DNA of 64,000 nt from Loktanella sp. Alg231-35 (lineage in GTDB: Bacteria; Pseudomonadota; Alphaproteobacteria; Rhodobacterales; Rhodobacteraceae): assembly GCF_900143545.1 (NCBI RefSeq), contig NZ_FREV01000006.1:186001-250000 (forward strand), in the 5' to 3' direction. Position 1 is the stretch's first letter. Each line of letters begins with the position of its first letter. The notes under the pieces are model-generated. The model was not told the DNA's origin and did not search any database. It worked only from the letters and a program-made list of their open reading frames with translations. The translations under genes and the position numbers were made by a program. Below are positions 1 to 64,000 of this stretch, piece by piece.

Positions 1-694
1 CGCGCTGCACCGTGCGCAGCCGGTCCGCGTTTGCCGGATGGGTGCCAAGAAAACGGTCACCCGGATCAGGAATGCGGAAAAAGAACTGTGCGCCGCGCAA
101 GGGATCAAATCCAGCGGCGGCGGCAATGCGTGTACCTGTGGCATCGGCCTCCAGCTCAAAGTCCTTGGAATATCTACGTGCGCCGACGCTGGCCCCCAGC
201 CGGGCTGCATTGTCGATAGCGGCCTGATCGGTCGCGCCCAGGGCCCCCGCCAATGTGCCCACTAAAACGGCACCTAAAGTCGCGTTCTGCCGCTGGCGAC
301 CGATGTGCCCCTCAATATGATGTGCGGCTTCATGGGCGATGACAAAGGCGATTTCGTCACGATTGCGCGCCTCGGCGATCAGCGGAATGGTAAAGGCAAT
401 GATCGGCCGCCCGTTGGGGTCAAGCGTTTGATAGGCGTTCACTGGCTGGTTGGGGCGATTGTCCACGATAATGCGAAAGTTGCAGTTCTGCTGCGGTGCG
501 CGGCGGCGGCAGAGGCTTTCGGCAACGGGCGTGACCCGGGCAACGGCTATGGTGAAGTTGTCGAGGGCCTGACCGCGTGACAGACGCTGGGTGACAACGG
601 CAGGCTCTAGCGGGGCGATCTGCGGGCCGGTACCCACCGGCGCTGTCGCACAGGCCGCGAGCCCCAACAACAATCCCAATACGCGTAGACGCAT
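1..694 (-). CDS. M48 family metalloprotease lipoprotein, C-terminus cut by window edge
   Basis: Zinc-dependent M48-type peptidase, probably tethered to a membrane on the periplasmic side and acting in envelope protein quality control (inference from family). About 231 residues are visible. The N-terminus is a short lipoprotein signal (MRLRVLGLLLGLAAC, lipobox LAAC). The metal site HEAAH lies near residues 121-125, and the downstream FELEADATG segment supplies the third zinc ligand. The reading frame is open to the first base of the window, so the 3' end lies outside it. It is followed on the same strand, about 100 bases upstream of its start, by a close paralogue with the same layout, so the pair looks like a tandem duplication. 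The specific substrate is unknown. Confidence 0.85.
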   Translation of the reverse strand, partial: MRLRVLGLLLGLAACATAPVGTGPQIAPLEPAVVTQRLSRGQALDNFTIAVARVTPVAESLCRRRAPQQNCNFRIIVDNRPNQPVNAYQTLDPNGRPIIAFTIPLIAEARNRDEIAFVIAHEAAHHIEGHIGRQRQNATLGAVLVGTLAGALGATDQAAIDNAARLGASVGARRYSKDFELEADATGTRIAAAAGFDPLRGAQFFFRIPDPGDRFLGTHPANADRLRTVQR

Positions 695-799
695 GACGTC
701 ACCCCCCTTACTTGTCCATGTCTTAGCAAACGTAATGCAAAGCGCAGATCACAAGTATCACAAAACGATGCATGGTCGATGGTGGGACGGCTTTTGGCG

Positions 800-1447
800 T
801 CAACCAGCAATCTCATTGCGCACCACGCGCAACCGATCTGCCAATGCCGGATGGCTGATCGAGGCGCCCGGATTGAGATCATCCAACCTTTGTAGAATGC
901 GCACACCGTTAAGCGGATCAAACCCCGCCACAGCGGCAATCTGAGCACCCAAGGCGTCCGCCTCCAACTCAAATCTATTCAGCTGTGCGTGGGCGCGGAT
1001 AATGCCTGCTTCAGTTGGCACATTCATCACTCCAAGAGAGCCGGCAGCCGGGTCCTCACCGCTCTGTGATGCGATCTGCCGCAGCCGTGGTAGATGATCC
1101 TGAATATGGTGCGCGGCCTCATGCGCAAGTACGAAAGCCAACTCGTCTAGGTGGCGCGCCCGAGCCACCATCGCTGCCGTTACAGTTAGCACCGGGCGGC
1201 CGTCCCGACCAACCGATTGACCGGCATCAGCGGCAAGGTTGGGCTGCTCATCAAGCACAATCCGAAAGTCACAGTGCCGCGCAGGCGCACGCGCCTCGCA
1301 TAAGGCCTCGGCGACAGGCTCCACCCGGCTGGCGGCTTGCCAAAAATGCAAATGCCCCAGCTGAGTGGTCTCAACAGCGGCAGGCGACGGGCCAACATGG
1401 CCACAGCCGACCAAAGCCGCCAAAATCGTTAACATCACAAAACGCAT
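800..1447 (-). CDS. M48 family metalloprotease lipoprotein (paralogue)
   Basis: A 215-residue secreted lipoprotein peptidase. The signal segment MRFVMLTILAALVGC ends in lipobox LVGC. The zinc motif HEAAH is at residues 109-113, and E162 in FELEADALG is the expected third ligand. It shares with its downstream neighbour the arrangement of two cysteines before the catalytic domain (ALCEARAPARHC here), the HEAAHHI core and the C-terminal HPALADRLR segment. The two are therefore recent or conserved paralogues. It is shorter than BepA-type M48 proteins, which carry TPR repeats; none is seen here. Role inferred as envelope proteolysis. No operon partner beyond the paralogue is evident. Confidence 0.85.
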   Translation of the reverse strand: MRFVMLTILAALVGCGHVGPSPAAVETTQLGHLHFWQAASRVEPVAEALCEARAPARHCDFRIVLDEQPNLAADAGQSVGRDGRPVLTVTAAMVARARHLDELAFVLAHEAAHHIQDHLPRLRQIASQSGEDPAAGSLGVMNVPTEAGIIRAHAQLNRFELEADALGAQIAAVAGFDPLNGVRILQRLDDLNPGASISHPALADRLRVVRNEIAG

Positions 1448-1550
1448 TACTCATTCCAAAAGGTTACCAACTTACTAACAGCTATCACCGCCGGTTGATT
1501 AAAATCGATCAAAAATTGCACTTAAGATTAACGCTCGCTAGGCTGCAAAT

Positions 1551-1784
1551 ATGTTTACCATCGAACACGAATATGACGCGACCGTTGTGACCTTGATTGA
1601 CGAAGGCACGGCGCCGCTCAAAGAGGATGTGATCATCAATGCCTTTGATGATTGCGTTACTGTCACGCAGGTCGATCCCCGCAGCGATGAAGTGGTGCAC
1701 ATCACCCTTTCGCTGACGCAACTGCGCGACCTTGAAGCCGCATTGGACCTGCCCGAGGGCATCTATCAGTTGCGCAAGACCTGA
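1551..1784 (+). CDS. small hypothetical protein (77 aa)
   Basis: I do not recognise a named family. The protein is acidic (many D and E), has no signal peptide or membrane segment, and alternates beta-like stretches (MFTIEHEYDATVVTLID; VIINAFDDCVTVTQVD) with one helix (LTQLRDLEAAL), which suggests a small compact cytoplasmic domain. The ATG at 1551 is preceded by an AT-rich promoter-like stretch, and the frame has the codon bias of its neighbours, so I take it as a real gene. It lies 64 bases upstream of the deacetylase gene on the same strand and might be cotranscribed with it. Confidence 0.6.
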   Translation: MFTIEHEYDATVVTLIDEGTAPLKEDVIINAFDDCVTVTQVDPRSDEVVHITLSLTQLRDLEAALDLPEGIYQLRKT

Positions 1785-1848
1785 GCATGGCGATCATTGT
1801 CGGAGCCTCCGGTAGAGACATTTTTGAACAAAATAAGAAAGAATCGGC

Positions 1849-2946
1849 ATGACCACAGGGTTTTTCTGGGACGAGCGTTGTTTTTGGCACGGCGGCGGTA
1901 ACTACGCAGGGATGGTGCCGGTTGGAGGATTGGTCCAACCGATGGACGGCGGCCTGCCGGAAAGCCCCGAGTCCAAGCGACGCCTGAAGAATCTCATTGA
2001 GGTCACGGGCCTGGCACGGGAACTGGCGATGCGCGGTGCCGAACCCGCCTCCCGAGAGGATCTGTTGCGCGTGCATCCGGACTCTTACCTGAACGAATTC
2101 AAAGCCCTTTCCGACGCAGGTGGCGGAGAGTTAGGACGGCGCACGCCCTTTGGCCCCGGTGGTTATGAGCTGGCCGCGATTTCGGCGGGATTGGCCAAGA
2201 CAGCCCTTGCCGCAGTGCTGCAAGGCGAGGTCACAAACGCCTATTCCCTGTCGCGCCCACCCGGCCATCATTGTCTGCCCGATTATCCCAACGGGTTTTG
2301 CCTGCTCAACAACATCGGCATCGCCATCGAGGCCGCACGGGCCGCGGGTTTGGCCAAACGTTTTGCCGTTCTTGATTGGGATGTGCATCACGGCAACGGC
2401 ACCGAGGCAGTGTTTTATGACCGCGCCAACGTGCTGACGGTTTCACTGCATCAAGACCGCAACTATCCGATGGACACTGGCGGATTTTCGGACCGTGGCA
2501 AAGGCGAAGGCTTGGGTCATAACCTTAACATCCCCCTGCCGCCCGGCACCGGGCACAAGGGCTATCTGGCCGCGATGGAGCGGCTCGCCCTGCCCGCCAT
2601 CCGCGATTTTGCCCCCGATGTGCTGATCATCGCCTGCGGCTTTGATGCCGCGGCCAATGATCCGCTGGGGCGGATGCTGGCGACGGCGGAAACCTTCGCC
2701 CAGATGACACGTCAGGTGATGGAGCTCAGCGCGGCTGTCTGCGACGGCAAGCTATTGATGGTGCATGAGGGCGGCTATTCGGAAACCTATGTGCCGTTTT
2801 GCGGCCATGACGTGCTGCAACAGATGTCTGGCAGCGCCATTGCAGCGCCCGACCCTTTTGCAGAGGTCTTTCCCCTGCGCCAACCTGATGCGCGTTTTGA
2901 TGCGTTTCTGGATACGTGGCTGGCAGATATGGCCGACGCGCTTTGA
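1849..2946 (+). CDS. class II histone deacetylase-like amidohydrolase
   Basis: Zinc-dependent deacetylase of the arginase/deacetylase fold, 365 residues, in the acetoin-utilisation (AcuC)/acetylpolyamine-amidohydrolase/HDAC superfamily. Seen directly: the catalytic His pair in SRPPGHHC (H140-H141), the metal-binding LDWDVHHGNG segment (D178, H180), and the third ligand D266 in GFDAAANDPLG. Family knowledge: bacterial members remove acetyl or acyl groups from small amines or proteins; the actual substrate cannot be read from sequence. Start ATG 1849 gives the usual N-terminus (TTGFFWDERCFWH). It is followed 64 bases later by a nitroreductase gene on the same strand. No membrane segments; cytoplasmic. 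Confidence 0.88.
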   Translation: MTTGFFWDERCFWHGGGNYAGMVPVGGLVQPMDGGLPESPESKRRLKNLIEVTGLARELAMRGAEPASREDLLRVHPDSYLNEFKALSDAGGGELGRRTPFGPGGYELAAISAGLAKTALAAVLQGEVTNAYSLSRPPGHHCLPDYPNGFCLLNNIGIAIEAARAAGLAKRFAVLDWDVHHGNGTEAVFYDRANVLTVSLHQDRNYPMDTGGFSDRGKGEGLGHNLNIPLPPGTGHKGYLAAMERLALPAIRDFAPDVLIIACGFDAAANDPLGRMLATAETFAQMTRQVMELSAAVCDGKLLMVHEGGYSETYVPFCGHDVLQQMSGSAIAAPDPFAEVFPLRQPDARFDAFLDTWLADMADAL

Positions 2947-3010
2947 CGGCTGCGCTTGTCATTCGTCATGACCGCCCATATCTGCCTGAAAGATCATCAA
3001 AGGACGCCCC

Positions 3011-3589
3011 ATGCCGACGCCGAACCCCGCTGCTCTTGAATTCCTTCTGACGCGCCGGTCGCGCCCTGCCAAGACGCTGACAACACCAATCCCCGACCGG
3101 GGGGCAGTCGAAAAACTGCTGACCGCTGCAGCACGCACGCCGGATCACGGCAAACTGGAACCTTGGCGGTTTATCGTGTTGGAAAAACCGGCCTTGCTGC
3201 GTCTTGCGGACCTGGTGAACACGCGCGGCACAGCACTGGCGCTTGACCCAGAGCAGATTACCAAGGCGCATGCGCAATTTAGCAATGCCGATCTGGCAGT
3301 CGCGGTGATCAGCGCGCCCAAGCCATCGCCAAAAGTGCCGCAAATCGAACAGGTTTATTCGGCTGGTGCCGTCTGCCTGTCCCTGGTGAACGCGGCTCTC
3401 GCGACGGGCTGGGGGGCAAACTGGCTTTCTGGTTGGGCTAGTCATGACCGGGCGTTTATCCAAGAGGGGCTCGGATTGTCCGCGGATGAAACCGTGGCGG
3501 GCCTGATCCACATCGGCACAGAAACCTCTGCCCCGCCAGAGCGCCCGCGCCCGGACCTTGCCGCCATCACCACATGGGTTGACGCATGA
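3011..3589 (+). CDS. nitroreductase family protein
   Basis: FMN-dependent oxidoreductase of the nitroreductase fold, 192 residues, close to the small YdjA-type subgroup in length. The phosphate-binding Arg-Arg-Ser near the N-terminus (LLTRRSRPAK) and the AARTPDHGKLEPWRF segment are the usual FMN-contact regions. The ATG is preceded by AAAGGA at good spacing. The stop overlaps the start of the next gene by 4 bases (ATGA), so the two are translationally coupled. Physiological electron acceptor unknown. Nitro or quinone reduction is typical of the family but not demonstrable here. Confidence 0.85.
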   Translation: MPTPNPAALEFLLTRRSRPAKTLTTPIPDRGAVEKLLTAAARTPDHGKLEPWRFIVLEKPALLRLADLVNTRGTALALDPEQITKAHAQFSNADLAVAVISAPKPSPKVPQIEQVYSAGAVCLSLVNAALATGWGANWLSGWASHDRAFIQEGLGLSADETVAGLIHIGTETSAPPERPRPDLAAITTWVDA

Positions 3590-4275
3590 TCCTCACGGCG
3601 TTTTTCAAGGCCCTTGCGCAATTGCCAGACCGCCGGTTCCGTTCGGTGCTGTGGCGCGGGATTGCCCTGACCATCGCGCTGTTGATCGGGATCTATGCGG
3701 GGCTGTTGTGGGTCATTGAATGGTTAACGCAAGACCCGGTCACGTTGCCCGGCGGCACGCAGGTCACATGGCTGGGCGATCTGCTCGGTTGGGGCTCGCT
3801 TGGGTTGGTTATCCTGCTGTCTGTCTTCTTGATGGTCCCTGTCGCATCCGCGATTACGTCGCTGTTTCTGGACGAGGTCGCAACCGCAGTAGAGCATGAA
3901 CACTATCCCAGCTTGCCCCCAGTCCCGCCCGTTGGATTTGCCGATGGGTTGCGCGACACCGTGAACTTTCTGGGCGTCCTGATTGCGGCAAATCTCCTTG
4001 CCTTTATCCTCTATGCCATGCTGCCCTTTGCGGCGGTGTTCATTTTTTATGCGCTGAACGGGTTCTTGCTGGGGCGCGAATACTTCCAACTGGCGGCCAT
4101 GCGGCGGATCGGCAGAGAAGGCGCAAAAGCCCTGCGCAGGCAGCATCAGGGCACGATTTGGTTAGCAGGCTGCCTGATGGCCGTGCCGCTGTCAGTGCCG
4201 CTGCTCAATCTGATTATCCCAATTCTGGGTGCGGCGACCTTCACGCACCTCTATCACGGGCTTAGTCAGCGCTGA
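3586..4275 (+). CDS. EI24/CysZ-like integral membrane protein
   Basis: A 229-residue membrane protein with about four to five hydrophobic segments (roughly residues 22-45, 62-90, 125-155 and 200-225) and the loop-rich layout of the EI24 domain family, which includes CysZ sulfate permeases. Start overlaps the nitroreductase stop by 4 bases. The role as a sulfate or other anion channel is only inferred from family membership; no cys genes are adjacent. Its 3' end overlaps the convergent DUF1467 gene by 14 bases. Confidence 0.75.
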   Translation: MILTAFFKALAQLPDRRFRSVLWRGIALTIALLIGIYAGLLWVIEWLTQDPVTLPGGTQVTWLGDLLGWGSLGLVILLSVFLMVPVASAITSLFLDEVATAVEHEHYPSLPPVPPVGFADGLRDTVNFLGVLIAANLLAFILYAMLPFAAVFIFYALNGFLLGREYFQLAAMRRIGREGAKALRRQHQGTIWLAGCLMAVPLSVPLLNLIIPILGAATFTHLYHGLSQR

Positions 4276-4549
4276 CTTCGGGTGTCGACATCCGCTCGAA
4301 CCAATCTAGATCCCGGATGGTTACTGTGCCTGACAGGAGCACACCCGCAATCACGGCCCAGATCGGAAAGGCCCAAAGCGTGGTGACCTTCGCCTTGCGC
4401 TTGATGTCAAAATTGGCCGGAGACGAGGCATGGGTGCCGGGCACGATCTTTCCGGCTTCGCCTTGGGTTTCAAGGCGCAGTGGCAGCACCACAAAGAACA
4501 CCAGTGTCCAAATGACAGCGAAAAGAACAAATGCAGAAACGGGACCCAA
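4262..4549 (-). CDS. DUF1467 family membrane protein
   Basis: A 95-residue protein with two membrane segments (about residues 3-23 and 58-78) separated by a polar loop, matching the small alphaproteobacterial DUF1467 family. The start is TTG at 4549, supported by an AGGAAAG-like ribosome-binding site just upstream; no internal ATG would keep the first helix. Function unknown. It lies directly downstream of the methylmalonyl-CoA epimerase gene on the same strand (63-base gap), an arrangement I believe is common in Rhodobacteraceae, and is probably cotranscribed with it. Confidence 0.8.
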   Translation of the reverse strand: MGPVSAFVLFAVIWTLVFFVVLPLRLETQGEAGKIVPGTHASSPANFDIKRKAKVTTLWAFPIWAVIAGVLLSGTVTIRDLDWFERMSTPEVSAD

Positions 4550-4612
4550 GAGGCTTTCCTTTACAACAGTGTGATATCACTCAGATACGTCGATCATAGA
4601 GCTGGACAAGGG

Positions 4613-5017
4613 CTAGACCTGTTCCAGTTCGACCAGGCAGCCGTTGAAATCCTTGGGATGCAGGAAAAGCACCGGTTTACCATGCGCCCCGATCTTGGGT
4701 TCACCGCCACCCAGCACGCGGGCACCTTCGGCCAGCAGGTGATCGCGGGCGGCCAGAATATCGTCAACCTCGTAGCAGATATGGTGAATGCCGCCTGCAG
4801 GGTTCTTGTCCAGAAAGCCCTGAATGGGTGATCCATCACCAAGCGGGTACAAAAGCTCGATCTTGGTGTTGGGCAAATTGATGAAAACCACCGTCACGCC
4901 GTGATCCGGTTCGTCCTGCGGGACACCCACATCTGCGCCCAGCATCGTGCGATACTGCGCGCTCGCGGCCTCCAGATCGGGGACTGCGATAGCAACGTGA
5001 TTGAGACGACCGATCAT
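4613..5017 (-). CDS. mce: methylmalonyl-CoA epimerase
   Basis: Interconverts (R)- and (S)-methylmalonyl-CoA, linking propionyl-CoA carboxylation to succinyl-CoA formation. 134 residues in the vicinal-oxygen-chelate fold with two beta-alpha repeats. Metal-site residues sit in the expected places: H at LNHVAIAVPD, then GIHHICYEVDD, and the terminal E in GCLVELEQV. I chose ATG 5017 because it has an AGGAG site 7 bases upstream and gives the standard MIGRLNHVAIA start; an in-frame ATG 108 bases further upstream adds an unrelated extension. The gene is divergent from a response-regulator gene. Confidence 0.92.
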   Translation of the reverse strand: MIGRLNHVAIAVPDLEAASAQYRTMLGADVGVPQDEPDHGVTVVFINLPNTKIELLYPLGDGSPIQGFLDKNPAGGIHHICYEVDDILAARDHLLAEGARVLGGGEPKIGAHGKPVLFLHPKDFNGCLVELEQV

Positions 5018-5142
5018 GTAGATTCTCCTTTTTGGCGCAATATGACGCGCGCCCTTGGAGGGTGCAACGCCAGATGCAGTTAATAGGCTGTTCACTTTAT
5101 TGACGCCTAATGTTGGTCGAACCACAGAAAGGACGAATCGTC

Positions 5143-5859
5143 ATGGACGGCCTGAGTGACCTGATATACGCCCGCGCGCCAACCGCCAGCCGCCCGCTTC
5201 TGGGCCTAACGGTGCTGATTGTCGAAGACAGCCGATTTGCGAGTGAAGCCGTGCGCCTGATGTGCCAGCGATCCGGTGCGCGGATCAGACGGGCGGACAA
5301 TCTGGAAAATGCACGGCGGCACCTTGCGGTATATCGCCCGACGGTGGTGCTGGTTGATGTGGGGCTGCCGGATGGCTCTGGGCTGGCGCTGATTGAGGCG
5401 CTTTCGAACAGCACGCCCCGGATTGAGGTGATCCTTGGCGTCAGCGGCGACAGCACGGTTGAGGCCGACGTTCTGGCCGCAGGCGCAGATGCATTTCTAG
5501 AAAAGCCACTAAGCAGCCTTTCAGCGTTTCAATGTGCTATTCTTGGACAGCTTCCAGCGGACCGACAACCACCGCTGCCGCGCCTGCTGCAAGAGGAACA
5601 TTTGGTGCCAGACCCGATCGCTTTGCGCGATGATCTGGTTCAAATCTCTGCCATCCTGAGTGATCCAGCGCAGCGGGAAAGGCTGGCCTACGTCACGCAG
5701 TTTCTGAGCGGTCTGGCACGCATCGCCAACGACAACAAGCTCGACCATGCCGTTAATACGCTAGAGCAGAGCCGCATGGCGGGTGGCAACCCAGACAAGG
5801 CGATTGCAGCTCTCTCAGAGATTATCAATGCGCGGCTTGCGTCGCGTAGCCCGATTTAG
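5143..5859 (+). CDS. orphan response regulator
   Basis: A 238-residue protein with an N-terminal receiver domain: acidic pocket in LIVEDSR, phosphoacceptor Asp in VLVDVGLPDGSG, and conserved Lys in FLEKPLS. The C-terminal approximately 100 residues are helical and carry no DNA-binding, GGDEF or other output domain that I can identify. No histidine kinase is encoded nearby, so the partner is unknown. ATG 5143 has an AAAGGA ribosome-binding site; a start 33 bases upstream adds residues unlike the family. Divergent from mce. Confidence 0.82.
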   Translation: MDGLSDLIYARAPTASRPLLGLTVLIVEDSRFASEAVRLMCQRSGARIRRADNLENARRHLAVYRPTVVLVDVGLPDGSGLALIEALSNSTPRIEVILGVSGDSTVEADVLAAGADAFLEKPLSSLSAFQCAILGQLPADRQPPLPRLLQEEHLVPDPIALRDDLVQISAILSDPAQRERLAYVTQFLSGLARIANDNKLDHAVNTLEQSRMAGGNPDKAIAALSEIINARLASRSPI

Positions 5860-5914
5860 GATCAGGCCCATTGGATCCACGGCACCAGTTTAACGGAATT
5901 AGCGGGGCCTGACC

Positions 5915-7768
5915 CTAGCTTTCCGGTGGCAGGACGCGCAAACGCAATTCACGCAGCTGCTCATTCTGTGGCTCGTTGGGGGCGTCCATCATCAGGTCTT
6001 CGGCGCGCTGGTTCATCGGGAACATGATGACCTCGCGGATGTTGGACGCATCCGCCAGCAGCATCACAATCCGGTCGATCCCAGCCGCACACCCACCGTG
6101 GGGCGGCGCGCCATATTGGAACGCGTTGACCATCCCGCCAAAGCGCTTGTTCACTTCGTCTTGGCCATAGCCCGCAATTTCAAATGCCTTGAACATGATC
6201 TCTGGGCGGTGGTTCCGAATGGCGCCCGACACCAGTTCGTAGCCGTTGCAGGCCAGATCATACTGATAGCCCAACACCTTCAATGGATCACCTTGCAGCG
6301 CTTCCATCCCGCCTTGCGGCATGGAGAACGGGTTATGTTCAAAATCGATCTTGCCGGTTTCTTCGTCCTGCTCGTAGATCGGGAAATCCACGATCCATGC
6401 AAAGGCAAAGCGGTTCTGATCGGTCAGCCCCAATTCTTCGCCAATCACGTTCCGCGCCTTGCCCGCGACACCTTCAAACGCCTTCGGCTTGCCGCCAAGG
6501 AAAAACGCGGCATCGCCCAGGCCCAGGCCAAGTTGCTGGCGGATCGCCTCCGTGCGCTCTGGGCCAATGTTCTTGGCAAGCGGTCCAGCGGCTTCCATGC
6601 CGCCCTCAACCTCACCTGACTTCAGTTTGGCTTGCGCCTCTTTCACCGAAATCCCAAGCTCTTGCGCAACTGCGTCGGCAGTTTTTTCGCGCCAGAAGAT
6701 ATAGCCCATTCCGGGCAACCCTTCCTTTTGGGCAAAGGCATTCATACGATCACAGAACTTGCGTGACCCGCCGGTCGGTGCGGGGATCGCACGAACCTCG
6801 GTCCCTTCTTGTTCCAGCAGTTTGGCAAAAATCGCAAAACCCGACCCTGCAAAATGCTCGGACACAACCTGCATCTTGATCGGGTTGCGCAGGTCGGGCT
6901 TATCGCTGCCATACCACAGCGCGGCATCACGATAAGAAATCTGTTCCCACGTCTGATCGACCTTGCGACCCTTGCCGAATTCCTCAAAAATTCCGGTGAT
7001 CACAGGTTGGATTGTGTCAAACACGTCCTGCTGCTCAACGAACGACATCTCCAAGTCCAACTGATAGAAATCCGTGGGCGAACGATCCGCGCGCGGGTCT
7101 TCGTCACGGAAACACGGGGCAATCTGGAAATACTTGTCATAGCCCGACACCATGATCAGCTGCTTGAACTGCTGGGGGGCCTGCGGCAACGCGTAGAACT
7201 TGCCCGGATGCAAACGTGATGGCACCAAGAAATCACGCGCACCTTCAGGCGAAGAGGCCGTGATAATCGGCGTCTGGTATTCGCGGAACCCACCATCCCA
7301 CATGCGGCGGCGCATGGAGGCCACAACATCAGAGCGCAGTTTCATGTTGTCCTGCATCGCTTCGCGACGCAGGTCCAGATAGCGATACTTCAGGCGGGTC
7401 TCTTCGGGGTATTCCTGATCACCAAACACCATCAGCGGCAATTCCTTGGACGCACCCAGCACTTCGATGGCACGCACAAAGACCTCAACCTCGCCGGTGG
7501 GCAGCTTCGCATTCACCAGTTCAGGGTCGCGCGCCTTCACTTCGCCATCAATGCGAATACACCATTCAGAGCGCACCTTTTCCACATCGCCAAAGGCCGC
7601 AGAATCAGGATCACACAGCACCTGCGTGATGCCATAGTGATCGCGCAAATCGATAAACAGGATGCCCCCATGGTCACGCACCCGGTTCACCCAGCCCGAC
7701 AAGCGAACAGTGTCGCCTACATTGGCGGCGGTCAGATCGGCACAGGTATGGCTGCGATAGGCGTGCAT
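5915..7768 (-). CDS. aspS: aspartyl-tRNA synthetase
   Basis: Class IIb aminoacyl-tRNA synthetase charging tRNA-Asp (possibly also tRNA-Asn if the enzyme is non-discriminating). 617 residues, the normal bacterial length: N-terminal OB-fold anticodon-binding domain ([15 protein letters not shown]), class II motif 2 ([10 protein letters not shown]), the inserted GAD-type domain in the middle, and motif 3 near the C-terminus ([11 protein letters not shown]). The ATG at 7768 is preceded by GAGGGAT. Monocistronic here; the 180-base divergent region to carB holds both promoters. Confidence 0.97.
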
Positions 7769-7948
7769 AGGTCAATCCCTCAAGGCTTTTGGTCGGCCCG
7801 ATACACCTCTTTGCATAGACGAAGTCAACCGCTCGCTGCATCTTGGTCCAAAAACGCGCCGTACGGGCATCAAAATCACCGCAATCCCTTGCACCATGGC
7901 GCGCCATCCCTATAACCCACGACAATTCGCAAATTAGGGGGCACTGCC

Positions 7949-10900
7949 ATGCCAAAGCGTACCGACATCCAGTCGATCATGATCATCGGCGCCGGCCCCA
8001 TTATTATCGGCCAAGCGTGTGAGTTCGACTACTCCGGCGCACAGGCCTGCAAGGCGCTGCGCGAAGAAGGCTACCGGGTCATTCTGGTCAATTCCAACCC
8101 CGCCACAATCATGACCGATCCGGGTCTTGCCGATGCAACCTATATCGAACCGATCACGCCGGAAGTTGTCGCCAAAATTATTGAAAAAGAACGCCCCGAC
8201 GCGCTCTTGCCGACGATGGGCGGGCAGACAGGCCTAAACACCTCGCTGGCGCTGGCCGACATGGGTGTACTGGAAAAATTCGGCGTTGAAATGATTGGGG
8301 CAAAGCGCGAAGCCATCGAAATGGCCGAAGACCGCAAGCTGTTCCGTGAAGCCATGGACCGTTTAGGCATCGAGAACCCCAAGGCAACAATCGTGACCGC
8401 CCCCGAAGTGGATGGCAAACAAGACCTCGACGCTGGCGTCAAAATAGCACTTGAGGCATTGGAAGACATCGGCCTGCCCGCCATCATCCGCCCCGCCTTT
8501 ACCCTTGGTGGCACAGGCGGCGGCGTGGCGTATAACCGTGAAGAATACGAACATTTTTGCCGCACGGGCATGGATGCCTCTCCTGTCGGCCAAATCCTCG
8601 TGGACCAGTCGCTTTTGGGCTGGAAAGAGTTCGAGATGGAAGTCGTGCGCGACAAGGCGGACAACGCCATCATCGTCTGCGCCATCGAAAACGTGGACCC
8701 GATGGGCGTGCACACTGGCGATTCAATCACCGTAGCCCCTGCCCTGACGCTGACGGACAAAGAATATCAGATCATGCGCACGCACTCCATCAACGTGCTG
8801 CGCGAAATCGGCGTCGAAACCGGTGGATCCAACGTGCAGTGGGCCGTGAACCCCGCTGACGGGCGCATGGTCGTGATTGAGATGAACCCCCGCGTTTCGC
8901 GCTCGTCCGCGCTGGCGTCCAAGGCCACAGGTTTCCCGATTGCAAAAATCGCTGCGAAACTGGCGGTGGGCTATACGCTGGATGAATTGGACAACGACAT
9001 CACGGGTGTGACCCCTGCGTCCTTCGAGCCGACAATCGATTACGTCGTCACCAAAATCCCACGCTTTGCATTTGAAAAATTCGCAGGCTCTGAACCTTAC
9101 CTGACGACGGCGATGAAATCTGTGGGCGAGGCGATGGCCATTGGCCGCACGTTCCACGAGAGCATGCAAAAGGCTCTCGCTTCTATGGAAACGGGCCTCA
9201 CCGGTTTCGATGACATCGACATCCCCGGCGCACCTGATGCCGCTGCGATCACCAAAGCACTGGCCAAACAGACCCCCGACCGTATCCGGGTCATCGCGCA
9301 AGCCATGCGGCACGGCTTGTCCGACGACGATATCTTCGCCGTCACCAAGTTCGACCCGTGGTTCCTTGCCCGCATTCGCGAAATCATCGAGGCCGAGGCC
9401 GACATCATCAAAGACGGCCTGCCCGTGACCGAGGAAGGGCTGCGCGCGATCAAAATGCTCGGCTTTACCGACGCACGCCTTGCCAAGCTGACAGGCCGCA
9501 CCGAGGACCAGGTGCGCCGCGCCCGCCACAACCTTGGCGTCAATGCCGTCTTCAAGCGGATCGACACCTGCGCTGCGGAATTTGAGGCGCAAACACCCTA
9601 TATGTATTCCACCTACGAAAGCCCTGTGATGGGCGAGGCGGAATGCGAAGCCCGGCCATCAGACCGCAAAAAAGTCGTCATCCTTGGCGGTGGCCCTAAC
9701 CGCATCGGCCAAGGGATCGAGTTCGATTACTGCTGCTGCCACGCCTGTTTCGCCCTGACCGATCAGGGTTATGAAACCATCATGATCAACTGCAACCCCG
9801 AGACTGTCAGCACCGATTATGACACTTCCGACAGGCTCTATTTCGAACCGCTAACCTTTGAGCACGTGATGGAAATCTTGCGCGTCGAGCAGGATAATGG
9901 CACCCTGCACGGCGTCATCGTGCAATTCGGTGGACAGACCCCGCTCAAGCTCGCCAATGCGCTGCATGACGCTGGCATCCCGATCCTTGGCACTACACCT
10001 GACAGCATTGACCTTGCCGAAGATCGTGAGCGTTTCCAACAGCTTGTCCAGAAACTCGACCTCAAGCAACCGCATAACGGCATTGCCGCCACCGACGAAG
10101 AGGCGCTCAACATTGCCGAAGGCATCGGCTTTCCACTCGTCATCCGCCCATCCTTCGTCTTGGGCGGGCGCGCTATGGAAATCGTGCGCGATATGGACCA
10201 GCTGCGCCGCTACATCTCTGACGCCGTGGTGGTGTCGGGCGACAGCCCCGTCCTGCTTGACAGCTACCTTTCCGGTGCTGTTGAGGTTGACGTCGATTGT
10301 CTTTCAGACGGCAACGCCACCCATGTCGCGGGCATCATGCAGCACATTGAAGAGGCGGGCGTTCATTCCGGCGACAGCGCGTGTTCCCTACCCCCTTATT
10401 CGCTGTCAGACGCGATGATCGCGGAAATCCGCAGCCAGACGGAAAAACTGGCCAAGGCGCTTAACGTTGTGGGCCTGATGAACATCCAGTTCGCAGTCAA
10501 AGACGAAACAGTTTACCTGATCGAGGTGAACCCCCGCGCATCCCGCACCGTGCCCTTCGTGGCCAAAGCGACCGACTCTGCCATCGCCTCTATCGCCGCG
10601 CGGTTGATGGCGGGCGAACCACTGTCGAATTTCCCCCTGCGCACGTCTTATCCGGACTCTGAGAACCCCATGGACGTCCTGCCTATGGGCGACGCCTTCA
10701 CCCTCGCCGATCCCAACACACCATGGTTTTCGGTGAAAGAGGCCGTCCTGCCCTTCGCCCGCTTCCCCGGCGTCGATACGATCCTTGGCCCTGAAATGCG
10801 GTCAACCGGAGAGGTCATGGGCTGGGACCGGTCCTTCCCCCGCGCGTTCCTCAAGGCGCAAATGGGCGCAGGCACCGAACTGCCAGAAGCAGGCACCGTC

Positions 10901-11278
10901 TTTATCTCAATCAAGGATGCTGACAAAACCGACGCTATGCTGGAAGCTGGACAAATGCTGCTGAAACTGGGGCTGGATATCGTGGCGACACGGGGCACCG
11001 CAGCGTGGCTGACCGAAAATGAGATCGCCTGCGAAGTGGTTAACAAAGTCTACGAAGGCGGGCTGACCATCGTTGACCGGCTCAAAGACGGGCACATCGC
11101 ATTGGTCTTCAACACGACCGAAGGCGCACAAGCGGTTGAGGACAGCCGCGACATCCGCGCCGTCGCCCTCTACGACAAAATCCCGTATTTCACGACAGCC
11201 GCGGCGTCACATGCAGCCGTGTTGGCGATGCAAGCGCGGGTTGAGGGGGATGTTGGAGTGAGGAGCTTGCAGGGATAG
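7949..11278 (+). CDS. carB: carbamoyl-phosphate synthase large subunit
   Basis: Makes carbamoyl phosphate from ammonia (delivered by CarA), bicarbonate and two ATP for arginine and pyrimidine synthesis. 1109 residues with the expected duplicated ATP-grasp architecture: first carboxyphosphate half ([17 protein letters not shown]; lid LGGTGGG), oligomerisation domain around 420-570, second carbamate half ([26 protein letters not shown]), and a C-terminal MGS-like allosteric domain (ATRGTAAWL). carA is not adjacent in this window. The gene is complete and immediately followed (8-base gap) by the 3' end of a convergent AT-rich gene pair. Confidence 0.98.
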
Positions 11279-11285
11279 AGCGTGC

Positions 11286-11669
11286 CTAAGCGAATAGATC
11301 GTCATTCAATTCTTTAAGCAATTCATCCAATAGCTCATCGGCTCCAGACACCTTTCGTCTTAAATCATGAAAGAAAGGATCTACTTTCTTGAAGTAAGGG
11401 GCACCATTTTGGTCTGCATCTAGGTTCTCGTCATTGAAGGAATCAACCACTTCACCAAAATCGTTCTCAATGCGAAAGACATAAAGAGTGAGGTCTTCCC
11501 GGTTTCGCTGTTGAGCAAATCGAATCACGGAGTTCTTGACAGTAGTAATGAATTCTCCGCTACGCGTGGACTCCTCCCAATCAAGGTCACCAGATTTCGT
11601 CCGTTCCAGTAGTCGATCTACCAAAAGCTGCCAACGCTTGACAACTTTCTCATTTGTATTTTCATTCAT
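11286..11669 (-). CDS. hypothetical protein of AT-rich two-gene cassette (127 aa)
   Basis: No family I can name with certainty. It is a soluble, charged protein: an N-terminal helix (KRWQLLVDRLLERTKSG) followed by a W-E-E turn (DLDWEES), a beta-rich middle and a strongly acidic helical C-terminus (LLDELLKELNDD). The opening resembles short accessory proteins I have seen described as having an ~x-L-x-W-E-E core, but I cannot verify this. GC is clearly lower than in flanking carB, suggesting transfer. Its start overlaps the stop of the upstream membrane-protein gene by 8 bases, so the two are coupled and probably work together. Confidence 0.65.
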   Translation of the reverse strand: MNENTNEKVVKRWQLLVDRLLERTKSGDLDWEESTRSGEFITTVKNSVIRFAQQRNREDLTLYVFRIENDFGEVVDSFNDENLDADQNGAPYFKKVDPFFHDLRRKVSGADELLDELLKELNDDLFA

Positions 11670-12171
11670 TTTTAGACAACCTCTCCTTCATCTCGGAAAT
11701 CGCCACGATGAGAACCTCTTTCTGATCTCTTACAATTTTCAAAAGCTTCGCTTGGCTAGGCGCCTTTCGATTTGTGAAACGTACCAAATCGGCTTCTTCC
11801 CCTATCTCACGCATATGGGACACTAATTGGACTAAGTCCTTCCTAGTATCGATCGTAAACAATTCCGACTTTTGTCTTACTATCGGCACAACGCGATTTC
11901 GGAGCGAAGTTGCACGCTCCTCCACGAGTTCCCAAGAACTGCTACCAATTTGCCGAGACAGGTCATCGATTTGAACTAAAGAGGCATTCAACTCTGAAAG
12001 CACTGAAACACTCGATATTTGGTTTCTGGCCTCAGTGGCAGCAATTTGGGCATTGTCAGCAGAACCTTTCGCTCGTCTGGAATAAAAAACCGTTAGAACT
12101 GCACCTACGACCGAAGCTATAGTTCCAGTAACTTCAGTAAATATTAGATTCACAAATTCGAACAACATCAT
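11662..12171 (-). CDS. membrane-anchored helical hypothetical protein (169 aa)
   Basis: One hydrophobic N-terminal segment (about residues 5-30) ending in a positive SRRAKG patch, then about 135 residues of largely helical, charged sequence with heptad-like spacing (for example LSELNASLVQIDDLSRQI), so a membrane-tethered coiled-coil facing the cytoplasm is likely. No enzymatic motif found. First gene of a two-gene AT-rich unit whose second gene overlaps it by 8 bases. The compositional break and the absence of either gene from the usual carB neighbourhood argue for horizontal acquisition. Function unknown; a defence or sensing role is speculation. Confidence 0.62.
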   Translation of the reverse strand: MMLFEFVNLIFTEVTGTIASVVGAVLTVFYSRRAKGSADNAQIAATEARNQISSVSVLSELNASLVQIDDLSRQIGSSSWELVEERATSLRNRVVPIVRQKSELFTIDTRKDLVQLVSHMREIGEEADLVRFTNRKAPSQAKLLKIVRDQKEVLIVAISEMKERLSKNE

Positions 12172-12255
12172 TCTCTATAGAGTTCTCTACTGACGCTACA
12201 CGTTATGCGAGTGCAAACAAAGACAAGATGCACATTTTTATCTTTGCACGAGAAA

Positions 12256-12609
12256 CTAACCGTCCACACGTCGGTTGCAACAAGAAACTAGGAGCAATTG
12301 GGCTCGACGTACCCGACAATATCCCCTGCGCCCCTTCAAATAACGCGCGCCCTTCTCCTCCAACTCCCCTTCCATCTGCTGACCCCGCTCCATGAGGGCA
12401 GCGGCTCCCATCCTGTCTCCAGTCGCTCCGGCACCAGCACCTAGCCCGTCGTATCCGGCCCATCGATAACCCCCCGCCAGCCGGTAGTCCATGAACACCC
12501 GCAGCACCCGGTTGATACGCGGCTGATACACCTCACCCATCGGCTTGAAGAATTTAACCACATCCGCCTCCAGCCGCATCAGCCCTCTTCGTCGCAAGTC
12601 CGTTCGCAA
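12256..12609 (-). pseudogene. BrnA-like antitoxin remnant
   Basis: The segment LEADVVKFFKPMGEVYQPRI (residues about 13-32), followed by NRVLRVFMDYRLAG, resembles the C-terminal ribbon-helix-helix region of BrnA-family antitoxins. The N-terminal half expected for that family is missing: a TAG stop lies in frame five codons before the only usable start (TTG 12609). The C-terminal tail is of unusual, glycine- and arginine-rich composition. No BrnT-like toxin gene is adjacent. I read it as a decayed gene; a short expressed derivative starting at the internal ATG (MRLEAD) cannot be excluded. Confidence 0.45.
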
Positions 12610-12676
12610 ATCATGCTTTCCCTACACCCCCAGATGTGATGAAACTGCGCCATTACACCAGCCCGCAGGACCGCAC

Positions 12677-12751
12677 ATGAAACTCGCCATCACGCTCGCC
12701 GCACTTTTCACACTCACCGCTTGCGGTGTGCCCTTGGTTCCGCTGATCTAG
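12677..12751 (+). CDS. 24-residue small lipoprotein
   Basis: An ATG-to-TAG frame encodes a complete miniature lipoprotein: a charged start (MK), a hydrophobic core (LAITLAALF), lipobox-like LTAC, and a mature part of only about nine residues (CGVPLVPLI). Frames of this size are easily chance, but the perfect signal architecture, and my recollection of similar tiny CG-P-LVP-I lipoproteins in roseobacters, make it plausible. The last four bases overlap the stop of convergent arsH (CTAG shared). Role unknown. Confidence 0.5.
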
Positions 12752-13461
12752 CTGCTCACCCGTTTGTGGACGTCTTCCTGCGTCTCGACCCGCTCTGAAT
12801 AGCGATCGGTCAGCATGGCGCTGCGCCCGCGTGTCATGACGGTGAACCGTGCCAGTTCCTCCATCACGTCAACGATGCGATTGTAAAGGGCGGAAGGCTT
12901 CATCCGTCCATCCGCGAACTCTTTCCAGGCCATGGGCACGGAGGATTGGTTGGGGATCGTGATCAGCCGCATCCAGCGGCCCAGGATGCGTAACTGATTG
13001 ACAGTATTAAAGGATTGCGACCCGCCGCTGACCTGCATCACGGCCAGCGTCTTGCCCTGGGTGGGTCTGATGCCACCAATGGCAGAAAGCGGGATCCAGT
13101 CGATCTGAGTTTTCATGATGCCCGTCATCGCCCCATGCCGTTCGGGGCTGGACCAGACCATGCCTTCGGACCAAAGGGCCAGATCGCGCAGTTCTTCCAC
13201 TTTGGGGTGATCGGCATCCGCATCGTCAGGCAAGGGCAAACCAGAGGGGTCAAATATCCGTGTCTCGCAGCCCAGCGCCCGCAGGACACGCGCGCCCTCT
13301 TCGGCGGCCAGACGCGAATAGCTGACATCGCGCAATGAGCCATAAAGCAACAAGATGCGCGGCGGGTGTTGTGGGGCATCGGGCCCCGCCAATGCAGCGA
13401 TATCCAACGGCTGCAACGCGCCCGGCACGATGTTGGGCATATCCGAGGTGTCGATGCTCAT
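12748..13461 (-). CDS. arsH: ArsH NADPH-dependent FMN reductase
   Basis: Flavoprotein of the NADPH-dependent FMN reductase family; ArsH members oxidise trivalent organoarsenicals and reduce quinones or other acceptors. 237 residues with the ArsH signature [11 protein letters not shown] near residue 40 (FMN phosphate loop), the [12 protein letters not shown] segment, and the long C-terminal helix region (TDRYSERVE) that distinguishes ArsH from short NADPH:FMN reductases. No arsR, arsB or arsC is nearby, so a general redox or quinone role is as likely as arsenic resistance. It overlaps the upstream unknown gene by 1 base (TGATG) and is probably cotranscribed with it. Confidence 0.9.
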
Positions 13462-13910
13462 CAGGCGCTGTCTTCGAGGTGCAGTTTCATATCAATCAAC
13501 ACCTGTTGCAGCGCGGTTGTTTCGCGCAGCAGGCGTTTGGCTTCGTTGATGGTGATCACCCCATCGGCAATGGATTGGTTGTATTCAGCCATCAACAGGG
13601 CAAAGCGCTGACTGAGCTTGATCACATCCGTATTGATCTCGCCTTCGTTGTTGGCGCGGGATTTGTCGTAAGACAATGCAGCCCCATTCAACTCTGCCAG
13701 CGCAGAGGTGACATGCGGGTAGGACGATGCCGCCTCTAGCGCGACAACAGCATCCACTGGCATGAACCGGTCGGCATGTTCGGTGTTGTCGGAATAGTAT
13801 CGTCCCAGCGTCGCTTTGGACTTGCCCGTCAGTTCGCAGGCCGCTTCGATGCCCACATCCTTGACCAAGGCTTCGGTGTGCTTTTTCAGATAGTTACCAT
13901 TGCCCGCCAT
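13461..13910 (-). CDS. hypothetical protein, possible HTH (149 aa)
   Basis: Soluble protein with an N-terminal region that reads like a small DNA-binding fold ([18 protein letters not shown], a helix-turn-helix-like spacing at residues about 22-40) and a helical C-terminal half ([31 protein letters not shown]). I know no firm family name. ATG 13910 is preferred over the longer frame because it has a GGAG site 7 bases upstream and the upstream extension is low in coding quality. It is the first gene of a two-gene unit with arsH (1-base overlap), so it may regulate it. Confidence 0.65.
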
Positions 13911-14213
13911 AGGTGTACTCCAACTTGACCTTGCTGCCGTTGCGGAAGGGGAAACCGCGATATCTATTCCCATTAAAGCGGTTCGTGCGTCATGTCATTG
14001 ATAAAGCGTTCCTCTGAGGGACGAGTAACCAGTGTCCATGCGGTAGTCATGGTATGTTAAGGATCGCGATCCACCCCCCAACACCTTTGGTTCAGTCGCC
14101 TAGATTGCCGTGGCGACGGAGTGCGCGGTGCATTGGTTGCCATCGCGGCCCAGTGCGTGCAAAAAATCAGGTGCTGCCTTCAACGCGCCTTCGAAACGCG
14201 ATAATGACCCGTC
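13911..14213. other. divergent intergenic region before tdk
   Basis: About 300 bases with no supportable gene. It should contain the promoter of the arsH unit (leftward) and of tdk (rightward). The only notable element is a perfect 12-base palindrome GGATCGCGATCC at 14061-14072. The tdk start has no strong ribosome-binding site. Confidence 0.5.
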
Positions 14214-14813
14214 ATGGCCAAGCTCTATTTCAACTACTCCACCATGAACGCGGGCAAATCGACAGTCCTGCTGCAAGCCTCGCATAACTACATCGAACGA
14301 GGGATGCAGACCTATCTGCTGATTGCGCGTTTTGATGACCGTGCAGGTGTCGGCCGAATTGGCAGCCGCATCGGCATTGGCGCTGATGCAGACACATTTG
14401 GTGCCGATGATGATCTGTTCGAGATGATCGCAGCGCGTCTGAATGAAGGGCCATGCGCCTGTGTTTTTCTGGATGAGGCGCATTTCATGACGCCTGATCA
14501 CGTCTGGCAACTGGCCCGCGTTGTGGATGATTTGGGCGTGCCTGTCATGACTTATGGCTTGCGGGTCGATTTCAGAGGGCGGCTGTTCCCGGCCTCGGCG
14601 TCATTGCTGGCGTTGGCAGATGAAATGCGCGAAGTTCGCACGATCTGCCATTGCGGCAAGAAAGCCACGATGGTCGTGCGCCGCGACGAGGACGGCAACG
14701 TACTGGCCGCAGGTGATCAGATCGTTGTGGGCGGGAATGAGCGTTATATATCGCTTTGCCGCAGACACTGGCGCGAGGAAATGGGCGACTACGCCGACCC
14801 AAACAAGGACTAA
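14214..14813 (+). CDS. tdk: thymidine kinase
   Basis: Phosphorylates thymidine (and deoxyuridine) to the monophosphate in nucleoside salvage. 199 residues, the normal bacterial type II length. P-loop in TMNAGKST (residues about 10-17), Walker B-like FLDEAHFM with catalytic Glu, and zinc-ribbon cysteines/histidines in ICHCGKKA and SLCRRHW toward the C-terminus. Complete; its stop overlaps the stop of convergent priA by 4 bases (shared CTAA). Confidence 0.95.
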   Translation: MAKLYFNYSTMNAGKSTVLLQASHNYIERGMQTYLLIARFDDRAGVGRIGSRIGIGADADTFGADDDLFEMIAARLNEGPCACVFLDEAHFMTPDHVWQLARVVDDLGVPVMTYGLRVDFRGRLFPASASLLALADEMREVRTICHCGKKATMVVRRDEDGNVLAAGDQIVVGGNERYISLCRRHWREEMGDYADPNKD

Positions 14814-17002
14814 TAAAAACTTTGCGGGTCGATATCGATCGCCATGCGTAAGTTGGTGGGCAGGCGAAACTGTCCCGCCCATCTGGCAAGGGCAGGTTGC
14901 AGCGGTGCGGTCTTATCAGCTTTGACCAGTAATCTTACGCGGTGCCGCCCGCGCACCCGCGCAATCGGTGCCGGTGCAGGTCCGAAAACCTGCGCTCCGA
15001 TCTGGCGCAGCGGTGCGTCCATGCGCGCCATCTCTGCGCCCAGATCAAAGACCTCTTGCACGTTGGGACTGCTCAGGATGATCCCCGCCATGCGCCCGTA
15101 GGGCGGGACACCCGCCGCTTTGCGTTCTTCTGCCTCCGCGGCCCAGAAACTTTCTTCATCCCCTGCCAGAATGGCGCGGATCACCGCATGTTCCGGCTGG
15201 TAGGTCTGCAAGAGCGCCTCACCCGGTGTGTCAGACCGCCCCGCGCGGCCCGCGACCTGCCGCATCAGTTGAAACGTGCGCTCTGCCGCACGCAGGTCAG
15301 AGCCTTGCAACCCGAGATCAGCATCAATCACCCCCACTAAAGTGAGCAGCGGAAAGTTGTGCCCCTTCGCCACAAGCTGCGTGCCGATGATGATATCAGT
15401 GCCACCTTCCGCAATTTCCTCGATATGTGCTTTCATCGCACGGGCCGAACCGTAGAGATCGGATGACAGCACAGCGATCCGCGCATCGGGAAACAGCGCC
15501 TCCACCTCTTCACCCATGCGTTCCACTCCGGGGCCAACAGCGCTCAGACGGTCTTCTGCCTCGCAGCTGGGGCATTGGGTGGGCATCGGTTTCGTCTCAC
15601 CACATTGGTGGCACATCAGCCGTTTAAGAAACCGGTGTTCGACCATACGCGCGTCACAGTGATCACACCCAATCTGATGCCCGCAGGCACGGCACAATGT
15701 GATCGGCGCATAGCCCCGGCGGTTGAGGAAAATCAGCGATTGCTCTCCCTTCTCCAACCGGGTCTGGATTGCCCCCAGTAGGGTGGGTGAAACCCACCGC
15801 CCGCCCGGGACATCCTCGGCCCGCATATCAATCGCCGTCATCTTCGGCATGACGGCTGACCCGAACCGCGACGTCAGTTCCAACCGCTGATACTTGCCGC
15901 TGTCCACATTGGCCCAGCTTTCCAAGGACGGCGTCGCCGAGGCCAACACAACCTGCGCCCCATTGATCGCAGCACGCAGCACCGCCATGTCGCGGGCGTT
16001 ATAAAGCACGCCATCTTCCTGCTTGTAGGAGGTGTCATGTTCCTCATCGACCACGATCAACCCAAGGTTCTGATACGGCAGGAATAATGCAGAGCGCGCG
16101 CCCACCACCAGTTGCGCATCCCCCTGCCCGACCATACGCCAGCAACGGCGACGTTCGGTCATGGTCACACCTGAATGCCATTCGGCAGGTTTCATGCCAA
16201 AGCGGGCCTCGACCCGTGTGATGAATTCGCCCGAGAGCGCGATTTCAGGCAGCAAAACCAGTGCTTGGCGGCCCATGCGCAGGCATTCGGCGACGGCTTC
16301 AAGGTAGACTTCGGTTTTGCCTGACCCTGTCACGCCTCGCAGCAGGGTTGTGCCGTATCCATCGCTGCGCAGTGCGGCGCGCAATGTTGCAGCGCCTGTG
16401 GCCTGATCAGCGTTCAACGCCTTGCCGCCATAGTCGGGGTCAAGTGCCGGGTAGGCGGTATCTCGCGGCGCTTCTTCTTCTGAAACCGCGCCCAGCTTGA
16501 CGAGGCCCTTGACCACGGACGTGCCCACGCCTGCCATCTCTGCTACCTCGCCCAATGTGAAGGACAGCCCGCCGTAATCTCGCAGAACGGCGAGCACCTT
16601 TTCGCGGGCTCCGGTCATGCGGTCGGGGGTCTGGTCGCCCAGCCGGTAAACTTTGCGCATGGATTGCGCATCGCCCAAGCCCGGCGCGCGGGTCGCCAGA
16701 CGCAGCATCGCAGGCATCGGCGTCAACGTATATTCAGCAGCACGCGTCAAGAAACTGCGCATCTCGTCACGCATCGGGGCCACGTCAAGCACCCGAATAA
16801 CCGACCGTATCTTGGCGTAGTCAAAATCACCCTTGCCCGGTGCCCAAACAACGCCTAGCACCTTGCGCGGGCCCAGCGGCACTTCGACAAAGGCACCCAG
16901 ATGACAGCCACCTTCGGGTGCCTTATAATCAAGCACACGGTCCAGCGGCTGTGTTGTCAGCACGCCAACAAGGTCACCTTCGTGGAAGTAGCTGTCGGTC
17001 AT
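14810..17002 (-). CDS. priA: primosomal replication restart helicase
   Basis: Superfamily 2 helicase that reloads the replisome at stalled or recombination forks. 730 residues with the N-terminal 3'-DNA-binding domain, Walker A (GVTGSGKTEVY), the DEEH box (VDEEHDTSYKQ), the inserted zinc-binding cysteines (CRACGHQIGCDHC and the following CHQCGETKPMPTQC) and the helicase C-terminal domain. ATG 17002 is chosen because it gives the family-like start MTDSYFHEGDLVGVL; an upstream in-frame start adds 11 basic residues. Divergent from the transaldolase gene, 83 bases apart. Confidence 0.96.
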   Translation of the reverse strand: MTDSYFHEGDLVGVLTTQPLDRVLDYKAPEGGCHLGAFVEVPLGPRKVLGVVWAPGKGDFDYAKIRSVIRVLDVAPMRDEMRSFLTRAAEYTLTPMPAMLRLATRAPGLGDAQSMRKVYRLGDQTPDRMTGAREKVLAVLRDYGGLSFTLGEVAEMAGVGTSVVKGLVKLGAVSEEEAPRDTAYPALDPDYGGKALNADQATGAATLRAALRSDGYGTTLLRGVTGSGKTEVYLEAVAECLRMGRQALVLLPEIALSGEFITRVEARFGMKPAEWHSGVTMTERRRCWRMVGQGDAQLVVGARSALFLPYQNLGLIVVDEEHDTSYKQEDGVLYNARDMAVLRAAINGAQVVLASATPSLESWANVDSGKYQRLELTSRFGSAVMPKMTAIDMRAEDVPGGRWVSPTLLGAIQTRLEKGEQSLIFLNRRGYAPITLCRACGHQIGCDHCDARMVEHRFLKRLMCHQCGETKPMPTQCPSCEAEDRLSAVGPGVERMGEEVEALFPDARIAVLSSDLYGSARAMKAHIEEIAEGGTDIIIGTQLVAKGHNFPLLTLVGVIDADLGLQGSDLRAAERTFQLMRQVAGRAGRSDTPGEALLQTYQPEHAVIRAILAGDEESFWAAEAEERKAAGVPPYGRMAGIILSSPNVQEVFDLGAEMARMDAPLRQIGAQVFGPAPAPIARVRGRHRVRLLVKADKTAPLQPALARWAGQFRLPTNLRMAIDIDPQSFY

Positions 17003-17085
17003 AGCCGCCTTTGTGGGTTTTCGTCGCCTGCCCAATCAGGTAGACGCTGACCCAACAAATACCAACCCATACCCGGAGTGAAGAG

Positions 17086-17739
17086 ATGAAGTTTTTCGTA
17101 GACACCGCTGAGATTGACCAGATCAAAGAACTCAACGACTTGGGGATGGTGGATGGGGTCACGACAAACCCCTCGCTAATCGCTAAGTCCGGTCGTAATA
17201 TTCTGGAAGTCACCAAAGAGATTTGCGACCTTGTTGACGGTCCTGTCTCTGCCGAGGTGGTCGCACTGGACGCAGAAACCATGCTGGCGGAAGGCCGCAA
17301 GCTGGCTAAGATCGCCGATAATATTGCCGTAAAAGTGCCCCTGACATGGGCCGGTTTGCAGACCTGCAAAACGCTGTCAGATGAAGGCACGATGGTGAAC
17401 GTGACGCTCTGCTTCTCTGCCAACCAAGCGCTGCTTGCGGCCAAGGCGGGTGCTACATTCATCAGCCCCTTTATTGGCCGTCTGGATGATATCAATATCG
17501 ACGGGCTGGAACTGATCGAGGATATCCGGACCATTTATGACAATTATGGGTTTGGCACCAACATCCTTGCGGCGTCGATCCGTTCGGCCAACCACATGAG
17601 CGATTGTGCCAAGATCGGTGCAGATGTGGCGACAGCCCCTCCCGGTGTGATCAAGGCGATGGCGAGCCACGTGCTGACCGACAAGGGTCTGGCTGGTTTC
17701 ATGGCAGATGTCGAAAAGGCTGGCATCAAGATCCTGTAA
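17086..17739 (+). CDS. fsa: fructose-6-phosphate aldolase / small transaldolase
   Basis: TIM-barrel class I aldolase of the short transaldolase subfamily; members either transfer dihydroxyacetone units in the pentose phosphate pathway or cleave fructose 6-phosphate. 217 residues, typical of FSA/TalC. N-terminal [14 protein letters not shown], the GVTTNPSL motif, and the Schiff-base Lys in NIAVKVPLT (about residue 86). Good GGAG ribosome-binding site. Which of the two activities it has cannot be decided from sequence. Followed by a perfect inverted repeat, possibly its terminator. Confidence 0.92.
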
Positions 17740-17750
17740 GATGCTGCATG

Positions 17751-17774
17751 TAAGGTGGATCAAGATCCACCTTA
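17751..17774. repeat. perfect 11-bp inverted repeat after fsa
   Basis: TAAGGTGGATC, then a two-base AA centre, then GATCCACCTTA: a perfect 24-base palindrome 12 bases after the fsa stop. No run of T follows on the + strand, so it is either a weak or atypical terminator, or a regulatory palindrome upstream of the DUF484 gene. The tight two-base loop favours a duplex operator or cruciform over a hairpin terminator. Confidence 0.6.
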
Positions 17775-17889
17775 CCTCCTCCTACCAATAGGGCAAAAGT
17801 GCCACGCTTAGTGCTTTGCCGCTAAAAACCCTGCGACAAGCGACGTAACCCTCTGCTAAGTTGACAAAAAACAAAGCAGAGCAGGCACC

Positions 17890-18585
17890 ATGAACAAACC
17901 AATAATGGCTGATGAACTTCGTGAGAAGATCATCGCAAACCCTGACGTCCTTTTGGAAGATCACGATCTGATGCGCGCCCTCGTGGGGGCCAACGAAGAT
18001 CAATCCGCGGGCAATATCGTCGATCTGCGCTCGGTCGCGATGGACCGGCTTGAGGCGCGCTTTGACCGCCTTGAAGACACCCACCGCAACGTGATTGCCG
18101 CCGCCTATGACAATCTGGCAGGCACCAATCAGGTCCACCGCGCCATCCTGCGCATGATGGATGCCAGCACCTTTGCACAGTTTCTGACCGATCTGACCGG
18201 CGAAGTTGCCGATATTCTGCGCGTCGATGCGATCCGCCTGGTGCTGGAAAGCAGCGACAATGAAGAACTCAACAACGATGGCACCACCGTCGCTGTAATG
18301 CCCGAAAACTATGTCGACGGCTACATCACCCTTGGCCGCAACATGCCCGCACGCCAGATCACCCTTCGCCCTTTTCACAAGGTCGGTGGTAGCCTGTATG
18401 GCCCCCGCGCAGACTATATCAAATCCGAAGCCTGCCTGAAGGTTGATCTTGGCCCCGACCGCCTGCCCGCCATGCTGGTCATGGGCAGCGAAGACCCGTT
18501 GCAGTTCAGCTCCCAACAAGGCACCGACCTTTTGACGTTCTTTGCCGGTGTTTTTGAACGGGTTGTGCGGCGCTGGTTGGCATAA
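17890..18585 (+). CDS. DUF484 family protein
   Basis: A 231-residue cytoplasmic protein of the DUF484 family, a GAF-like fold of unknown function often encoded immediately before xerC in proteobacteria, as here (4 bases between stop and xerC start). Seen: N-terminal helical segment (DELREKIIANPDVLLEDHDLM), central GAF-like region, and the C-terminal FSSQQGTDLLTFFAGVFERVVRRWL typical of the family. Inference: a signalling or assembly factor connected with XerC, from conserved neighbourhood only. Confidence 0.9.
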   Translation: MNKPIMADELREKIIANPDVLLEDHDLMRALVGANEDQSAGNIVDLRSVAMDRLEARFDRLEDTHRNVIAAAYDNLAGTNQVHRAILRMMDASTFAQFLTDLTGEVADILRVDAIRLVLESSDNEELNNDGTTVAVMPENYVDGYITLGRNMPARQITLRPFHKVGGSLYGPRADYIKSEACLKVDLGPDRLPAMLVMGSEDPLQFSSQQGTDLLTFFAGVFERVVRRWLA

Positions 18586-18589
18586 GCCG

Positions 18590-19504
18590 ATGATCGCGCC
18601 TGCCCTGACAGACGCATCCACAGCCTGGCTGGCGCATCAACGCGCCCTTGCGGGGGCCGCCGAGAACACGCTGAAGGCGTACCAGACGGACGTTCTGGGC
18701 TTTCTTGCCTTCATGACACAGCATAACGGCGGGTCGCAGGGCCTCGCACCCATTTCCCGCGTGACCGTCCGCGATATGCGTGCATGGATGGCGCATGAGC
18801 GTGGGCGCGGCATCGGTGCCCGGTCTCTGGCGCGCGCGCTATCTGCGATAAAATCCTTTTACAAATGGCTGGCCGAGCGTGAGGGGTTTGAGCCGACGGC
18901 CGTGCTTTCTACACGGTCGCCAAAGTTCCAGCGCAAACTGCCCCGCCCACTAGAAGAAAGTGCCGCCGTTCAGATGATTGAAACAGTGGCGTTTCAGTCC
19001 GAGGAGCCTTGGGTCGCAGCGCGGGACGTGGCCGTTGTCACACTGCTGTACGGCTGCGGCTTGCGGATATCAGAAGCACTGGGTCTGACCGGCACCGATG
19101 TGCCCCTGCCCGACGTACTTCGGATCACCGGGAAAGGCGGAAAAGAGCGTATCGTGCCCGTTATTGACGCCGCCCGTGATGCCGTTGATGCTTATCTGGA
19201 CCTTTGCCCGTACCCCGTTGAACCCAACACACCCATCTTTCTCGCGGTGCGCAGTGGCCCCCTATCACCCCGTATGATCCAAAAGGCGATGGAGCAGGCC
19301 CGCATGCAATTGGGCCTGCCCGCCACTGCCACTCCACATGCCATGCGCCATTCCTTTGCCACTCATCTGCTGGCCGCTGGCGGTGATCTCCGCGCGATCC
19401 AGGAACTTCTTGGTCACGCCTCATTGTCGACAACTCAGGCCTATACCGCCGTCGATGCGGCACATCTGATGTCGGTTTATGAAAAGGCCCACCCCAAGGC
19501 CTGA
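18590..19504 (+). CDS. xerC: tyrosine recombinase XerC
   Basis: Site-specific recombinase that, with XerD, resolves chromosome dimers at dif. 304 residues: N-terminal SAM-like core-binding domain (WLAHQRALAGAAENTLKAY), catalytic domain with the full R-K-H-R-H-Y set visible as YGCGLRISEAL (Arg), GKGGKERIVP (Lys), HAMRHSFATH (His-x-x-Arg), LGHASLSTTQAYT (His and nucleophile Tyr). ATG 18590 follows the DUF484 stop by 4 bases; an earlier in-frame start lies inside that gene. No accessory integrase features, so housekeeping XerC rather than a phage integrase. Confidence 0.94.
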   Translation: MIAPALTDASTAWLAHQRALAGAAENTLKAYQTDVLGFLAFMTQHNGGSQGLAPISRVTVRDMRAWMAHERGRGIGARSLARALSAIKSFYKWLAEREGFEPTAVLSTRSPKFQRKLPRPLEESAAVQMIETVAFQSEEPWVAARDVAVVTLLYGCGLRISEALGLTGTDVPLPDVLRITGKGGKERIVPVIDAARDAVDAYLDLCPYPVEPNTPIFLAVRSGPLSPRMIQKAMEQARMQLGLPATATPHAMRHSFATHLLAAGGDLRAIQELLGHASLSTTQAYTAVDAAHLMSVYEKAHPKA

Positions 19505-19547
19505 CTATCACGTTGCCCTGTAATTCAATTTCGAGCATGACAATCAT

Positions 19548-20246
19548 ATGACACTCCGCACCAAAGCCCTTCTTGTCCATCTGTTCACCGCCACCGGTGC
19601 CGTTTTTGCCATGCTCGCCATGTTGGCCGCCGTGCAGGAACAATGGAGCCTGATGTTTCTTTGGCTTGTCGTGGCGTTCTTTGTGGACGGCATCGATGGC
19701 CCGCTCGCCCGCAGATATGACGTAAAGACCAACGCACCAGCCTTCGACGGGGTGCTGTTGGACCTGATCATCGACTATCTGACCTATGTGTTTGTGCCAG
19801 CCTATGCGCTCTTCAAATCGGGGCTTCTGCCGGGTTGGACAGGCTGGTTTGCGATCATCATCATCACCTTTGCGTCGGCGATGTACTTTGCTGATACACG
19901 CATGAAAACAAAAGATAATTCCTTTTCCGGTTTTCCTGGGTGCTGGAACATGCTGGTGCTTGTCATCTTTGCCTTGCAGCCCAATTTCTGGGTGTCGCTG
20001 GTGCTGGTCGCCAGCCTTGCGATCACCATGTTTATGCCGCTGAAATTCGTGCATCCGGTGCGCACTGAACGCTGGCGTTTGATCACCTTGCCTATGGCGC
20101 TGGCGTGGACGTTCTTTGCAGGTTGGGCGGCTTGGGTGGATTTCCATCCCGAAAGCTGGGCGCATTGGGGTTTGATCATCACTTCGGTCTATCTGTTGTT
20201 TGCCGGTGTCAGCCAACAGATCATCCCAGAGCGTAAGAGCGCCTAA
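19548..20246 (+). CDS. pcs: phosphatidylcholine synthase
   Basis: Membrane CDP-alcohol phosphotransferase that condenses choline directly with CDP-diacylglycerol to give phosphatidylcholine, the bacterial Pcs route. 232 residues with about seven to eight hydrophobic segments. The CDP-alcohol motif D-G-x2-A-R-x8/9-G-x3-D-x3-D is visible beginning at DGPLARRY (residues about 51-58) and ending in DGVLLDLIID. Family-specific features FSGFPGCWN and HPVRTERWR are present. The stop overlaps the stop of convergent ogt by 4 bases (CTAA). Confidence 0.93.
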   Translation: MTLRTKALLVHLFTATGAVFAMLAMLAAVQEQWSLMFLWLVVAFFVDGIDGPLARRYDVKTNAPAFDGVLLDLIIDYLTYVFVPAYALFKSGLLPGWTGWFAIIIITFASAMYFADTRMKTKDNSFSGFPGCWNMLVLVIFALQPNFWVSLVLVASLAITMFMPLKFVHPVRTERWRLITLPMALAWTFFAGWAAWVDFHPESWAHWGLIITSVYLLFAGVSQQIIPERKSA

Positions 20247-20692
20247 ATCAGTAGTCCTGCCGCGCCTTCCAGCTTGAGCAGTTCAACCTTCGCCTCAACC
20301 CCACCACGGCCCGAAAACCCTCCTAGCCCGGCTGCGGCAAGGACGCGGTGACAAGGAATGAAGATCGCGATGGGGTTTGCGCCGCAGGCTTGGCCGATGG
20401 CTTGCGCTGATACGCCCAGTTCTTTTGCTAAGTCGCCGTAGGTGCGTGTTTCACCGAAGGGGATGGCGCAAAGGGCAGCATAGAACCGCTGCTGAAATTC
20501 GCTGCCGCGCGGTGCAAGCGGCAAGGTGAAGTCCTGCAAGTCACCTGCGAAGTAGGCTGCGACCTCGGCGGTGGCCTGATCATAAAGAGGCCCTTCGGTC
20601 AGGTTGCCCGGTTCATTCCAAAGTAGTTCGGTGATTGCGCCCTCGCGGGCGTTTGCCCCAAGCGGCCCCACGACTGAGGAAGCACAAATCAT
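20243..20692 (-). CDS. ogt: methylated-DNA--protein-cysteine methyltransferase
   Basis: Suicidal repair of O6-alkylguanine and O4-alkylthymine by alkyl transfer to its active-site Cys. 149 residues: a short N-terminal domain, the helix-turn-helix region (TYGDLAKELGVSAQAIGQACG), the active site IPCHRV and the downstream GGFSGRGG turn. It lacks an Ada-type N-terminal zinc domain, so it is the Ogt type. Its ATG overlaps the stop of the upstream thioesterase gene by 4 bases; last gene of an ileS-thioesterase-ogt unit. Confidence 0.93.
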   Translation of the reverse strand: MICASSVVGPLGANAREGAITELLWNEPGNLTEGPLYDQATAEVAAYFAGDLQDFTLPLAPRGSEFQQRFYAALCAIPFGETRTYGDLAKELGVSAQAIGQACGANPIAIFIPCHRVLAAAGLGGFSGRGGVEAKVELLKLEGAAGLLI

Positions 20693-21126
20693 ACCTTGAG
20701 CCCGCGCACCGCCATCATTGTGGCGGTGATAGTCGCAACTGTGGTTTCTTGCGTGCCATCAATGGCAATAGCCCGCCCTTCGGTGAAGGTCAGCGTGCGC
20801 CCGGATTTGAGCACGTCACCTTCAAACCGGAATGACTGTCCGCGCGCGGGGGCGATGAAGCTGCATTTGAATTCGACGGTCAGCACTTCGCTTTCGGCAT
20901 CCATCAACGTCAGTGCTGCAAACCCGCAAGCGCTGTCCATGCCAGAGGTGATCAACCCCGCATGCATAAACCCGTGATGTTGCGAGAAATCCGGGTTGAA
21001 CGGCATTTCCAACACCACGCGCCCCGGTGCCACATCGGCAACTGTGATCCCCATTGTTGCCATCGCACCCTGACGGTCGAAATCCGTCCGCATGCGTGCA
21101 ACAGATTGGAGATCACCGTATTCCAT
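20689..21126 (-). CDS. PaaI family hotdog thioesterase
   Basis: Acyl-CoA thioesterase of the hotdog fold, 145 residues. The family signature is in HGFMHAGLITSGMDSACGFAA, where H-G-x-x-H leads into the catalytic region, followed by the strand LTVEFKCSFIAPARG. I place the start at ATG 21126, which overlaps the ileS stop by one base (TGATG); a start 30 bases upstream lies within ileS. Substrate unknown. Position between ileS and ogt gives no functional clue beyond cotranscription. Confidence 0.85.
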   Translation of the reverse strand: MEYGDLQSVARMRTDFDRQGAMATMGITVADVAPGRVVLEMPFNPDFSQHHGFMHAGLITSGMDSACGFAALTLMDAESEVLTVEFKCSFIAPARGQSFRFEGDVLKSGRTLTFTEGRAIAIDGTQETTVATITATMMAVRGLKV

Positions 21127-24020
21127 CAGCCAAGTGCTTCGTTGCAGCGGCTGCAAACGCCGGGATGGCTATGGGTGCCGACGTCGGGCAGGAATTTCCA
21201 GCAGCGTTGGCATTTGTCGCCTTCCGCCCGATCAAAGACCACTGCGACGTCCGCGACATCATCCAAACGGAACGCATCCGCGGGTGCGGCTTCGGTCGAG
21301 ACGAAGATGCCCGACGTGATACACAAATCGTCAAAACTGACCGTTTCGAGCAGCTTTGCGGTGTCACCGCTCACATACACGGTAGGTGCCGCCTCCAACG
21401 ATGCGCCGATCACCTTGGCGGTCCGCTCAACCTCCAACGCACCGGTCACAACCCGGCGCACTTTGCGCACATCGGCCCATTTTGCCGCCAGCGCTTCGTC
21501 TTGCCAAGCGGCGGGTGTGTCGATGAAATCTTCAAGGTGGACGGAACTATCTTCGCCCGGGAACCGCTCCAGCCAAACTTCTTCCATCGTGAAGGTCAGC
21601 ATTGGGGCCGGCCATTTGGTGATCCGGTGGAACAGGATATCCAGCACGGTGCGCGCCGCACGCCGGCGGGTGGTGTCGCCGTCGCAATACAGCGCATCCT
21701 TGCGGATATCGAAATAGAACGCCGACAGATCGACCGTCGCAAAGGTAAAGACCGCCTGAAACACACCTTGGAAATCGTAAGCTGCATAGCCTTCCCGGAC
21801 TTTGACATCCAATTCAGCCAAGCGGTGCAGCACCCAGCGTTCCAACTCCGGCATATCCGCCGGTTCAACACGGTCGTTTTCTGTGAAATCCGACAGCGAA
21901 CCGAGCATATAACGCAGTGTGTTGCGCAAACGGCGATAGCTGTCCGCAACACCTTTCAGGATCTCATCCCCGATCCGCAGGTCAGCCGTGTAATCCGACT
22001 GCGCCACCCAGAGCCGCAGGATATCGGCCCCGTATTGCTGCACAACCTGTTCTGGCGCGATGGTGTTGCCGATGGATTTGGACATCTTCATGCCCTTCTG
22101 ATCCAGCGTGAACCCGTGGGTCAGCACACCCCGATAGGGCGCGTGACCCATCGTACCACATGCCTGCAGCATCGACGAATGGAACCATCCGCGGTGCTGG
22201 TCGGTTCCTTCAAGGTAAAGATCGGCCATGCCGTCCGTTGATCCGTCCTCGCGGTCGCGCAGAACAAAGGCGTGGGTTGAGCCGGAATCGAACCAAACGT
22301 CCAAGATGTCGAACACCTGCACGTAATCTTCGTGGTTGACCTCATTGCCCAAGAAACGCTCTTTCGCGCCTTCCTTGTACCACGCATCGGCACCTTCTTC
22401 CTCGAACGCTTGCAGGACGCGGGCATTCACGGCCTCATTGCGTAGCAGATAGTCAGGGTCGGTGGGCTGTGCGTCTTTCTTGACGAAACAGGTCAGCGGC
22501 ACACCCCATGCACGCTGACGTGACAGGACCCAATCGGGTCGCGCCTCGATCATCGCGTGCAGACGGTTGCGGCCTTTCTGCGGTGTCCAAGTCACCAGTT
22601 CGTCAATGGAGCGCAGCGCGCGTTCGCGGATCGTTGTGCCGTAATCGTCCTGTCCGTCACCGACGGCCTTATCAATTGCAGCAAACCACTGCGGACGGTT
22701 CAAGCGAATAACCGGGGCCTTGGACCGCCAGCTATGTGCGTCAGAGATCGTGATGCGCTTGCGCGCCAGCAAGCCGCCGACCGCGACCAGTTTATCGATG
22801 ACGGCCTTGTTTGCGCCGCCGGGTTTGCCGTTGGGCTTCAGGATCGCTTCGCCTGCAAAGAACGGCAAATCAGCCCGGTAAGAGCTGTCATCAAGGATGT
22901 TATAGGTCATCGGCAGGCCATGCTTGACCCCGATGGCATAGTCATCGTCACCGTGGCTGGGCGCGGTATGGACAAAGCCTGTACCCGCGTCATCAGTCAC
23001 GTGATCGCCGGGCAGCAAGGGCACATCAAAGTCCCATTCTGCATCTGCACCCTCGGCCCCGTTCAGCGGATGCGCACAGGTCAGCTGCGCCAGCTCATCA
23101 GGCGTCACATCACTCAAGCGGCGATACATGTCACCGTCCAAACGTGCGGCACCAAACGTGTCATCGGCTAGATTGTCAGCCATGACCAAACGCTCACCGA
23201 TGGTCGCCCAGCATTCTTCAGGACGGCCGATAACCTCGTAAAGACCATAGCTGATGCCAGGGCCAAAGCAGATCGCGCGGTTTTGCGGGATCGTCCAAGG
23301 GGTTGTCGTCCAGATCATGACCTTGGCGCGCTCAAAGCCCTCGGGGCCCTTCACGCAAGGAAACTTCACCCAGATCGCATCGGTTTGGCGGTCATGATAT
23401 TCGACTTCAGCCTCAGCCAGAGCCGTTTTTTCGACCGGCGACCACATCACAGGTTTAGAGCCTTGATAGAGCGTGCCGTTCATCAGGAATTTCTGAAATT
23501 CCTCGGCAATCACGCGTTCAGCGTGGAAATTCATCGTCAGATACGGATCGGCCCAGTTACCGGTGATGCCAAGGCGCTTGAATTCTTCGCGCTGGATATC
23601 AACCCAGCCTTCGGCGAACTTGCGGCATTCCTGACGGAAATCAACGACACTCACGTCATCCTTGTCGCGGCCTTTGGCCCGGTATTTTTCCTCGATCTTC
23701 CATTCGATAGGCAAACCATGACAGTCCCAACCGGGGATGTAGCGTGCGTCTTTGCCCATCATTTGCTGGCTGCGCACAACCATATCCTTAAGGATCTTGT
23801 TCAGCGCGTGCCCGATATGCAGGTGGCCGTTGGCATAGGGTGGGCCGTCGTGCAGGGTAAAGGGCTGGCGGCCCTCCTTCTCGCGCAGGCGGTCATAAAC
23901 CCCGATTTGCGCCCAGCGTGCCAACCACTCGGGTTCACGTTTGGGCAGACCCGCGCGCATCGGGAAATCGGTGCGGGGCAGGTTCAGGGTTGATTTATAA
24001 TCGGTTGTTTCGGCGCACAT
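21126..24020 (-). CDS. ileS: isoleucyl-tRNA synthetase
   Basis: Class Ia synthetase charging tRNA-Ile with editing against valine. 964 residues with HIGH motif as HLHIGHALN (near residue 70), a CP1 editing domain in the middle, KMSKS motif as [11 protein letters not shown], and a C-terminal zinc finger (KCQRCW ... CSRCNEAL). The presence of the C-terminal zinc module and overall length match the bacterial IleS1 type. First gene of a unit with the thioesterase and ogt. Confidence 0.97.
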
Positions 24021-24268
24021 GGGTGGCGTCCTTCAAGCAGTCATTTGTGGGAATAGCGTAGGATCGGTGCGCACACGCGGACACCTTTTCCCGGCAGGCG
24101 TGAAAGGTTCAGGCCGCCGGGCAAATAATGCTTATGATCATCTGCCGCAACATATGGCGGCTTATAGGGGGCGGTAGCGCGGGGGTAAAGGCTCAGTTCA
24201 AACGCCGCTATTCGCCGACGGCGGCGACCACATCTGATTTGGCGCAATCCTCGCGCCGGTCGCCAAAG
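24021..24268. other. intergenic region between extensin-like gene and ileS
   Basis: About 250 bases. It must carry the ileS promoter and leader; I see no T-box (not expected in this phylum), no strong hairpin and no credible small gene. The one open frame here has unnatural composition. Confidence 0.4.
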
Positions 24269-25192
24269 TTAACGGCAGTATGACCCACTGCGATATCTTG
24301 CCGTATCAAAATGGAAGTGGTCACGGTGAAACCGGTTTGATTCCGGGCCAAGCACAGTGCCAAACGGCCCGCAGGCCGCCCGCCACATCTGCCGCAATTG
24401 CGCGCCGTCATCCTCGGAATTCCAATCCGTCAGTAGCGTCATCTCGGTGCCGTCGCGCAGACGGATGCCCGCAATGTCGATGGCCCGGCCGAAAGAGTGT
24501 TCCGACAGCCGCGCACCGGCCTGATTGTTACGTGTGCGACAGGAATAGTGTGACACCACCCGCAGCGAGGATACACCACCCCCTTCTCCGCCAACCGCAG
24601 GCAGAACACCCCTTTCGACCCAGGTTTTGAGCGCCGAGGCCGTGCGGCAGTCAATCGTTGCTTGCGGGCTGAGCGTCACACCCGCAACGGCACGCACCCG
24701 CACCGCATCATCGATACCGCAAGCACCGGACCCGTCCACGCGGCCAAGGGTCTTGCCCTGAATTGACGGGTCACCGCAGATCTGACCGCGCAACCGCGCA
24801 AGGCGGCGTTCTTCTGCCGCAGCCTCAATGCTGGCGGGACGTACGGCAGGGCGTGGGGATGTTGCTATAGCGTTAGGGCTGAAGGCAAAGAGGTCGCGTT
24901 CGGCGCGGAACAAGGCCTGTGTTTGGGCGCCATGCGCTAGATCAGGGCGATCAAATGGGCGGGGGATGGGGCGGATCTCAGAACTTGGCAAGATAGCCTC
25001 TGCTGAACCGCGCGCGCGTGGGCGGACGGTGTCCTCAGCTGGTTCTGCGATGACCGCCGCAGCCGGTTCAACCGCTTGTGTAGTGGCATCCGTTGGTACG
25101 TCTGGTCGGGCCACCGGCCGGGCCGTGTCGTCTTGGGCCCAAAGGTTTCCTGTGGACAGCATGACAATCAGACATGCCGCCCGGACGATCAC
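24269..25192 (-). CDS. extensin-like domain protein, exported
   Basis: 307 residues. N-terminal signal peptide (MIVRAACLIVMLSTGNLWA, cleavage before QDD), then about 120 residues of proline/alanine-rich low-complexity linker, then the extensin-like C-terminal domain with its conserved cysteines (RLRGQICGDPS; SGACGID; DCRTASALKTWVE), SYSCR-like turn (VVSHYSCRTRNN) and HSFGRAIDIAGIRL. Residues H and D in HSFGRAIDIA and HRDHFHFD resemble the metal site of peptidoglycan DD-carboxypeptidase-like folds, so a cell-wall role is inferred. Its start overlaps the tyrC stop by 4 bases; last of a hisC-tyrC-extensin unit. Confidence 0.85.
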   Translation of the reverse strand: MIVRAACLIVMLSTGNLWAQDDTARPVARPDVPTDATTQAVEPAAAVIAEPAEDTVRPRARGSAEAILPSSEIRPIPRPFDRPDLAHGAQTQALFRAERDLFAFSPNAIATSPRPAVRPASIEAAAEERRLARLRGQICGDPSIQGKTLGRVDGSGACGIDDAVRVRAVAGVTLSPQATIDCRTASALKTWVERGVLPAVGGEGGGVSSLRVVSHYSCRTRNNQAGARLSEHSFGRAIDIAGIRLRDGTEMTLLTDWNSEDDGAQLRQMWRAACGPFGTVLGPESNRFHRDHFHFDTARYRSGSYCR

Positions 25193-26112
25193 GGCTTTGA
25201 CGCCTTGGTCCGGCCAAAGTCGGGTGCGTCCGTATCTTGACCCGCCTCAATGATCCCGCGCCGAATGGAACGGGTCCGCGTGAAATAGTCATGCAGGTGA
25301 TCGCCATCACCCTGCCGGATGGCACGCTGCAGCGCGAAAAGTTCTTCGGTGAAGCGGCCTAAAATCTCTAGCGTCGCTTCTTTGTTGTTCAGGAACACAT
25401 CGCGCCACATAACCGGATCAGAGGCGGCGATACGTGTGAAATCCCGAAAACCGGCGGCCGAGTATTTGATGACCTCACTGTCGGTCACCCGGCGCAGGTC
25501 GTCAGCCACGCCGACCATCGTATAGGCGATCAGGTGCGGTGTGTGACTGGTGACAGCCAGCACCAAATCATGGTGTTCGGCATCCATCTGCTCAATCAAC
25601 GCGCCCATGCCACGCCAAAGATCGGCCAAGCGGTCTATGGCTGCCGTCTCACTGCCCTCAGCAGGCACCAGAATGGTGTAGCGTCCGTCAAACAGCTCTG
25701 CGAAGCCCGACCTTGGACCGGAATGCTCTGTCCCGGCAAGCGGGTGTGCAGGCACAAAGTGGACACCTTCAGGGATATGTGGTCCGACGCTTTCAATCAC
25801 CGTCCGCTTGACCGAACCCACATCGCTGACCGTGGCACCCGGTTTGAGGACCGGGCCGATTTCTGCAGCGACGGCAGCCATGGCCCCTACCGGAACACAA
25901 AGCACGACAAGATCCGCGTCCTTTGCCGCCTCGGAGGCGCTCTCGCTGATCGTGTCGCACAGTCCGATTTCGCGCGCGATCTCGCGTGTTTCGGCAGAGC
26001 GGGCATAGCCTACAATTTCGCCAGCCAGGCCTTTGCGCCGCATGGCGTGACACATGGAGGATGCGATCAATCCCAGCCCGATCAGGGCGACGCGGTTGTA
26101 GATTTGCGCCAT
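25189..26112 (-). CDS. tyrC: prephenate/arogenate dehydrogenase family protein
   Basis: NAD(P)-dependent dehydrogenase of tyrosine synthesis, converting prephenate or arogenate. 307 residues: Rossmann GLGLIASSM at the N-terminus, VPVGAM segment, and the conserved His in VPAHPLAGTEHSG that polarises the substrate hydroxyl. The C-terminal helical dimerisation domain follows; there is no chorismate-mutase or ACT domain. Its start overlaps the hisC stop by one base. Pairing with hisC is sensible because HisC-type transaminases also act on aromatic keto acids. The choice between prephenate and arogenate cannot be made here. Confidence 0.92.
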   Translation of the reverse strand: MAQIYNRVALIGLGLIASSMCHAMRRKGLAGEIVGYARSAETREIAREIGLCDTISESASEAAKDADLVVLCVPVGAMAAVAAEIGPVLKPGATVSDVGSVKRTVIESVGPHIPEGVHFVPAHPLAGTEHSGPRSGFAELFDGRYTILVPAEGSETAAIDRLADLWRGMGALIEQMDAEHHDLVLAVTSHTPHLIAYTMVGVADDLRRVTDSEVIKYSAAGFRDFTRIAASDPVMWRDVFLNNKEATLEILGRFTEELFALQRAIRQGDGDHLHDYFTRTRSIRRGIIEAGQDTDAPDFGRTKASKP

Positions 26113-27197
26113 TAGCTGACCCCTTTGAATTGGGCAACAGCATGGGCCACACGGCGGCAGGCGCTTTCATCGCCGACGGTGATGCGCAGACAATGGGGCA
26201 GGCCGTAACCCCCGACCCGGCGCACGATAATACCCTCGCTGCGCAGATGGTCGTCGCAGGCGTTTGCCTCAACCTCGTCAGAGAACCGTGCCAGAATGAA
26301 ATTCGCCGTTGAGGTGTCGGAGGGCACGCCAAGTTCGGCCAGCGCGTTCGCCAGCCAATCACGCCAGCGTACATTCTCAACCCGGCACTTTTCAGTGTGT
26401 TCGGTATCACGCACAGCTGCTTCTGCTGCTGCCAATGCCGCAGCAGAGAGGTTAAACGGCCCTCTGATCCGGTTTAGCACGTCGATCACGGCCTGCGGCC
26501 CATAGCCCCAACCAATGCGCATGCCCCCAAGCCCGTAGATCTTGGAAAATGTGCGCGACATAAAGACGTTGTTACGCGCCTCGACCAGCGATTGGCCCGC
26601 GTCAAACCCATCCACAAATTCCGCATAGGCTCCGTCCAGCACAAGCATGGCCTGCGGTGGCAACCCTTCGGCCAGACGTGCAACCTCTGCGGCGCCAATC
26701 ATCGTGCCTGTCGGGTTCGCTGGGTTCGCGATAAACACCAGTTTGGTTTTCTCTGTACAAGCCTTGAGGATGGCATCGACATCGACCACACGTTCGTTTT
26801 CGGGCACTACAACCGGGGTCGCACCACAGGCGCGTGCATAGATCGGATACATGGCAAACCCATGTTCGGTAAACAGCACCTCGTCACCGGGGCCTGCATA
26901 AGCCTCAGCCAGCAGTTTGAGCACATCACCTGACCCCACACCGCAGAACACGCGGGTTGGGTCAACGCTCCAGATTTCGCCAATGGCGGCCTTCAGGCTG
27001 GCGTGGTCGGTGGACGGATAGCGGTGCAGATCGTGAGTGGCACGCACGACGGCCTCTTTCGCGGCAACGCTTGGGCCCAGCGGATTTTCGTTTGACGATA
27101 GCTTGAGCACGTTGCTTTGCCCGGCAAGCGCCGATGCACCGCCCTGATAAAGCGCAATATCAAGAATGCCCGGTTGGGGTTGAATGCCGTCAGCCAT
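26112..27197 (-). CDS. hisC: histidinol-phosphate aminotransferase
   Basis: PLP-dependent class I/II transaminase acting on histidinol phosphate and probably aromatic amino acids. 361 residues: [11 protein letters not shown] near residue 30, PANPTGTMI (Asn contacting PLP), DGAYAEF, PLP lysine in [16 protein letters not shown], and the C-terminal Arg segment LRITVGDE. I prefer ATG 27197, which gives the [14 protein letters not shown] start; an earlier start adds 36 residues rich in Arg that are not family-like. First gene of the hisC-tyrC-extensin unit. Confidence 0.94.
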
Positions 27198-27349
27198 AAA
27201 GGTCCGTTCCCGTGTCGTTTCGCCTGTTCTAGCGCCCCGCCCAGAGCAACGCCAGTGCGAAGGTCGCATCGCCGCGTTTGTCCGAAGAGCGCGTGTTTTT
27301 GGCAATTCCGCGAAAGCACGGCACCGCTGATCTGTGATTGGTTGTGGGC

Positions 27350-27979
27350 ATGACCACTGATCTCAATCTTACCCGTTCCTATGACATGGCCGCCGGGCGT
27401 TGGCGCACAAAGGTCGAAGGACTTGGATATGCCGCCGCCTATCGCTGGCTGATCGATCAGTCCGGGCTATGCACCGCCAGCACCAGCGTGCTGGACGTGG
27501 GCTGTGGCACCGGAGAGTTCAGCCGCGCGCTGATTGAGGTTGCTGGCCGCCCCGGTTGTCTGACCTTGCTTGATCCATCCAGCGAAATGGCTGCGGCGGC
27601 TTTGCGATCGCTCACCCATTTCACGGCCGATCTTCAAGCTGTCACCGCGCCGCTAGAGGATGCACCTTCACACCCCCACGACATCGTCCTTTGCGCACAT
27701 GTCATTGAACATTTTGACGATCCCCAAAAGGCATTGCACTTGCTGAAGGCTCAGTTGGCCCCCGGTGGCCGCATGATCCTTGTCGTGAGCAAGCCGCATT
27801 GGTGCAACTGGATCATCTGGCTGCGCTGGCGGCACCGGAGGATCAAGCCAAACGTGATGCGTGCGTATCTTGCAGCCGTGGGGCTGCATTGCCTGTGGGA
27901 TGCTGGTTTCCCTGCCGGCCCACCAAGCCGATCAAGCCACGCCTATCTGATCACCCACCAAAAGGAGCCAACTTTATGA
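27350..27979 (+). CDS. class I SAM-dependent methyltransferase
   Basis: 209 residues with the Rossmann SAM site [15 protein letters not shown] (motif I, about residue 48), acidic LLDPSSEM (motif II), and [15 protein letters not shown] (motif IV). The C-terminal part ([15 protein letters not shown]) is hydrophobic and aromatic and may contact a membrane or lipid-like substrate. It is coupled by a 4-base ATGA overlap to a small monooxygenase-fold gene, and 10 bases later an AraC regulator follows. The methyl acceptor is unknown; quinone or small aromatic methylation would fit but is speculation. Confidence 0.82.
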
Positions 27980-28269
27980 TATATGTCGAAGTGAATTTCA
28001 CCGTTGCCGCGGTCGATCAAGGTGCCGCCGTCGCCTGCCTGCTTGAAGAGGCGCTTGTCATGCAGGCCCTGCCCGGCAATCAGGGGTACAGGGTGCTGGT
28101 GCAGCCGCAGACAGAGGGGGTGATCACGCTTTTGCACAAATGGAATGACCTAGATAGCCTTGACGCATATCGCAATGGCCCGCTTTTCGCGAAGGTTGGG
28201 GGTGTTCTGCGCCCAATAATGACCGGCGCGCCCAGCACAACCGTTTATGATGCAACGCCAGTGGGATAG
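27976..28269 (+). CDS. antibiotic biosynthesis monooxygenase-domain protein
   Basis: 97-residue dimeric alpha-beta barrel (ABM fold) protein: opening strand [10 protein letters not shown], helix, strand YRVLVQP, and the LLHKWNDLDSLDAYRNGPLF helix that carries the family's W-x2-x-x-L-x2-H/Y pattern. Members oxidise quinols or bind small aromatics without cofactor, or act as heme or quinone-handling proteins. ATG 27976 has AAAGGAG at ideal spacing and overlaps the methyltransferase stop by 4 bases. Confidence 0.8.
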   Translation: MIYVEVNFTVAAVDQGAAVACLLEEALVMQALPGNQGYRVLVQPQTEGVITLLHKWNDLDSLDAYRNGPLFAKVGGVLRPIMTGAPSTTVYDATPVG

Positions 28270-28278
28270 TTTGCCCCT

Positions 28279-29028
28279 ATGACAGAGCTGCCCGCCTTTT
28301 GCGTCTATCGCGATTTCCCTCCAGAGGATGACAAGACAATCCAGTTTGACCGTCACTATCTGCTGTATGCGGCCAAAGGCACGATGCGGTTGCAGGCGGA
28401 TGGGCGAACATGGACCTTGCCGCCTGCACGCGCAGCGCTGATTGCCGCCGGAGCGCCGATCACCCTATCCATTGCTACCACTATCACCTGTTGTTCGGCG
28501 CTGTTTTCGCCGGGCAGCTACGATGCACCCGCTGCGACTTTGCGTGTTCTGGATATGTCGCCGCTGGCGCGCGAGCTGATCCTGGCCTGCCGCACCTACG
28601 GACCAGATGCGACGGATCTGGACAATGATGGGCGCCAGTTGTTCGATACGCTTTACATGCTGGCAACCCGTGCTGCAGCGGCCCCGAATGCAATGTGGAT
28701 GCCTGTGGCCAAGTCACAAGCGGTGCGCAAGGCACAATCACTGACCGAGGCGCATATCGCCGAAGCACCGAGTTTCGCCGAGATTGCAACCGCCGTCAGC
28801 CTGACAGAACGGACATTAGCGCGCCGGTTTCAGGATGAGATTGGCATGTCCTGGCGTGATTTTCTGCGGCGGCTGCGGATGATCCGCGCGGTGGAAGGAC
28901 TGTCTGACCCAACGCGCCAAGTGACACAGGTAGCGCATGATGTGGGGTATCGTTCGTCCAGCGCGTTCAACGCGGCATTTCTGGATTTCACGGGGCAGAC
29001 GCCGACCAGTTTTCGGGCAAGTCTGTAG
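28279..29028 (+). CDS. AraC family transcriptional regulator
   Basis: 249 residues: N-terminal cupin-like sensor region (about 1-130) and C-terminal double helix-turn-helix (SFAEIATAVSLTERTLARRF; VTQVAHDVGYRSSSAFNAAF) ending in TGQTPTSFRASL, the classic AraC/XylS signature. Ten bases after the monooxygenase-fold gene, so it is probably an autoregulated local regulator of that three-gene unit. The inducer is unknown. Confidence 0.9.
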   Translation: MTELPAFCVYRDFPPEDDKTIQFDRHYLLYAAKGTMRLQADGRTWTLPPARAALIAAGAPITLSIATTITCCSALFSPGSYDAPAATLRVLDMSPLARELILACRTYGPDATDLDNDGRQLFDTLYMLATRAAAAPNAMWMPVAKSQAVRKAQSLTEAHIAEAPSFAEIATAVSLTERTLARRFQDEIGMSWRDFLRRLRMIRAVEGLSDPTRQVTQVAHDVGYRSSSAFNAAFLDFTGQTPTSFRASL

Positions 29029-29033
29029 ACAAC

Positions 29034-29063
29034 AAAAAGGCCGCCCCGGATGGAGCGACCTTT
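29034..29063 (-). terminator. rho-independent terminator of rpsD
   Basis: On the minus strand AGGTCGCTCC, a four-base loop, then GGGGCGGCCT (two G-U pairs in a 10-pair stem), followed by TTTTTG. It lies just after the rpsD stop and is correctly oriented for it; the A run on its other side could make it bidirectional for the AraC gene. Confidence 0.82.
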
Positions 29064-29088
29064 GAGAATTCTTCTTCTATGACGAAGA

Positions 29089-29709
29089 TTAGTTCTTCGC
29101 GTAGAATTCGACGACGAGGTTTGGCTCCATCGCAACCGGATAAGGCACATCGCCCAAACCAGGTGTACGTGTGAATGTCGCTGTCATCTTGTTGTGGTCG
29201 ACGTCCATGTAATCAGGCACATCACGCTCTGGTAGCTGGGATGCGACCAAAACCAGCTCAAGCTGCTTGGACTTCTGACGCACTTCGATCACGTCGCCTT
29301 CTTTGACGCGGTAGGAAGGGATGTTCACCTTCTTGCCGTTCACTGTGACGTGGCCGTGGTTCACGAACTGGCGTGCAGCAAAAACAGTTGGGACGAACTT
29401 GGCGCGGTAAACAACGGCGTCCAGACGGCGCTCCAGCAGACCGATAAGGTTTTCACCTGTATCGCCCTTAACACGCTCGGCTTCGCCATAGATGCGGCGG
29501 AACTGCTTTTCTGTCAGGTCGCCATAGTAACCCTTCAGCTTTTGCTTTGCGCGCAGCTGTGTGCCGAAGTCGGACAGTTTACCCTTACGGCGCTGACCGT
29601 GCTGGCCGGGGCCATATTCACGACGGTTTACTGGGGACTTTGGACGACCCCAGATGTTTTCGCCCATCCGGCGGTCAATTTTGTACTTGGCAGCGGTACG
29701 TTTAGTCAT
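29089..29709 (-). CDS. rpsD: 30S ribosomal protein S4
   Basis: Primary assembly protein of the small subunit body. 206 residues: basic N-terminal domain ([17 protein letters not shown]), S4 RNA-binding domain ([31 protein letters not shown]) and acidic-neutral C-terminus ending VVEFYAKN. Strong AAGGAG ribosome-binding site. Monocistronic, as usual in alphaproteobacteria; about 250 bases of leader and promoter region upstream with no other gene. Alphaproteobacterial S4 lacks the N-terminal zinc finger, as here. Confidence 0.98.
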
Positions 29710-29963
29710 ACGCTGATCTCCTTCTTTGTTTGCGAAGGGCGTTGTCCTTTCCCCGGATTTGGCCGGGACGACAGGGTTCCGCTTGCGCGGTCCACCAACA
29801 CCAATGGATGTGCGGCTTATAAAGGGGATTCTTGGCGTGTCAACGGCCAGAAACTGCCGTTCACTTAAAGTTATCTGCGCGACTTAAGTTTGAACATATT
29901 CTGTCCCAATATGGCCAAACACACACGATATGTGGTACGAAGGGGCAGTAACGAGGACTTAGT

Positions 29964-30401
29964 TTGCCGATTTATTTGATCATCGCGTTAACCAGTGTGA
30001 CAGCATTTTGGCTTATTGGTCATTTGACAGTCAAGCGACGCTTTGGTGCCCTAAATACCAATCTGTCCGATATTTATCGGTCCGCAGTTGCTGTTCCACC
30101 AGAGGAAGGCGCCACGCCACGCCTGATTGCGCTTTGCATTGACCTGATGCGCAAGGAACATTGCACCGATCCGTTTGAGGATCTGAGCGCGCACGAACAG
30201 AAGATGGCATTGCACGCCCATGCCGTCGAAGCCCTTCCTTCTTGGATGTCGAAATACGCAGCCCTTGGCCTGTCGCCGCATAACCGCGCGCTGATCAAGC
30301 AGATGCATCAGGTTAAATCCTCGCGACCTGCAAAGAAACCGAACCTTTACTACGGTGCCGTCAGGCGACAACAGCAATTGCGCAGCGCCTCAAAAACCTA
30401 G
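29964..30401 (+). CDS. hypothetical membrane-anchored protein (145 aa)
   Basis: TTG start at 29964 with a GAGGA site 8 bases upstream. A single N-terminal membrane helix (PIYLIIALTSVTAFWLIGHL) followed by a basic, helical cytoplasmic part with two cysteines (ALCIDLMRKEHCTDPF) and a very basic tail (SRPAKKPNLYYGAVRRQQQ). No family recognised. Thirteen bases later comes a transporter gene on the same strand, but the relation is not evident. Confidence 0.6.
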   Translation: MPIYLIIALTSVTAFWLIGHLTVKRRFGALNTNLSDIYRSAVAVPPEEGATPRLIALCIDLMRKEHCTDPFEDLSAHEQKMALHAHAVEALPSWMSKYAALGLSPHNRALIKQMHQVKSSRPAKKPNLYYGAVRRQQQLRSASKT

Positions 30402-30413
30402 ACAAGCTGGACT

Positions 30414-30881
30414 ATGTCGCAGTCTGCACAGCCCCCGCATATGATCCATTTCGCTGCCGCCTTTGGCGCTGGTGGTCTGCTCTCGCTCATGGTGTTGTTC
30501 AATGGCACGCTGGCCGCCTATGGGTCGTTGTTCTTCGCCTCCTGGGTGCCACATCTGACGGGCACCGTCGCCGCACTTGTTTGTCTGGCGATCATGCGTC
30601 CAAAACGCGCAAAGGCCGCACGACCGCCGCTATGGGTCTATCTTGGTGGTGTGTCGGGTGCCGTGACCGTCATGCTGACCTCTGCTACGCTGAATTCAGC
30701 CTTGGCTCTTTCTGGGACAATCGCGTTGGGGCTGGCAGGGCAAATGGTCTTTAGCCTTTTTGCCGATACGCGGGGGCTGTTCGGCCTGCCCCAACGCACA
30801 CCCACCGCACGCGACTATGTCTCGCTGGCCCTGATCACCGCAGGCAGCCTGATCCTGATCTTCTTTGGGAGCGCCACATGA
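30414..30881 (+). CDS. DMT-superfamily YdcZ-type membrane protein, first of pair
   Basis: 155 residues with five hydrophobic segments, matching the half-size DUF606/YdcZ family of the drug/metabolite transporter superfamily. The start of the next gene overlaps its stop by 4 bases. Family knowledge: such genes often occur as adjacent pairs whose products probably form a heterodimer, which fits here. Substrate unknown. Confidence 0.8.
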   Translation: MSQSAQPPHMIHFAAAFGAGGLLSLMVLFNGTLAAYGSLFFASWVPHLTGTVAALVCLAIMRPKRAKAARPPLWVYLGGVSGAVTVMLTSATLNSALALSGTIALGLAGQMVFSLFADTRGLFGLPQRTPTARDYVSLALITAGSLILIFFGSAT

Positions 30882-31303
30882 TCGGGTTCGCACTGCTTGC
30901 CATTCTTGCCGGTGTGCTGGTCTCGCTTAGCCGTCAGATCAACGGGCGATTGGCCTTGTCCACCTCGGCGATGGAATCCTCATTCTGGAACCACATCGTT
31001 GGGCTTTGCTTTATCACGGTAGTGGCGGTGCTGGCCGGCGGGCTTTTCGCTGGCGCGCCTGAGCAATCACCATGGTGGGCCTATCTGGGTGGCCCGGTCG
31101 GCGTCATCTTTATCGCTGCGGGCAGTTGGCTGATCGCACGGATCGGTGCCGCGCAAACGGCCCTGCTGATCATTGCGGGGCAGATGGTGTTTGGCGTGTT
31201 GCTGGATGTCTGGCTTGGTGCGCCCGGCAATCTATGGGCAAGGATCATCGGCGTTGCGCTGATCCTTGCTGGCATGTGGGTGTCACGGACTGGGCGCAGC
31301 TAG
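30878..31303 (+). CDS. DMT-superfamily YdcZ-type membrane protein, second of pair
   Basis: 141 residues, five hydrophobic segments, with the conserved LSRQINGRLA near residue 15 and the GAAQTALLIIAGQMVFGVLLD segment that defines the YdcZ family and also appears in shortened form in its partner (LALSGTIALGLAGQMVF). Coupled to the first gene by an ATGA overlap. Its stop overlaps the stop of the convergent dehydrogenase gene by 4 bases (CTAG). Presumed heterodimeric inner-membrane transporter. Confidence 0.82.
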   Translation: MIGFALLAILAGVLVSLSRQINGRLALSTSAMESSFWNHIVGLCFITVVAVLAGGLFAGAPEQSPWWAYLGGPVGVIFIAAGSWLIARIGAAQTALLIIAGQMVFGVLLDVWLGAPGNLWARIIGVALILAGMWVSRTGRS

Positions 31304-32136
31304 GTTTCCTTGCGATCATCAACAACGCCCAGCGCCGCAACGCCAGAGTTGCCCAATTCAACCGTGGCAAACGGCCCACCGATGCATAGATTGGCGGGGT
31401 CTTTGTTATCAAGTGGGGGCGTGTCTGCAAAAACCTCTTTGGCGAACACTTCAGCGTTGTCCTTGGGGCGATACCCCAGATGCCCGGCTTTGCTATTGTC
31501 CACAACGGCTCTGTCGTTGTTTGAGAGGCCGTAGACAATCGTGAAGCCCACAACGGGGCTGTCGATTGACCGCTCGACCAGATGGATCAGGTCGTCATAG
31601 GACAGCCATGTGCCGATGCTGCGCGCGTTATTCGCCTGCGCGCACGAGAAGATGCGCATGCAGACGCTCTCGATCCCGCGTTTGTCCCAGTAGAGGCTGG
31701 CGAGGTCTTCGCTAAAACACTTTGCCAGTCCGTAATAGGTGTCAGGGCGATGTAGCGCATCAAGGCCGATGGTGTCCGTTTTCTTATGCATTCCCACGGC
31801 ATGGACAGAACTGGCATAGACCACCCGCTTGACGCCGCAGCGATAGGCCGCTTCCCAGACGTTATAGGCTCCAATGATGTTGGATTGCAGGATGTCGTCC
31901 CATGCGGCCTCATCCCCGATGGCCCCGAAGTGGACAACCATATCCGCGTCCTTAATCACCTCAAGCATGGCGTTCAGGTCGGACAGATCGGCTTTCACGT
32001 AGCGTTCACCTGGGTAGAGAGCACCAACATCTTCGGCAATATCCGTTGATACCAATTCATCGCAGAGTTTGGTCAGTGGTTCGCGCAGGTAAGACCCAAG
32101 GCGGCCCGCTGCCCCTGTCAGCACAAGTTTCTTCAT
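31300..32136 (-). CDS. NAD(P)-dependent epimerase/dehydratase, uronate dehydrogenase-like
   Basis: 278-residue extended short-chain dehydrogenase. Nucleotide-binding TGAAGRLGSYL at the N-terminus, VVHFGAI strand, SS-x-H (YASSVHAVG) and the catalytic Y-x3-K in YYGLAKCFSE. Size and these motifs resemble bacterial uronate dehydrogenases, which oxidise aldohexuronates to lactones, but the substrate may differ. Last gene of the hydantoinase-type operon, 3 bases after the aldolase gene. Expected cytoplasmic. Confidence 0.8.
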   Translation of the reverse strand: MKKLVLTGAAGRLGSYLREPLTKLCDELVSTDIAEDVGALYPGERYVKADLSDLNAMLEVIKDADMVVHFGAIGDEAAWDDILQSNIIGAYNVWEAAYRCGVKRVVYASSVHAVGMHKKTDTIGLDALHRPDTYYGLAKCFSEDLASLYWDKRGIESVCMRIFSCAQANNARSIGTWLSYDDLIHLVERSIDSPVVGFTIVYGLSNNDRAVVDNSKAGHLGYRPKDNAEVFAKEVFADTPPLDNKDPANLCIGGPFATVELGNSGVAALGVVDDRKET

Positions 32137-32139
32137 CGC

Positions 32140-32919
32140 TTAGTCCTTTCGTGTCGCCGCACGCATTTGTGCCAGCAGCGCGTCTGACCCTTTGGCCAGC
32201 ACATCTGAATCCAGCCCGCAGGCCACAAAATCAAACCCATCATTGATCAGCTCTGCTGCAAACGCAGGGTTGGTCGATAAGGTGCCAACGGGAATGCCCG
32301 CCGCCTTTAGTTTCACCGCGGCCTCGCGGATCACGTCCCACACTTGCGGCGACTGGGTTTGCCCCAAAAGCCCCATGTCAGCTCCGATATCGGCGGGGCC
32401 AAAGAAAATACCATCGACGCCTTCGACCGATCCCATTTCAACCGCCTGCGCGACGGCGGCTTGCGTTTCGGCCTGAATGATCACCCCGATATTGTCGTTG
32501 GCCTGCGCGTGGTAGTTTTCGACCCGCCCAAATTGGCTGGCGCGGATGGACCCAGCCACGCCGCGGATGCCCGCTGGCGGGTATTTCGTGGCCGCAACAG
32601 CGGCTTTTGCCTCTTCCACGGACTGCACCATCGGAAACAAGATGTTGGGCGCACCACTATCCAGCAGCCGCTTGACCATCACCGCGTCATTCCAAGGTGC
32701 GCGCACCATGACGCCAGATCCATGCGGTGCGATCGCCTGTAACTGGCCGATCACCGTGGCCACATCGCCGGGGGCGTGTTCCATATCGACCAGCAGCCAG
32801 TCAAAACCGGATGTCGCTACCACCTCTGCCGTCAGATTATTGGCAAGGCTGACCCAAAAGCCGATTTGTGCGGCACCACTGCGCAGCCCCTCAAGAAAGG
32901 TGTTTTGCGGGTATTTCAT
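32140..32919 (-). CDS. HpcH/HpaI family aldolase
   Basis: Class II pyruvate-type aldolase, 259 residues, TIM barrel. Family residues visible: VDMEHAPGD (Glu and His near metal site), the IQAETQAAV strand carrying a metal Glu, and FFGPADIGADMG with the metal Asp. Members cleave 2-keto-3-deoxy or 4-hydroxy-2-oxo acids to pyruvate plus an aldehyde. Its start overlaps the stop of the FAD oxidoreductase gene by 4 bases. Inference: it performs the carbon-carbon cleavage of the pathway encoded by this operon. Confidence 0.88.
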   Translation of the reverse strand: MKYPQNTFLEGLRSGAAQIGFWVSLANNLTAEVVATSGFDWLLVDMEHAPGDVATVIGQLQAIAPHGSGVMVRAPWNDAVMVKRLLDSGAPNILFPMVQSVEEAKAAVAATKYPPAGIRGVAGSIRASQFGRVENYHAQANDNIGVIIQAETQAAVAQAVEMGSVEGVDGIFFGPADIGADMGLLGQTQSPQVWDVIREAAVKLKAAGIPVGTLSTNPAFAAELINDGFDFVACGLDSDVLAKGSDALLAQMRAATRKD

Positions 32920-34121
32920 ATGACAGCCTTTTCAACGAATTTCTCGCCGCGCAGAATCCGGTCATAGCCGAAGGGCGACAGATCAAGCGTGCGATATTCG
33001 CCGTGGGTGATCAACTCTGCTGTGCCGCGTCCCATCGCGGGCGATTGCTGAAATCCGTGGCCGGAAAAGCCATTCACAAAGATGAAATTCTCGACCTTGC
33101 CATGCGGTCCCAAGATCGCGTTTTGGTCAAAGGTGTTGTAGGCGTAGTGTCCCGCCCATGAGTTGCGCAGCTTGATCGCCTCGAACTGCGGGATGCGAGT
33201 GGCCAGCACAGGCCAGACCTTGTTTTCCCATATGCTGTGATCCTGCACAAAGTCATCATAGTCCACCGCCGGATCTTCATCCGGTGGGCAGCCAGCTAGA
33301 TAATAGGTGCCATCGGTGCGCATATGTACGCCGGAGGGGTCGATAGTCAGCGGCAGATGGCGGTCGAGCGGCTTTTCGGCCTCAAAGATGAACGTGTAGC
33401 GCTTGCGCGGTTCAACCGGGATCTCGATCCCGGCCATACGGCTGGTCAGCACCGCACGAGGCCCGGATGCGTTGACGACAGTACCACAGCTGACAACCTC
33501 ACCCGACTTCAGGATCACACTTTCCACCCGTGTCCCAGCAGCATTACGGTTCATCGCGATCACCTCATTGGTGAGGTATTCGACACCGCGTTCCTTGGCC
33601 GAGCGTTTCCACCAATCAAAGAGCGTGTTGCCGTCAAAATAACCTTCATCAATAAGGTTGTGGTTGGCCGCGACAATGTCATCAAGATGATAGAACGGGT
33701 AGTCGCGCGCGATCTCGTCCCGCGTCATATGCTTGGTACCAGCACCACAAGCGGCCTGTAATTTCTGACTTTCGCGCAAAGTCGCGGCAAAATCAGCGTT
33801 GTCGGCAAGATACATGTAGCCGTAGCTTTGTAGTGCTAAGTCAGGCACACGCGGATCACCGCCCATATAGTCGCGAAAGTTCTTTACGAAATCGGCGGCA
33901 AATTGCGAAACTCGCACATTGATTTCACGGCTGAATTGTTGCCGCATGCACGAATTCGTGTGCGAGGTAGACGTGAATTCATAGGTAGGGTCGCGTTCCA
34001 CCACAAGAATGGAGCCGTCGAAATCCGGGTTGTCCGTCAGGAACCATGCAACCGATGATCCATACATCGCCCCACCAACAATCACGACATCATAGCTGGT
34101 CTTGGCTGGTGCTTGCGTCAT
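32916..34121 (-). CDS. FAD-dependent oxidoreductase, DAO family
   Basis: 401 residues of the D-amino-acid-oxidase/glycine-oxidase/sarcosine-oxidase fold. FAD dinucleotide site DVVIVGGAMYGSSVAWFL and ERDP, followed by the STSHTNSCMRQQF segment; the C-terminal FAD-contact region is VNGFSGHGFQQSPAMG. Members oxidise C-N bonds of amino acids, N-methyl amines or imino compounds. It overlaps both neighbours by 4 bases (hydantoinase B upstream, aldolase downstream). Together they suggest ring opening followed by oxidative deamination or demethylation. Confidence 0.88.
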   Translation of the reverse strand: MTQAPAKTSYDVVIVGGAMYGSSVAWFLTDNPDFDGSILVVERDPTYEFTSTSHTNSCMRQQFSREINVRVSQFAADFVKNFRDYMGGDPRVPDLALQSYGYMYLADNADFAATLRESQKLQAACGAGTKHMTRDEIARDYPFYHLDDIVAANHNLIDEGYFDGNTLFDWWKRSAKERGVEYLTNEVIAMNRNAAGTRVESVILKSGEVVSCGTVVNASGPRAVLTSRMAGIEIPVEPRKRYTFIFEAEKPLDRHLPLTIDPSGVHMRTDGTYYLAGCPPDEDPAVDYDDFVQDHSIWENKVWPVLATRIPQFEAIKLRNSWAGHYAYNTFDQNAILGPHGKVENFIFVNGFSGHGFQQSPAMGRGTAELITHGEYRTLDLSPFGYDRILRGEKFVEKAVI

Positions 34122-35803
34122 GCCGTCTCTCCCTTTGCGATGGCTGAAAGGACCGCCTCCACGGCCTCCATGCTCATCCCATACTCATCGCATGCAGCTT
34201 TGGCAGAAATGTAGCCCCGTGCAAGATCACGTTTGACACGCTCTGGATCGCGGTCCGCTGCTGCGCCATAGCCCGCACCACCGGGAAAGGCGAGCATCAC
34301 GCGGCGCCCTTCGGGCACATGCTGTTTTCCTTTGCCCCGCATCGGGCTGCCGTCATCCTGTGCGATGGTTGTTGGCGCGCCGTCCTGCCCGCCCTGCCGC
34401 CCGCGTGCGGGGTGATCAACGCGGTCGAACATGGCAGAGAAGTCAAATTCGTGGCCCGTCGTTGCCCCCACTTCCATGTATTGACCCAGGCCGCCCCGAT
34501 GCTCGCCGGCACCGCCGCTGTCAGGGCGCAGTTCCTTGCGCCAGATGATGACTGGGCCGGTGTGCTCTGTAGCCTCAATCGGCATGGTCATCACACCCGA
34601 GGGGAAGGCCGTAGCGTTCAACCCGTCAACTGTGGGGCGTGCCCCCGCACCACCTGAGTTGAAGGCCAGCACCTCGGATCGCTGCCCTTTGTTGCCCGGT
34701 GCGGGGCGCAATGAGACCTGGAAATTGCACAGGCAGCCCGCCCCTTCGGCGGGCACAGTCGCAGGCAAAATTTTGTCAAGCGCGTCGTAAACCGTATCGG
34801 GGATCATATGCCCGATGACATGGCGCAGGGCGACGGGGGCCGGGTGAACCGCGTTGACGATGCTATCGACGGGCGCTGACACCTCAAACGGCGCAAGAGA
34901 TGCCGCATTGTTCGGGATTTCCGGAGCGATGGCGCATTTGAGCGCATAACACGCATAGGCCTTTGTATAGACAAGCGGTACGTTGATACCTTTCTTGTCG
35001 AGGCCCGACGTGCCGGCAAAATCGCAATGCATCCGATCCTTTTCGATGGTCAGTTTCACCTTGAGATCAATCGGCGTGGCGAAGCCATCGATGCGCATGG
35101 CCCCCGTCGCAGTTTCGCGGGGTAAGGCGGCAATCCGCTCCAGCGTCGCGCGACGCGAGTTTTCGAGGATGAAGTCACCGATGCCTTCAAGATCAGTCAG
35201 TTTGAACTCATCCATCATCTCAACTAACCGGCGATGCCCAATCTCGTTACAGGTCGCCAACGCGTACATATCGCCCACCAGCTGGTCAGGCTCACGCACA
35301 TTCCCGCGCACGATACGGATCAGTGTTTCGTCCACTGTGCCGCGATCCGCAAACTTCATTATCGGGATATAGAGGCCCTCTTCGTAGACGCTCGCTGCGT
35401 CCGCTCCAAACCCGCGTCCGCCGATATCGACGACATGCGCCGTGCAGGCAAAAAAACCGACGTGGTGGCCATTGAAAAACGACGGGCTGACGACGGTGAT
35501 GTCATGCAGATGCCCGGTGCCTTCCCAAGGGTCGTTGGTGATATATACGTCACCTTCGTTGATGTTCTCGCGCCCAATGCGGCGGATAAAATGCGCCACG
35601 GCATCAGCCATCGCATTCACGTGTCCGGGCGTGCCCGTGACGGCTTGGGCCAGCATCAGCCCTTCGGCATTGTAGACCCCGGCAGACAAGTCCCCGGCTT
35701 CACGTACAGAGGTAGAGAACGCGGTGCGTACCAGCGCCTGCGCCTGCTCTTCCACGACCGAAATCAAGCGGTTCCACATGACTTGATAGGCAATTTTGCT
35801 CAT
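34118..35803 (-). CDS. hydantoinase B / oxoprolinase beta-type subunit
   Basis: 561 residues of the HyuB family: N-terminal MWNRLISVVEEQAQAL, then NDPWEGTGHLHD, HVVDIGGRGFGAD (metal-coordination region) and the C-terminal glycine-rich FPGGAGYGAAADRDPERV. Family knowledge: HyuA and HyuB form ATP-dependent cyclic amide hydrolases (N-methylhydantoinase, 5-oxoprolinase) or related carboxylases. Start overlaps the HyuA stop by 4 bases. Exact substrate unknown. Confidence 0.9.
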   Translation of the reverse strand: MSKIAYQVMWNRLISVVEEQAQALVRTAFSTSVREAGDLSAGVYNAEGLMLAQAVTGTPGHVNAMADAVAHFIRRIGRENINEGDVYITNDPWEGTGHLHDITVVSPSFFNGHHVGFFACTAHVVDIGGRGFGADAASVYEEGLYIPIMKFADRGTVDETLIRIVRGNVREPDQLVGDMYALATCNEIGHRRLVEMMDEFKLTDLEGIGDFILENSRRATLERIAALPRETATGAMRIDGFATPIDLKVKLTIEKDRMHCDFAGTSGLDKKGINVPLVYTKAYACYALKCAIAPEIPNNAASLAPFEVSAPVDSIVNAVHPAPVALRHVIGHMIPDTVYDALDKILPATVPAEGAGCLCNFQVSLRPAPGNKGQRSEVLAFNSGGAGARPTVDGLNATAFPSGVMTMPIEATEHTGPVIIWRKELRPDSGGAGEHRGGLGQYMEVGATTGHEFDFSAMFDRVDHPARGRQGGQDGAPTTIAQDDGSPMRGKGKQHVPEGRRVMLAFPGGAGYGAAADRDPERVKRDLARGYISAKAACDEYGMSMEAVEAVLSAIAKGETA

Positions 35804-37875
35804 GACCGTTTCTCCGTGATGTCGATGGTGCCGTCGGGCCGGGCGATGGCGGTGCGGCTGTTTGGGACAACGATGGTGGTTTCATCTTCGGTGATCAGGG
35901 CAGGTCCTGTGACGGTGTCGCCGGGGTTCAATGCGGTGCGCAAAACGACGGCGGCGGCGCTGACAGCCCCAGCCACTGGATCAAAAAGTGCGCGCTCGGA
36001 TGCGATGGCACCGGGTGCCCCTACCGGCGTATCGCCGAGCGTGTCTGCCCTGGCTGCTTCGGTCGTGGAATTGACCGCCCAGACCGTAATTTCGATGTCC
36101 ATGCCCGCGACCGTGCGCCCAAAGAGCGTTGTGTAGTCGGTCTCAAACAGCGCCTGAAAAGTGGCTGCATCAGGATTGGCGGCCTGTTCGGCCGTCAGAG
36201 CGATGGGAATTTCCCAGCCCTGCCCTGTGTAGCGCATATAGACCTTATATTCGGCCTTGATGGGTGCCGCATCGTCGCAGGTGCGCACAAAGCCCGTCGC
36301 CTCTGTTTCCAGCTCACTCAGCAAATCCTTCACCGTGTCGGGCGCAAAGTCCGACAGCTTCATATAGACGCTGCGGGTCGCCTCAAAGCTAAACGGCGCA
36401 CGCAGGAACCCGATAGCGGAACCAACGCCCGCGCCAGTTGGCACCAGCAAACGATCCACACCCAGCTTTTCGCACAAACGCCCGGCATGCAGCGGTGCCG
36501 CACCGCCAAAGGCAATCATGGTGTAATCGGCAAGGTCTTCGCCATTCTCGACCGCATGAACACGGGCGGCGTTTGCCATGTTTTCGTCTACCACCTCTGC
36601 CAGCCCAAAGGCGGCCGTCTGTGCATCCATGTCCAGCGGTTCACCCAGCGCGGTCAGTGCCTTGGCTGACGCGTCGCTGTGCAATTTGATCGACCCACCG
36701 GCAAAGTTATCCGGGTCCAACTTGCCCAAGGTCAGGTCCGCGTCTGTCACCGCCGGGCGTTCGCCACCACGACCGTAGCAAGCCGGACCCGGTTCTGATC
36801 CAGCACTTTCTGGCCCGACGCGGATCTGACGCATGGCATCGACATGGGCTAGGCTACCGCCCCCTGCCCCGATCTCGACCATGTCGATGACAGGGATCGA
36901 GATGGGCATGCCAGAGCCCTTTTTGAAGCGATAGGTCCGGGCAACTTCGAACACGCGCGCGGTCTTGGGGGTTTGGTTTTTGATGAGGCATATCTTAGCG
37001 GTTGTGCCTCCCATGTCGAAAGATAGCACCTTTTCCAGATCATAGCGCGCGGCGATATTCGCGGCGAACACAGCACCGCCTGCCGGGCCGGATTCAACCA
37101 GACGCACCGGAAAATCTGCAGCACTTTCAAGGCTGATGATGCCACCGCCGGAATGCATCAGGAAAATCGGGCAGGCAGCGCCTTCGTCCGCAAGCCGCCC
37201 TTCAAGGCGACCCAAATAGGATTTCATCAGCGGCTTGATATAGGCGTTCGCCACGGTCGTGTTGAAGCGTTCGTATTCGCGCATCTGCGGCGATACTTCA
37301 GACGATAATGAGATCATCACACCGGGCATTCTCTCGGCCAGCACATCGCGGATCATCTGTTCGTGGCTGTCATTGAGGTAGGCATGGATCAGGCCAATTG
37401 CGACACTCTCAAAACCATAGGACGTGATGCGATCCGCAAGTGCCTCAATCTCGGCACGGTCCAGAGCGATCAACACGTTGCCCTGCGCATCCACCCGCTC
37501 TTTCAAGGTGAAACGATGCTGACGCGGCAACAGCGGTTCAGGCAGTTGCAGGTTCAGGTCGTATTGTTCAAACCGGCTTTCGGTGCGCATCTCGATGACA
37601 TCACGAAAGCCGTCGGTTGTGATCAACGCGGTTTTGGCGCCGCGCCGTTCGATCAGGGCATTGGTGGCCAATGTTGTGCCATGAATGATCTGGGCGATCT
37701 GGTCAGGGCTGATCCCTGCCTTGGCGCAGACCTGATGCATTCCGTCAATAATCGCGTTTTCGGGGGCGGCGTAGGTTGTCAGCACTTTCGTTGAAAACTG
37801 ATCCTTGCCAACCTCAAGAACAACGTCCGTAAACGTGCCCCCGATATCAACGCCCATCCGAATATCGTTTCTCAT
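35800..37875 (-). CDS. hydantoinase A / oxoprolinase alpha-type subunit
   Basis: ATP-binding subunit of a cyclic amide hydrolase of the HyuA/HyuB type; about 691 residues. Actin-like ATPase elements are clear: MGVDIGGTFTDVV at the N-terminus, HGTTLATNALIERRG, and FDMGGTTAKICL mid-protein. I chose ATG 37875 since an AGGGTGG stretch lies just upstream; ATG 37890 is an alternative adding five residues. First gene of a five-gene operon with 4-base overlaps or 3-base gaps throughout, 86 bases after a LysR-type regulator gene on the same strand. Confidence 0.9.
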   Translation of the reverse strand: MRNDIRMGVDIGGTFTDVVLEVGKDQFSTKVLTTYAAPENAIIDGMHQVCAKAGISPDQIAQIIHGTTLATNALIERRGAKTALITTDGFRDVIEMRTESRFEQYDLNLQLPEPLLPRQHRFTLKERVDAQGNVLIALDRAEIEALADRITSYGFESVAIGLIHAYLNDSHEQMIRDVLAERMPGVMISLSSEVSPQMREYERFNTTVANAYIKPLMKSYLGRLEGRLADEGAACPIFLMHSGGGIISLESAADFPVRLVESGPAGGAVFAANIAARYDLEKVLSFDMGGTTAKICLIKNQTPKTARVFEVARTYRFKKGSGMPISIPVIDMVEIGAGGGSLAHVDAMRQIRVGPESAGSEPGPACYGRGGERPAVTDADLTLGKLDPDNFAGGSIKLHSDASAKALTALGEPLDMDAQTAAFGLAEVVDENMANAARVHAVENGEDLADYTMIAFGGAAPLHAGRLCEKLGVDRLLVPTGAGVGSAIGFLRAPFSFEATRSVYMKLSDFAPDTVKDLLSELETEATGFVRTCDDAAPIKAEYKVYMRYTGQGWEIPIALTAEQAANPDAATFQALFETDYTTLFGRTVAGMDIEITVWAVNSTTEAARADTLGDTPVGAPGAIASERALFDPVAGAVSAAAVVLRTALNPGDTVTGPALITEDETTIVVPNSRTAIARPDGTIDITEKRS

Positions 37876-37961
37876 GCCCACCACCCTCATGTGCTTGGAG
37901 GGCAGCCTAGAGCAGGCAATAGATCAATTCCAATTACTATATTCTATATATTCAATCAAAT

Positions 37962-38852
37962 TTAGTGATTAAAGGCCATTGCAGTTGTGACGGCGATTTC
38001 AGCGGCGTCGGCCACGGCCTGTGAAGACCGCTCCGCGTCAAATCTTGCATAGAAATCCAACGGCTCTGGCGCCCAGTCATAGGAAAGCTGGATCAATCGC
38101 CCCTCGCTGAGGTCACTAGCCACCATCGCGGCGGGCAATGCGGCAATTCCCATGCCGTCAATGGCCATGATCTGACTTGCAGCCAGATTGCTCGAGGGCA
38201 CCAAGCGCGGGGCCAAATCGCGGCGTGGGCCAAAATGCGCTGCGATTTCTTCATAAAGCCGCGTGTCGCGTGCATGTGTCAGGATCGGTTGCGCGGCAAG
38301 GCTCTCAAGGGTTTGCCTGCCGGAAAGGCCAAGAGCGGGCGATGCGACCCAAATCACCGGATAGGCCCCGATCTTCAGCTGCCCGGTCGCTAAGCGACTA
38401 AAGGGTTCGTTTTGCAAAGCGAGATCAAGCGCGCGCTCTCCCAGCCGCTTTTCCAGATCGACCGAGAAATCGACGGTCAACTCAACCATCAGGCCGGGGT
38501 ACTCACGCTTGAGGTTGCGCAGGTATTCATGCAGCCATGTATGCACGATCATCTCGGTGACGCCCAAACGCAGCGTCCCTTCGATCAGGCTTTTTTGATC
38601 TGCGGCTGTGACCAGATCATCCGTGGCCTGCAGGACGCGGCGCGCATGGGCGAGCAACTCTTGCCCCTTGCCTGTCAGCCTGACCGACCCCGCATCGCGC
38701 GTCATCAAGGTGACGCCCAGCGCTTGTTCAAGCCCGGCAATACGCGCAGAAATATTGGGCTGCGTTGTATTCAGCCGCTCTGCGGCGCGCCGGAAACTTT
38801 GCAGGTCAACAACCCAGACAAAGGCTTCAAGTTGTTTGAGGTTCAGCCGCAT
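37962..38852 (-). CDS. LysR family transcriptional regulator
   Basis: 296 residues: N-terminal winged helix (RLNLKQLEAFVWVVDL; FRRAAERLNTTQPNISARIAGLE) and a LysR-type substrate-binding domain. ATG 38852 has a GGAAGGG ribosome-binding site; an earlier start would add 12 unconserved residues. Unusually for LysR regulators it is not divergent but lies upstream in the same orientation as the hydantoinase operon, and probably controls it. The 71-base AT-rich gap downstream (37891-37961) could hold the operon promoter and operator. Confidence 0.88.
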   Translation of the reverse strand: MRLNLKQLEAFVWVVDLQSFRRAAERLNTTQPNISARIAGLEQALGVTLMTRDAGSVRLTGKGQELLAHARRVLQATDDLVTAADQKSLIEGTLRLGVTEMIVHTWLHEYLRNLKREYPGLMVELTVDFSVDLEKRLGERALDLALQNEPFSRLATGQLKIGAYPVIWVASPALGLSGRQTLESLAAQPILTHARDTRLYEEIAAHFGPRRDLAPRLVPSSNLAASQIMAIDGMGIAALPAAMVASDLSEGRLIQLSYDWAPEPLDFYARFDAERSSQAVADAAEIAVTTAMAFNH

Positions 38853-38951
38853 CCGTGCCCTTCCGTCATTTGTTATTGCATTATGCATGAGGGACGCGTG
38901 GGGGGCAGGTCAATGCACATGTCGCAGCGCCATCGAAAGGGCGATACCCCT

Positions 38952-40307
38952 TTAGATGGCGGCTGCGTGTCCGACGTCTTCACTTGCGAAATGGTCAATG
39001 TATTTCGCGATGATGCGCGTCAAAGGCTCAAATCTGGGGAGGATTTCTAACCCCTTGGCGTTCAGGTTGAAGACATCGGTAAAATGCGACATCAGCCCCT
39101 CGGCTGTCTGTCGGATCAGCTCGGCTTGTGTGGGGAAGCGGTCTTGCAATTCTCCTGTTGGAAAAACAAAACGGCACATCAAGGCTTCGATCATTGCTGC
39201 GACCAACTGGTCAGAGGCAGTCATCGTATAGCCTTTGTGCCCGGCAAGCCCGGTCTCGGCGATGCGTTCCTGATAGGCGGAAGTAGCGACGGCATTTTGC
39301 AGATAGCCGTCGCGGAAATGCGAAATCGCCGAGGCACCAAAGCCGAGGAGCGTTTCACTTTGATCATCGGTGTAGCCTTGGAAGTTGCGCCGCAGTTGCC
39401 CTGCTTGTGCTGTGCGATAAAGACTGTCGGTGTCCTTGGCGAAGTGGTCGATCCCGATGGCATGAAATCCTGATGCGGTCAGCACGTCCTTAGCGATCGT
39501 CGCCAAATGGAAGCGCTGCTGCGTGTCCGGCAGCGTTTCAGATTTGATCATCACCTGCCGTTTCGACATCCACGGCACATGGGCATAGCCATAGATCGCC
39601 AGCCGGTCAGGGTTCATTGCGATGACATGAGCGAGGGTTTCACGAAAGCTCGCCTCAGTTTGGAAGGGAAGCCCATAGAGCAAGTCAAGATTGATGGCCG
39701 TCAGCCCCCGCGCCCGTAGGAATTGGACGACACGTGTGGTCTGAGCAAGGGTTTGCGGGCGGCCAATGGCGTCTTGGACTTGCGTGGCGAAATCCTGCAC
39801 GCCAATGCTGGCGCGGTTCATCCCGAACGCAATCAGGGTTTCCAACAACGGCTCTGACGCTTCGGTTGGGTCAATCTCGACCGACAACTCAAAATCTGCC
39901 GCTGGCGAGAACGCGCCAAAGACCGTTTCCAGCAATGACGTCATGGTTTGGGGCGACAAGATCGTGGGCGTCCCTCCGCCCAGATGCAGCCGCCCCATGG
40001 TGATGCCCTTAGGCAGCGATGCCCGCATTGCTGCAATCTCTTTGTTCAGCGTAGCGACATATGCGTCAACGGGTCGCATCGTGACTGTGCCTTGTGTGCG
40101 GCAGGCACAAAACCAGCAAAGCCGTTTGCAAAAAGGAATGTGAATGTAGATCGACACTGCCTCATCATGGCGAACATGCGACAGCCATTCTGTCTGAAAC
40201 CGCATGCCAACGTCACTTTGGAAATGATTGGCAGGCGGATAGCTGGTGTAGCGCGGCACTTTGGCGTCAAACAAGCCGTGCCGCGAAAGGGTGTCGTAAT
40301 CTTCCAT
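38952..40307 (-). CDS. hemN: oxygen-independent coproporphyrinogen III dehydrogenase
   Basis: Radical-SAM enzyme that decarboxylates coproporphyrinogen III to protoporphyrinogen IX without oxygen. 451 residues with the cluster motif C-x3-C-x2-C-x-C seen as CKRLCWFCAC (about residues 62-71), GGGTPTIL, and C-terminal HemN domain. ATG 40307 gives the normal MEDYDTLSRHGLFDAKVPRYT start. Divergent from fnrL; an FNR box sits 34 bases upstream of the start codon, with a TAAACG -10-like element at 40318-40313, which would place the transcript start at or next to the start codon (see findings). Confidence 0.95.
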   Translation of the reverse strand: MEDYDTLSRHGLFDAKVPRYTSYPPANHFQSDVGMRFQTEWLSHVRHDEAVSIYIHIPFCKRLCWFCACRTQGTVTMRPVDAYVATLNKEIAAMRASLPKGITMGRLHLGGGTPTILSPQTMTSLLETVFGAFSPAADFELSVEIDPTEASEPLLETLIAFGMNRASIGVQDFATQVQDAIGRPQTLAQTTRVVQFLRARGLTAINLDLLYGLPFQTEASFRETLAHVIAMNPDRLAIYGYAHVPWMSKRQVMIKSETLPDTQQRFHLATIAKDVLTASGFHAIGIDHFAKDTDSLYRTAQAGQLRRNFQGYTDDQSETLLGFGASAISHFRDGYLQNAVATSAYQERIAETGLAGHKGYTMTASDQLVAAMIEALMCRFVFPTGELQDRFPTQAELIRQTAEGLMSHFTDVFNLNAKGLEILPRFEPLTRIIAKYIDHFASEDVGHAAAI

Positions 40308-40325
40308 AAGTCCGTTTACCCTGCC

Positions 40326-40332
40326 AGGAGGG
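40326..40332 (+). promoter_or_regulatory. Shine-Dalgarno of fnrL
   Basis: AGGAGGG ends 9 bases before TTG 40342 but 24 bases before ATG 40357. The spacing therefore favours the TTG as the start of fnrL. Confidence 0.55.
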
Positions 40333-40341
40333 CTAGAAACT

Positions 40342-40355
40342 TTGACACAGATCAA
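40342..40355. promoter_or_regulatory. FNR box in hemN-fnrL divergent region
   Basis: TTGACACAGATCAA, a match to the FNR consensus TTGA-N6-TCAA and identical to the box before ccoG. For leftward hemN its centre is 41 bases from the hemN ATG. For fnrL it coincides with the presumed TTG start codon, so FnrL binding could activate hemN and hinder its own gene. Confidence 0.85.
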
Positions 40356-41088
40356 CATGCAAAAAATTGACCTCACGCCAGTGAAATGCAGCGAATGCCC
40401 GATCCGGCATCGCGCGGTTTGTTCGCGGTGTGATGGTGACGAGCTTTTGCGCCTAGAAGCGATGAAATCTTACCGAAGCTACAAGGCCGGCGATATCATC
40501 CTGTGGCGGGGCGAGCCGCTTGAGTTTGTGGCCTCTGTTGTGTCTGGCATCGCGAACCTGTCGAAAACACTTGAGGACGGACGCACACAGATGGTGGGGT
40601 TGCTTTTGCCATCTGACTTTATCGGTCGCCCCGGCCGAACGCAGGTCGAATTTGATGTCACCGCGACAACCGATGTTACCCTGTGCCGTTTTGAGCGTCT
40701 TTCGTTTGAAAAATTGATCGACGACACACCCCATGTGGCCCAACGCCTGATGGAACTGGCGCTGGATGAGCTTGACGCGGCGCGTGGCTGGATGATTCTG
40801 CTAGGCCGAAAAACCGCCCGTGAGAAAATCGCGACATTCCTTGATCTGCTGGCAAGCCGCGCAGTTCTTGAGCACACCAACGGGCATGTCCGGCTTGATA
40901 TGCCGATGACCCGCGACCAGATCGCGAACTTTCTTGGGCTGACCCTGGAAACCGTCAGTCGTCAACTGAATGCCTTGAAAAAGGACGGTATCATTGCCTT
41001 CTCGGGCCGTCGTGAGCTTGATGTCGTGGACATCATCGCCCTGCGCGAAGCGACTGGCGATGACGCAGACGGCGGCATGATCGTCTAG
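40342..41088 (+). CDS. fnrL: FnrL, oxygen-sensing Crp/Fnr regulator
   Basis: Global anaerobic/microaerobic activator, 248 residues from TTG 40342 (243 from ATG 40357). N-terminal cysteines for an oxygen-labile [4Fe-4S] cluster are visible in KCSECPIRHRAVCSRC, a further cysteine (TLCRF) is in the effector domain, and the C-terminal winged helix includes TRDQIANFLGLTLETVSRQL with the FNR-type E-x3-R recognition residues. Placed between hemN and ccoN, both of which carry FNR boxes. The good Shine-Dalgarno supports the TTG start, which lies within an FNR box; autoregulation is therefore likely. Confidence 0.93.
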   Translation: MTQINMQKIDLTPVKCSECPIRHRAVCSRCDGDELLRLEAMKSYRSYKAGDIILWRGEPLEFVASVVSGIANLSKTLEDGRTQMVGLLLPSDFIGRPGRTQVEFDVTATTDVTLCRFERLSFEKLIDDTPHVAQRLMELALDELDAARGWMILLGRKTAREKIATFLDLLASRAVLEHTNGHVRLDMPMTRDQIANFLGLTLETVSRQLNALKKDGIIAFSGRRELDVVDIIALREATGDDADGGMIV

Positions 41089-41118
41089 ACCACACCCCAC
41101 GTCGATTTCCCCGCTGGT

Positions 41119-41132
41119 TTGACTTGGATCAA
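41119..41132 (+). promoter_or_regulatory. FNR box upstream of ccoN
   Basis: TTGACTTGGATCAA. A -10-like TAGAAC begins 36 bases after the first base of the box, the spacing of class II FNR-activated promoters (box centred near -41.5). The ccoN start is 81 bases downstream. Confidence 0.88.
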
Positions 41133-41213
41133 AGCAGCCGAACTGACCTTCTCCTAGAACGCTCTTGCGAACAGGAGCGTCTTTGATGGTGCTCGGGTAA
41201 CTGTGAGGGCACT

Positions 41214-42815
41214 ATGGACTATATAAAACTCGTTCTCTTGGGAATCGTGACCCTTGTGGCTGCGATGGCTGCAAGCTGGGCACATGATCTGGCATATCAG
41301 ATTCATGCAATGCTGATCATGGTGATCGCATTTGGTATGTTTATCTGGGTCTTACGTCGCACCGACGAACCCAAACCTGTACCACAAGACGGAGTTTATT
41401 CCGACGGTGTGATCCGTGCAGGCGTGATCGCCACGGCGTTTTGGGGTATCGCGGGATTTCTGGTGGGCACATTCATCGCCTTCCAACTGGCGTTTCCTGA
41501 ACTCAACTTCGATTGGGGGCAGCCATTTACCAACTTCGGGCGTCTTAGACCGCTGCACACAAGTGCGGTCATTTTTGCATTTGGGGGCAACGCCCTGATC
41601 GCCACGTCGTTTTATGTGGTGCAGCGTACCAGCGGCGTGAAGCTCTGGGGCGGTAACGCTGCATGGTTTGTTTTCTGGGGCTATCAGTTGTTCATCGTGC
41701 TGGCCGCGACAGGTTACTTACTTGGCGCAACCCAATCCAAAGAATACGCAGAGCCTGAGTGGTATGTGGATATCTGGCTGACAATCGTCTGGCTGGCCTA
41801 CCTCGCTGTTTTTCTTGGCACGATCTATATGCGCCGCGAGCGGCACATTTATGTCGCCAACTGGTTCTTCTTAAGCTTCATCGTCACCGTCGCCATGCTG
41901 CATTTGATCAACAACCTGTCGGTCCCTGTCAGCTTCTGGGGCTCTAAATCCGTGCAGGTCTTCTCTGGCGTGCAGGATGCAATGACGCAGTGGTGGTACG
42001 GCCACAACGCTGTGGGCTTTTTCCTGACGGCGGGTTTCCTGGGGATGATGTACTATTTCGTGCCCAAGCAAGCAGACCGTCCGGTTTATTCCTACAAGCT
42101 GTCGATCATTCACTTCTGGGCGCTGATTTTCCTCTATATCTGGGCGGGACCGCACCATTTGCACTACACAGCACTGCCTGACTGGGCATCGACCCTTGGT
42201 ATGGTCTTTTCGATCATCCTGTGGATGCCAAGCTGGGGCGGGATGATCAACGGCCTGATGACGCTGCAAGGTGCATGGGACAAACTGCGCACCGACCCGA
42301 TCATGCGCATGTTTGTGCTGTCGCTGGGTTTCTACGGCATGTCCACATTTGAAGGTCCGATGATGTCGATCCGCGCGGTCAACAGCCTGTCACACTATAC
42401 AGACTGGACCATCGGGCACGTACATTCCGGTGCGCTTGGCTGGAATGGCATGATCACCTTCGCCTGCATCTACTTCCTTACGCCCAAGCTTTGGGGTCGT
42501 AAACAGATGTATTCAATGTCGGCGATCAACTGGCACTTCTGGCTCGCCACATTGGGTATCGTACTCTACGCGGCGTCCATGTGGGTCACGGGCATCATGG
42601 AAGGCCTGATGTGGCGCGAAGTCGACGACCAGGGCTTCTTGGTGAACTCTTTCGCTGACACCGTCAGTGCCAAGTTCCCCATGTATGTGGTCCGCGGACT
42701 TGGGGGCGTTCTGTTCCTCTCTGGTGCGCTGGTCATGGTCTGGAACATGTGGATGACCATTCGCGGGGCAAAACCCGCGACGGCCACTCTGCCTTACGCA
42801 ACACCTGCTGAATAA
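41214..42815 (+). CDS. ccoN: cbb3-type cytochrome c oxidase subunit I
   Basis: Catalytic subunit of the high-affinity terminal oxidase: reduces oxygen to water at a heme b3-CuB centre and pumps protons. 533 residues, about twelve membrane helices. Heme and copper ligands are visible: [13 protein letters not shown] (low-spin heme His), YGHNAVGFF (CuB His), [14 protein letters not shown] (two CuB His) and [15 protein letters not shown] (heme His). First gene of ccoNOQP, expressed from an FnrL-dependent promoter. Confidence 0.97.
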
Positions 42816-42825
42816 GGACCGGATC

Positions 42826-43551
42826 ATGGCATTTCTTGATAAACACGCGATCCTGGAAAAAAGCCCGACGCTGCTTTTGACCGCCTCATTGCTGGTTGTG
42901 ACTGTCGGCGGGATCGTCGAAATCGCACCATTGTTCTGGCTCGAAAACACCATCGAAGATGTTGAAGGTGTGCGCCCCTACTCTCCATTAGAGCTGACGG
43001 GACGAGACATCTACATCCGCGAGGGCTGCTATGTCTGCCACAGCCAGATGATCCGACCTATGCGCGACGAGGTAGAGCGCTATGGCCACTACTCACTGGC
43101 TGCCGAGTCGCAGTATGATCACCCGCACCAATGGGGGTCAAAACGAACGGGGCCGGATGTGGCACGTGTCGGCGGGCGCTATTCGGACGCCTGGCATGTG
43201 GATCACCTGATGGATCCCCAATCTGTGGTGCCCGAAAGCATCATGCCAAAATATGCCTTCCTTGCTGATGTAAAGATCGACGGCGAACATATCGAGGCAC
43301 TGCTGTCGACGCACCGTTTTGTAGGCGTGCCTTACACAGATGAGCAGATCGCCCAAGCTCAGGCTGACTTTCGAATTCAGGCCGATCCCGAAGGCGATTG
43401 GGACGGGCTGGTTGAACGCTATCCCGGTGCGGCTGTGTCGAACTTTGATGGCCAGCCGGAACTGACCGAAATGGATGCCCTGATTGCCTATTTGCAGGTC
43501 CTTGGAACCATGGTCGATTTTTCAACCTTCACACCTGATGCAAGCCGATAG
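42826..43551 (+). CDS. ccoO: cbb3-type cytochrome c oxidase subunit II
   Basis: Membrane-anchored monoheme cytochrome c that passes electrons to CcoN. 241 residues: one N-terminal membrane helix (about residues 14-38) and a single heme c motif CYVCH at residues 68-72 followed by SQMIRPM, where the Met is the distal ligand region. Ten bases after ccoN. Confidence 0.97.
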
Positions 43552-43562
43552 GAGGCATGGAC

Positions 43563-43763
43563 ATGGATACTTATTCACTCCTGAGGCAAATCGCGGATAG
43601 CTGGGTGCTTTTGGCGATGTTTACGTTCTTTGTGGGCGTTGGCATCTGGGCCTTCCTGCCCAGCCAGAATGCCGCACGCAAGGACGCCAGCATGATCCCA
43701 TTCCGCAATCACGATCAGACCGACACTCGGCCCGTTGATCAGAAAGGGCAAAGCAATGGCTGA
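43563..43763 (+). CDS. ccoQ: cbb3-type oxidase small subunit
   Basis: 66-residue single-helix protein (helix about residues 15-33, SWVLLAMFTFFVGVGIWAF) that stabilises the cbb3 complex. ATG 43563 is preferred over the ATG six bases upstream because the GGAGG ribosome-binding site is then at normal spacing; the upstream ATG abuts it. Overlaps ccoP by 8 bases. Confidence 0.9.
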   Translation: MDTYSLLRQIADSWVLLAMFTFFVGVGIWAFLPSQNAARKDASMIPFRNHDQTDTRPVDQKGQSNG

Positions 43764-44619
43764 CCGCAAAGTTGACGAAGAAACCGGTGTCGAGACCACA
43801 GGCCATTCCTGGGACGGCATTGAAGAGCTGAACAACCCTCTGCCGCGCTGGTGGCTTTGGACCCTCTATCTGACGATCATCTGGGGCATCGGCTATACCA
43901 TCGCCTACCCTGCATGGCCTATGGTATCGGGTGCCACCGCCGGTGTTATGGGCTGGTCAACCCGCGAAAATGTGGCCAACGACATTGCTGCACATGATGG
44001 GCAGAACGCCAATCTAGTGGCTGCGTTGCTGGAAGCAGACATGGCGGCCTTGCCGGAAAATGCGGATCTGAACCGCTATGCCGTCGCACGTGGTGGTGCT
44101 GTCTTCCGCGCGCAGTGTTCGCAATGTCACGGCTCTGGTGCGGCGGGTGCGGTGGGTTACCCCAACCTTCTGGATGATGACTGGCTTTGGGGCGGCGAGA
44201 TGGAACAGATTGTCTATTCCGTCACCCACGGTATTCGCAATGAGACCGATCCAGACGCCCATTGGTCGCAGATGCCTGCCTTCGGTGACATCTTCACAAG
44301 GGAAGAAACCACAGCGACCGTCGAATACCTGGTGTCGCTGGCATCACCCGAATTTGACGCCACGCTTGCCGAAGAAGGCGCCGTCCTGTTCCTCGACAAT
44401 TGTGCGGCCTGCCATGGCGACGCGGCGATGGGCGACCGGGCGATTGGAGCGCCAAACCTCGCGGATGCCATCTGGCTTTATGGTGGGGACCGCGACACGC
44501 TGGCCTACAGCATCGAGAACGCCCGATTTGGTGTCATGCCCGCATGGGGCCAACGCCTGAGCGACGAGGACGTGCGCGCAGTGTCCGCCTATGTTCACGC
44601 TTTGGGTGGCGGTGAATAA
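43756..44619 (+). CDS. ccoP: cbb3-type cytochrome c oxidase subunit III
   Basis: Diheme membrane cytochrome c, electron entry point of the oxidase. 287 residues: cytoplasmic N-terminus, membrane helix about 33-55, then two cytochrome c domains with heme motifs CSQCH (121-125) and CAACH (216-220), each followed by its Met ligand region (SQMPAFGD; FGVMPAWG). ATG 43756 inside the ccoQ 3' end is used because the earlier in-frame ATG lacks a ribosome-binding site. Confidence 0.96.
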   Translation: MADRKVDEETGVETTGHSWDGIEELNNPLPRWWLWTLYLTIIWGIGYTIAYPAWPMVSGATAGVMGWSTRENVANDIAAHDGQNANLVAALLEADMAALPENADLNRYAVARGGAVFRAQCSQCHGSGAAGAVGYPNLLDDDWLWGGEMEQIVYSVTHGIRNETDPDAHWSQMPAFGDIFTREETTATVEYLVSLASPEFDATLAEEGAVLFLDNCAACHGDAAMGDRAIGAPNLADAIWLYGGDRDTLAYSIENARFGVMPAWGQRLSDEDVRAVSAYVHALGGGE

Positions 44620-44657
44620 TCGCATAGGTTTGCCCACCACTCAGGGCTGACCTAGGG

Positions 44658-44703
44658 TCCCGGAACGACCCTGTTCGCAAAACATGTCGTTCCGGGATTT
44701 CTT
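44658..44703 (+). terminator. terminator after ccoNOQP
   Basis: Perfect 12-base stem TCCCGGAACGAC (44658-44669) and GTCGTTCCGGGA (44686-44697) with a 16-base loop, followed by TTTCTT. It runs directly into the FNR box of the next operon, so transcription is ended and restarted within about 50 bases. Confidence 0.8.
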
Positions 44704-44715
44704 GACACAGATCAA
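44702..44715 (+). promoter_or_regulatory. FNR box upstream of ccoGHIS
   Basis: TTGACACAGATCAA, identical to the hemN-fnrL box. A -10-like TAGCGT starts 36 bases after the first base of the box, the same geometry as at ccoN. Both promoters also share a CGAACAGGA stretch near the expected transcript start. Confidence 0.87.
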
Positions 44716-44770
44716 GGCATTTCCGGCACGCGCGCGGTAGCGTGCAGTCGCGAACAGGAAAACTAGCACA

Positions 44771-46189
44771 ATGGCTCACGAACCAGCGCCTTCTCTTTAT
44801 GCTGCACAAGAACCGGTCTTTCCCCGTAAGGTGAAAGGGTTCTACCGGACGTTCAAGTGGTGGATCATGGCCGTGACGCTGGGCATCTACTATCTGACGC
44901 CCTGGATCCGCTGGGATCGCGGCCCGAACCTGCCCGATCAAGCGGTGTTGGTCGATATGACCAACCGCCGTTTCTATTTCTTCTGGATCGAGATCTGGTC
45001 ACACGAATTCTACTTTGTCGCGGGCCTGCTGATCATGGCGGGGCTTGGGTTGTTCCTGTTTACTTCGGCGCTGGGCCGGGTCTGGTGCGGCTATACCTGT
45101 CCGCAAACCGTCTGGACCGACCTTTTTATCCTTGTTGAACGGTGGATCGAAGGCGACAGAAACGCACGCGTTCGCCTCTGGAACGGCAAGTGGTCGGCGC
45201 GAAAATGGCGGCTGCGCATCACAAAATGGACGGTCTGGCTGGTGATTGCCATGGCGACGGGTGGTGCCTGGGTGTTCTATTTTGCCGATGCACCAACACT
45301 TTTCCGCGATATCTTCACCCTGTCGGCCCACCCTGCGGCCTATGTCACGATTGCCATCCTGACCCTGACGACTTTTGTCTTTGGTGGCTTCATGCGCGAA
45401 CAGGTTTGCATCTACATGTGCCCTTGGCCCCGTATCCAGGCGGCTATGATGGACCCCGACACGATCACAGTTGCCTACCGCGACTGGCGCGGAGAGCCGC
45501 GCGGCAAGAAGCGTGATGCCTCGACCGGCGACTGCATTGATTGCATGGCCTGCGTGAATGTCTGCCCGATGGGTATCGACATTCGTGATGGCCAGCAGAT
45601 GGAGTGTATCACATGCGCCTTGTGCATTGATGCCTGCGACGACGTGATGGAGCGTATCGGCAAACCGCGTGGATTGATTGACTATCTGGCGCTGTCAGAT
45701 GAAGAAGCCGAGCGCGCAGGTGCCCAACCACGGCCGTTGTGGCAACATGTGCTGCGCCTGCGGACCATTATTTATACGGCGATGTGGGCGGCCATTGGTC
45801 TTGGCCTTGTCTATGCGCTGTTTATCCGTAGCGACATTGAACTGACGGTCAGCCCGGTACGCAATCCGACGTTTGTGCTGCAATCAGACGGCTCTATTCG
45901 CAATATCTATGTTGTGCGGTTGCGCAACAAATTGGGCGATGATCGCCAGTTCCACCTGAGCCTGACCAGCGATGACATCCTGCGGATCGAGCTTGAAGGC
46001 TCCAACCGCGAGCTTGCGATCGAAGTGCCCGCGAATGAGACCATCCTGCAACGGGTCTATGTCACCGCCCGCCCGCAGGACGCTGCGGCGTCACGCAATA
46101 GCACACCACTGCGCCTGTGGGTCGAAGACCTCGACAGTGGCGATAAGGCAAGTTGGGATACGATCTTTAACGGAAGGGAAAGCCAATGA
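44771..46189 (+). CDS. ccoG: cytochrome c oxidase accessory protein CcoG
   Basis: Membrane-bound iron-sulfur protein (FixG/RdxA family) that reduces Cu(II) for delivery to cbb3 oxidase. 472 residues: about five membrane helices, a bacterial ferredoxin module with C-x2-C-x2-C-x3-C clusters seen as CIDCMACVNVCP (from about residue 255) and CITCALCIDAC (from about 279), an additional YTCPQTVW and CIYMCPWPR cysteine pair in the helix region, and a C-terminal periplasmic Ig-like domain. Start of the FnrL-regulated ccoGHIS operon; overlaps ccoH by 4 bases. Confidence 0.95.
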   Translation: MAHEPAPSLYAAQEPVFPRKVKGFYRTFKWWIMAVTLGIYYLTPWIRWDRGPNLPDQAVLVDMTNRRFYFFWIEIWSHEFYFVAGLLIMAGLGLFLFTSALGRVWCGYTCPQTVWTDLFILVERWIEGDRNARVRLWNGKWSARKWRLRITKWTVWLVIAMATGGAWVFYFADAPTLFRDIFTLSAHPAAYVTIAILTLTTFVFGGFMREQVCIYMCPWPRIQAAMMDPDTITVAYRDWRGEPRGKKRDASTGDCIDCMACVNVCPMGIDIRDGQQMECITCALCIDACDDVMERIGKPRGLIDYLALSDEEAERAGAQPRPLWQHVLRLRTIIYTAMWAAIGLGLVYALFIRSDIELTVSPVRNPTFVLQSDGSIRNIYVVRLRNKLGDDRQFHLSLTSDDILRIELEGSNRELAIEVPANETILQRVYVTARPQDAAASRNSTPLRLWVEDLDSGDKASWDTIFNGRESQ

Positions 46190-46635
46190 CCGAAATCAAA
46201 GGATGGCATGTCTTTGCAGGTTTCAGCGGGGCATTTGGGATCATCATCGCGGTGAACCTGACACTGGCGTTTCAGGCTGTAGCGACGTTTCCGGGGTTGG
46301 AAGTCCGTAACTCTTATGTGGCCAGTCAGTCGTTTGATGCAGATCGCGCAGCGCAGCTGGCGCTTGGCTGGGATGTTACGGCGGAATTGTTCGATCACGA
46401 GCTGATCCTGACCATTCTCGAAAATGGCGTCCCAATTGACCCCGAAATCGAAAGCGCCACGTTTGGGCGCGCAACAAACGTAGCCTTTGATGAGACACCC
46501 CAGTTCGTTTTTGACGGCCAAGCCCTGCGTGCGCAGGTCGTGGCAGGCGAAGGCAATTGGAACCTGCGCCTGAAGGCGCGCGCGGCCGATGGCACATTGT
46601 TCCAGCAACGGATCATTGTCCGGGGCACTCAATGA
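46186..46635 (+). CDS. ccoH: FixH family protein CcoH
   Basis: 149 residues with one N-terminal membrane helix (about residues 8-32) and a periplasmic beta-sandwich (WDVTAELFDHELILTI; WNLRLKARAADG). FixH/CcoH is needed for stable assembly of cbb3 oxidase and interacts with its early intermediate. Both ends overlap neighbours by 4 bases (ATGA), so translation is coupled from ccoG to ccoI. Confidence 0.9.
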   Translation: MTEIKGWHVFAGFSGAFGIIIAVNLTLAFQAVATFPGLEVRNSYVASQSFDADRAAQLALGWDVTAELFDHELILTILENGVPIDPEIESATFGRATNVAFDETPQFVFDGQALRAQVVAGEGNWNLRLKARAADGTLFQQRIIVRGTQ

Positions 46636-48749
46636 CAGCCGCCTGCCCTGCCTGCGTCGCTATCCCCACAGCGGAAGAGCTTGATTTGGGCCCTGCCCTG
46701 CAATTTTCATTGCCCGGCATCCATTGTGCGGCCTGCATTGGCAAGATCGAGCGTGGGCTGGCAAAGGTGCAGGGCGTGCAGAATGCGCGGGTGAACCTGT
46801 CGCTCAAACGGCTTTCGGTGACCGGGCCGGTTAATCCGGAGCATATCACCGCGACGCTTGGCACTTTGGGGTATGAAGCCTACCCGCTTGATCTTGAAGC
46901 ACTCAACAACGCCCATGACGCGGTGGGGCGCGATCTGCTGATGCGCATGGCTGTGGCTGGCTTTGCGATGATGAATGTAATGCTGTTGTCGGTTGCGGTC
47001 TGGTCGGGGGCCACGGATGCAACACGCGATTTGTTTCATCTGATTTCAGCGGCGATTGCACTGCCTGTTGTGGCCTATTCCGCCCAACCTTTCTTTCGCA
47101 ATGCATGGACGGCCTTGCGCGCCCGGCGGCTGAACATGGATGTGCCGATTTCGCTGGCGATCATTCTGGCTGCGGGCATGTCCCTGTTTGAGACCCTCAA
47201 CAGCGGCGAGGACGCCTATTTTGATGCCGCACTTTCGTTAACGTTCTTCCTGCTCATCGGGCGCTACATGGATCACCGCACTCGCAGTGCAGCCCGCTCT
47301 GCCGCGAAGGAACTGACAGCCCTCGAAGTGCAAATGGCCCATCGGGTAACATCCAAGGGGACGCAAAAGACCCCTGTTGCAGAGCTTGGGATTGGCGATC
47401 AGATTCTTGTTCCCACCGGCGGGCGCGTGCCTGTTGATGGCATCCTGCTGTCGCAAAACGCCCTGATGGATCGGTCATTCTTAACCGGTGAATCTGCTGC
47501 GGTGGAACTTGCCGCCGACGCCATTTTGCAAGCGGGTGAGATTAACGTTGCCGCCCCTTTGACAGTGCGGGCAACTGCTGTGGGTGACGACACAACACTG
47601 CGCCGCATGGCGCGGATGGTGGAAACCGCTGAAAACAGCCGCAACAGCTATACCGCATTGGCCGATAAAGCGGCGGCAATTTATGCACCTGCCGTGCATC
47701 TTCTGGCGCTGTTGGCCTTTGCCGGATGGGTCATCGCCAGCGGTGATGTCCGTCATGCGTTGAATGTGGCGATTGCGGTTCTGATCATCACCTGCCCCTG
47801 TGCGCTTGGGCTGGCTGTGCCTGCGGTTTCAACAGCGGCGATCAGCCGTTTGTTTGGCATGGGATATCTTGTCAAACACGCCACCGCGCTTGAACGTTTG
47901 TCAGAGATCACCCGCGTTGTCTTTGACAAGACCGGCACACTCAGCCAGCCATCTGTGGCCCTGTCCGAGAGCTTCTCTGCGGTCGAGAAATCTGTGGCGA
48001 AAGCCTTGGCGCAGGCGTCGCACCATCCTTTGTCGCAGGCGTTGAACGCAACGCTGGCAGAGATTGGTCCGGCGCCGGTTACGGATATCGAAGAAATCGC
48101 TGGGCAAGGTGTGGCCGGCCATTGGCAAGGGCAAACTGTACGTCTGGGGCGGGGTCACTGGCTGGGTGCGGATTTTGACGCCTTGGGCCTGCAGATCGGT
48201 GATCAGCCCGCAAAAGCGACGCACGCCCACGAAGTGCTGCGCGATGGCGTCAAAGAAGCGCTGGATGGGCTGAACATGCCTTGCGAAATCGTCACTGGCG
48301 ACGCGGCAAAGCCCGCGCAGCGATTTGCAGCGCAACTTGCCATTCCTGTCACAGCTGATGTGCGGCCAGAGGCCAAGCTGAACTATCTGCATCAACTCAC
48401 CGATCAGGGTGAGCATGTGCTGATGGTCGGTGATGGTCTGAACGATGCTGCCGCTTTGGCCGCCGCACATGCCTCGATTGCGCCTGCCTCGGCGCTGGAA
48501 GCGTCGCGCAGCGCCTCTGACATTGTGATCCTGCGTGACAGTTTTGCCGAACTGCCCTTGCTGCTGCGGATCGCCCGGCTTGCCCGGACATTGTCGAAAC
48601 AGAACTTCGCTATTGCCGCACTTTACAACAGCATCGCGATCCCGATTGCCTTGGCCGGATATGCGACCCCGCTGGCCGCCGCTTTGGCAATGTCAGCATC
48701 TTCCATTACAGTGCTTTTGAACGCCCAACGGATAAGGTTTGCAAAATGA
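46632..48749 (+). CDS. ccoI: copper-exporting P1B-type ATPase CcoI
   Basis: Pumps Cu(I) for insertion into cbb3 oxidase (FixI/CtpA2 type, slow export for enzyme assembly rather than detoxification). 705 residues: N-terminal metal-binding domain with GIHCAACIGK (C32-C35) and an extra cysteine pair ahead of it (CPAC), membrane metal site CPC (388-390, TCPCAL), phosphorylation site DKTGTLS (D432) and hinge GDGLNDAAAL. ATG 46632 overlaps the ccoH stop; a start 75 bases upstream lies inside ccoH. Overlaps ccoS by 4 bases. Confidence 0.95.
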   Translation: MTAACPACVAIPTAEELDLGPALQFSLPGIHCAACIGKIERGLAKVQGVQNARVNLSLKRLSVTGPVNPEHITATLGTLGYEAYPLDLEALNNAHDAVGRDLLMRMAVAGFAMMNVMLLSVAVWSGATDATRDLFHLISAAIALPVVAYSAQPFFRNAWTALRARRLNMDVPISLAIILAAGMSLFETLNSGEDAYFDAALSLTFFLLIGRYMDHRTRSAARSAAKELTALEVQMAHRVTSKGTQKTPVAELGIGDQILVPTGGRVPVDGILLSQNALMDRSFLTGESAAVELAADAILQAGEINVAAPLTVRATAVGDDTTLRRMARMVETAENSRNSYTALADKAAAIYAPAVHLLALLAFAGWVIASGDVRHALNVAIAVLIITCPCALGLAVPAVSTAAISRLFGMGYLVKHATALERLSEITRVVFDKTGTLSQPSVALSESFSAVEKSVAKALAQASHHPLSQALNATLAEIGPAPVTDIEEIAGQGVAGHWQGQTVRLGRGHWLGADFDALGLQIGDQPAKATHAHEVLRDGVKEALDGLNMPCEIVTGDAAKPAQRFAAQLAIPVTADVRPEAKLNYLHQLTDQGEHVLMVGDGLNDAAALAAAHASIAPASALEASRSASDIVILRDSFAELPLLLRIARLARTLSKQNFAIAALYNSIAIPIALAGYATPLAAALAMSASSITVLLNAQRIRFAK

Positions 48750-48883
48750 ATGTTCTGGTGATCTTGATCCCTGTCTCGCTTATTTTGGGTGGTATTGGTC
48801 TGGCTGCGTTTATCTGGACAGTCCGCAGCGACCAATATGATGATGCCGAAGGCAACGCCGCCCGCATCTTGCTTGACGATTAA
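48746..48883 (+). CDS. ccoS: cbb3-type oxidase assembly protein CcoS
   Basis: 45 residues: one membrane helix (LVILIPVSLILGGIGLAAFIW, about residues 3-23) followed by the family signature TVRSDQYDDAEGNAARIL. Required for incorporation of heme b and copper into CcoN. ATG 48746 overlaps the ccoI stop by 4 bases. It ends 9 bases before the stop of convergent dnaE2, with no terminator visible between them. Confidence 0.93.
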   Translation: MNVLVILIPVSLILGGIGLAAFIWTVRSDQYDDAEGNAARILLDD

Positions 48884-48892
48884 GCGCAGGTA

Positions 48893-51800
48893 TTAGTGAA
48901 AATCGCGCGACTTAGGGATAACCCTGACGTCACGCGGATGTCGCCCGCGCGGATCATGGGGGATCGATTTCTTGACCTCATCGGCATGGGCCAAGGGCGG
49001 CTCCATCTGATCATGTGACAAGCGTTCGAGCGCATCACTGCGATCTGTCAGATGGTTGGCCACAACATGAATGACATCTTCACTGCGCTGTACCACCCCT
49101 TTGACGTCAATCACCCGCGCGCGCATGATGACCTTGCGAAATGCCTCCATCACTTTGGGCCAGACGACCAGATTTGCGACGCCCGTTTCATCCTCCAGCG
49201 TGATGAAACACACACCCTTGGCGCTGCCGGGGCGCTGGCGGATCAGGACGATCCCAGCGAGTTTCACAGATTGCCCATTGCGCATCTGATCCAGCATGCG
49301 GGTTGGTGTGTACCCCTGCTTGTCCATGCTGCGGCGCAAGAAGGACATCGGGTGCGCCTTCAATGACAGGCGTGTGGTCTGGTAATCGGCCACCACATGT
49401 TCGCAAATCGGCATTTGGGGCAGGTCAAAGCGGACCTCTTCCCCCTCATCCTTCTTCTCGACGAAAAGCGGCAGGTCAGGCGCGTCCCGTATCGCGCGGG
49501 CGTCCCACAACGCCTGCCTGCGATCCAATGTCATTGAGCGCACGGCATCGGCTGCAGCCAGTTTGCGTATGGTGCCTGCATCAAGCCGCGCACGTTTCTT
49601 GAGGTCGGCCAAATTGGCAAATGGCTGCGCCCGTGCATCCATAACCCGCTGTGCCATGTCCTGACGCACACCGTCCACCTGACGCAGGCCAAGGCGTACA
49701 GCAAACTCGCCCGGTGCGATCGGCTCTAGTGTGTTGTCCCAATCGCTGTAGTTCACGTCCGCGCCGCGCACGATCTTGCCGTGCTCACGGGCATCACGGA
49801 CGATCTGGGCGGGGGCATAAAACCCCATCGGTTGCGAATTGAGCAAGGCCGCACAGAACACATCCGGGTAGTGGCACTTGATCCAGCTTGAGACATAAAC
49901 CAGATGCGCAAAACTTGCCGCATGGCTTTCAGGGAACCCGTAATCACCAAAGCCCTTGATCTGGTTGAAACAGCGGCTGGCGAATTCCGGGTCATAGCCG
50001 CGCCGGATCATGCGGCCGACCATCTTTTCCTCTAATTCGCCGATGGTGCCGCGTGACCTGAAGGTGGCCATTGCCTTGCGAAGCTGGTTGGCTTCATCGG
50101 GGGAAAACTCTGCCGCCACCATTGCGACTTTCATCGCTTGTTCCTGAAAGATCGGCACGCCCTTAGTGCGTTTCAGCACGTTTCTCAATTCATCTGGGTC
50201 GTATTGCGGGCCCGGTGAGGGGTATTCTTCGGGCTCTTTTCCGCTGCGCCTTCGCAGATAGGGATGCACCATATCGCCCTGAATGGGCCCCGGTCGCACG
50301 ATGGCAACCTGAATGACCAGATCGTAGAATTCGCGCGGTTTCAGCCGGGGCAGCATGTTCATCTGCGCACGGCTTTCGACCTGAAACACTCCAAGGCTGT
50401 CACCTTTGCACAGCATATCATAGGTGACCGGGTCTTCTTGCGGGACCGTGGCAAGGGTGAACCGCTTGCCATAATGCGCATCGATCAGATCAAAGGCCTT
50501 GCGGATGCAGGTAAGCATCCCCAGCGCCAGCACATCGACCTTGAGGATGCGCAACTCATCAATATCGTCCTTATCCCATTCGATGAACGTCCGGTCCGGC
50601 ATCGCCCCGTTGCCAATGGGGACCGTCTTGGTCAGCGCCTTTTCGGTCAGGATAAAACCGCCCACATGCTGGCCCAGATGGCGGGGCATCCCGATCATCT
50701 TGTCGGCCAGTTTTATGGTGCGGGCCATCAGCGGGTCTTTGAGATCGATCCCCGCCTCTGCCGCTTCCTTTGCACCCACTTCGCGGCCCCAAGACCCCCA
50801 GATCGTTTTGGCCAATGCGGTGGTGATATCCTCGGACAAGCCCATGACCTTGCCGACCTCGCGCACCGCCATGCGGGGGCGGTAGTGGATCACAGTGGCG
50901 CAAAGGGCCGCCCGGTCACGCCCGTATTTATCGTAGATATGCTGGATTACCTCTTCGCGCCGCTCATGTTCGAAATCGACGTCGATATCGGGAGGTTCCT
51001 TGCGCTCTTCGCTGATGAACCGTTCAAACAGCAAATCGTTCTTGTCGGGGTCCACCGCCGTCACGCCCAGCACATAGCACACGGCCGAATTTGCCGCTGA
51101 CCCCCTGCCCTGACACAGGATTGGCGGGGCACATTCGTAGCGGGCATGATTCACGATCTGTTGGATTGTCAGGAAGTACTGCGCAATCTCTAGCTTTGCG
51201 ATCAGAGCCAGTTCCTTGCGCAGGGTCGCCTTGAGTGTTTCAGGCACCCCGTTCGGATAGCGCCATTTGGCCCCTTTCCACGCCAGCTCTTCAAGATACT
51301 CCTGCGGGGTGCGCCCCTCTGGCACGGTTTCCTGTGGATATTCATAGGCCAATTCCCGCAGGTCGAAATTGCAGGCATCCGCGACCGCGCGCGTTGCACG
51401 GATTGCATGCGGCCACTCGGCAAAGAGCCGGACCATCTGCGCAGGTGATTTCAGGTGCCGCTCGGCATTGGCATCCAGCAGGAACCCTGCCTTGTGAATG
51501 GTGGTCTTGTGCAGAATGCAGGTCATCACGTCCTGCAAGGGCCGTTGTTCAGGTGCGTGATAATGCACATCGTTGGTCGCCAGAATGGACATGCCGCTGG
51601 CCTTGGCCAGCGCATCCAACTGGTTGATCCGCGCCCTGTCGTCGCCGCGATAAAGATAACTGGTGGCAATATGTTTCAGCGTCGGCAACGCGCGTTTGAG
51701 ACGGCTGAACCCAGCGCTGAAATGCGCCAGATCGGCACCCGGTAGCGCAATCAACTGCACCCCTGCACTGTGCTGTGCGAGATCATCCAAGGTGATGTCA

Positions 51801-52198
51801 CACTGACCTTTGGCCTGCCATGCGCCATCAACGCCCTGCATCTTGCCTTTGGACAGCAGCGTGCAAAGCCGCCCATAGGCCGCCCGATCACGCGGGTATG
51901 CAAGGAATTCTTCGCCCGTCACCAATTGCAATCGGCACCCAATGACTGGTGTAATTTGCGCCTTGCGCGCCTCTGCATGCAGGCGCACGACCCCGGCCAT
52001 CGTATTAAGATCAGCGCAGCCTAATTTGTCATATTCCAGCGCATTGGCCGTCGTCGCAAGATCGACGGCGTCCGACGCCCCATGCAGGAAGGAAAAGCAG
52101 GTCGTCACCCCCAGTTCTACGAAATCTGCGCGTGGGTTTCGAAGAAACCCATCATCCTCAATCGTGCGCCTTGGCCGTTGGTTGTCCATCTCAGGCAT
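48893..52198 (-). CDS. dnaE2: error-prone DNA polymerase DnaE2 (ImuC)
   Basis: Second alpha-subunit-type replicative polymerase used in SOS translesion synthesis. 1101 residues: N-terminal PHP domain (ELGVTTCFSFLHGASDAVDL), C-family polymerase core with the catalytic aspartates in PPDIDVDFEHERREEV, helix-hairpin-helix and OB-fold C-terminus (SVKLAGIVLIRQRPGSAKG). Shorter than DnaE1 (about 1170) and with the DnaE2-type C-terminus. ATG 52198 overlaps the imuB stop by one base (TAATG). Last gene of imuA-imuB-dnaE2. Confidence 0.95.
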   Translation of the reverse strand: MPEMDNQRPRRTIEDDGFLRNPRADFVELGVTTCFSFLHGASDAVDLATTANALEYDKLGCADLNTMAGVVRLHAEARKAQITPVIGCRLQLVTGEEFLAYPRDRAAYGRLCTLLSKGKMQGVDGAWQAKGQCDITLDDLAQHSAGVQLIALPGADLAHFSAGFSRLKRALPTLKHIATSYLYRGDDRARINQLDALAKASGMSILATNDVHYHAPEQRPLQDVMTCILHKTTIHKAGFLLDANAERHLKSPAQMVRLFAEWPHAIRATRAVADACNFDLRELAYEYPQETVPEGRTPQEYLEELAWKGAKWRYPNGVPETLKATLRKELALIAKLEIAQYFLTIQQIVNHARYECAPPILCQGRGSAANSAVCYVLGVTAVDPDKNDLLFERFISEERKEPPDIDVDFEHERREEVIQHIYDKYGRDRAALCATVIHYRPRMAVREVGKVMGLSEDITTALAKTIWGSWGREVGAKEAAEAGIDLKDPLMARTIKLADKMIGMPRHLGQHVGGFILTEKALTKTVPIGNGAMPDRTFIEWDKDDIDELRILKVDVLALGMLTCIRKAFDLIDAHYGKRFTLATVPQEDPVTYDMLCKGDSLGVFQVESRAQMNMLPRLKPREFYDLVIQVAIVRPGPIQGDMVHPYLRRRSGKEPEEYPSPGPQYDPDELRNVLKRTKGVPIFQEQAMKVAMVAAEFSPDEANQLRKAMATFRSRGTIGELEEKMVGRMIRRGYDPEFASRCFNQIKGFGDYGFPESHAASFAHLVYVSSWIKCHYPDVFCAALLNSQPMGFYAPAQIVRDAREHGKIVRGADVNYSDWDNTLEPIAPGEFAVRLGLRQVDGVRQDMAQRVMDARAQPFANLADLKKRARLDAGTIRKLAAADAVRSMTLDRRQALWDARAIRDAPDLPLFVEKKDEGEEVRFDLPQMPICEHVVADYQTTRLSLKAHPMSFLRRSMDKQGYTPTRMLDQMRNGQSVKLAGIVLIRQRPGSAKGVCFITLEDETGVANLVVWPKVMEAFRKVIMRARVIDVKGVVQRSEDVIHVVANHLTDRSDALERLSHDQMEPPLAHADEVKKSIPHDPRGRHPRDVRVIPKSRDFH

Positions 52199-53730
52199 TA
52201 CGCAAACATCCCATGCACAAACCAGCGCGGATCACCCCCGCGCCCGTCCTCATGCAGGCCTTCGCGGTAAAGCCAGAGCCGCAGCCCCGCCTGATCCTCA
52301 ACCTTGAAATAGTCACGCAGCCGGGTGCCGGGGCGGTCTTTCCACCATTCAGGTGCAATGCGTTCCGGCCCGGCATAACGCACCACGCGGTGGGTCTGTC
52401 TGCGCCAGATAAACTGTGCCGGGGGGCCTTCGGGCACGGCATATAGCACGCGCACCTCTTCGGGGTGATCCAGCAGGCGAAGCGGGCGTTCCTTGGTCAG
52501 AACTGCCGCATCATCACCAACATCAGCAAGAGCGGCAACCAATGCCTCGGCCCGTTCGGGCACATGGCTTTGACGCAGCACAGGGCGGGTGACAGCGCGT
52601 GGGCCAAATTTCGCACTCAACCGATCAATCAACCGGGTCAGGTGCAGATCATCATCTGCTCCGCCATCCAAACGGGACTGCTTGTCCTGCATTTCTTCAA
52701 TCGCACCTGCAGCAAGGGTGATCAGATCAAAACCAAAACCGGGGTTGATCCGCTCGACCTTATCGCGAAACAGGCTGTGCAGGTGGGTCGGATCACGGGT
52801 CGGGGCAGAGGTCGCCACATCCACATGGCTGACATCCCCATCAGTTTTGAAAACCGTCAGATGCAGGCGGCGGCAGCCCAACCCCGCATGTTTCAGCTGC
52901 GCGCAAAGGTCCTCGCAAAGCTCTGGCAAATGGGGAGTGGGATCAAAAATAGGTTCGGCCAAGCGAGCATGCGCGCGGATCACCGGCTTGGCATCCACGC
53001 TGGATACAGGTTCGGCCAGTTTACCCAAGGCCTGATCAAGCCGCATCAGCGGGTTCGCCGCAAGCCCCGCTTTGACAAAGCGGCGGGTCAGCGACAGACG
53101 CGGGACATCCATCACCGCACCAATGGTTTTCAACCCTAGCCTGCGCAGTAGAAGCAACGTTTTCGACTCTAGCCGCAGCCCGCTGACCGGCAAAGGGCCC
53201 AGCTTGAAATAGGCCTCATCCGGCCCACAGATCGACCGCACAGGACCAAAGCGAGCCAAAGCCCAAGCCGCACCCCAAGTAGGTGCCACCGCCAGCCTGG
53301 CTGTCAGGCCCAGCAATGACAGCTGCGTCTCCATCTCAACCAGCATCGCGGCCTCACCGCCCCAAAGATGGTCCGCCCCGGTGGTATCCAGGATCAGCCC
53401 ATCATCGCCGTCGCGTGCGCTCCAGGGGCACCAACGGCGCGCCCAAAGAACGAGCCGCTCAAGGGCGGCATGGTCCCCCGCTACATCCGCGAATTCCACC
53501 TGCAATTCCGGGCAAATCGCGCGCATATCCACGACCCGCGATCCGGGGTGAATGCCATCCATACGCGCCGCGCGATTGGCGGCGTGAATGACCGGCCCAT
53601 GATGGCCCTCGCGCGCCAGAACCACAGGCACATCATCCGGCGGCGCGTTGCCCTGCCGTTCCATCACCCGCATCCATCGCTCGATCGCGAGTTGGGGCAG
53701 CGAGATGGAGACGATCCGCCGCCCTGTCAT
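52198..53730 (-). CDS. imuB: ImuB, Y-family polymerase-like mutagenesis protein
   Basis: Beta-clamp-binding hub of the ImuA-ImuB-DnaE2 mutasome. 510 residues with Y-family fingers/palm/little-finger layout, but the N-terminal catalytic D-x-D region is replaced by IVSISLPQLAIERW, consistent with ImuB being catalytically inactive in this family. C-terminal extension follows the little finger (YFKVEDQAGLRLWLYREG). I start at ATG 53730, giving MTGRRIVSISL; the longer frame adds residues read from within imuA. The gene overlaps imuA by 98 bases. Confidence 0.9.
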   Translation of the reverse strand: MTGRRIVSISLPQLAIERWMRVMERQGNAPPDDVPVVLAREGHHGPVIHAANRAARMDGIHPGSRVVDMRAICPELQVEFADVAGDHAALERLVLWARRWCPWSARDGDDGLILDTTGADHLWGGEAAMLVEMETQLSLLGLTARLAVAPTWGAAWALARFGPVRSICGPDEAYFKLGPLPVSGLRLESKTLLLLRRLGLKTIGAVMDVPRLSLTRRFVKAGLAANPLMRLDQALGKLAEPVSSVDAKPVIRAHARLAEPIFDPTPHLPELCEDLCAQLKHAGLGCRRLHLTVFKTDGDVSHVDVATSAPTRDPTHLHSLFRDKVERINPGFGFDLITLAAGAIEEMQDKQSRLDGGADDDLHLTRLIDRLSAKFGPRAVTRPVLRQSHVPERAEALVAALADVGDDAAVLTKERPLRLLDHPEEVRVLYAVPEGPPAQFIWRRQTHRVVRYAGPERIAPEWWKDRPGTRLRDYFKVEDQAGLRLWLYREGLHEDGRGGDPRWFVHGMFA

Positions 53731-54310
53731 AGGTGGCCACCCATGTGCCGGGCTTGACCCGGCGCGAACGGAACAGATCGAGCCACCAGCGGGGCGCACC
53801 CGGTGCTTGCCGATCGTGCGGATGAGGGGCAGAAGGCAACGAAGCAATGCGCCAGCGGTCGCGGGCCGCACTCAGATCGGGGCTGGCGGCGCGGCGGATC
53901 AGCCAACATGGCACATCCGCCGCCTCTGCGCGCAAGGCCAGCCGCTTGGTTGCGGTGAAATCCAAGGCGGGCGGATCGCCCCAAACCTCGCCTATCACGG
54001 CCCCCAGAGTACGGCAGCGTAACCCGTCCTCCATCGCCCAAAGCACATCGGCCGCGCGCGAAAGATCGACCATGATGATCGGGCGCTCGCCGCTGATACC
54101 CGCCAGCGCAGGACGCCCCGCCTCTTTGCGGGACAAACGATCCTGCACCCAAAGGATCGGAGCATGGCTGCGGGGCAGACGCGACAACGCAAAGCCCAAT
54201 GCACTGGGATCTGCAGGGGTGTTTGGAAACACCTCTGACAGAGTGCAGCGCATCGGGGCAAGACCTGCACCCTGCCCTGCCAACGATTTGTGCATACGAA
54301 GGGCACCCAT
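53633..54310 (-). CDS. imuA: ImuA-type mutagenesis accessory protein
   Basis: 225-residue RecA-like protein of the ImuA family, lacking a canonical Walker A motif. Seen: SEVFPNTPADPSALGFALS near residue 24, APILWVQDRLSRKEAGRP (the Walker-B-like strand region), and a C-terminal arginine-rich region (WWLDLFRSRRVKPGTW). Role: recruits or modulates ImuB-DnaE2 in damage-induced mutagenesis. It begins the SOS operon; a LexA box lies 26 bases upstream of ATG 54310 with TAAAAT as a -10-like element at 54334-54329. Confidence 0.85.
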   Translation of the reverse strand: MGALRMHKSLAGQGAGLAPMRCTLSEVFPNTPADPSALGFALSRLPRSHAPILWVQDRLSRKEAGRPALAGISGERPIIMVDLSRAADVLWAMEDGLRCRTLGAVIGEVWGDPPALDFTATKRLALRAEAADVPCWLIRRAASPDLSAARDRWRIASLPSAPHPHDRQAPGAPRWWLDLFRSRRVKPGTWVATYDRAADRLHLAAPTRDRAMDAGDGTAGQRAAG

Positions 54311-54336
54311 ACACCTGACACCGAATCCATTTTAAT

Positions 54337-54351
54337 GTTCACTCTTTGTTC
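54337..54351. promoter_or_regulatory. LexA (SOS) box for imuA-imuB-dnaE2
   Basis: GTTCACTCTTTGTTC, a perfect match to the alphaproteobacterial SOS box GTTC-N7-GTTC, located between the likely -10 element of imuA and sequences upstream. LexA bound here would occlude the promoter. Confidence 0.9.
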
Positions 54352-54483
54352 TACTGCATATTTTGAATTTTCACAATGTTGGCCATATGGAAGCAACGGC
54401 AGGCACATGCATCCGCGAACAAAGCCAGAGACAAGGCAGTTTCTACTTGTGATCATAAGAAAATACCTGCTAGACGCGTCAAC

Positions 54484-54573
54484 GGAGACGTGGCCGAGTG
54501 GTCGAAGGCGCTCCCCTGCTAAGGGAGTAGGCCCGGAAGGGTCTCGAGGGTTCGAATCCCTTCGTCTCCGCCA
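54484..54573 (+). tRNA. tRNA-Ser(GCT)
   Basis: 90 bases including encoded CCA. Acceptor stem GGAGACG/CGTCTCC pairs fully; anticodon stem CTCCC/GGGAG with loop CTGCTAA gives anticodon GCT at 54518-54520 (codons AGC/AGU). A long variable arm typical of tRNA-Ser and T-loop TTCGAAT are present. Confidence 0.97.
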
Positions 54574-54960
54574 TAAAACCCAAATATATCGCTGATTTTA
54601 TTCGAAAATTATCATCATCTGGGGCGGCGTGCCTACTTTCATGCCCACTTTAACTTGAGGTAGCAAAGGTCATCGGTGATTTTTGCGGGCCTGTTGGCTG
54701 ACACGCAGGCCGCTGTTCTACCGCTGGCGCCCTACCTCGACACATGCTGCTTATTATGCTGACGAACGGCATCCATTCTAAAAAAAATGGCGGAAAGCAG
54801 TCTTTCGCTGCGGTTGCAAAGTCGCATGGGCGATCAAGTGATCTCGACCGTTTATTTAGGGGGCGAAACCACGAATGCAGTGACCAATCTCGGGGCGGTC
54901 GCCAAGTTCAAGTGGCATCTGCGAGGCGATATTCTGAGTCGCCTCGAATGATGAATGAGG
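54574..54960. other. gene-poor tract after tRNA-Ser
   Basis: About 390 bases of lower GC and mixed composition, possibly a relic of an element that once entered at the tRNA. I find no second copy of the tRNA 3' end that would mark an attR site. The only frame of interest is the small one at 54787-54951. Confidence 0.4.
54787..54951 (+). CDS. unassigned small ORF (54 aa)
   Basis: ATG after a run of A; encodes MAESSLSLRLQSRMGD..., with a Gly-rich middle (VYLGGETTNAVTNLG) and a basic end (FKWHLRGDILSRLE). It reads more like protein than its two alternative frames but has no recognised family, no good ribosome-binding site and may be a fragment of a lost gene. Confidence 0.25.
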   Translation: MAESSLSLRLQSRMGDQVISTVYLGGETTNAVTNLGAVAKFKWHLRGDILSRLE

Positions 54961-56493
54961 CTAGCAGTTCACGCCGCCAAATTGCACACCACTCAGGTCA
55001 GCCATTTCTTTTTTCCATGTGGTGATGTCGCGGAGGGCGAAGTCTGACAGGCAGTTGTGGCCACATGCCCGCGCCAAGACCTGCATCAGTTCAACCGATG
55101 CGCCGAAATAGCGGGCAAGTTTTTGGGCCCCTAACTGAACGTCCAACCGCGCGCGCAGTTCCGGCTTTTGGGTTGCGACGCCAACAGGGCAGTTGTTGGA
55201 GTTACACATGCGCGCCGCAATACATCCGACTGCTTGCATGGCGGAATTTGACACCGCAATGGCATCCGCACCAAGTGCCATCGCTTTGGCAAAATCCTCG
55301 GCGACGCGCAGGCCGCCTGTAATGACCAAAGTCACGTCGCGCCCAATTTTTGCATCCAGATGCGCGCGCGCACGGGCCAAGGCGGGGATTGTGGGCACAG
55401 AGATATGATCGCGGAAGATCAAAGGTGCCGCTCCCGTGCCGCCGCCGCGGCCATCCAGAATGATGTAGTCGGCGCTGGCCTCAAGCGCGAAGTCGATGTC
55501 GTCTTCGATGTGGTTTGCCGACAGTTTGAACCCGATGGGAATGCCGCCAGATCGTTCTCGGACCTCATCAGCAATGCGTTTGAAATCGGCTGGTGTTTCA
55601 AGGTCTGGGAATGTTGACGGGGAAATCGCGGATTGACCAGGTTCCAAGCCACGTACCTTGGCAATCTTGCCCTGAACCTTGTCGCCCGGAAGATGCCCGC
55701 CCGTGCCCGTTTTGGCCCCTTGGCCACCTTTGAAGTGAAAGGCTTGGACGCGGGCGACCAGATCAAGGTCCCACCCGAAACGCGCTGATGCCAATTCGTA
55801 GAAATAGCGCGAATTTTCTGCCTGTTCCTCGGGCAACATGCCGCCCTCGCCAGAACAAATCCCAGTGCCTGCCATCTGCGCACCACGTGAGAGCGCGGTC
55901 TTCGCCTCTTCGGACAATGCACCATAGCTCATGTCTGACACAAACAGCGGGATATCCAGTTGCAAGGGCTTGGCGGCACGCGGGCCGATGGTGACAGATG
56001 TCGCGACGGGCATGTCATCAAGTAAAGGCTTGCGCGCCATTTGCGCCGGCAAAATTTGAATGTCATCCCAGTGCGGCAAGTCTTTGCGCGGCACACCCAT
56101 CGCCCCCATTTCGCCGTGGTGGCTCAGTTTGGACAGCCCGTCTTTGGCCAGCGCATGAATGCGGGCGACCGTTGGTTCTTCTGGCGTTGGGGTCGCGGTT
56201 GGAACGTCAGACTTTGGTTTCGGAGATGGATCCCCCGCCTTCAGGTCACCGAGTGTCGCGTGCGTGCCATCACAGAATGGTCCGTTCGCTGTTGCCTTAC
56301 ATTGACACAACGCCGCGCTTCCTGTGCTGTCTGCGGTAAACTTTTGCGGCGTCACCTCCGTGCCTGCATGGGACCCGTCACAGAACGGCTGGCTCTTGGA
56401 CAACCCGCACCGACACCAAAAGTAGTCCTTGCCCTTTTCCAGATCGACGGATGTGGGGCTTTTGGCGGCGATGATCGGTACGGATCGGGTCAT
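54961..56493 (-). CDS. double CDGSH iron-sulfur domain fused to glutamate-synthase-type FMN domain
   Basis: 510 residues. N-terminus: two CDGSH [2Fe-2S] motifs, WCRCGLSKSQPFCDGSH (about residues 27-43) and LCQCKATANGPFCDGTH (about 62-78), then a Pro/Thr-rich linker, then an FMN-dependent glutamate synthase central/FMN domain (FVSDMSYGALS; GEGGMLPEEQ; GGQGAKTGTGGHLPG) with the 3Fe-4S cysteines (MCNSNNCPVGVA). There is no glutamine amidotransferase domain, so it is not a complete glutamate synthase. Inference: an FMN oxidoreductase with built-in electron-transfer clusters. Last gene of a five-gene operon. Confidence 0.88.
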   Translation of the reverse strand: MTRSVPIIAAKSPTSVDLEKGKDYFWCRCGLSKSQPFCDGSHAGTEVTPQKFTADSTGSAALCQCKATANGPFCDGTHATLGDLKAGDPSPKPKSDVPTATPTPEEPTVARIHALAKDGLSKLSHHGEMGAMGVPRKDLPHWDDIQILPAQMARKPLLDDMPVATSVTIGPRAAKPLQLDIPLFVSDMSYGALSEEAKTALSRGAQMAGTGICSGEGGMLPEEQAENSRYFYELASARFGWDLDLVARVQAFHFKGGQGAKTGTGGHLPGDKVQGKIAKVRGLEPGQSAISPSTFPDLETPADFKRIADEVRERSGGIPIGFKLSANHIEDDIDFALEASADYIILDGRGGGTGAAPLIFRDHISVPTIPALARARAHLDAKIGRDVTLVITGGLRVAEDFAKAMALGADAIAVSNSAMQAVGCIAARMCNSNNCPVGVATQKPELRARLDVQLGAQKLARYFGASVELMQVLARACGHNCLSDFALRDITTWKKEMADLSGVQFGGVNC

Positions 56494-56542
56494 GTTATTG
56501 TCCTTATAAATTGGCTTGGTCCAATGCTAAGTGCTGTCGTGG

Positions 56543-57013
56543 TCAAGAGCGCTTAGGTTCCTCTAGCCGGAAAAACAGGTCTCGAAATCTGGGCATAAGC
56601 AGCAGCCCAAAGAAGATCACATCTAGAACAGTCTGGACGACCGGGGCAGTATACGGGTTTCCGCCGCCGTTGAATTGTTCAAAGGCGATAGGTTCACCGA
56701 TCAGAATAAGGTTCGTCAGGGCGCCAATGTGATCAACGATGGATAGGGTGAAGTAGACAATCGTGAGCGTCCAAACCGTGAATCCCCGCCATTTCCAAAC
56801 TGCGATGGCGAGTGGGATGGCAAAGATTGCGGTCACGACGTCAAGGATTGCGGGGTACATCCAACCAGCCGGATCAATGCCGTTTGCGACACTTGTAATA
56901 AGCGGAATCGCGATAAGGCGGATCAATTGGGCGAGGATCCAGACAATGAGACCAAAAAGGAAGATCTTACCGGAACGGCCAAGGTTGGCGGTGTTTTGCG
57001 ATGCTTCTTGCAT
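56543..57013 (-). CDS. four-helix membrane protein (DUF6326-like)
   Basis: 156 residues with four hydrophobic segments (about residues 16-38, 52-72, 77-100, 125-142). It resembles a small DUF6326-type membrane family, but the family assignment is tentative. Function unknown. It lies between the luciferase-domain and CDGSH-glutamate-synthase genes with gaps of 48-49 bases on both sides, so it is probably in one transcript with them and may link exported and cytosolic members of the operon. Confidence 0.7.
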   Translation of the reverse strand: MQEASQNTANLGRSGKIFLFGLIVWILAQLIRLIAIPLITSVANGIDPAGWMYPAILDVVTAIFAIPLAIAVWKWRGFTVWTLTIVYFTLSIVDHIGALTNLILIGEPIAFEQFNGGGNPYTAPVVQTVLDVIFFGLLLMPRFRDLFFRLEEPKRS

Positions 57014-57061
57014 ATCGTGCCTCGTTTTTTGGTGAATAGATTTCGAACCATGCAGGGCAAA

Positions 57062-57595
57062 TTACGGCACGGGTCGTCCGGTCACGTAGGTGTAGGACGC
57101 GCGCACCAATTGCATCACAACGTCCAATTCTTCTTGCGTCGTGGGCGTATAGATCATCACAAAACCGCCCCAACCGGGCCTTTGGTCGGCCCATGGGTGC
57201 GGCGTAGCCCAACCGGCGTTCACTGCAGCGCGGGCCAATTCCGGTTCCAGAGTTGCGTGCAAACTGCCGTCGGGGTGAACATGTGCAAATTCCCGACCGC
57301 CAACGATGGCATCGGGATTGGCAAGACTGATATCCCTGTCCAATTGGAAGCCTACCGCCCCCGGCAAGGAAACGCGCGTTGCGCCGAGAGTGACGCCAGG
57401 CAGCTTTTCAACATGCTCCAACATCATGGCGGTGAGCTCTGGAACGGCCTCAACATCCAACTGGACATGTGGGACGCTGTTGGTGGTTTCAGGGCGCGGG
57501 CCATCGCGGGCGGGGAGGGGCGCGTCTTGGGCCCAGCCAGACGCGACCCCTGTGAAAAGGGCCGCTACGGCCAAAAGGGTGGTTCGTTTTAACAT
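57062..57595 (-). CDS. exported luciferase-domain (DUF5519-like) protein
   Basis: 177 residues from ATG 57595 (AAGGGAA site). Signal peptide LKRTTLLAVAALFTGVASGWA, cleavage before QDAPLP. The rest matches the small luciferase-domain/DUF5519 type: REFAHVHPDGSLHATLEP, WATPHPWADQRPG, and the VMIYTPTTQEELDVVMQLV end. The name reflects sequence similarity, not light emission. Function unknown; a periplasmic ligand-binding or enzymatic role is inferred. The longer frame upstream lies in the preceding gene and is not used. Confidence 0.72.
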   Translation of the reverse strand: MLKRTTLLAVAALFTGVASGWAQDAPLPARDGPRPETTNSVPHVQLDVEAVPELTAMMLEHVEKLPGVTLGATRVSLPGAVGFQLDRDISLANPDAIVGGREFAHVHPDGSLHATLEPELARAAVNAGWATPHPWADQRPGWGGFVMIYTPTTQEELDVVMQLVRASYTYVTGRPVP

Positions 57596-57638
57596 TTTGG
57601 TTTCCCTTGAGTTTTGGCCGCAGCGGTTTTTGGGGCGG

Positions 57639-58133
57639 TTAGTTGGCGTGGTAAGCTTGGCTGACGGCGAAACTGTCTTCGAACCAGTTCCAAAGCACAA
57701 CTTGTCCGTCACGCACTTTGGCACGCAGGGCAAAAGTGAAGTCACCGATTTCTTGGCCCGACTTTGTCGTGATCCCGTTCATGTCACCAAAGATCGCCAC
57801 CGTGTCGCCAAAGGCGAGGACATCGGTGTTTTCCCATTTGGTGGTTTGAAAGTTCTCGCTGAACACACCTAGGAAGGTAAAAATCTCATCCTTGCCATTC
57901 CAAGGTCCTATCCATGGAAGGGTCGGATCGCCTGCATTCAGCCAAACCATGTCGTCTGCCATCAGATCGGCCATCGCACCCATGTCACCGCTTCCCATCG
58001 CGCCCATAAGGGCCATGACGGTGTCGAGACTTGCCTGACTTTGGTCATCGTTTGACTGCGCCGTTGCGGCTGAGCCGAGTGTCACGCCTGTTGCGGCCGC
58101 GGCGGAGGCTTTCATTGCTTGTCGTCTGTTCAT
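57639..58133 (-). CDS. Tat-exported NTF2/SnoaL-like protein
   Basis: 164 residues. A twin-arginine signal (MNRRQAMKASAAAATGVTLG, cleavage about residue 26) suggests export in folded form. The mature part is an NTF2-like fold (DTVMALMGAMGSGDMGAMADLM; WLNAGDPTLPWIGPWNGKDEI; RAKVRDGQVVLWNWFED), a cone-shaped pocket used by SnoaL cyclases, ketosteroid isomerases and ligand binders. Why a cofactor-free NTF2 domain would use Tat is odd and may mean it assembles or binds a ligand before export. Second gene of the LysR-divergent operon. Confidence 0.78.
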   Translation of the reverse strand: MNRRQAMKASAAAATGVTLGSAATAQSNDDQSQASLDTVMALMGAMGSGDMGAMADLMADDMVWLNAGDPTLPWIGPWNGKDEIFTFLGVFSENFQTTKWENTDVLAFGDTVAIFGDMNGITTKSGQEIGDFTFALRAKVRDGQVVLWNWFEDSFAVSQAYHAN

Positions 58134-58160
58134 TTTCAGAACTCCTGTTGGGGTGGGTTT

Positions 58161-58640
58161 TTAGCGGCCGGTCAGTTGCTGCAATGCGCCTGCCCAGTCT
58201 TCGACGTGGTAGGAGCGCACGATTTTGCCGTCTGCAATTTCGTGAATGTCGATCGTCATGATATCAAAGCTGCGCCCTTCACCATCTACACCGAAAAACG
58301 GCGCAACGGGTGTGCCAGTGGCGCGGCTGCGAACAGTGACGAAATCACCGCTGTCGTGCATGTCCTGGACGGTCCAGTTCAGATCAGGCAAAAGCTGTGC
58401 AAAGCCGCCAACCTGACCCAAGAACGCGTCGCGGTTTTTGTTTTCACCGGAATAGTCGCCAACGCTTGCCCATGTGTCTGCGGTCGCTTCCACAAATGCG
58501 GCCGTGTGTGTTTCCGAACCTGGGTTGCTGAGAAGGTCGTAGAAGGCCTGAACGGTTTCGGCGTTGTCGGCGATCGCTGAGGACGCGAATGAGGAGGCAG
58601 CGATTGTTACAGCCGCTAGGACTGCGTGTGGTTTTTTCAT
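58161..58640 (-). CDS. exported SnoaL-like ester cyclase family protein
   Basis: 159 residues from ATG 58640. Sec signal peptide MKKPHAVLAAVTIAASSFA with cleavage near SSAIA. Mature part is a SnoaL/NTF2 fold: ETVQAFYDLLSNPGSETHT, QVGGFAQLLPDLNWTVQDMH (the L-P-D-x-x-W/x motif common in SnoaL), and EIADGKIVRSYHVEDW. First gene of the operon and divergent from LysR by 128 bases, so it is the most likely directly controlled target. Substrate unknown. Confidence 0.82.
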   Translation of the reverse strand: MKKPHAVLAAVTIAASSFASSAIADNAETVQAFYDLLSNPGSETHTAAFVEATADTWASVGDYSGENKNRDAFLGQVGGFAQLLPDLNWTVQDMHDSGDFVTVRSRATGTPVAPFFGVDGEGRSFDIMTIDIHEIADGKIVRSYHVEDWAGALQQLTGR

Positions 58641-58714
58641 GTTAAGACTTCCTTTTGAACGATGTGGGCGCCGCTGCGTTTGCGGCGCTCTGTTCAAAGA
58701 GGATGGACATATTT

Positions 58715-58725
58715 TGATTAAATCA
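58715..58725. promoter_or_regulatory. putative LysR operator
   Basis: TGATTAAATCA, a perfect 11-base interrupted palindrome in the 128-base divergent region, 43 bases from the LysR start. LysR boxes follow T-N11-A with dyad symmetry; the position and AT-richness fit, but only a binding assay could confirm it. Confidence 0.4.
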
Positions 58726-58768
58726 TAAGGTAGGGTTATCAAATTTAACTGTTCGGATTTTTTGCATA

Positions 58769-59653
58769 ATGATCGATCGCCTCAGACAAATGGCAATCTT
58801 TGCCAAGGCGATTGACCATGGGTCTTTTCGAGGTGCAGCACGCGAGTTGCATTTGTCGCCGTCCGTTGTCAGCCACCATGTCTCGCAATTGGAGGAACAC
58901 CTTGGCGTCGCGTTGATCTATCGCTCGACCAGAAAATTGACGCTCACAAACGACGGTCAAAGGCTGCTCACGGCGACCCGAAATATGTTGGATGCCGTAG
59001 AAGGCGAACTGCAGGATCTTTCGGCAACCGCTGGCGAACCGAGCGGAGAGCTGCGTGTCACGCTGCCATCCGTACTGTCACTGTCGCACATTACAGATCA
59101 AATTGCGGAGTTCTCGCTGGCATACCCGCGTATCACATTGACTGTTGATTTCTCTGACACGCGGCGGGCGCTGATTGACGATGGATTTGATCTGGCCATT
59201 CGCATGGGTCCAAAATCAAAAAACTCTGCGACGTCACGTACTTTGTTTGAGGTACGACGGGTTTTGGTCGCGTCCAAGGATTTTCTCGCGACGAGGACTG
59301 GCGGGAATGATCCTTCGGCGCTTTCTAATTGGGAATGGTTGGCGCTTGCACCCGTTCAGAACATTCCTTTGAGTTTCAGACACAAGGACGGGGAGACGAT
59401 GAAGATCAAGCCAGCCCCGCATATGTTCACAAACGACGCACAAGCATTGCACCGCCTAGCACAGGCCGGAGCAGGGCTGGCCATAGTCCCCGAATTCCTT
59501 GTCGCACCCGACATCGAAAGCGGGGCGATGGATTACGTGTTGCCCAGCTGGGAGCTTCGACCAATCAGTGTCTATGCCGAATGGCCCGCCAACGCGCCAA
59601 AGCATGGGCTAATTCATCTCGCTTTGCGAGCCTTGGGCCAGGAAAAGCCTTAA
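58769..59653 (+). CDS. LysR family transcriptional regulator
   Basis: 294 residues: N-terminal winged helix (AIFAKAIDHGSFRGAARELH; PSVVSHHVSQLEEHLG) and a LysR-type effector domain of the subgroup resembling the CrgA/DsdC-like regulators (TARQRLI-type DFSDTRRALIDDGFDLAIRMG). Divergent from the five-gene SnoaL/NTF2/luciferase-domain/CDGSH operon, which it presumably controls. Effector unknown. Confidence 0.9.
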   Translation: MIDRLRQMAIFAKAIDHGSFRGAARELHLSPSVVSHHVSQLEEHLGVALIYRSTRKLTLTNDGQRLLTATRNMLDAVEGELQDLSATAGEPSGELRVTLPSVLSLSHITDQIAEFSLAYPRITLTVDFSDTRRALIDDGFDLAIRMGPKSKNSATSRTLFEVRRVLVASKDFLATRTGGNDPSALSNWEWLALAPVQNIPLSFRHKDGETMKIKPAPHMFTNDAQALHRLAQAGAGLAIVPEFLVAPDIESGAMDYVLPSWELRPISVYAEWPANAPKHGLIHLALRALGQEKP

Positions 59654-60132
59654 CTTCGTCCATTTGGAACAACGAAGGTAGCTCTTCCAAAGGCGTCATT
59701 GGAGCAAGCGCATCAATTTGGCGCTGTTTCCCGCGATGTGTGAGTTCGATGAAGCTAGGAGTTCGCGCTCGCAGTGAATGACCGCTAAGCGGGTTGCGAT
59801 TGCAGCAAGGCCAAAGATGAATGAATGTCTCCTTTGGGCCGTCCACGATGGTGCCCCTGGTCTCCCACAATGCAGATGCTGCGCCGCATCCGAGGTCGGC
59901 AGAGAGCCCATTTCGACCGATGCTGCATCCAGAAGGAATGACTGGTTTTTCAGATCCACGCGGGTGTCAGTGGAGCCAGCAAACAGCTGAACTAGACAGC
60001 CCTGTTCCAGAGAATTCTCCCAATTTGTTTCCCAAAAGGGCGTGATTTTCATCCTCCTTGGCACCCACAAACTACCCTCTTGACAGAATCGCTTATTTAT
60101 TCGTTCATAGACCGAACTAAAGGGGTGGCACG
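59654..60132. other. gene-free tract between LysR and ROK genes
   Basis: About 480 bases of lower GC with open frames on both strands that do not look like real proteins (Cys/Trp/Ser-rich, no family). It may be decayed sequence of a former insertion. The last 80 bases must carry the promoter of the ROK gene. Confidence 0.45.
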
Positions 60133-61344
60133 GTGATCGGATCGAAAAACTTATCGCGGCAGTTTTCGCGCAGCGCAGTTGTTCAAGCGATAGCGTCGAC
60201 AGGGCCGATTTCGAGGGCCAGCCTCGCAAAGCAAGTTGGTCTGTCCAAACAAACGATTTCGGAAATTGTATCTGACCTTGAGAATGACGGGTGGATTACT
60301 GAATCTGGCCGGACCGCTGGTCACGTCGGGCGATCAGCAACGACCTATGAATTGGTGCCGAGCGCCGCTTTTGTGTGCGCAGTTGATCTCGGCGGCACAA
60401 AGGTTCGCGCTGCCATTATTGATCTGGCTTGCACCGTAGTGGCCGAATTGACCGAACCGACAGACGCGCGTGGCGGTGTCGACGTCGCCCAACAAATCGG
60501 GCGGCTGTGCAGGAAGACCGCCGCGACCGCCGATGTGGATTGGTCAAAGGTCATGTTTGCGACAGTCGGGGTCCCCGGCGTTCCAGATCAAGTGTCGGGG
60601 TCCGTCCGGATGGCCCCGAATATCGATAAAATTGACGCTATGGATTTCGCAGGTGCTTTGGAAAAAGAAATCGGCTGCGGTGTTCAGGTTGAAAACGACG
60701 TGAATCTCGCGGCCATTGGTGAACAGTGGAGCGGTTGTGCCTCCGAGGTGGACAACATGGCTTTTGTATCGCTCGGCACGGGTATCGGCGCAGGGATCAT
60801 CGTGGGGGGGCAGATCATCCGTGGCGCTTTAGGCGCGGCGGGCGAGCTTGGCTTTCTCCCTTTCGGTGCAGACCCTTTTGAGCCAGGTTCGCTCAAGACA
60901 GGTGCGCTTGAACGCCAAGCTGGTTCGTTTGGCATGATCAACCGATATGCAGACCTTGCGGGCAAGAATGTTGAGGTGAAGGACCTGTTCGACCTTGCGC
61001 AGGCCGGAGATGAACACGCCGACAGCGTGCTAGAAGAGACGGCCCGTCTGGTTGCCCGGTTGGTTGCAACCATCGGTGCGGTTGTCGATCCGTCAATGGT
61101 TGTGCTTGGCGGATCAATTGGACAACGCCGAGAACTGCAAAAACGTATCGAGATCGCGCTAGCGGCCTGTTTTCCGAACCCGATTGACATCAAGCGCTCG
61201 GAACTTGGCGATCATGCGGCCCTCGTCGGGAGTGCAGCGGTTGGTTTGGCGCATCTACACCACAAAATTTTTGCCGCTGGCCTGAACAACGTCGACATCG
61301 ACCTTCCGCAGCTCTCCGCGCCAGCGTGGAAGGGTGTTGCATGA
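60133..61344 (+). CDS. ROK family transcriptional regulator
   Basis: 403 residues, GTG start with an AGGGGTGG site. N-terminal winged helix (STGPISRASLAKQVGLSKQTISEIV, about residues 21-46), then a ROK sugar-kinase-like domain (CAVDLGGTKVRAAI; QVENDVNLAAIGEQW; VVLGGSIGQR). The usual ROK zinc cluster C-x-C-x2-G-C is absent: the corresponding loop reads FGADPFEPGSLKTGALERQAG. So it is likely a sugar-responsive repressor without zinc or kinase activity. Its stop overlaps the start of the M20 gene by 4 bases. Confidence 0.9.
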   Translation: MIGSKNLSRQFSRSAVVQAIASTGPISRASLAKQVGLSKQTISEIVSDLENDGWITESGRTAGHVGRSATTYELVPSAAFVCAVDLGGTKVRAAIIDLACTVVAELTEPTDARGGVDVAQQIGRLCRKTAATADVDWSKVMFATVGVPGVPDQVSGSVRMAPNIDKIDAMDFAGALEKEIGCGVQVENDVNLAAIGEQWSGCASEVDNMAFVSLGTGIGAGIIVGGQIIRGALGAAGELGFLPFGADPFEPGSLKTGALERQAGSFGMINRYADLAGKNVEVKDLFDLAQAGDEHADSVLEETARLVARLVATIGAVVDPSMVVLGGSIGQRRELQKRIEIALAACFPNPIDIKRSELGDHAALVGSAAVGLAHLHHKIFAAGLNNVDIDLPQLSAPAWKGVA

Positions 61345-62600
61345 CCCTAGATACGACCACTGCCAGCCGACTTGATGCAGCACTTGACGAGAAGAAGGCC
61401 CTTGCACTGCTAAAGGGTGCTGTTGCACGCAACAGCATCACTGGAAACGAGGCGAAATTCGTCCAGTTCCTCGATGGCGAGATGCGCGCGCGCGAAATGG
61501 CCCCAGATACTGAAGATTTCCTTGCTGGCCGACCCAATATCTGGGGCACACGGTCCGGAACAGGTGGCGGCAAGCGGCTCCAGTTTATTGGCCATACCGA
61601 CACCGTTCACGTGGACGGATGGAGCGAGCATTGGACCGGCACCGTACGCGAAGATCCATTCGGCGGTGCAGAGGTCGACGGCGCGATTTGGGGGCGCGGC
61701 GTGACCGATCTTAAGGGCGGGATTTGCGCGGCCATTGCGGCACTCGATCTGCTTGACGGTGCGGAAATTCGACTGCGTGGCGATGTTGCCTTTGCCTTTA
61801 TAGGTGACGAAGAAAGTGGCGAAGAAGGCAGCGGCATCAGCGCCGGTGTTGCCCATTGGACGGAGATGGTTCAGGACGGTAAAATCCCGCGCCCCGACTT
61901 TGCAGTCTACGTCGAGCCGACCAGCCTATCAGTTTATACCGCCCAGATCGGTTTTTTTATCGCGGATGTGAAAATCACCGGAAAGTCGGCCTATTTTGGA
62001 CGGCCTGATCTAGGGGTCGACGCGTTGAAGGCGACACATTCTATTTTGGCTTCGGTTTGGAAACATGCCGAGGCGCGTCAGTGGTTAGATCCGCACCCGC
62101 TGACCGGGCAATCATCTGTGCTCGTGACCGGGTTGAGCGGCGGAGGATACATTGCCGTTCCCGGCGAATGCAAATTTTCGGTCATTGGGTCGTTGAGGCC
62201 CGGCGACACCCTTGAGTCTGCGACCGCTGGGTTCGAGTCCGCCGTCCGTGATGCACCTACTGATGACGGTATCAAGATCGAGATCACCTACCCCGCCGGA
62301 CGCGACAACCCCTTTGGTGGAACGCCAGCAGAAATACCCCAAGACCGGGCGGAAGTTGCACAGCTTATGGACGCCGTTTCGAGCGTCAGCCCTGATCGCG
62401 GTAAGATCGGGGGCGCACCATTCTGGTCCGAAAGCTCATTCCTGATTAACAAGCTGAATGTTCCGACTGTTTACTGCGCACCTGGCGATATTGCCTGCTG
62501 CCACACATCGCAAGAGCATCTCAACATCGAAGAGTATTTTTCCGCCATCCGCGCCTTTGCGCGGTTCATGGTGGCCTTTTGCGGATCATCAACCACCTAA
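61341..62600 (+). CDS. M20 family metallopeptidase (ArgE/DapE/CPG2 type)
   Basis: Zinc amidohydrolase, 419 residues. Metal-site motifs: FIGHTDTVHVDGW, GRGVTDLKGG, GDEESGEEGSG and the terminal C-H-T-S-QEH. Cuts amide bonds of N-acyl amino acids, N-succinyl compounds or amino-terminal conjugates. It overlaps the ROK regulator by 4 bases and is followed 23 bases later by a solute-binding protein gene, so it is probably part of an uptake-and-hydrolysis operon. The acyl donor and acceptor are unknown. Confidence 0.88.
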   Translation: MTLDTTTASRLDAALDEKKALALLKGAVARNSITGNEAKFVQFLDGEMRAREMAPDTEDFLAGRPNIWGTRSGTGGGKRLQFIGHTDTVHVDGWSEHWTGTVREDPFGGAEVDGAIWGRGVTDLKGGICAAIAALDLLDGAEIRLRGDVAFAFIGDEESGEEGSGISAGVAHWTEMVQDGKIPRPDFAVYVEPTSLSVYTAQIGFFIADVKITGKSAYFGRPDLGVDALKATHSILASVWKHAEARQWLDPHPLTGQSSVLVTGLSGGGYIAVPGECKFSVIGSLRPGDTLESATAGFESAVRDAPTDDGIKIEITYPAGRDNPFGGTPAEIPQDRAEVAQLMDAVSSVSPDRGKIGGAPFWSESSFLINKLNVPTVYCAPGDIACCHTSQEHLNIEEYFSAIRAFARFMVAFCGSSTT

Positions 62601-62623
62601 AATTAACTAAGGGAGAGAAGACC

Positions 62624-63676
62624 ATGAATTTCTACCAAAGCCTGAAAATAGGTACTGCCGCGCTCGCACTTTCTGCTACTGCTGCGTTTGCACAAACAAC
62701 CGGGCCGCAAGGCGAAACTGCAACGCCATCGTCCCAAGTCACTGTATCGGATGAGCTTTCCGCAAGCCTGCAAGACAAGGGCCTAACAGCGGCACTGCTT
62801 TGGCATGACCAATCTGATTTTGTGAATGCTGTAACCGCTGGTGCAACCGACGAGTTTGCGCGCCTTGGGATCGAAGTTGTCATTACAACATCTGCGGCTT
62901 TTGACGCCGCCAAGCAACGCAGCGATATCGAAACGGCACTGGTTCGATCACCCGACATTATCCTGTCATTGCCGCTTGATCCGGTGACGTCTGCCGCAGC
63001 ATTTCAGGACGCACGTGACGAAGACGTCGCACTCGTATTCCTGTCGAACCTTCCCGAAGGGTTTGTGCATCAGACCGACTATGCTGCAATCGTGACAGAT
63101 GATTTGTTTGAGATGGGCAAACAAGCGGCGGACGCCCTTGCCGCATCCATCGGTGAAGAAGGCACCGTTGGCTGGATTTTCCACGACGCCAATTACTACG
63201 TGACCAACCAGCGCGACAACGCGTTCAAGACCACGATCGAAAACGATTATCCGAACATTGAAATCGTTGCCGAAGCTGGCATTAGCGATCCGGCACGCGC
63301 CGAAGAAATTGCCAATGCGATGCTGCTGCGCAATCCCGATCTGTCAGGTGTCTACGTCACTTGGGCAGGCCCGGCTGAGGGTGTTCTTGCGGCACTGCGC
63401 TCGAACGGCAACACCGATACCAAGCTGGTGACCCTTGATCTGAGCGAGCCAATTGCTTTGGACATGGTCAGCGGTGGAAATGTTGTGGCGCTGGTCGCAG
63501 ATGAAGCCTACGAGCTTGGCCGCGCCATGGCAGCCGCCGGTGCACGCCAATATGCAGGCGAGGAAACCCCACCGTTTGTGGTTGCGCCAGCTGTGACCGT
63601 CACAGCCGACAACGTGTCCGAGGGTTGGATGCAGTCCTTGAACATTGAGGCCCCTGCGAGCCTCACAGGCAACTAA
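62624..63676 (+). CDS. sugar-type ABC transporter substrate-binding protein
   Basis: 350 residues. Sec signal (MNFYQSLKIGTAALALSATAAFA, cleavage before QTTG), then a periplasmic binding protein of the type 1 (ribose/LacI-like) fold: LTAALLWHDQSDFVNAV, DIILSLPLDPVTSAAAF, ISDPARAEEIANAMLLRNPD and the hinge region VTLDLSEPIALDMVSGGNVV. ATG 62624 has GGGAGAG. Captures a small sugar, polyol, autoinducer-like or similar ligand for the permease that follows. Confidence 0.88.
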   Translation: MNFYQSLKIGTAALALSATAAFAQTTGPQGETATPSSQVTVSDELSASLQDKGLTAALLWHDQSDFVNAVTAGATDEFARLGIEVVITTSAAFDAAKQRSDIETALVRSPDIILSLPLDPVTSAAAFQDARDEDVALVFLSNLPEGFVHQTDYAAIVTDDLFEMGKQAADALAASIGEEGTVGWIFHDANYYVTNQRDNAFKTTIENDYPNIEIVAEAGISDPARAEEIANAMLLRNPDLSGVYVTWAGPAEGVLAALRSNGNTDTKLVTLDLSEPIALDMVSGGNVVALVADEAYELGRAMAAAGARQYAGEETPPFVVAPAVTVTADNVSEGWMQSLNIEAPASLTGN

Positions 63677-63682
63677 AACCCC

Positions 63683-63712
63683 AAGTCGACGGGGCGCAAG
63701 CTTCGTCGACTT
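63683..63712 (+). other. intercistronic stem-loop after the binding-protein gene
   Basis: AAGTCGACG, a 12-base loop, CGTCGACTT: a perfect 9-pair stem that ends in TTTAG. It lies 7 bases after the binding-protein stop and 60 bases before the permease start. Such hairpins often stabilise the binding-protein mRNA relative to the downstream membrane genes or attenuate transcription. Confidence 0.7.
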
Positions 63713-63771
63713 TAGCCGATACTGCCTCATGGGCAGCTTCCATTGATTCCCTGCGAAATCGGAGTGCTGAG

Positions 63772-64000
63772 ATGTCGCCAACCGCAATATTCCGCAAATA
63801 CGAATTGCAAAACTACGTCGTTTACCTCGGCTTTATCGCGATTTTTCTGTTTTTTGCGGTCACACTTCACGATGCGGGTTTTACGTCGACCCGCAATTTG
63901 ACCAACATTCTGCTACAAACCGCACCTGCCACGATCTTGGCTATCGGTTTGGTTTTTGCGCTTTCGGCGGGCGAGATTGACCTGTCTTTCGGGTCTGCCG
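63772..64000 (+). CDS. ABC transporter permease, N-terminal part
   Basis: 76 residues visible, running off the window. Cytoplasmic start (MSPTAIFRKYELQN) then a first membrane segment (YVVYLGFIAIFLFFAVTL) and the FTSTRNLTNILLQTAPATILAIGLVFALSAGEIDLSFG segment, the classic start of the ribose/galactose-type (RbsC-like) permease with the EIDLS motif. Partner of the binding protein. The ATP-binding subunit must lie further downstream. Confidence 0.86.
   Translation, partial: MSPTAIFRKYELQNYVVYLGFIAIFLFFAVTLHDAGFTSTRNLTNILLQTAPATILAIGLVFALSAGEIDLSFGSA

Follow-up and report, generated by a model that had tools for sequence, protein, structure and literature searches.

By sequence comparison, the operon analysed here, from a 64,000-nucleotide stretch of Loktanella sp. 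Alg231-35 DNA (the window), is a member of a large family of LysR-divergent cassettes that are built on its second gene, B, and draw their genes from a common pool. We tentatively read the operon, at somewhat less than even confidence, as a horizontally moving cassette under LysR control that responds to quinone- or catechol-like compounds and combines a periplasmic arm with a cytosolic Fe-S/FMN reductase. Rhodobacterales carry cassettes of this family, as do a few Rhizobiales and gammaproteobacterial MAGs, and a literature search at the level of titles returned no paper on them.

Five minus-strand genes, A to E, with gaps of 27, 43, 48 and 49 bp, all diverge from a single LysR gene (P0006) at a distance of 128 bp from gene A (Table 1). 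In line with a preliminary description, which had reported five same-strand genes with gaps of 27-49 bases opposite one LysR gene, all six open frames were found at the positions it gave, and each of the domains it named was recovered by Pfam (as SnoaL, SnoaL_2, PF17648, zf-CDGSH with Glu_synthase, and HTH_1 with LysR_substrate). Its extent for the locus, 54961-58742, places the genes correctly but overshoots at the upstream end: position 58742 corresponds to a TTG, and the likely start of A is the ATG at 58640, which opens a signal-like peptide and agrees with the homologues. The neighbouring tRNA-Ser site is variable in the genus, adjoining imuA in five of eight relatives examined, and no cassette-gene matches were found at this stretch in any of the eight. 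PADLOC-DB models gave no match to the six proteins at E 0.01, and an anti-phage defence reading was dropped on this ground.

Table 1 Features of the operon and its surroundings (window positions)
Feature	Position	Strand	Evidence or remark
A, Sec-exported SnoaL-like / ester-cyclase-like protein, 159 aa	58161..58640	(-)	Pfam SnoaL 1.4e-19; profile matches to cyclase structures
B, Tat-type exported NTF2/SnoaL_2 protein, 164 aa	57639..58133	(-)	Pfam SnoaL_2 1.9e-14; core gene of the cassette family
C, Sec-exported luciferase-domain protein (PF17648), 177 aa, invariant His/Glu set	57062..57595	(-)	Pfam 8.6e-26
D, small membrane protein, 156 aa, rare family in or adjoining these cassettes	56543..57013	(-)	no Pfam family
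E, double CDGSH and glutamate-synthase FMN-domain protein, 510 aa, type-5 CISD	54961..56493	(-)	Pfam zf-CDGSH and Glu_synthase
LysR-type regulator P0006, 294 aa	58769..59653	(+)	Pfam HTH_1 and LysR_substrate
tRNA-Ser (GCT), just past operon end	54484..54573	(+)	ARAGORN
Conserved 32-bp promoter element, CCGAACAG...CTTAT	58725..58756	(-)	12 bp from LysR start codon
T-N11-A box (TAA-N7-TTA), TAACCCTACCTTA, within the 32-bp element	58726..58738	(-)	candidate LysR site

The earlier proposal of a single LysR-linked unit is supported by the conserved element in the divergent promoter, whose 32-bp pattern matches only once in the 3.9-Mb genome of the window organism. The footprint was derived from 26 intergenic regions, comprising those in which a P0006-class LysR gene and A lie 40-400 bp apart (23 of 80 loci) together with the window, L046 and L058, the latter two being identical in the element; loci with the other LysR class were excluded. 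Conservation in the footprint reached 1.32 bits versus 0.18 bits in control columns, a comparison that is indicative only, with the control columns taken from the ends of the same regions and unaligned to each other. Of the 25 intergenic regions with the CGAAC block, 18 have a T-N11-A motif at one constant position, and the T-N11-A box is the probable LysR site. Related elements are present in further cassettes of the LysR class, and a looser version of the pattern produced three extra matches outside promoters of this kind (L074 at 725, L079 at 13839 and L104 at 3517). The best NCBIfam LysR models for P0006 (YafC, AaeR, PRK14997) scored far under their cut-offs.

Among the genomes searched, the five-gene order was found in the window, L061, L062 and L063 only, all of them alphaproteobacterial and with LysR proteins 85-92% identical to P0006 in the three other loci; G091 adds no further case, as its locus L032 lies letter for letter inside L061. 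The same order in L061, L062 and L063 indicates that the arrangement is more than chance. Recurrence as a block in unrelated genomes, which the preliminary description had anticipated, was not borne out: the order is limited to these loci, most E copies in the family sample have different surroundings, and we dropped the idea of a fixed five-gene block. It is conceivable that E is an accidental passenger from a neighbouring insertion and that LysR-A-B-C(-D) is the working unit, as LysR-A-B-C occurs without D and E on the Roseobacter litoralis plasmid pRLO149_83 and in L059 and L060, and the E copies of the five-gene loci form one clade (0.90), nested in a clade with three copies from GHR contexts (0.94; GHR is introduced below). 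We consider this distinctly unlikely, since the order is kept in all four five-gene loci and E also accompanies related cassettes on separate branches, where its position differs (L135, L093/L152, L037, L038 and L156; the L135, L152 and L037/L038/L156 copies branch elsewhere in the E tree). On roughly four separate branches E has entered LysR/NTF2- or MsrQ-like-type cassettes, and this repeated recruitment strengthens the proposed tie between exported NTF2-type proteins and a cytosolic redox enzyme.

Five loci of the B-centred set carry the FMN part of E, not counting L127, which was excluded for a CDGSH-only match (29%). Nine E loci contain a pool gene, six of them via exported c12/c19 proteins (32-36% identity) and one via a single NTF2x2 match; only in L152 and L156 are these genes of the A, B or MsrQ-like type. 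The predominance of c12/c19 slightly lowered our confidence in the proposed response. L152 and L093 represent one stretch, with the same gene order and a contig of 846,230 in both cases, and L079 and L093 share a contig. Neither a GHR-type gene nor a pool gene was seen in 7 of 23 E loci, a count in which misses are not full misses where contig ends cut the locus, as in L036, L142, L143 and L147 (4.3-8.1 kb).

The domain make-up of E is that of type-5 CISD proteins, with tandem CDGSH motifs and a C-terminal glutamate synthase FMN domain. Pfam places zf-CDGSH in two stretches, followed by Glu_synthase (4.3e-89), and the motifs comprise CxC and CDGSH at 27/38, CxC and CDGTH at 63/74, and Cys-x5-Cys-x4-Cys at 424. 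In alignments, this last, Cys-rich stretch coincides with the one in glutamate synthase structures and presumably provides [3Fe-4S] ligands. A full glutamate synthase was ruled out, because the 510 residues of E align only to positions ~856-1199 of full chains that are 1472-1520 residues long. The accessible text of the type-5 CISD literature (PMC3174974, PMC5859297) makes no mention of an operon that includes exported NTF2-type proteins.

Evidence on the compound class comes from the neighbours of E and C in other genomes. Of 23 type-5 E loci, 14 have a GHR-type GST (Xi-class, glutathionyl-hydroquinone-reductase-type) within 6 kb, versus 1 of 17 loci of the Rieske-FMN paralogue (Fisher p 6e-4); within the genus, four of six loci do. 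Eight of the 14 contain a YqjG-type gene and six a second GST type alone. The YqjG-type neighbour shares 61% identity with E. coli YqjG, and its best PDB matches are 4fqu (putative glutathione transferase, 6.8e-133), which we take to be PcpF, and YqjG (8.2e-130). Ten distant annotated plasmid loci of C relatives encode a LigB-type extradiol dioxygenase, a DoxX protein and an NAD(P)H-binding/SDR protein (7/10 each) and a GST (4/10); these loci are apparently one operon by descent, so that 7/10 does not stand for seven independent events. In L093, a gene for an intradiol-type dioxygenase (Dioxygenase_C 8.5e-12) adjoins E and B. The associations of E with GHR and of C with LigB, DoxX and GST point to quinol/quinone-type aromatics, in keeping with the reactive or xenobiotic target suggested earlier. 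The window operon itself contains no GHR, dioxygenase, DoxX or GST gene, and the aromatic link runs via its relatives.

A similar combination is known from E. coli, where, according to the available text of one study, the LysR regulator YhaJ controls yqjF and ygiD with hydroquinone and catechol as inducers (PMC5031710). The YhaJ regulon as described there (yqjF, ygiD, yhaK, yhhW and others, with yqjG adjoining yqjF) has, as here, a LysR-type regulator with a T-N11-A box and, counting its neighbour yqjG, encodes a DoxX protein, a LigB-type dioxygenase and a glutathionyl-hydroquinone reductase. Relatives of C and E have as neighbours a LigB (34% identical to YgiD), DoxX_2 proteins, for which orthology to YqjF is not demonstrable, and the GHR resembling YqjG. 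Unlike this regulon, the window operon brings together, in a single divergent unit, exported NTF2, SnoaL and luciferase-domain proteins with a CDGSH-FMN protein. P0006 was dropped as a YhaJ orthologue at 25% identity; its identity to the LysR protein encoded in the GHR-E operon is also only 25%, and 9 of 11 LysR genes counted near E match it at 23-27%, values that count against the proposed reading.

Part of the gene pool also fits another kind of stress. An MsrQ-like/ferric-reductase-like gene occurs in 26 of 80 B-centred loci (reference copy: NCBIfam MsrQ 71.8 bits against a cut-off of 130; Pfam Ferric_reduct 1.6e-15), and the MsrQ-like, DUF2218 and siderophore-interacting pool genes fit oxidant or metal stress equally. 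The cassettes could accordingly serve against reactive chlorine or other oxidants in the envelope, where exported proteins would scavenge or repair, the MsrQ-like protein or D would pass electrons, and E would repair or reduce inside; one published survey likewise finds chlorite dismutase together with SDR and LysR genes, and its main text, as far as accessible, contains no CDGSH, NTF2, luciferase, cyclase or YedZ (PMC9751292). MsrP/MsrQ queries against 46 E and control loci left no match, however, and GHR-type GST, LigB and the intradiol dioxygenase favour aromatics; we consider an oxidant response unlikely.

A, B and C all have signal-like N-termini. The Pfam match of A exceeds the family cut-off, placing it in the same SnoaL family as the polyketide cyclases, and its profile matches the cyclase structures IdmH, TsrD and AclR. 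IdmH and TsrD align with A over its C-terminal half; A differs from SnoaL-type cyclases in its signal-like N-terminus, and in the alignment IdmH and TsrD lack the His of its IDIH stretch. No polyketide biosynthetic cluster was recognised by eye among window ORFs of at least 250 aa. For B, Tat models score slightly under cut-off (TAT_signal 18.8 versus 22.7 bits), and the twin arginine is kept in six of six aligned sequences. That both A and B match SnoaL-type polyketide cyclases, and that the cassettes are patchily distributed and partly plasmid-borne, would also suit the degradation or modification of one particular secondary metabolite, be it a polyketide, a lactone or an algal phenolic, for nutrition or antibiotic defence, with A and B as true cyclase- or isomerase-like enzymes. 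Yet the composition differs between loci more widely than would be usual for one pathway, and a CoA ligase or an enzyme leading from a ring to central metabolism is absent among the four classified operon proteins (D, unclassified, could be a transporter). We regard this explanation as improbable, to the same degree as the oxidant response.

Judging from its sequence, C is exported and related to a protein whose gene accompanies those for DoxX, a LigB ring-cleavage dioxygenase, an NmrA-type protein and a GST. The PF17648 proteins of that plasmid operon belong to the Pfam family of C; three of them are 36-41% identical to it and lack a signal-like N-terminus, whereas C and its cassette relatives have one (24 C references were found for the alignment; L060, L062 and L071 were excluded). 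The predicted structure of C is good (pLDDT 89.2). Foldseek gave no match at E 0.001 or better, and VIA-align ranked 2a1v (DUF419) best (Z 9.5, 111 aligned, 3.0 A), followed by 3h9x (Z 8.8), which suggests a DUF419-like fold, presumably that of MmcQ/YjbR, and says nothing on function. D shows three hydropathy peaks and, in a low-confidence model from five sequences (pLDDT 60.5), four long helical stretches; the best Foldseek match of this model had only E 0.25 and allows no structural conclusion. D was detected in 2 of 198 family genomes (its own and G091) and in one plasmid record, with homologues in L047, L061-L063, L069, L072 and L074.

In the proposed response to quinone- or catechol-like compounds, LysR would sense a quinone-, hydroquinone- or catechol-like aromatic, or a product of such a compound, and switch on the divergent operon via the conserved element holding the T-N11-A box. 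In the periplasm, A, B and C would convert the compound or sequester it, D would serve these exported proteins within the membrane, and E, with its two CDGSH motifs, FMN domain and [3Fe-4S]-type cysteine motif, would reduce what reaches the cytosol. Here we infer the compound class, all reactions, cofactor occupancy, the direction of electron flow and the role of LysR as an activator. A more specific version, which we hold to be doubtful, is a modular two-compartment quinone/catechol detoxification, in which C, as the exported version of an aromatic-associated protein that otherwise stays unexported, and NTF2-type enzymes would act in the periplasm and be coupled, via D as a new membrane family or via an MsrQ-like haem protein, to E as a multi-cluster reductase in the cytosol; if true, it would provide a physiological role for type-5 CISD proteins and bacterial PF17648 proteins.

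In the literature as far as accessible, we found no assigned bacterial role for type-5 CISD fusions or PF17648 proteins. Genome context now links both to a single theme, quinol/quinone handling, and sets them in a small operon for which a regulator site is predicted. This opens their function to direct tests in a marine bacterium that is not a pathogen, and the interchangeable gene pool shows how Rhodobacterales may assemble such responses.

The layout of this segment proposed in the preliminary description, five closely spaced same-strand genes facing one divergent LysR gene, was confirmed, with intergenic gaps of 27, 43, 48 and 49 bp and the domains as named. The far end was moved, because position 58742 corresponds to a TTG start, whereas the ATG at 58640 fits the homologues. 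Protein E retains the cysteine stretch of glutamate synthase, which has a [3Fe-4S] role, but the alignment covers only about one quarter of that enzyme. In the classification given in the consulted part of PMC3174974, E is a type-5 CISD. For D, structure modelling followed by structure search gave no assignable fold.

Features of the operon region and loci with the complete gene order
Feature	Position	Description	Arrangement
Operon A-E	54961-58640	five genes	minus strand
LysR gene (regulator P0006)	58769-59653		divergent from the operon, 128 bp between
A		SnoaL-like protein with Sec-type signal	first transcribed
B		NTF2/SnoaL_2 protein, twin-arginine start	second transcribed
C		luciferase-domain (PF17648) protein with Sec-type signal	third transcribed
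D		small membrane protein, without Pfam family	fourth transcribed
E		510 aa, two CDGSH motifs and glutamate-synthase FMN domain	last transcribed
tRNA-Ser(GCT)	54484-54573		beside an imuA-imuB-dnaE2-like block
L061		Flavimaricola MAG	full LysR/A-B-C-D-E order
L062		Rhodobacteraceae UBA2553	full LysR/A-B-C-D-E order
L063		uncultured alphaproteobacterium	full LysR/A-B-C-D-E order

The operon had been expected to recur as a fixed block. In a B-alignment scan of 84,980 species' genomes, from which the best 80 of 192 relatives were kept, the neighbourhoods instead showed the full order only three times besides the window. Among these 80 loci, all selected for carrying B and labelled from reference copies checked with Pfam, a LysR gene diverged upstream within 6 kb in 66 and A was present in 50, followed by DUF2218 (31), NmrA/SDR-type genes (27), MsrQ-like genes (26), C (25), two kinds of double NTF2 proteins (14 and 13), D (6) and the FMN part of E (5). 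Some of the 80 reach contig ends; with at least 4 kb on either side, the divergent LysR was found in 53 of 62 and A in 36 of 62. Plasmid pRLO149_83 of Roseobacter litoralis and a Dinoroseobacter plasmid carry LysR and A-B-C without D and E, and in Loktanella and Sulfitobacter plasmids B is accompanied by SDR, DUF2218 and cytochrome- or ferric-reductase-like genes. Together, these counts and plasmid loci indicate a family of LysR-divergent cassettes with a common core (LysR, B, often A), in which the other genes are swapped from a pool. The family extends to Roseibium, Ahrensia and Pseudohoeflea (Rhizobiales) and to gammaproteobacterial MAGs; within the genus, B was found in 7 of 40 genomes. 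The five-gene locus is conserved and apparently mobile and modular, its exact gene set being uncommon and its constituent parts known families. Our literature search found no paper on this combination, nor on type-5 CISD or PF17648 proteins in such cassettes, including in the parts consulted of PMC3174974 and PMC5859297.

D was present in only two of 198 genomes of the family, that of the window organism and G091, whose D locus is the same sequence as L061. A class-level survey of 289 genomes found D only in the former, plus one very weak match, and one plasmid record (L047) carries it. The homologues found (L047, L061-L063, L069 with a broken reading frame, L072 and L074) lie inside or a few kb from cassettes, a proximity partly preset for the B-centred loci, as these were themselves searched. 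The D family is associated with these cassettes.

The operon ends 0.4 kb from tRNA-Ser(GCT), which stands beside imuA in five of eight genus relatives. E, B, the LysR gene and the three genes beyond it were not found in the tRNA stretches (12.6-14 kb) of any of the eight, and reading of ORFs revealed transposase-like genes at this site in one of the genomes compared (G028). The tRNA-Ser(GCT)/imuA-imuB-dnaE2-like site looks variable in the genus, with neighbours differing among the relatives read.

In 25 of 26 intergenic regions between A and a P0006-class LysR gene (all but L066), a CGAAC block lies 12-15 bp away from the start of the LysR gene, and 18 of these 25 have a T-N11-A box at a fixed position, seven times as TAA-N7-TTA. 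The pattern CCGAACARTNAA-N{8,20}-YTTAT matched once in the 3.9-Mb genome, exactly at the window operon promoter, and its backward reading had zero matches there. A slightly looser pattern was found at the equivalent place in gammaproteobacterial loci (L104, L116, L130-L134 and L136), with three further matches away from such promoters. This conserved element supports a dedicated divergent promoter with a putative LysR site.

Searching 295 genomes of the family with E (threshold E 1e-180) yielded 49 matches, 25 type-5 and 24 with the FMN part only. Leaving out the window and G091, we examined 23 of the type-5 loci and, as controls, 17 of the FMN-only loci, which all carry a Rieske N-terminus; the flanking sequence extended to at most about 9 kb per side. 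Within 6 kb, a glutathionyl-hydroquinone reductase (GHR)-type GST accompanied 14/23 type-5 versus 1/17 Rieske-FMN loci (Fisher p 6e-4), LysR 11/23 versus 1/17 (p 5e-3), and any cassette-pool gene 9/23 versus 0/17 (p 5e-3), these p-values being optimistic because the loci share ancestry. At genus level, GHR was found at four of six E loci and a pool gene at three. Against recruitment of E into cassettes count the low identity to P0006 (23-27%) of nine of the 11 LysR genes, the dependence of six of the nine pool cases on the exported clusters c12 and c19 (32-36% identity) and of another on a lone NTF2x2 match, and seven of the 23 loci with neither GHR nor pool gene. Locus L141 reads LysR (divergent), two exported-looking proteins, a YqjG-type GHR (61% identical to E. 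coli YqjG), E, hemerythrin and a second Xi-type GST. Relatives of c12/c19 also occur in B cassettes (L093, L129 and L138), which, with their presence at the GHR-E operon, links the B and E gene pools. Clusters c19 and c12 in these loci and L141 are uncharacterised, exported-looking proteins of about 405-430 and 360 aa, respectively; the shorter one carries a Big_5 domain.

The E tree unites the four five-gene copies in one clade (0.90), nested in a larger one (0.94) that also holds three copies from GHR contexts. The L135 copy, in a LysR-A-B-C context, branches first; the copy sharing the L093 locus with B (L152) and a group of three (L037/L038/L156, 0.99) fall outside the five-gene clade. In this group, LysR is accompanied by double NTF2 proteins or by an MsrQ-like gene, and B is not beside E. 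We read this as roughly four separate associations of E with LysR cassettes, some tree supports being modest. In the FMN domain, identity of the window E is 96-97% with the five-gene copies from other genera but 85-93% with E copies from its own genus, which is consistent with the cassette having been transferred whole. The E gene of G032 (L038 8494-10033) is split into two frames and may be inactive or reflect a sequencing error. Besides B and E, the cassette in L093 holds a gene (9576-10346) for an intradiol-dioxygenase-like protein (Dioxygenase_C) that begins with a twin-arginine motif.

Of the 17 Rieske-FMN loci (L163-L179), 11 had a match to a Rieske-TPP enzyme no more than 6 kb away, although two of these matches are weak (25% and 39% identity). 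A haloarchaeal plasmid relative (L056) also has a TPP-binding protein nearby; a conserved TPP/FMN/Fe-S enzyme pair is possible. The window organism's own Rieske-FMN paralogue (within C6:156000-170000, L039), which shares 70% identity with the FMN domain of E, sits between ClpB-like and MsrP/MsrQ-like genes, named by reading the sequence.

Plasmid relatives of C outside cassettes form the luciferase-domain member of an operon whose other genes, present in varying combinations, encode DoxX, an extradiol dioxygenase, an NAD(P)H-binding protein and a GST. From 51 records matching C, 11 distant loci were examined, and the 10 with annotation carried dioxygenase (7), DoxX (7), NAD(P)H-binding/SDR (7) and GST (4) genes. 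The dioxygenase of one locus (L198) is a LigB protein 34% identical to E. coli YgiD; orthology of the DoxX_2 protein near C relatives to YqjF was not demonstrable. A signal-like N-terminus is absent from all three aligned C proteins of the DoxX-dioxygenase operon type and present in 22 of 23 cassette-type copies, the remaining one (L104) being clipped at the match boundary. His43, Glu102, His105, His107, His113 and His133 are invariant in the alignment and may bind metal.

According to the consulted part of PMC5031710, E. coli YhaJ, a LysR-type protein that has a T-N11-A box, controls yqjF, ygiD and others, with hydroquinone and catechol as inducers. The DoxX gene yqjF adjoins yqjG in E. coli, and homologues or family members of the YhaJ-system genes accompany relatives of both C and E. 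P0006, only 25% identical to YhaJ, is not its orthologue; by analogy, it might work like YhaJ rather than be YhaJ. From the company that relatives of C and E keep, we infer a response to quinol/quinone-like aromatics. We propose it tentatively, at somewhat less than even confidence, because no diagnostic quinol enzyme is encoded in the window operon itself and because oxidant stress would also explain the MsrQ-like and other genes of the pool. In such a response to aromatics, A-C would carry out periplasmic conversion of quinol/quinone-like compounds, D would act in a step in the membrane, and E would provide reduction in the cytosol.
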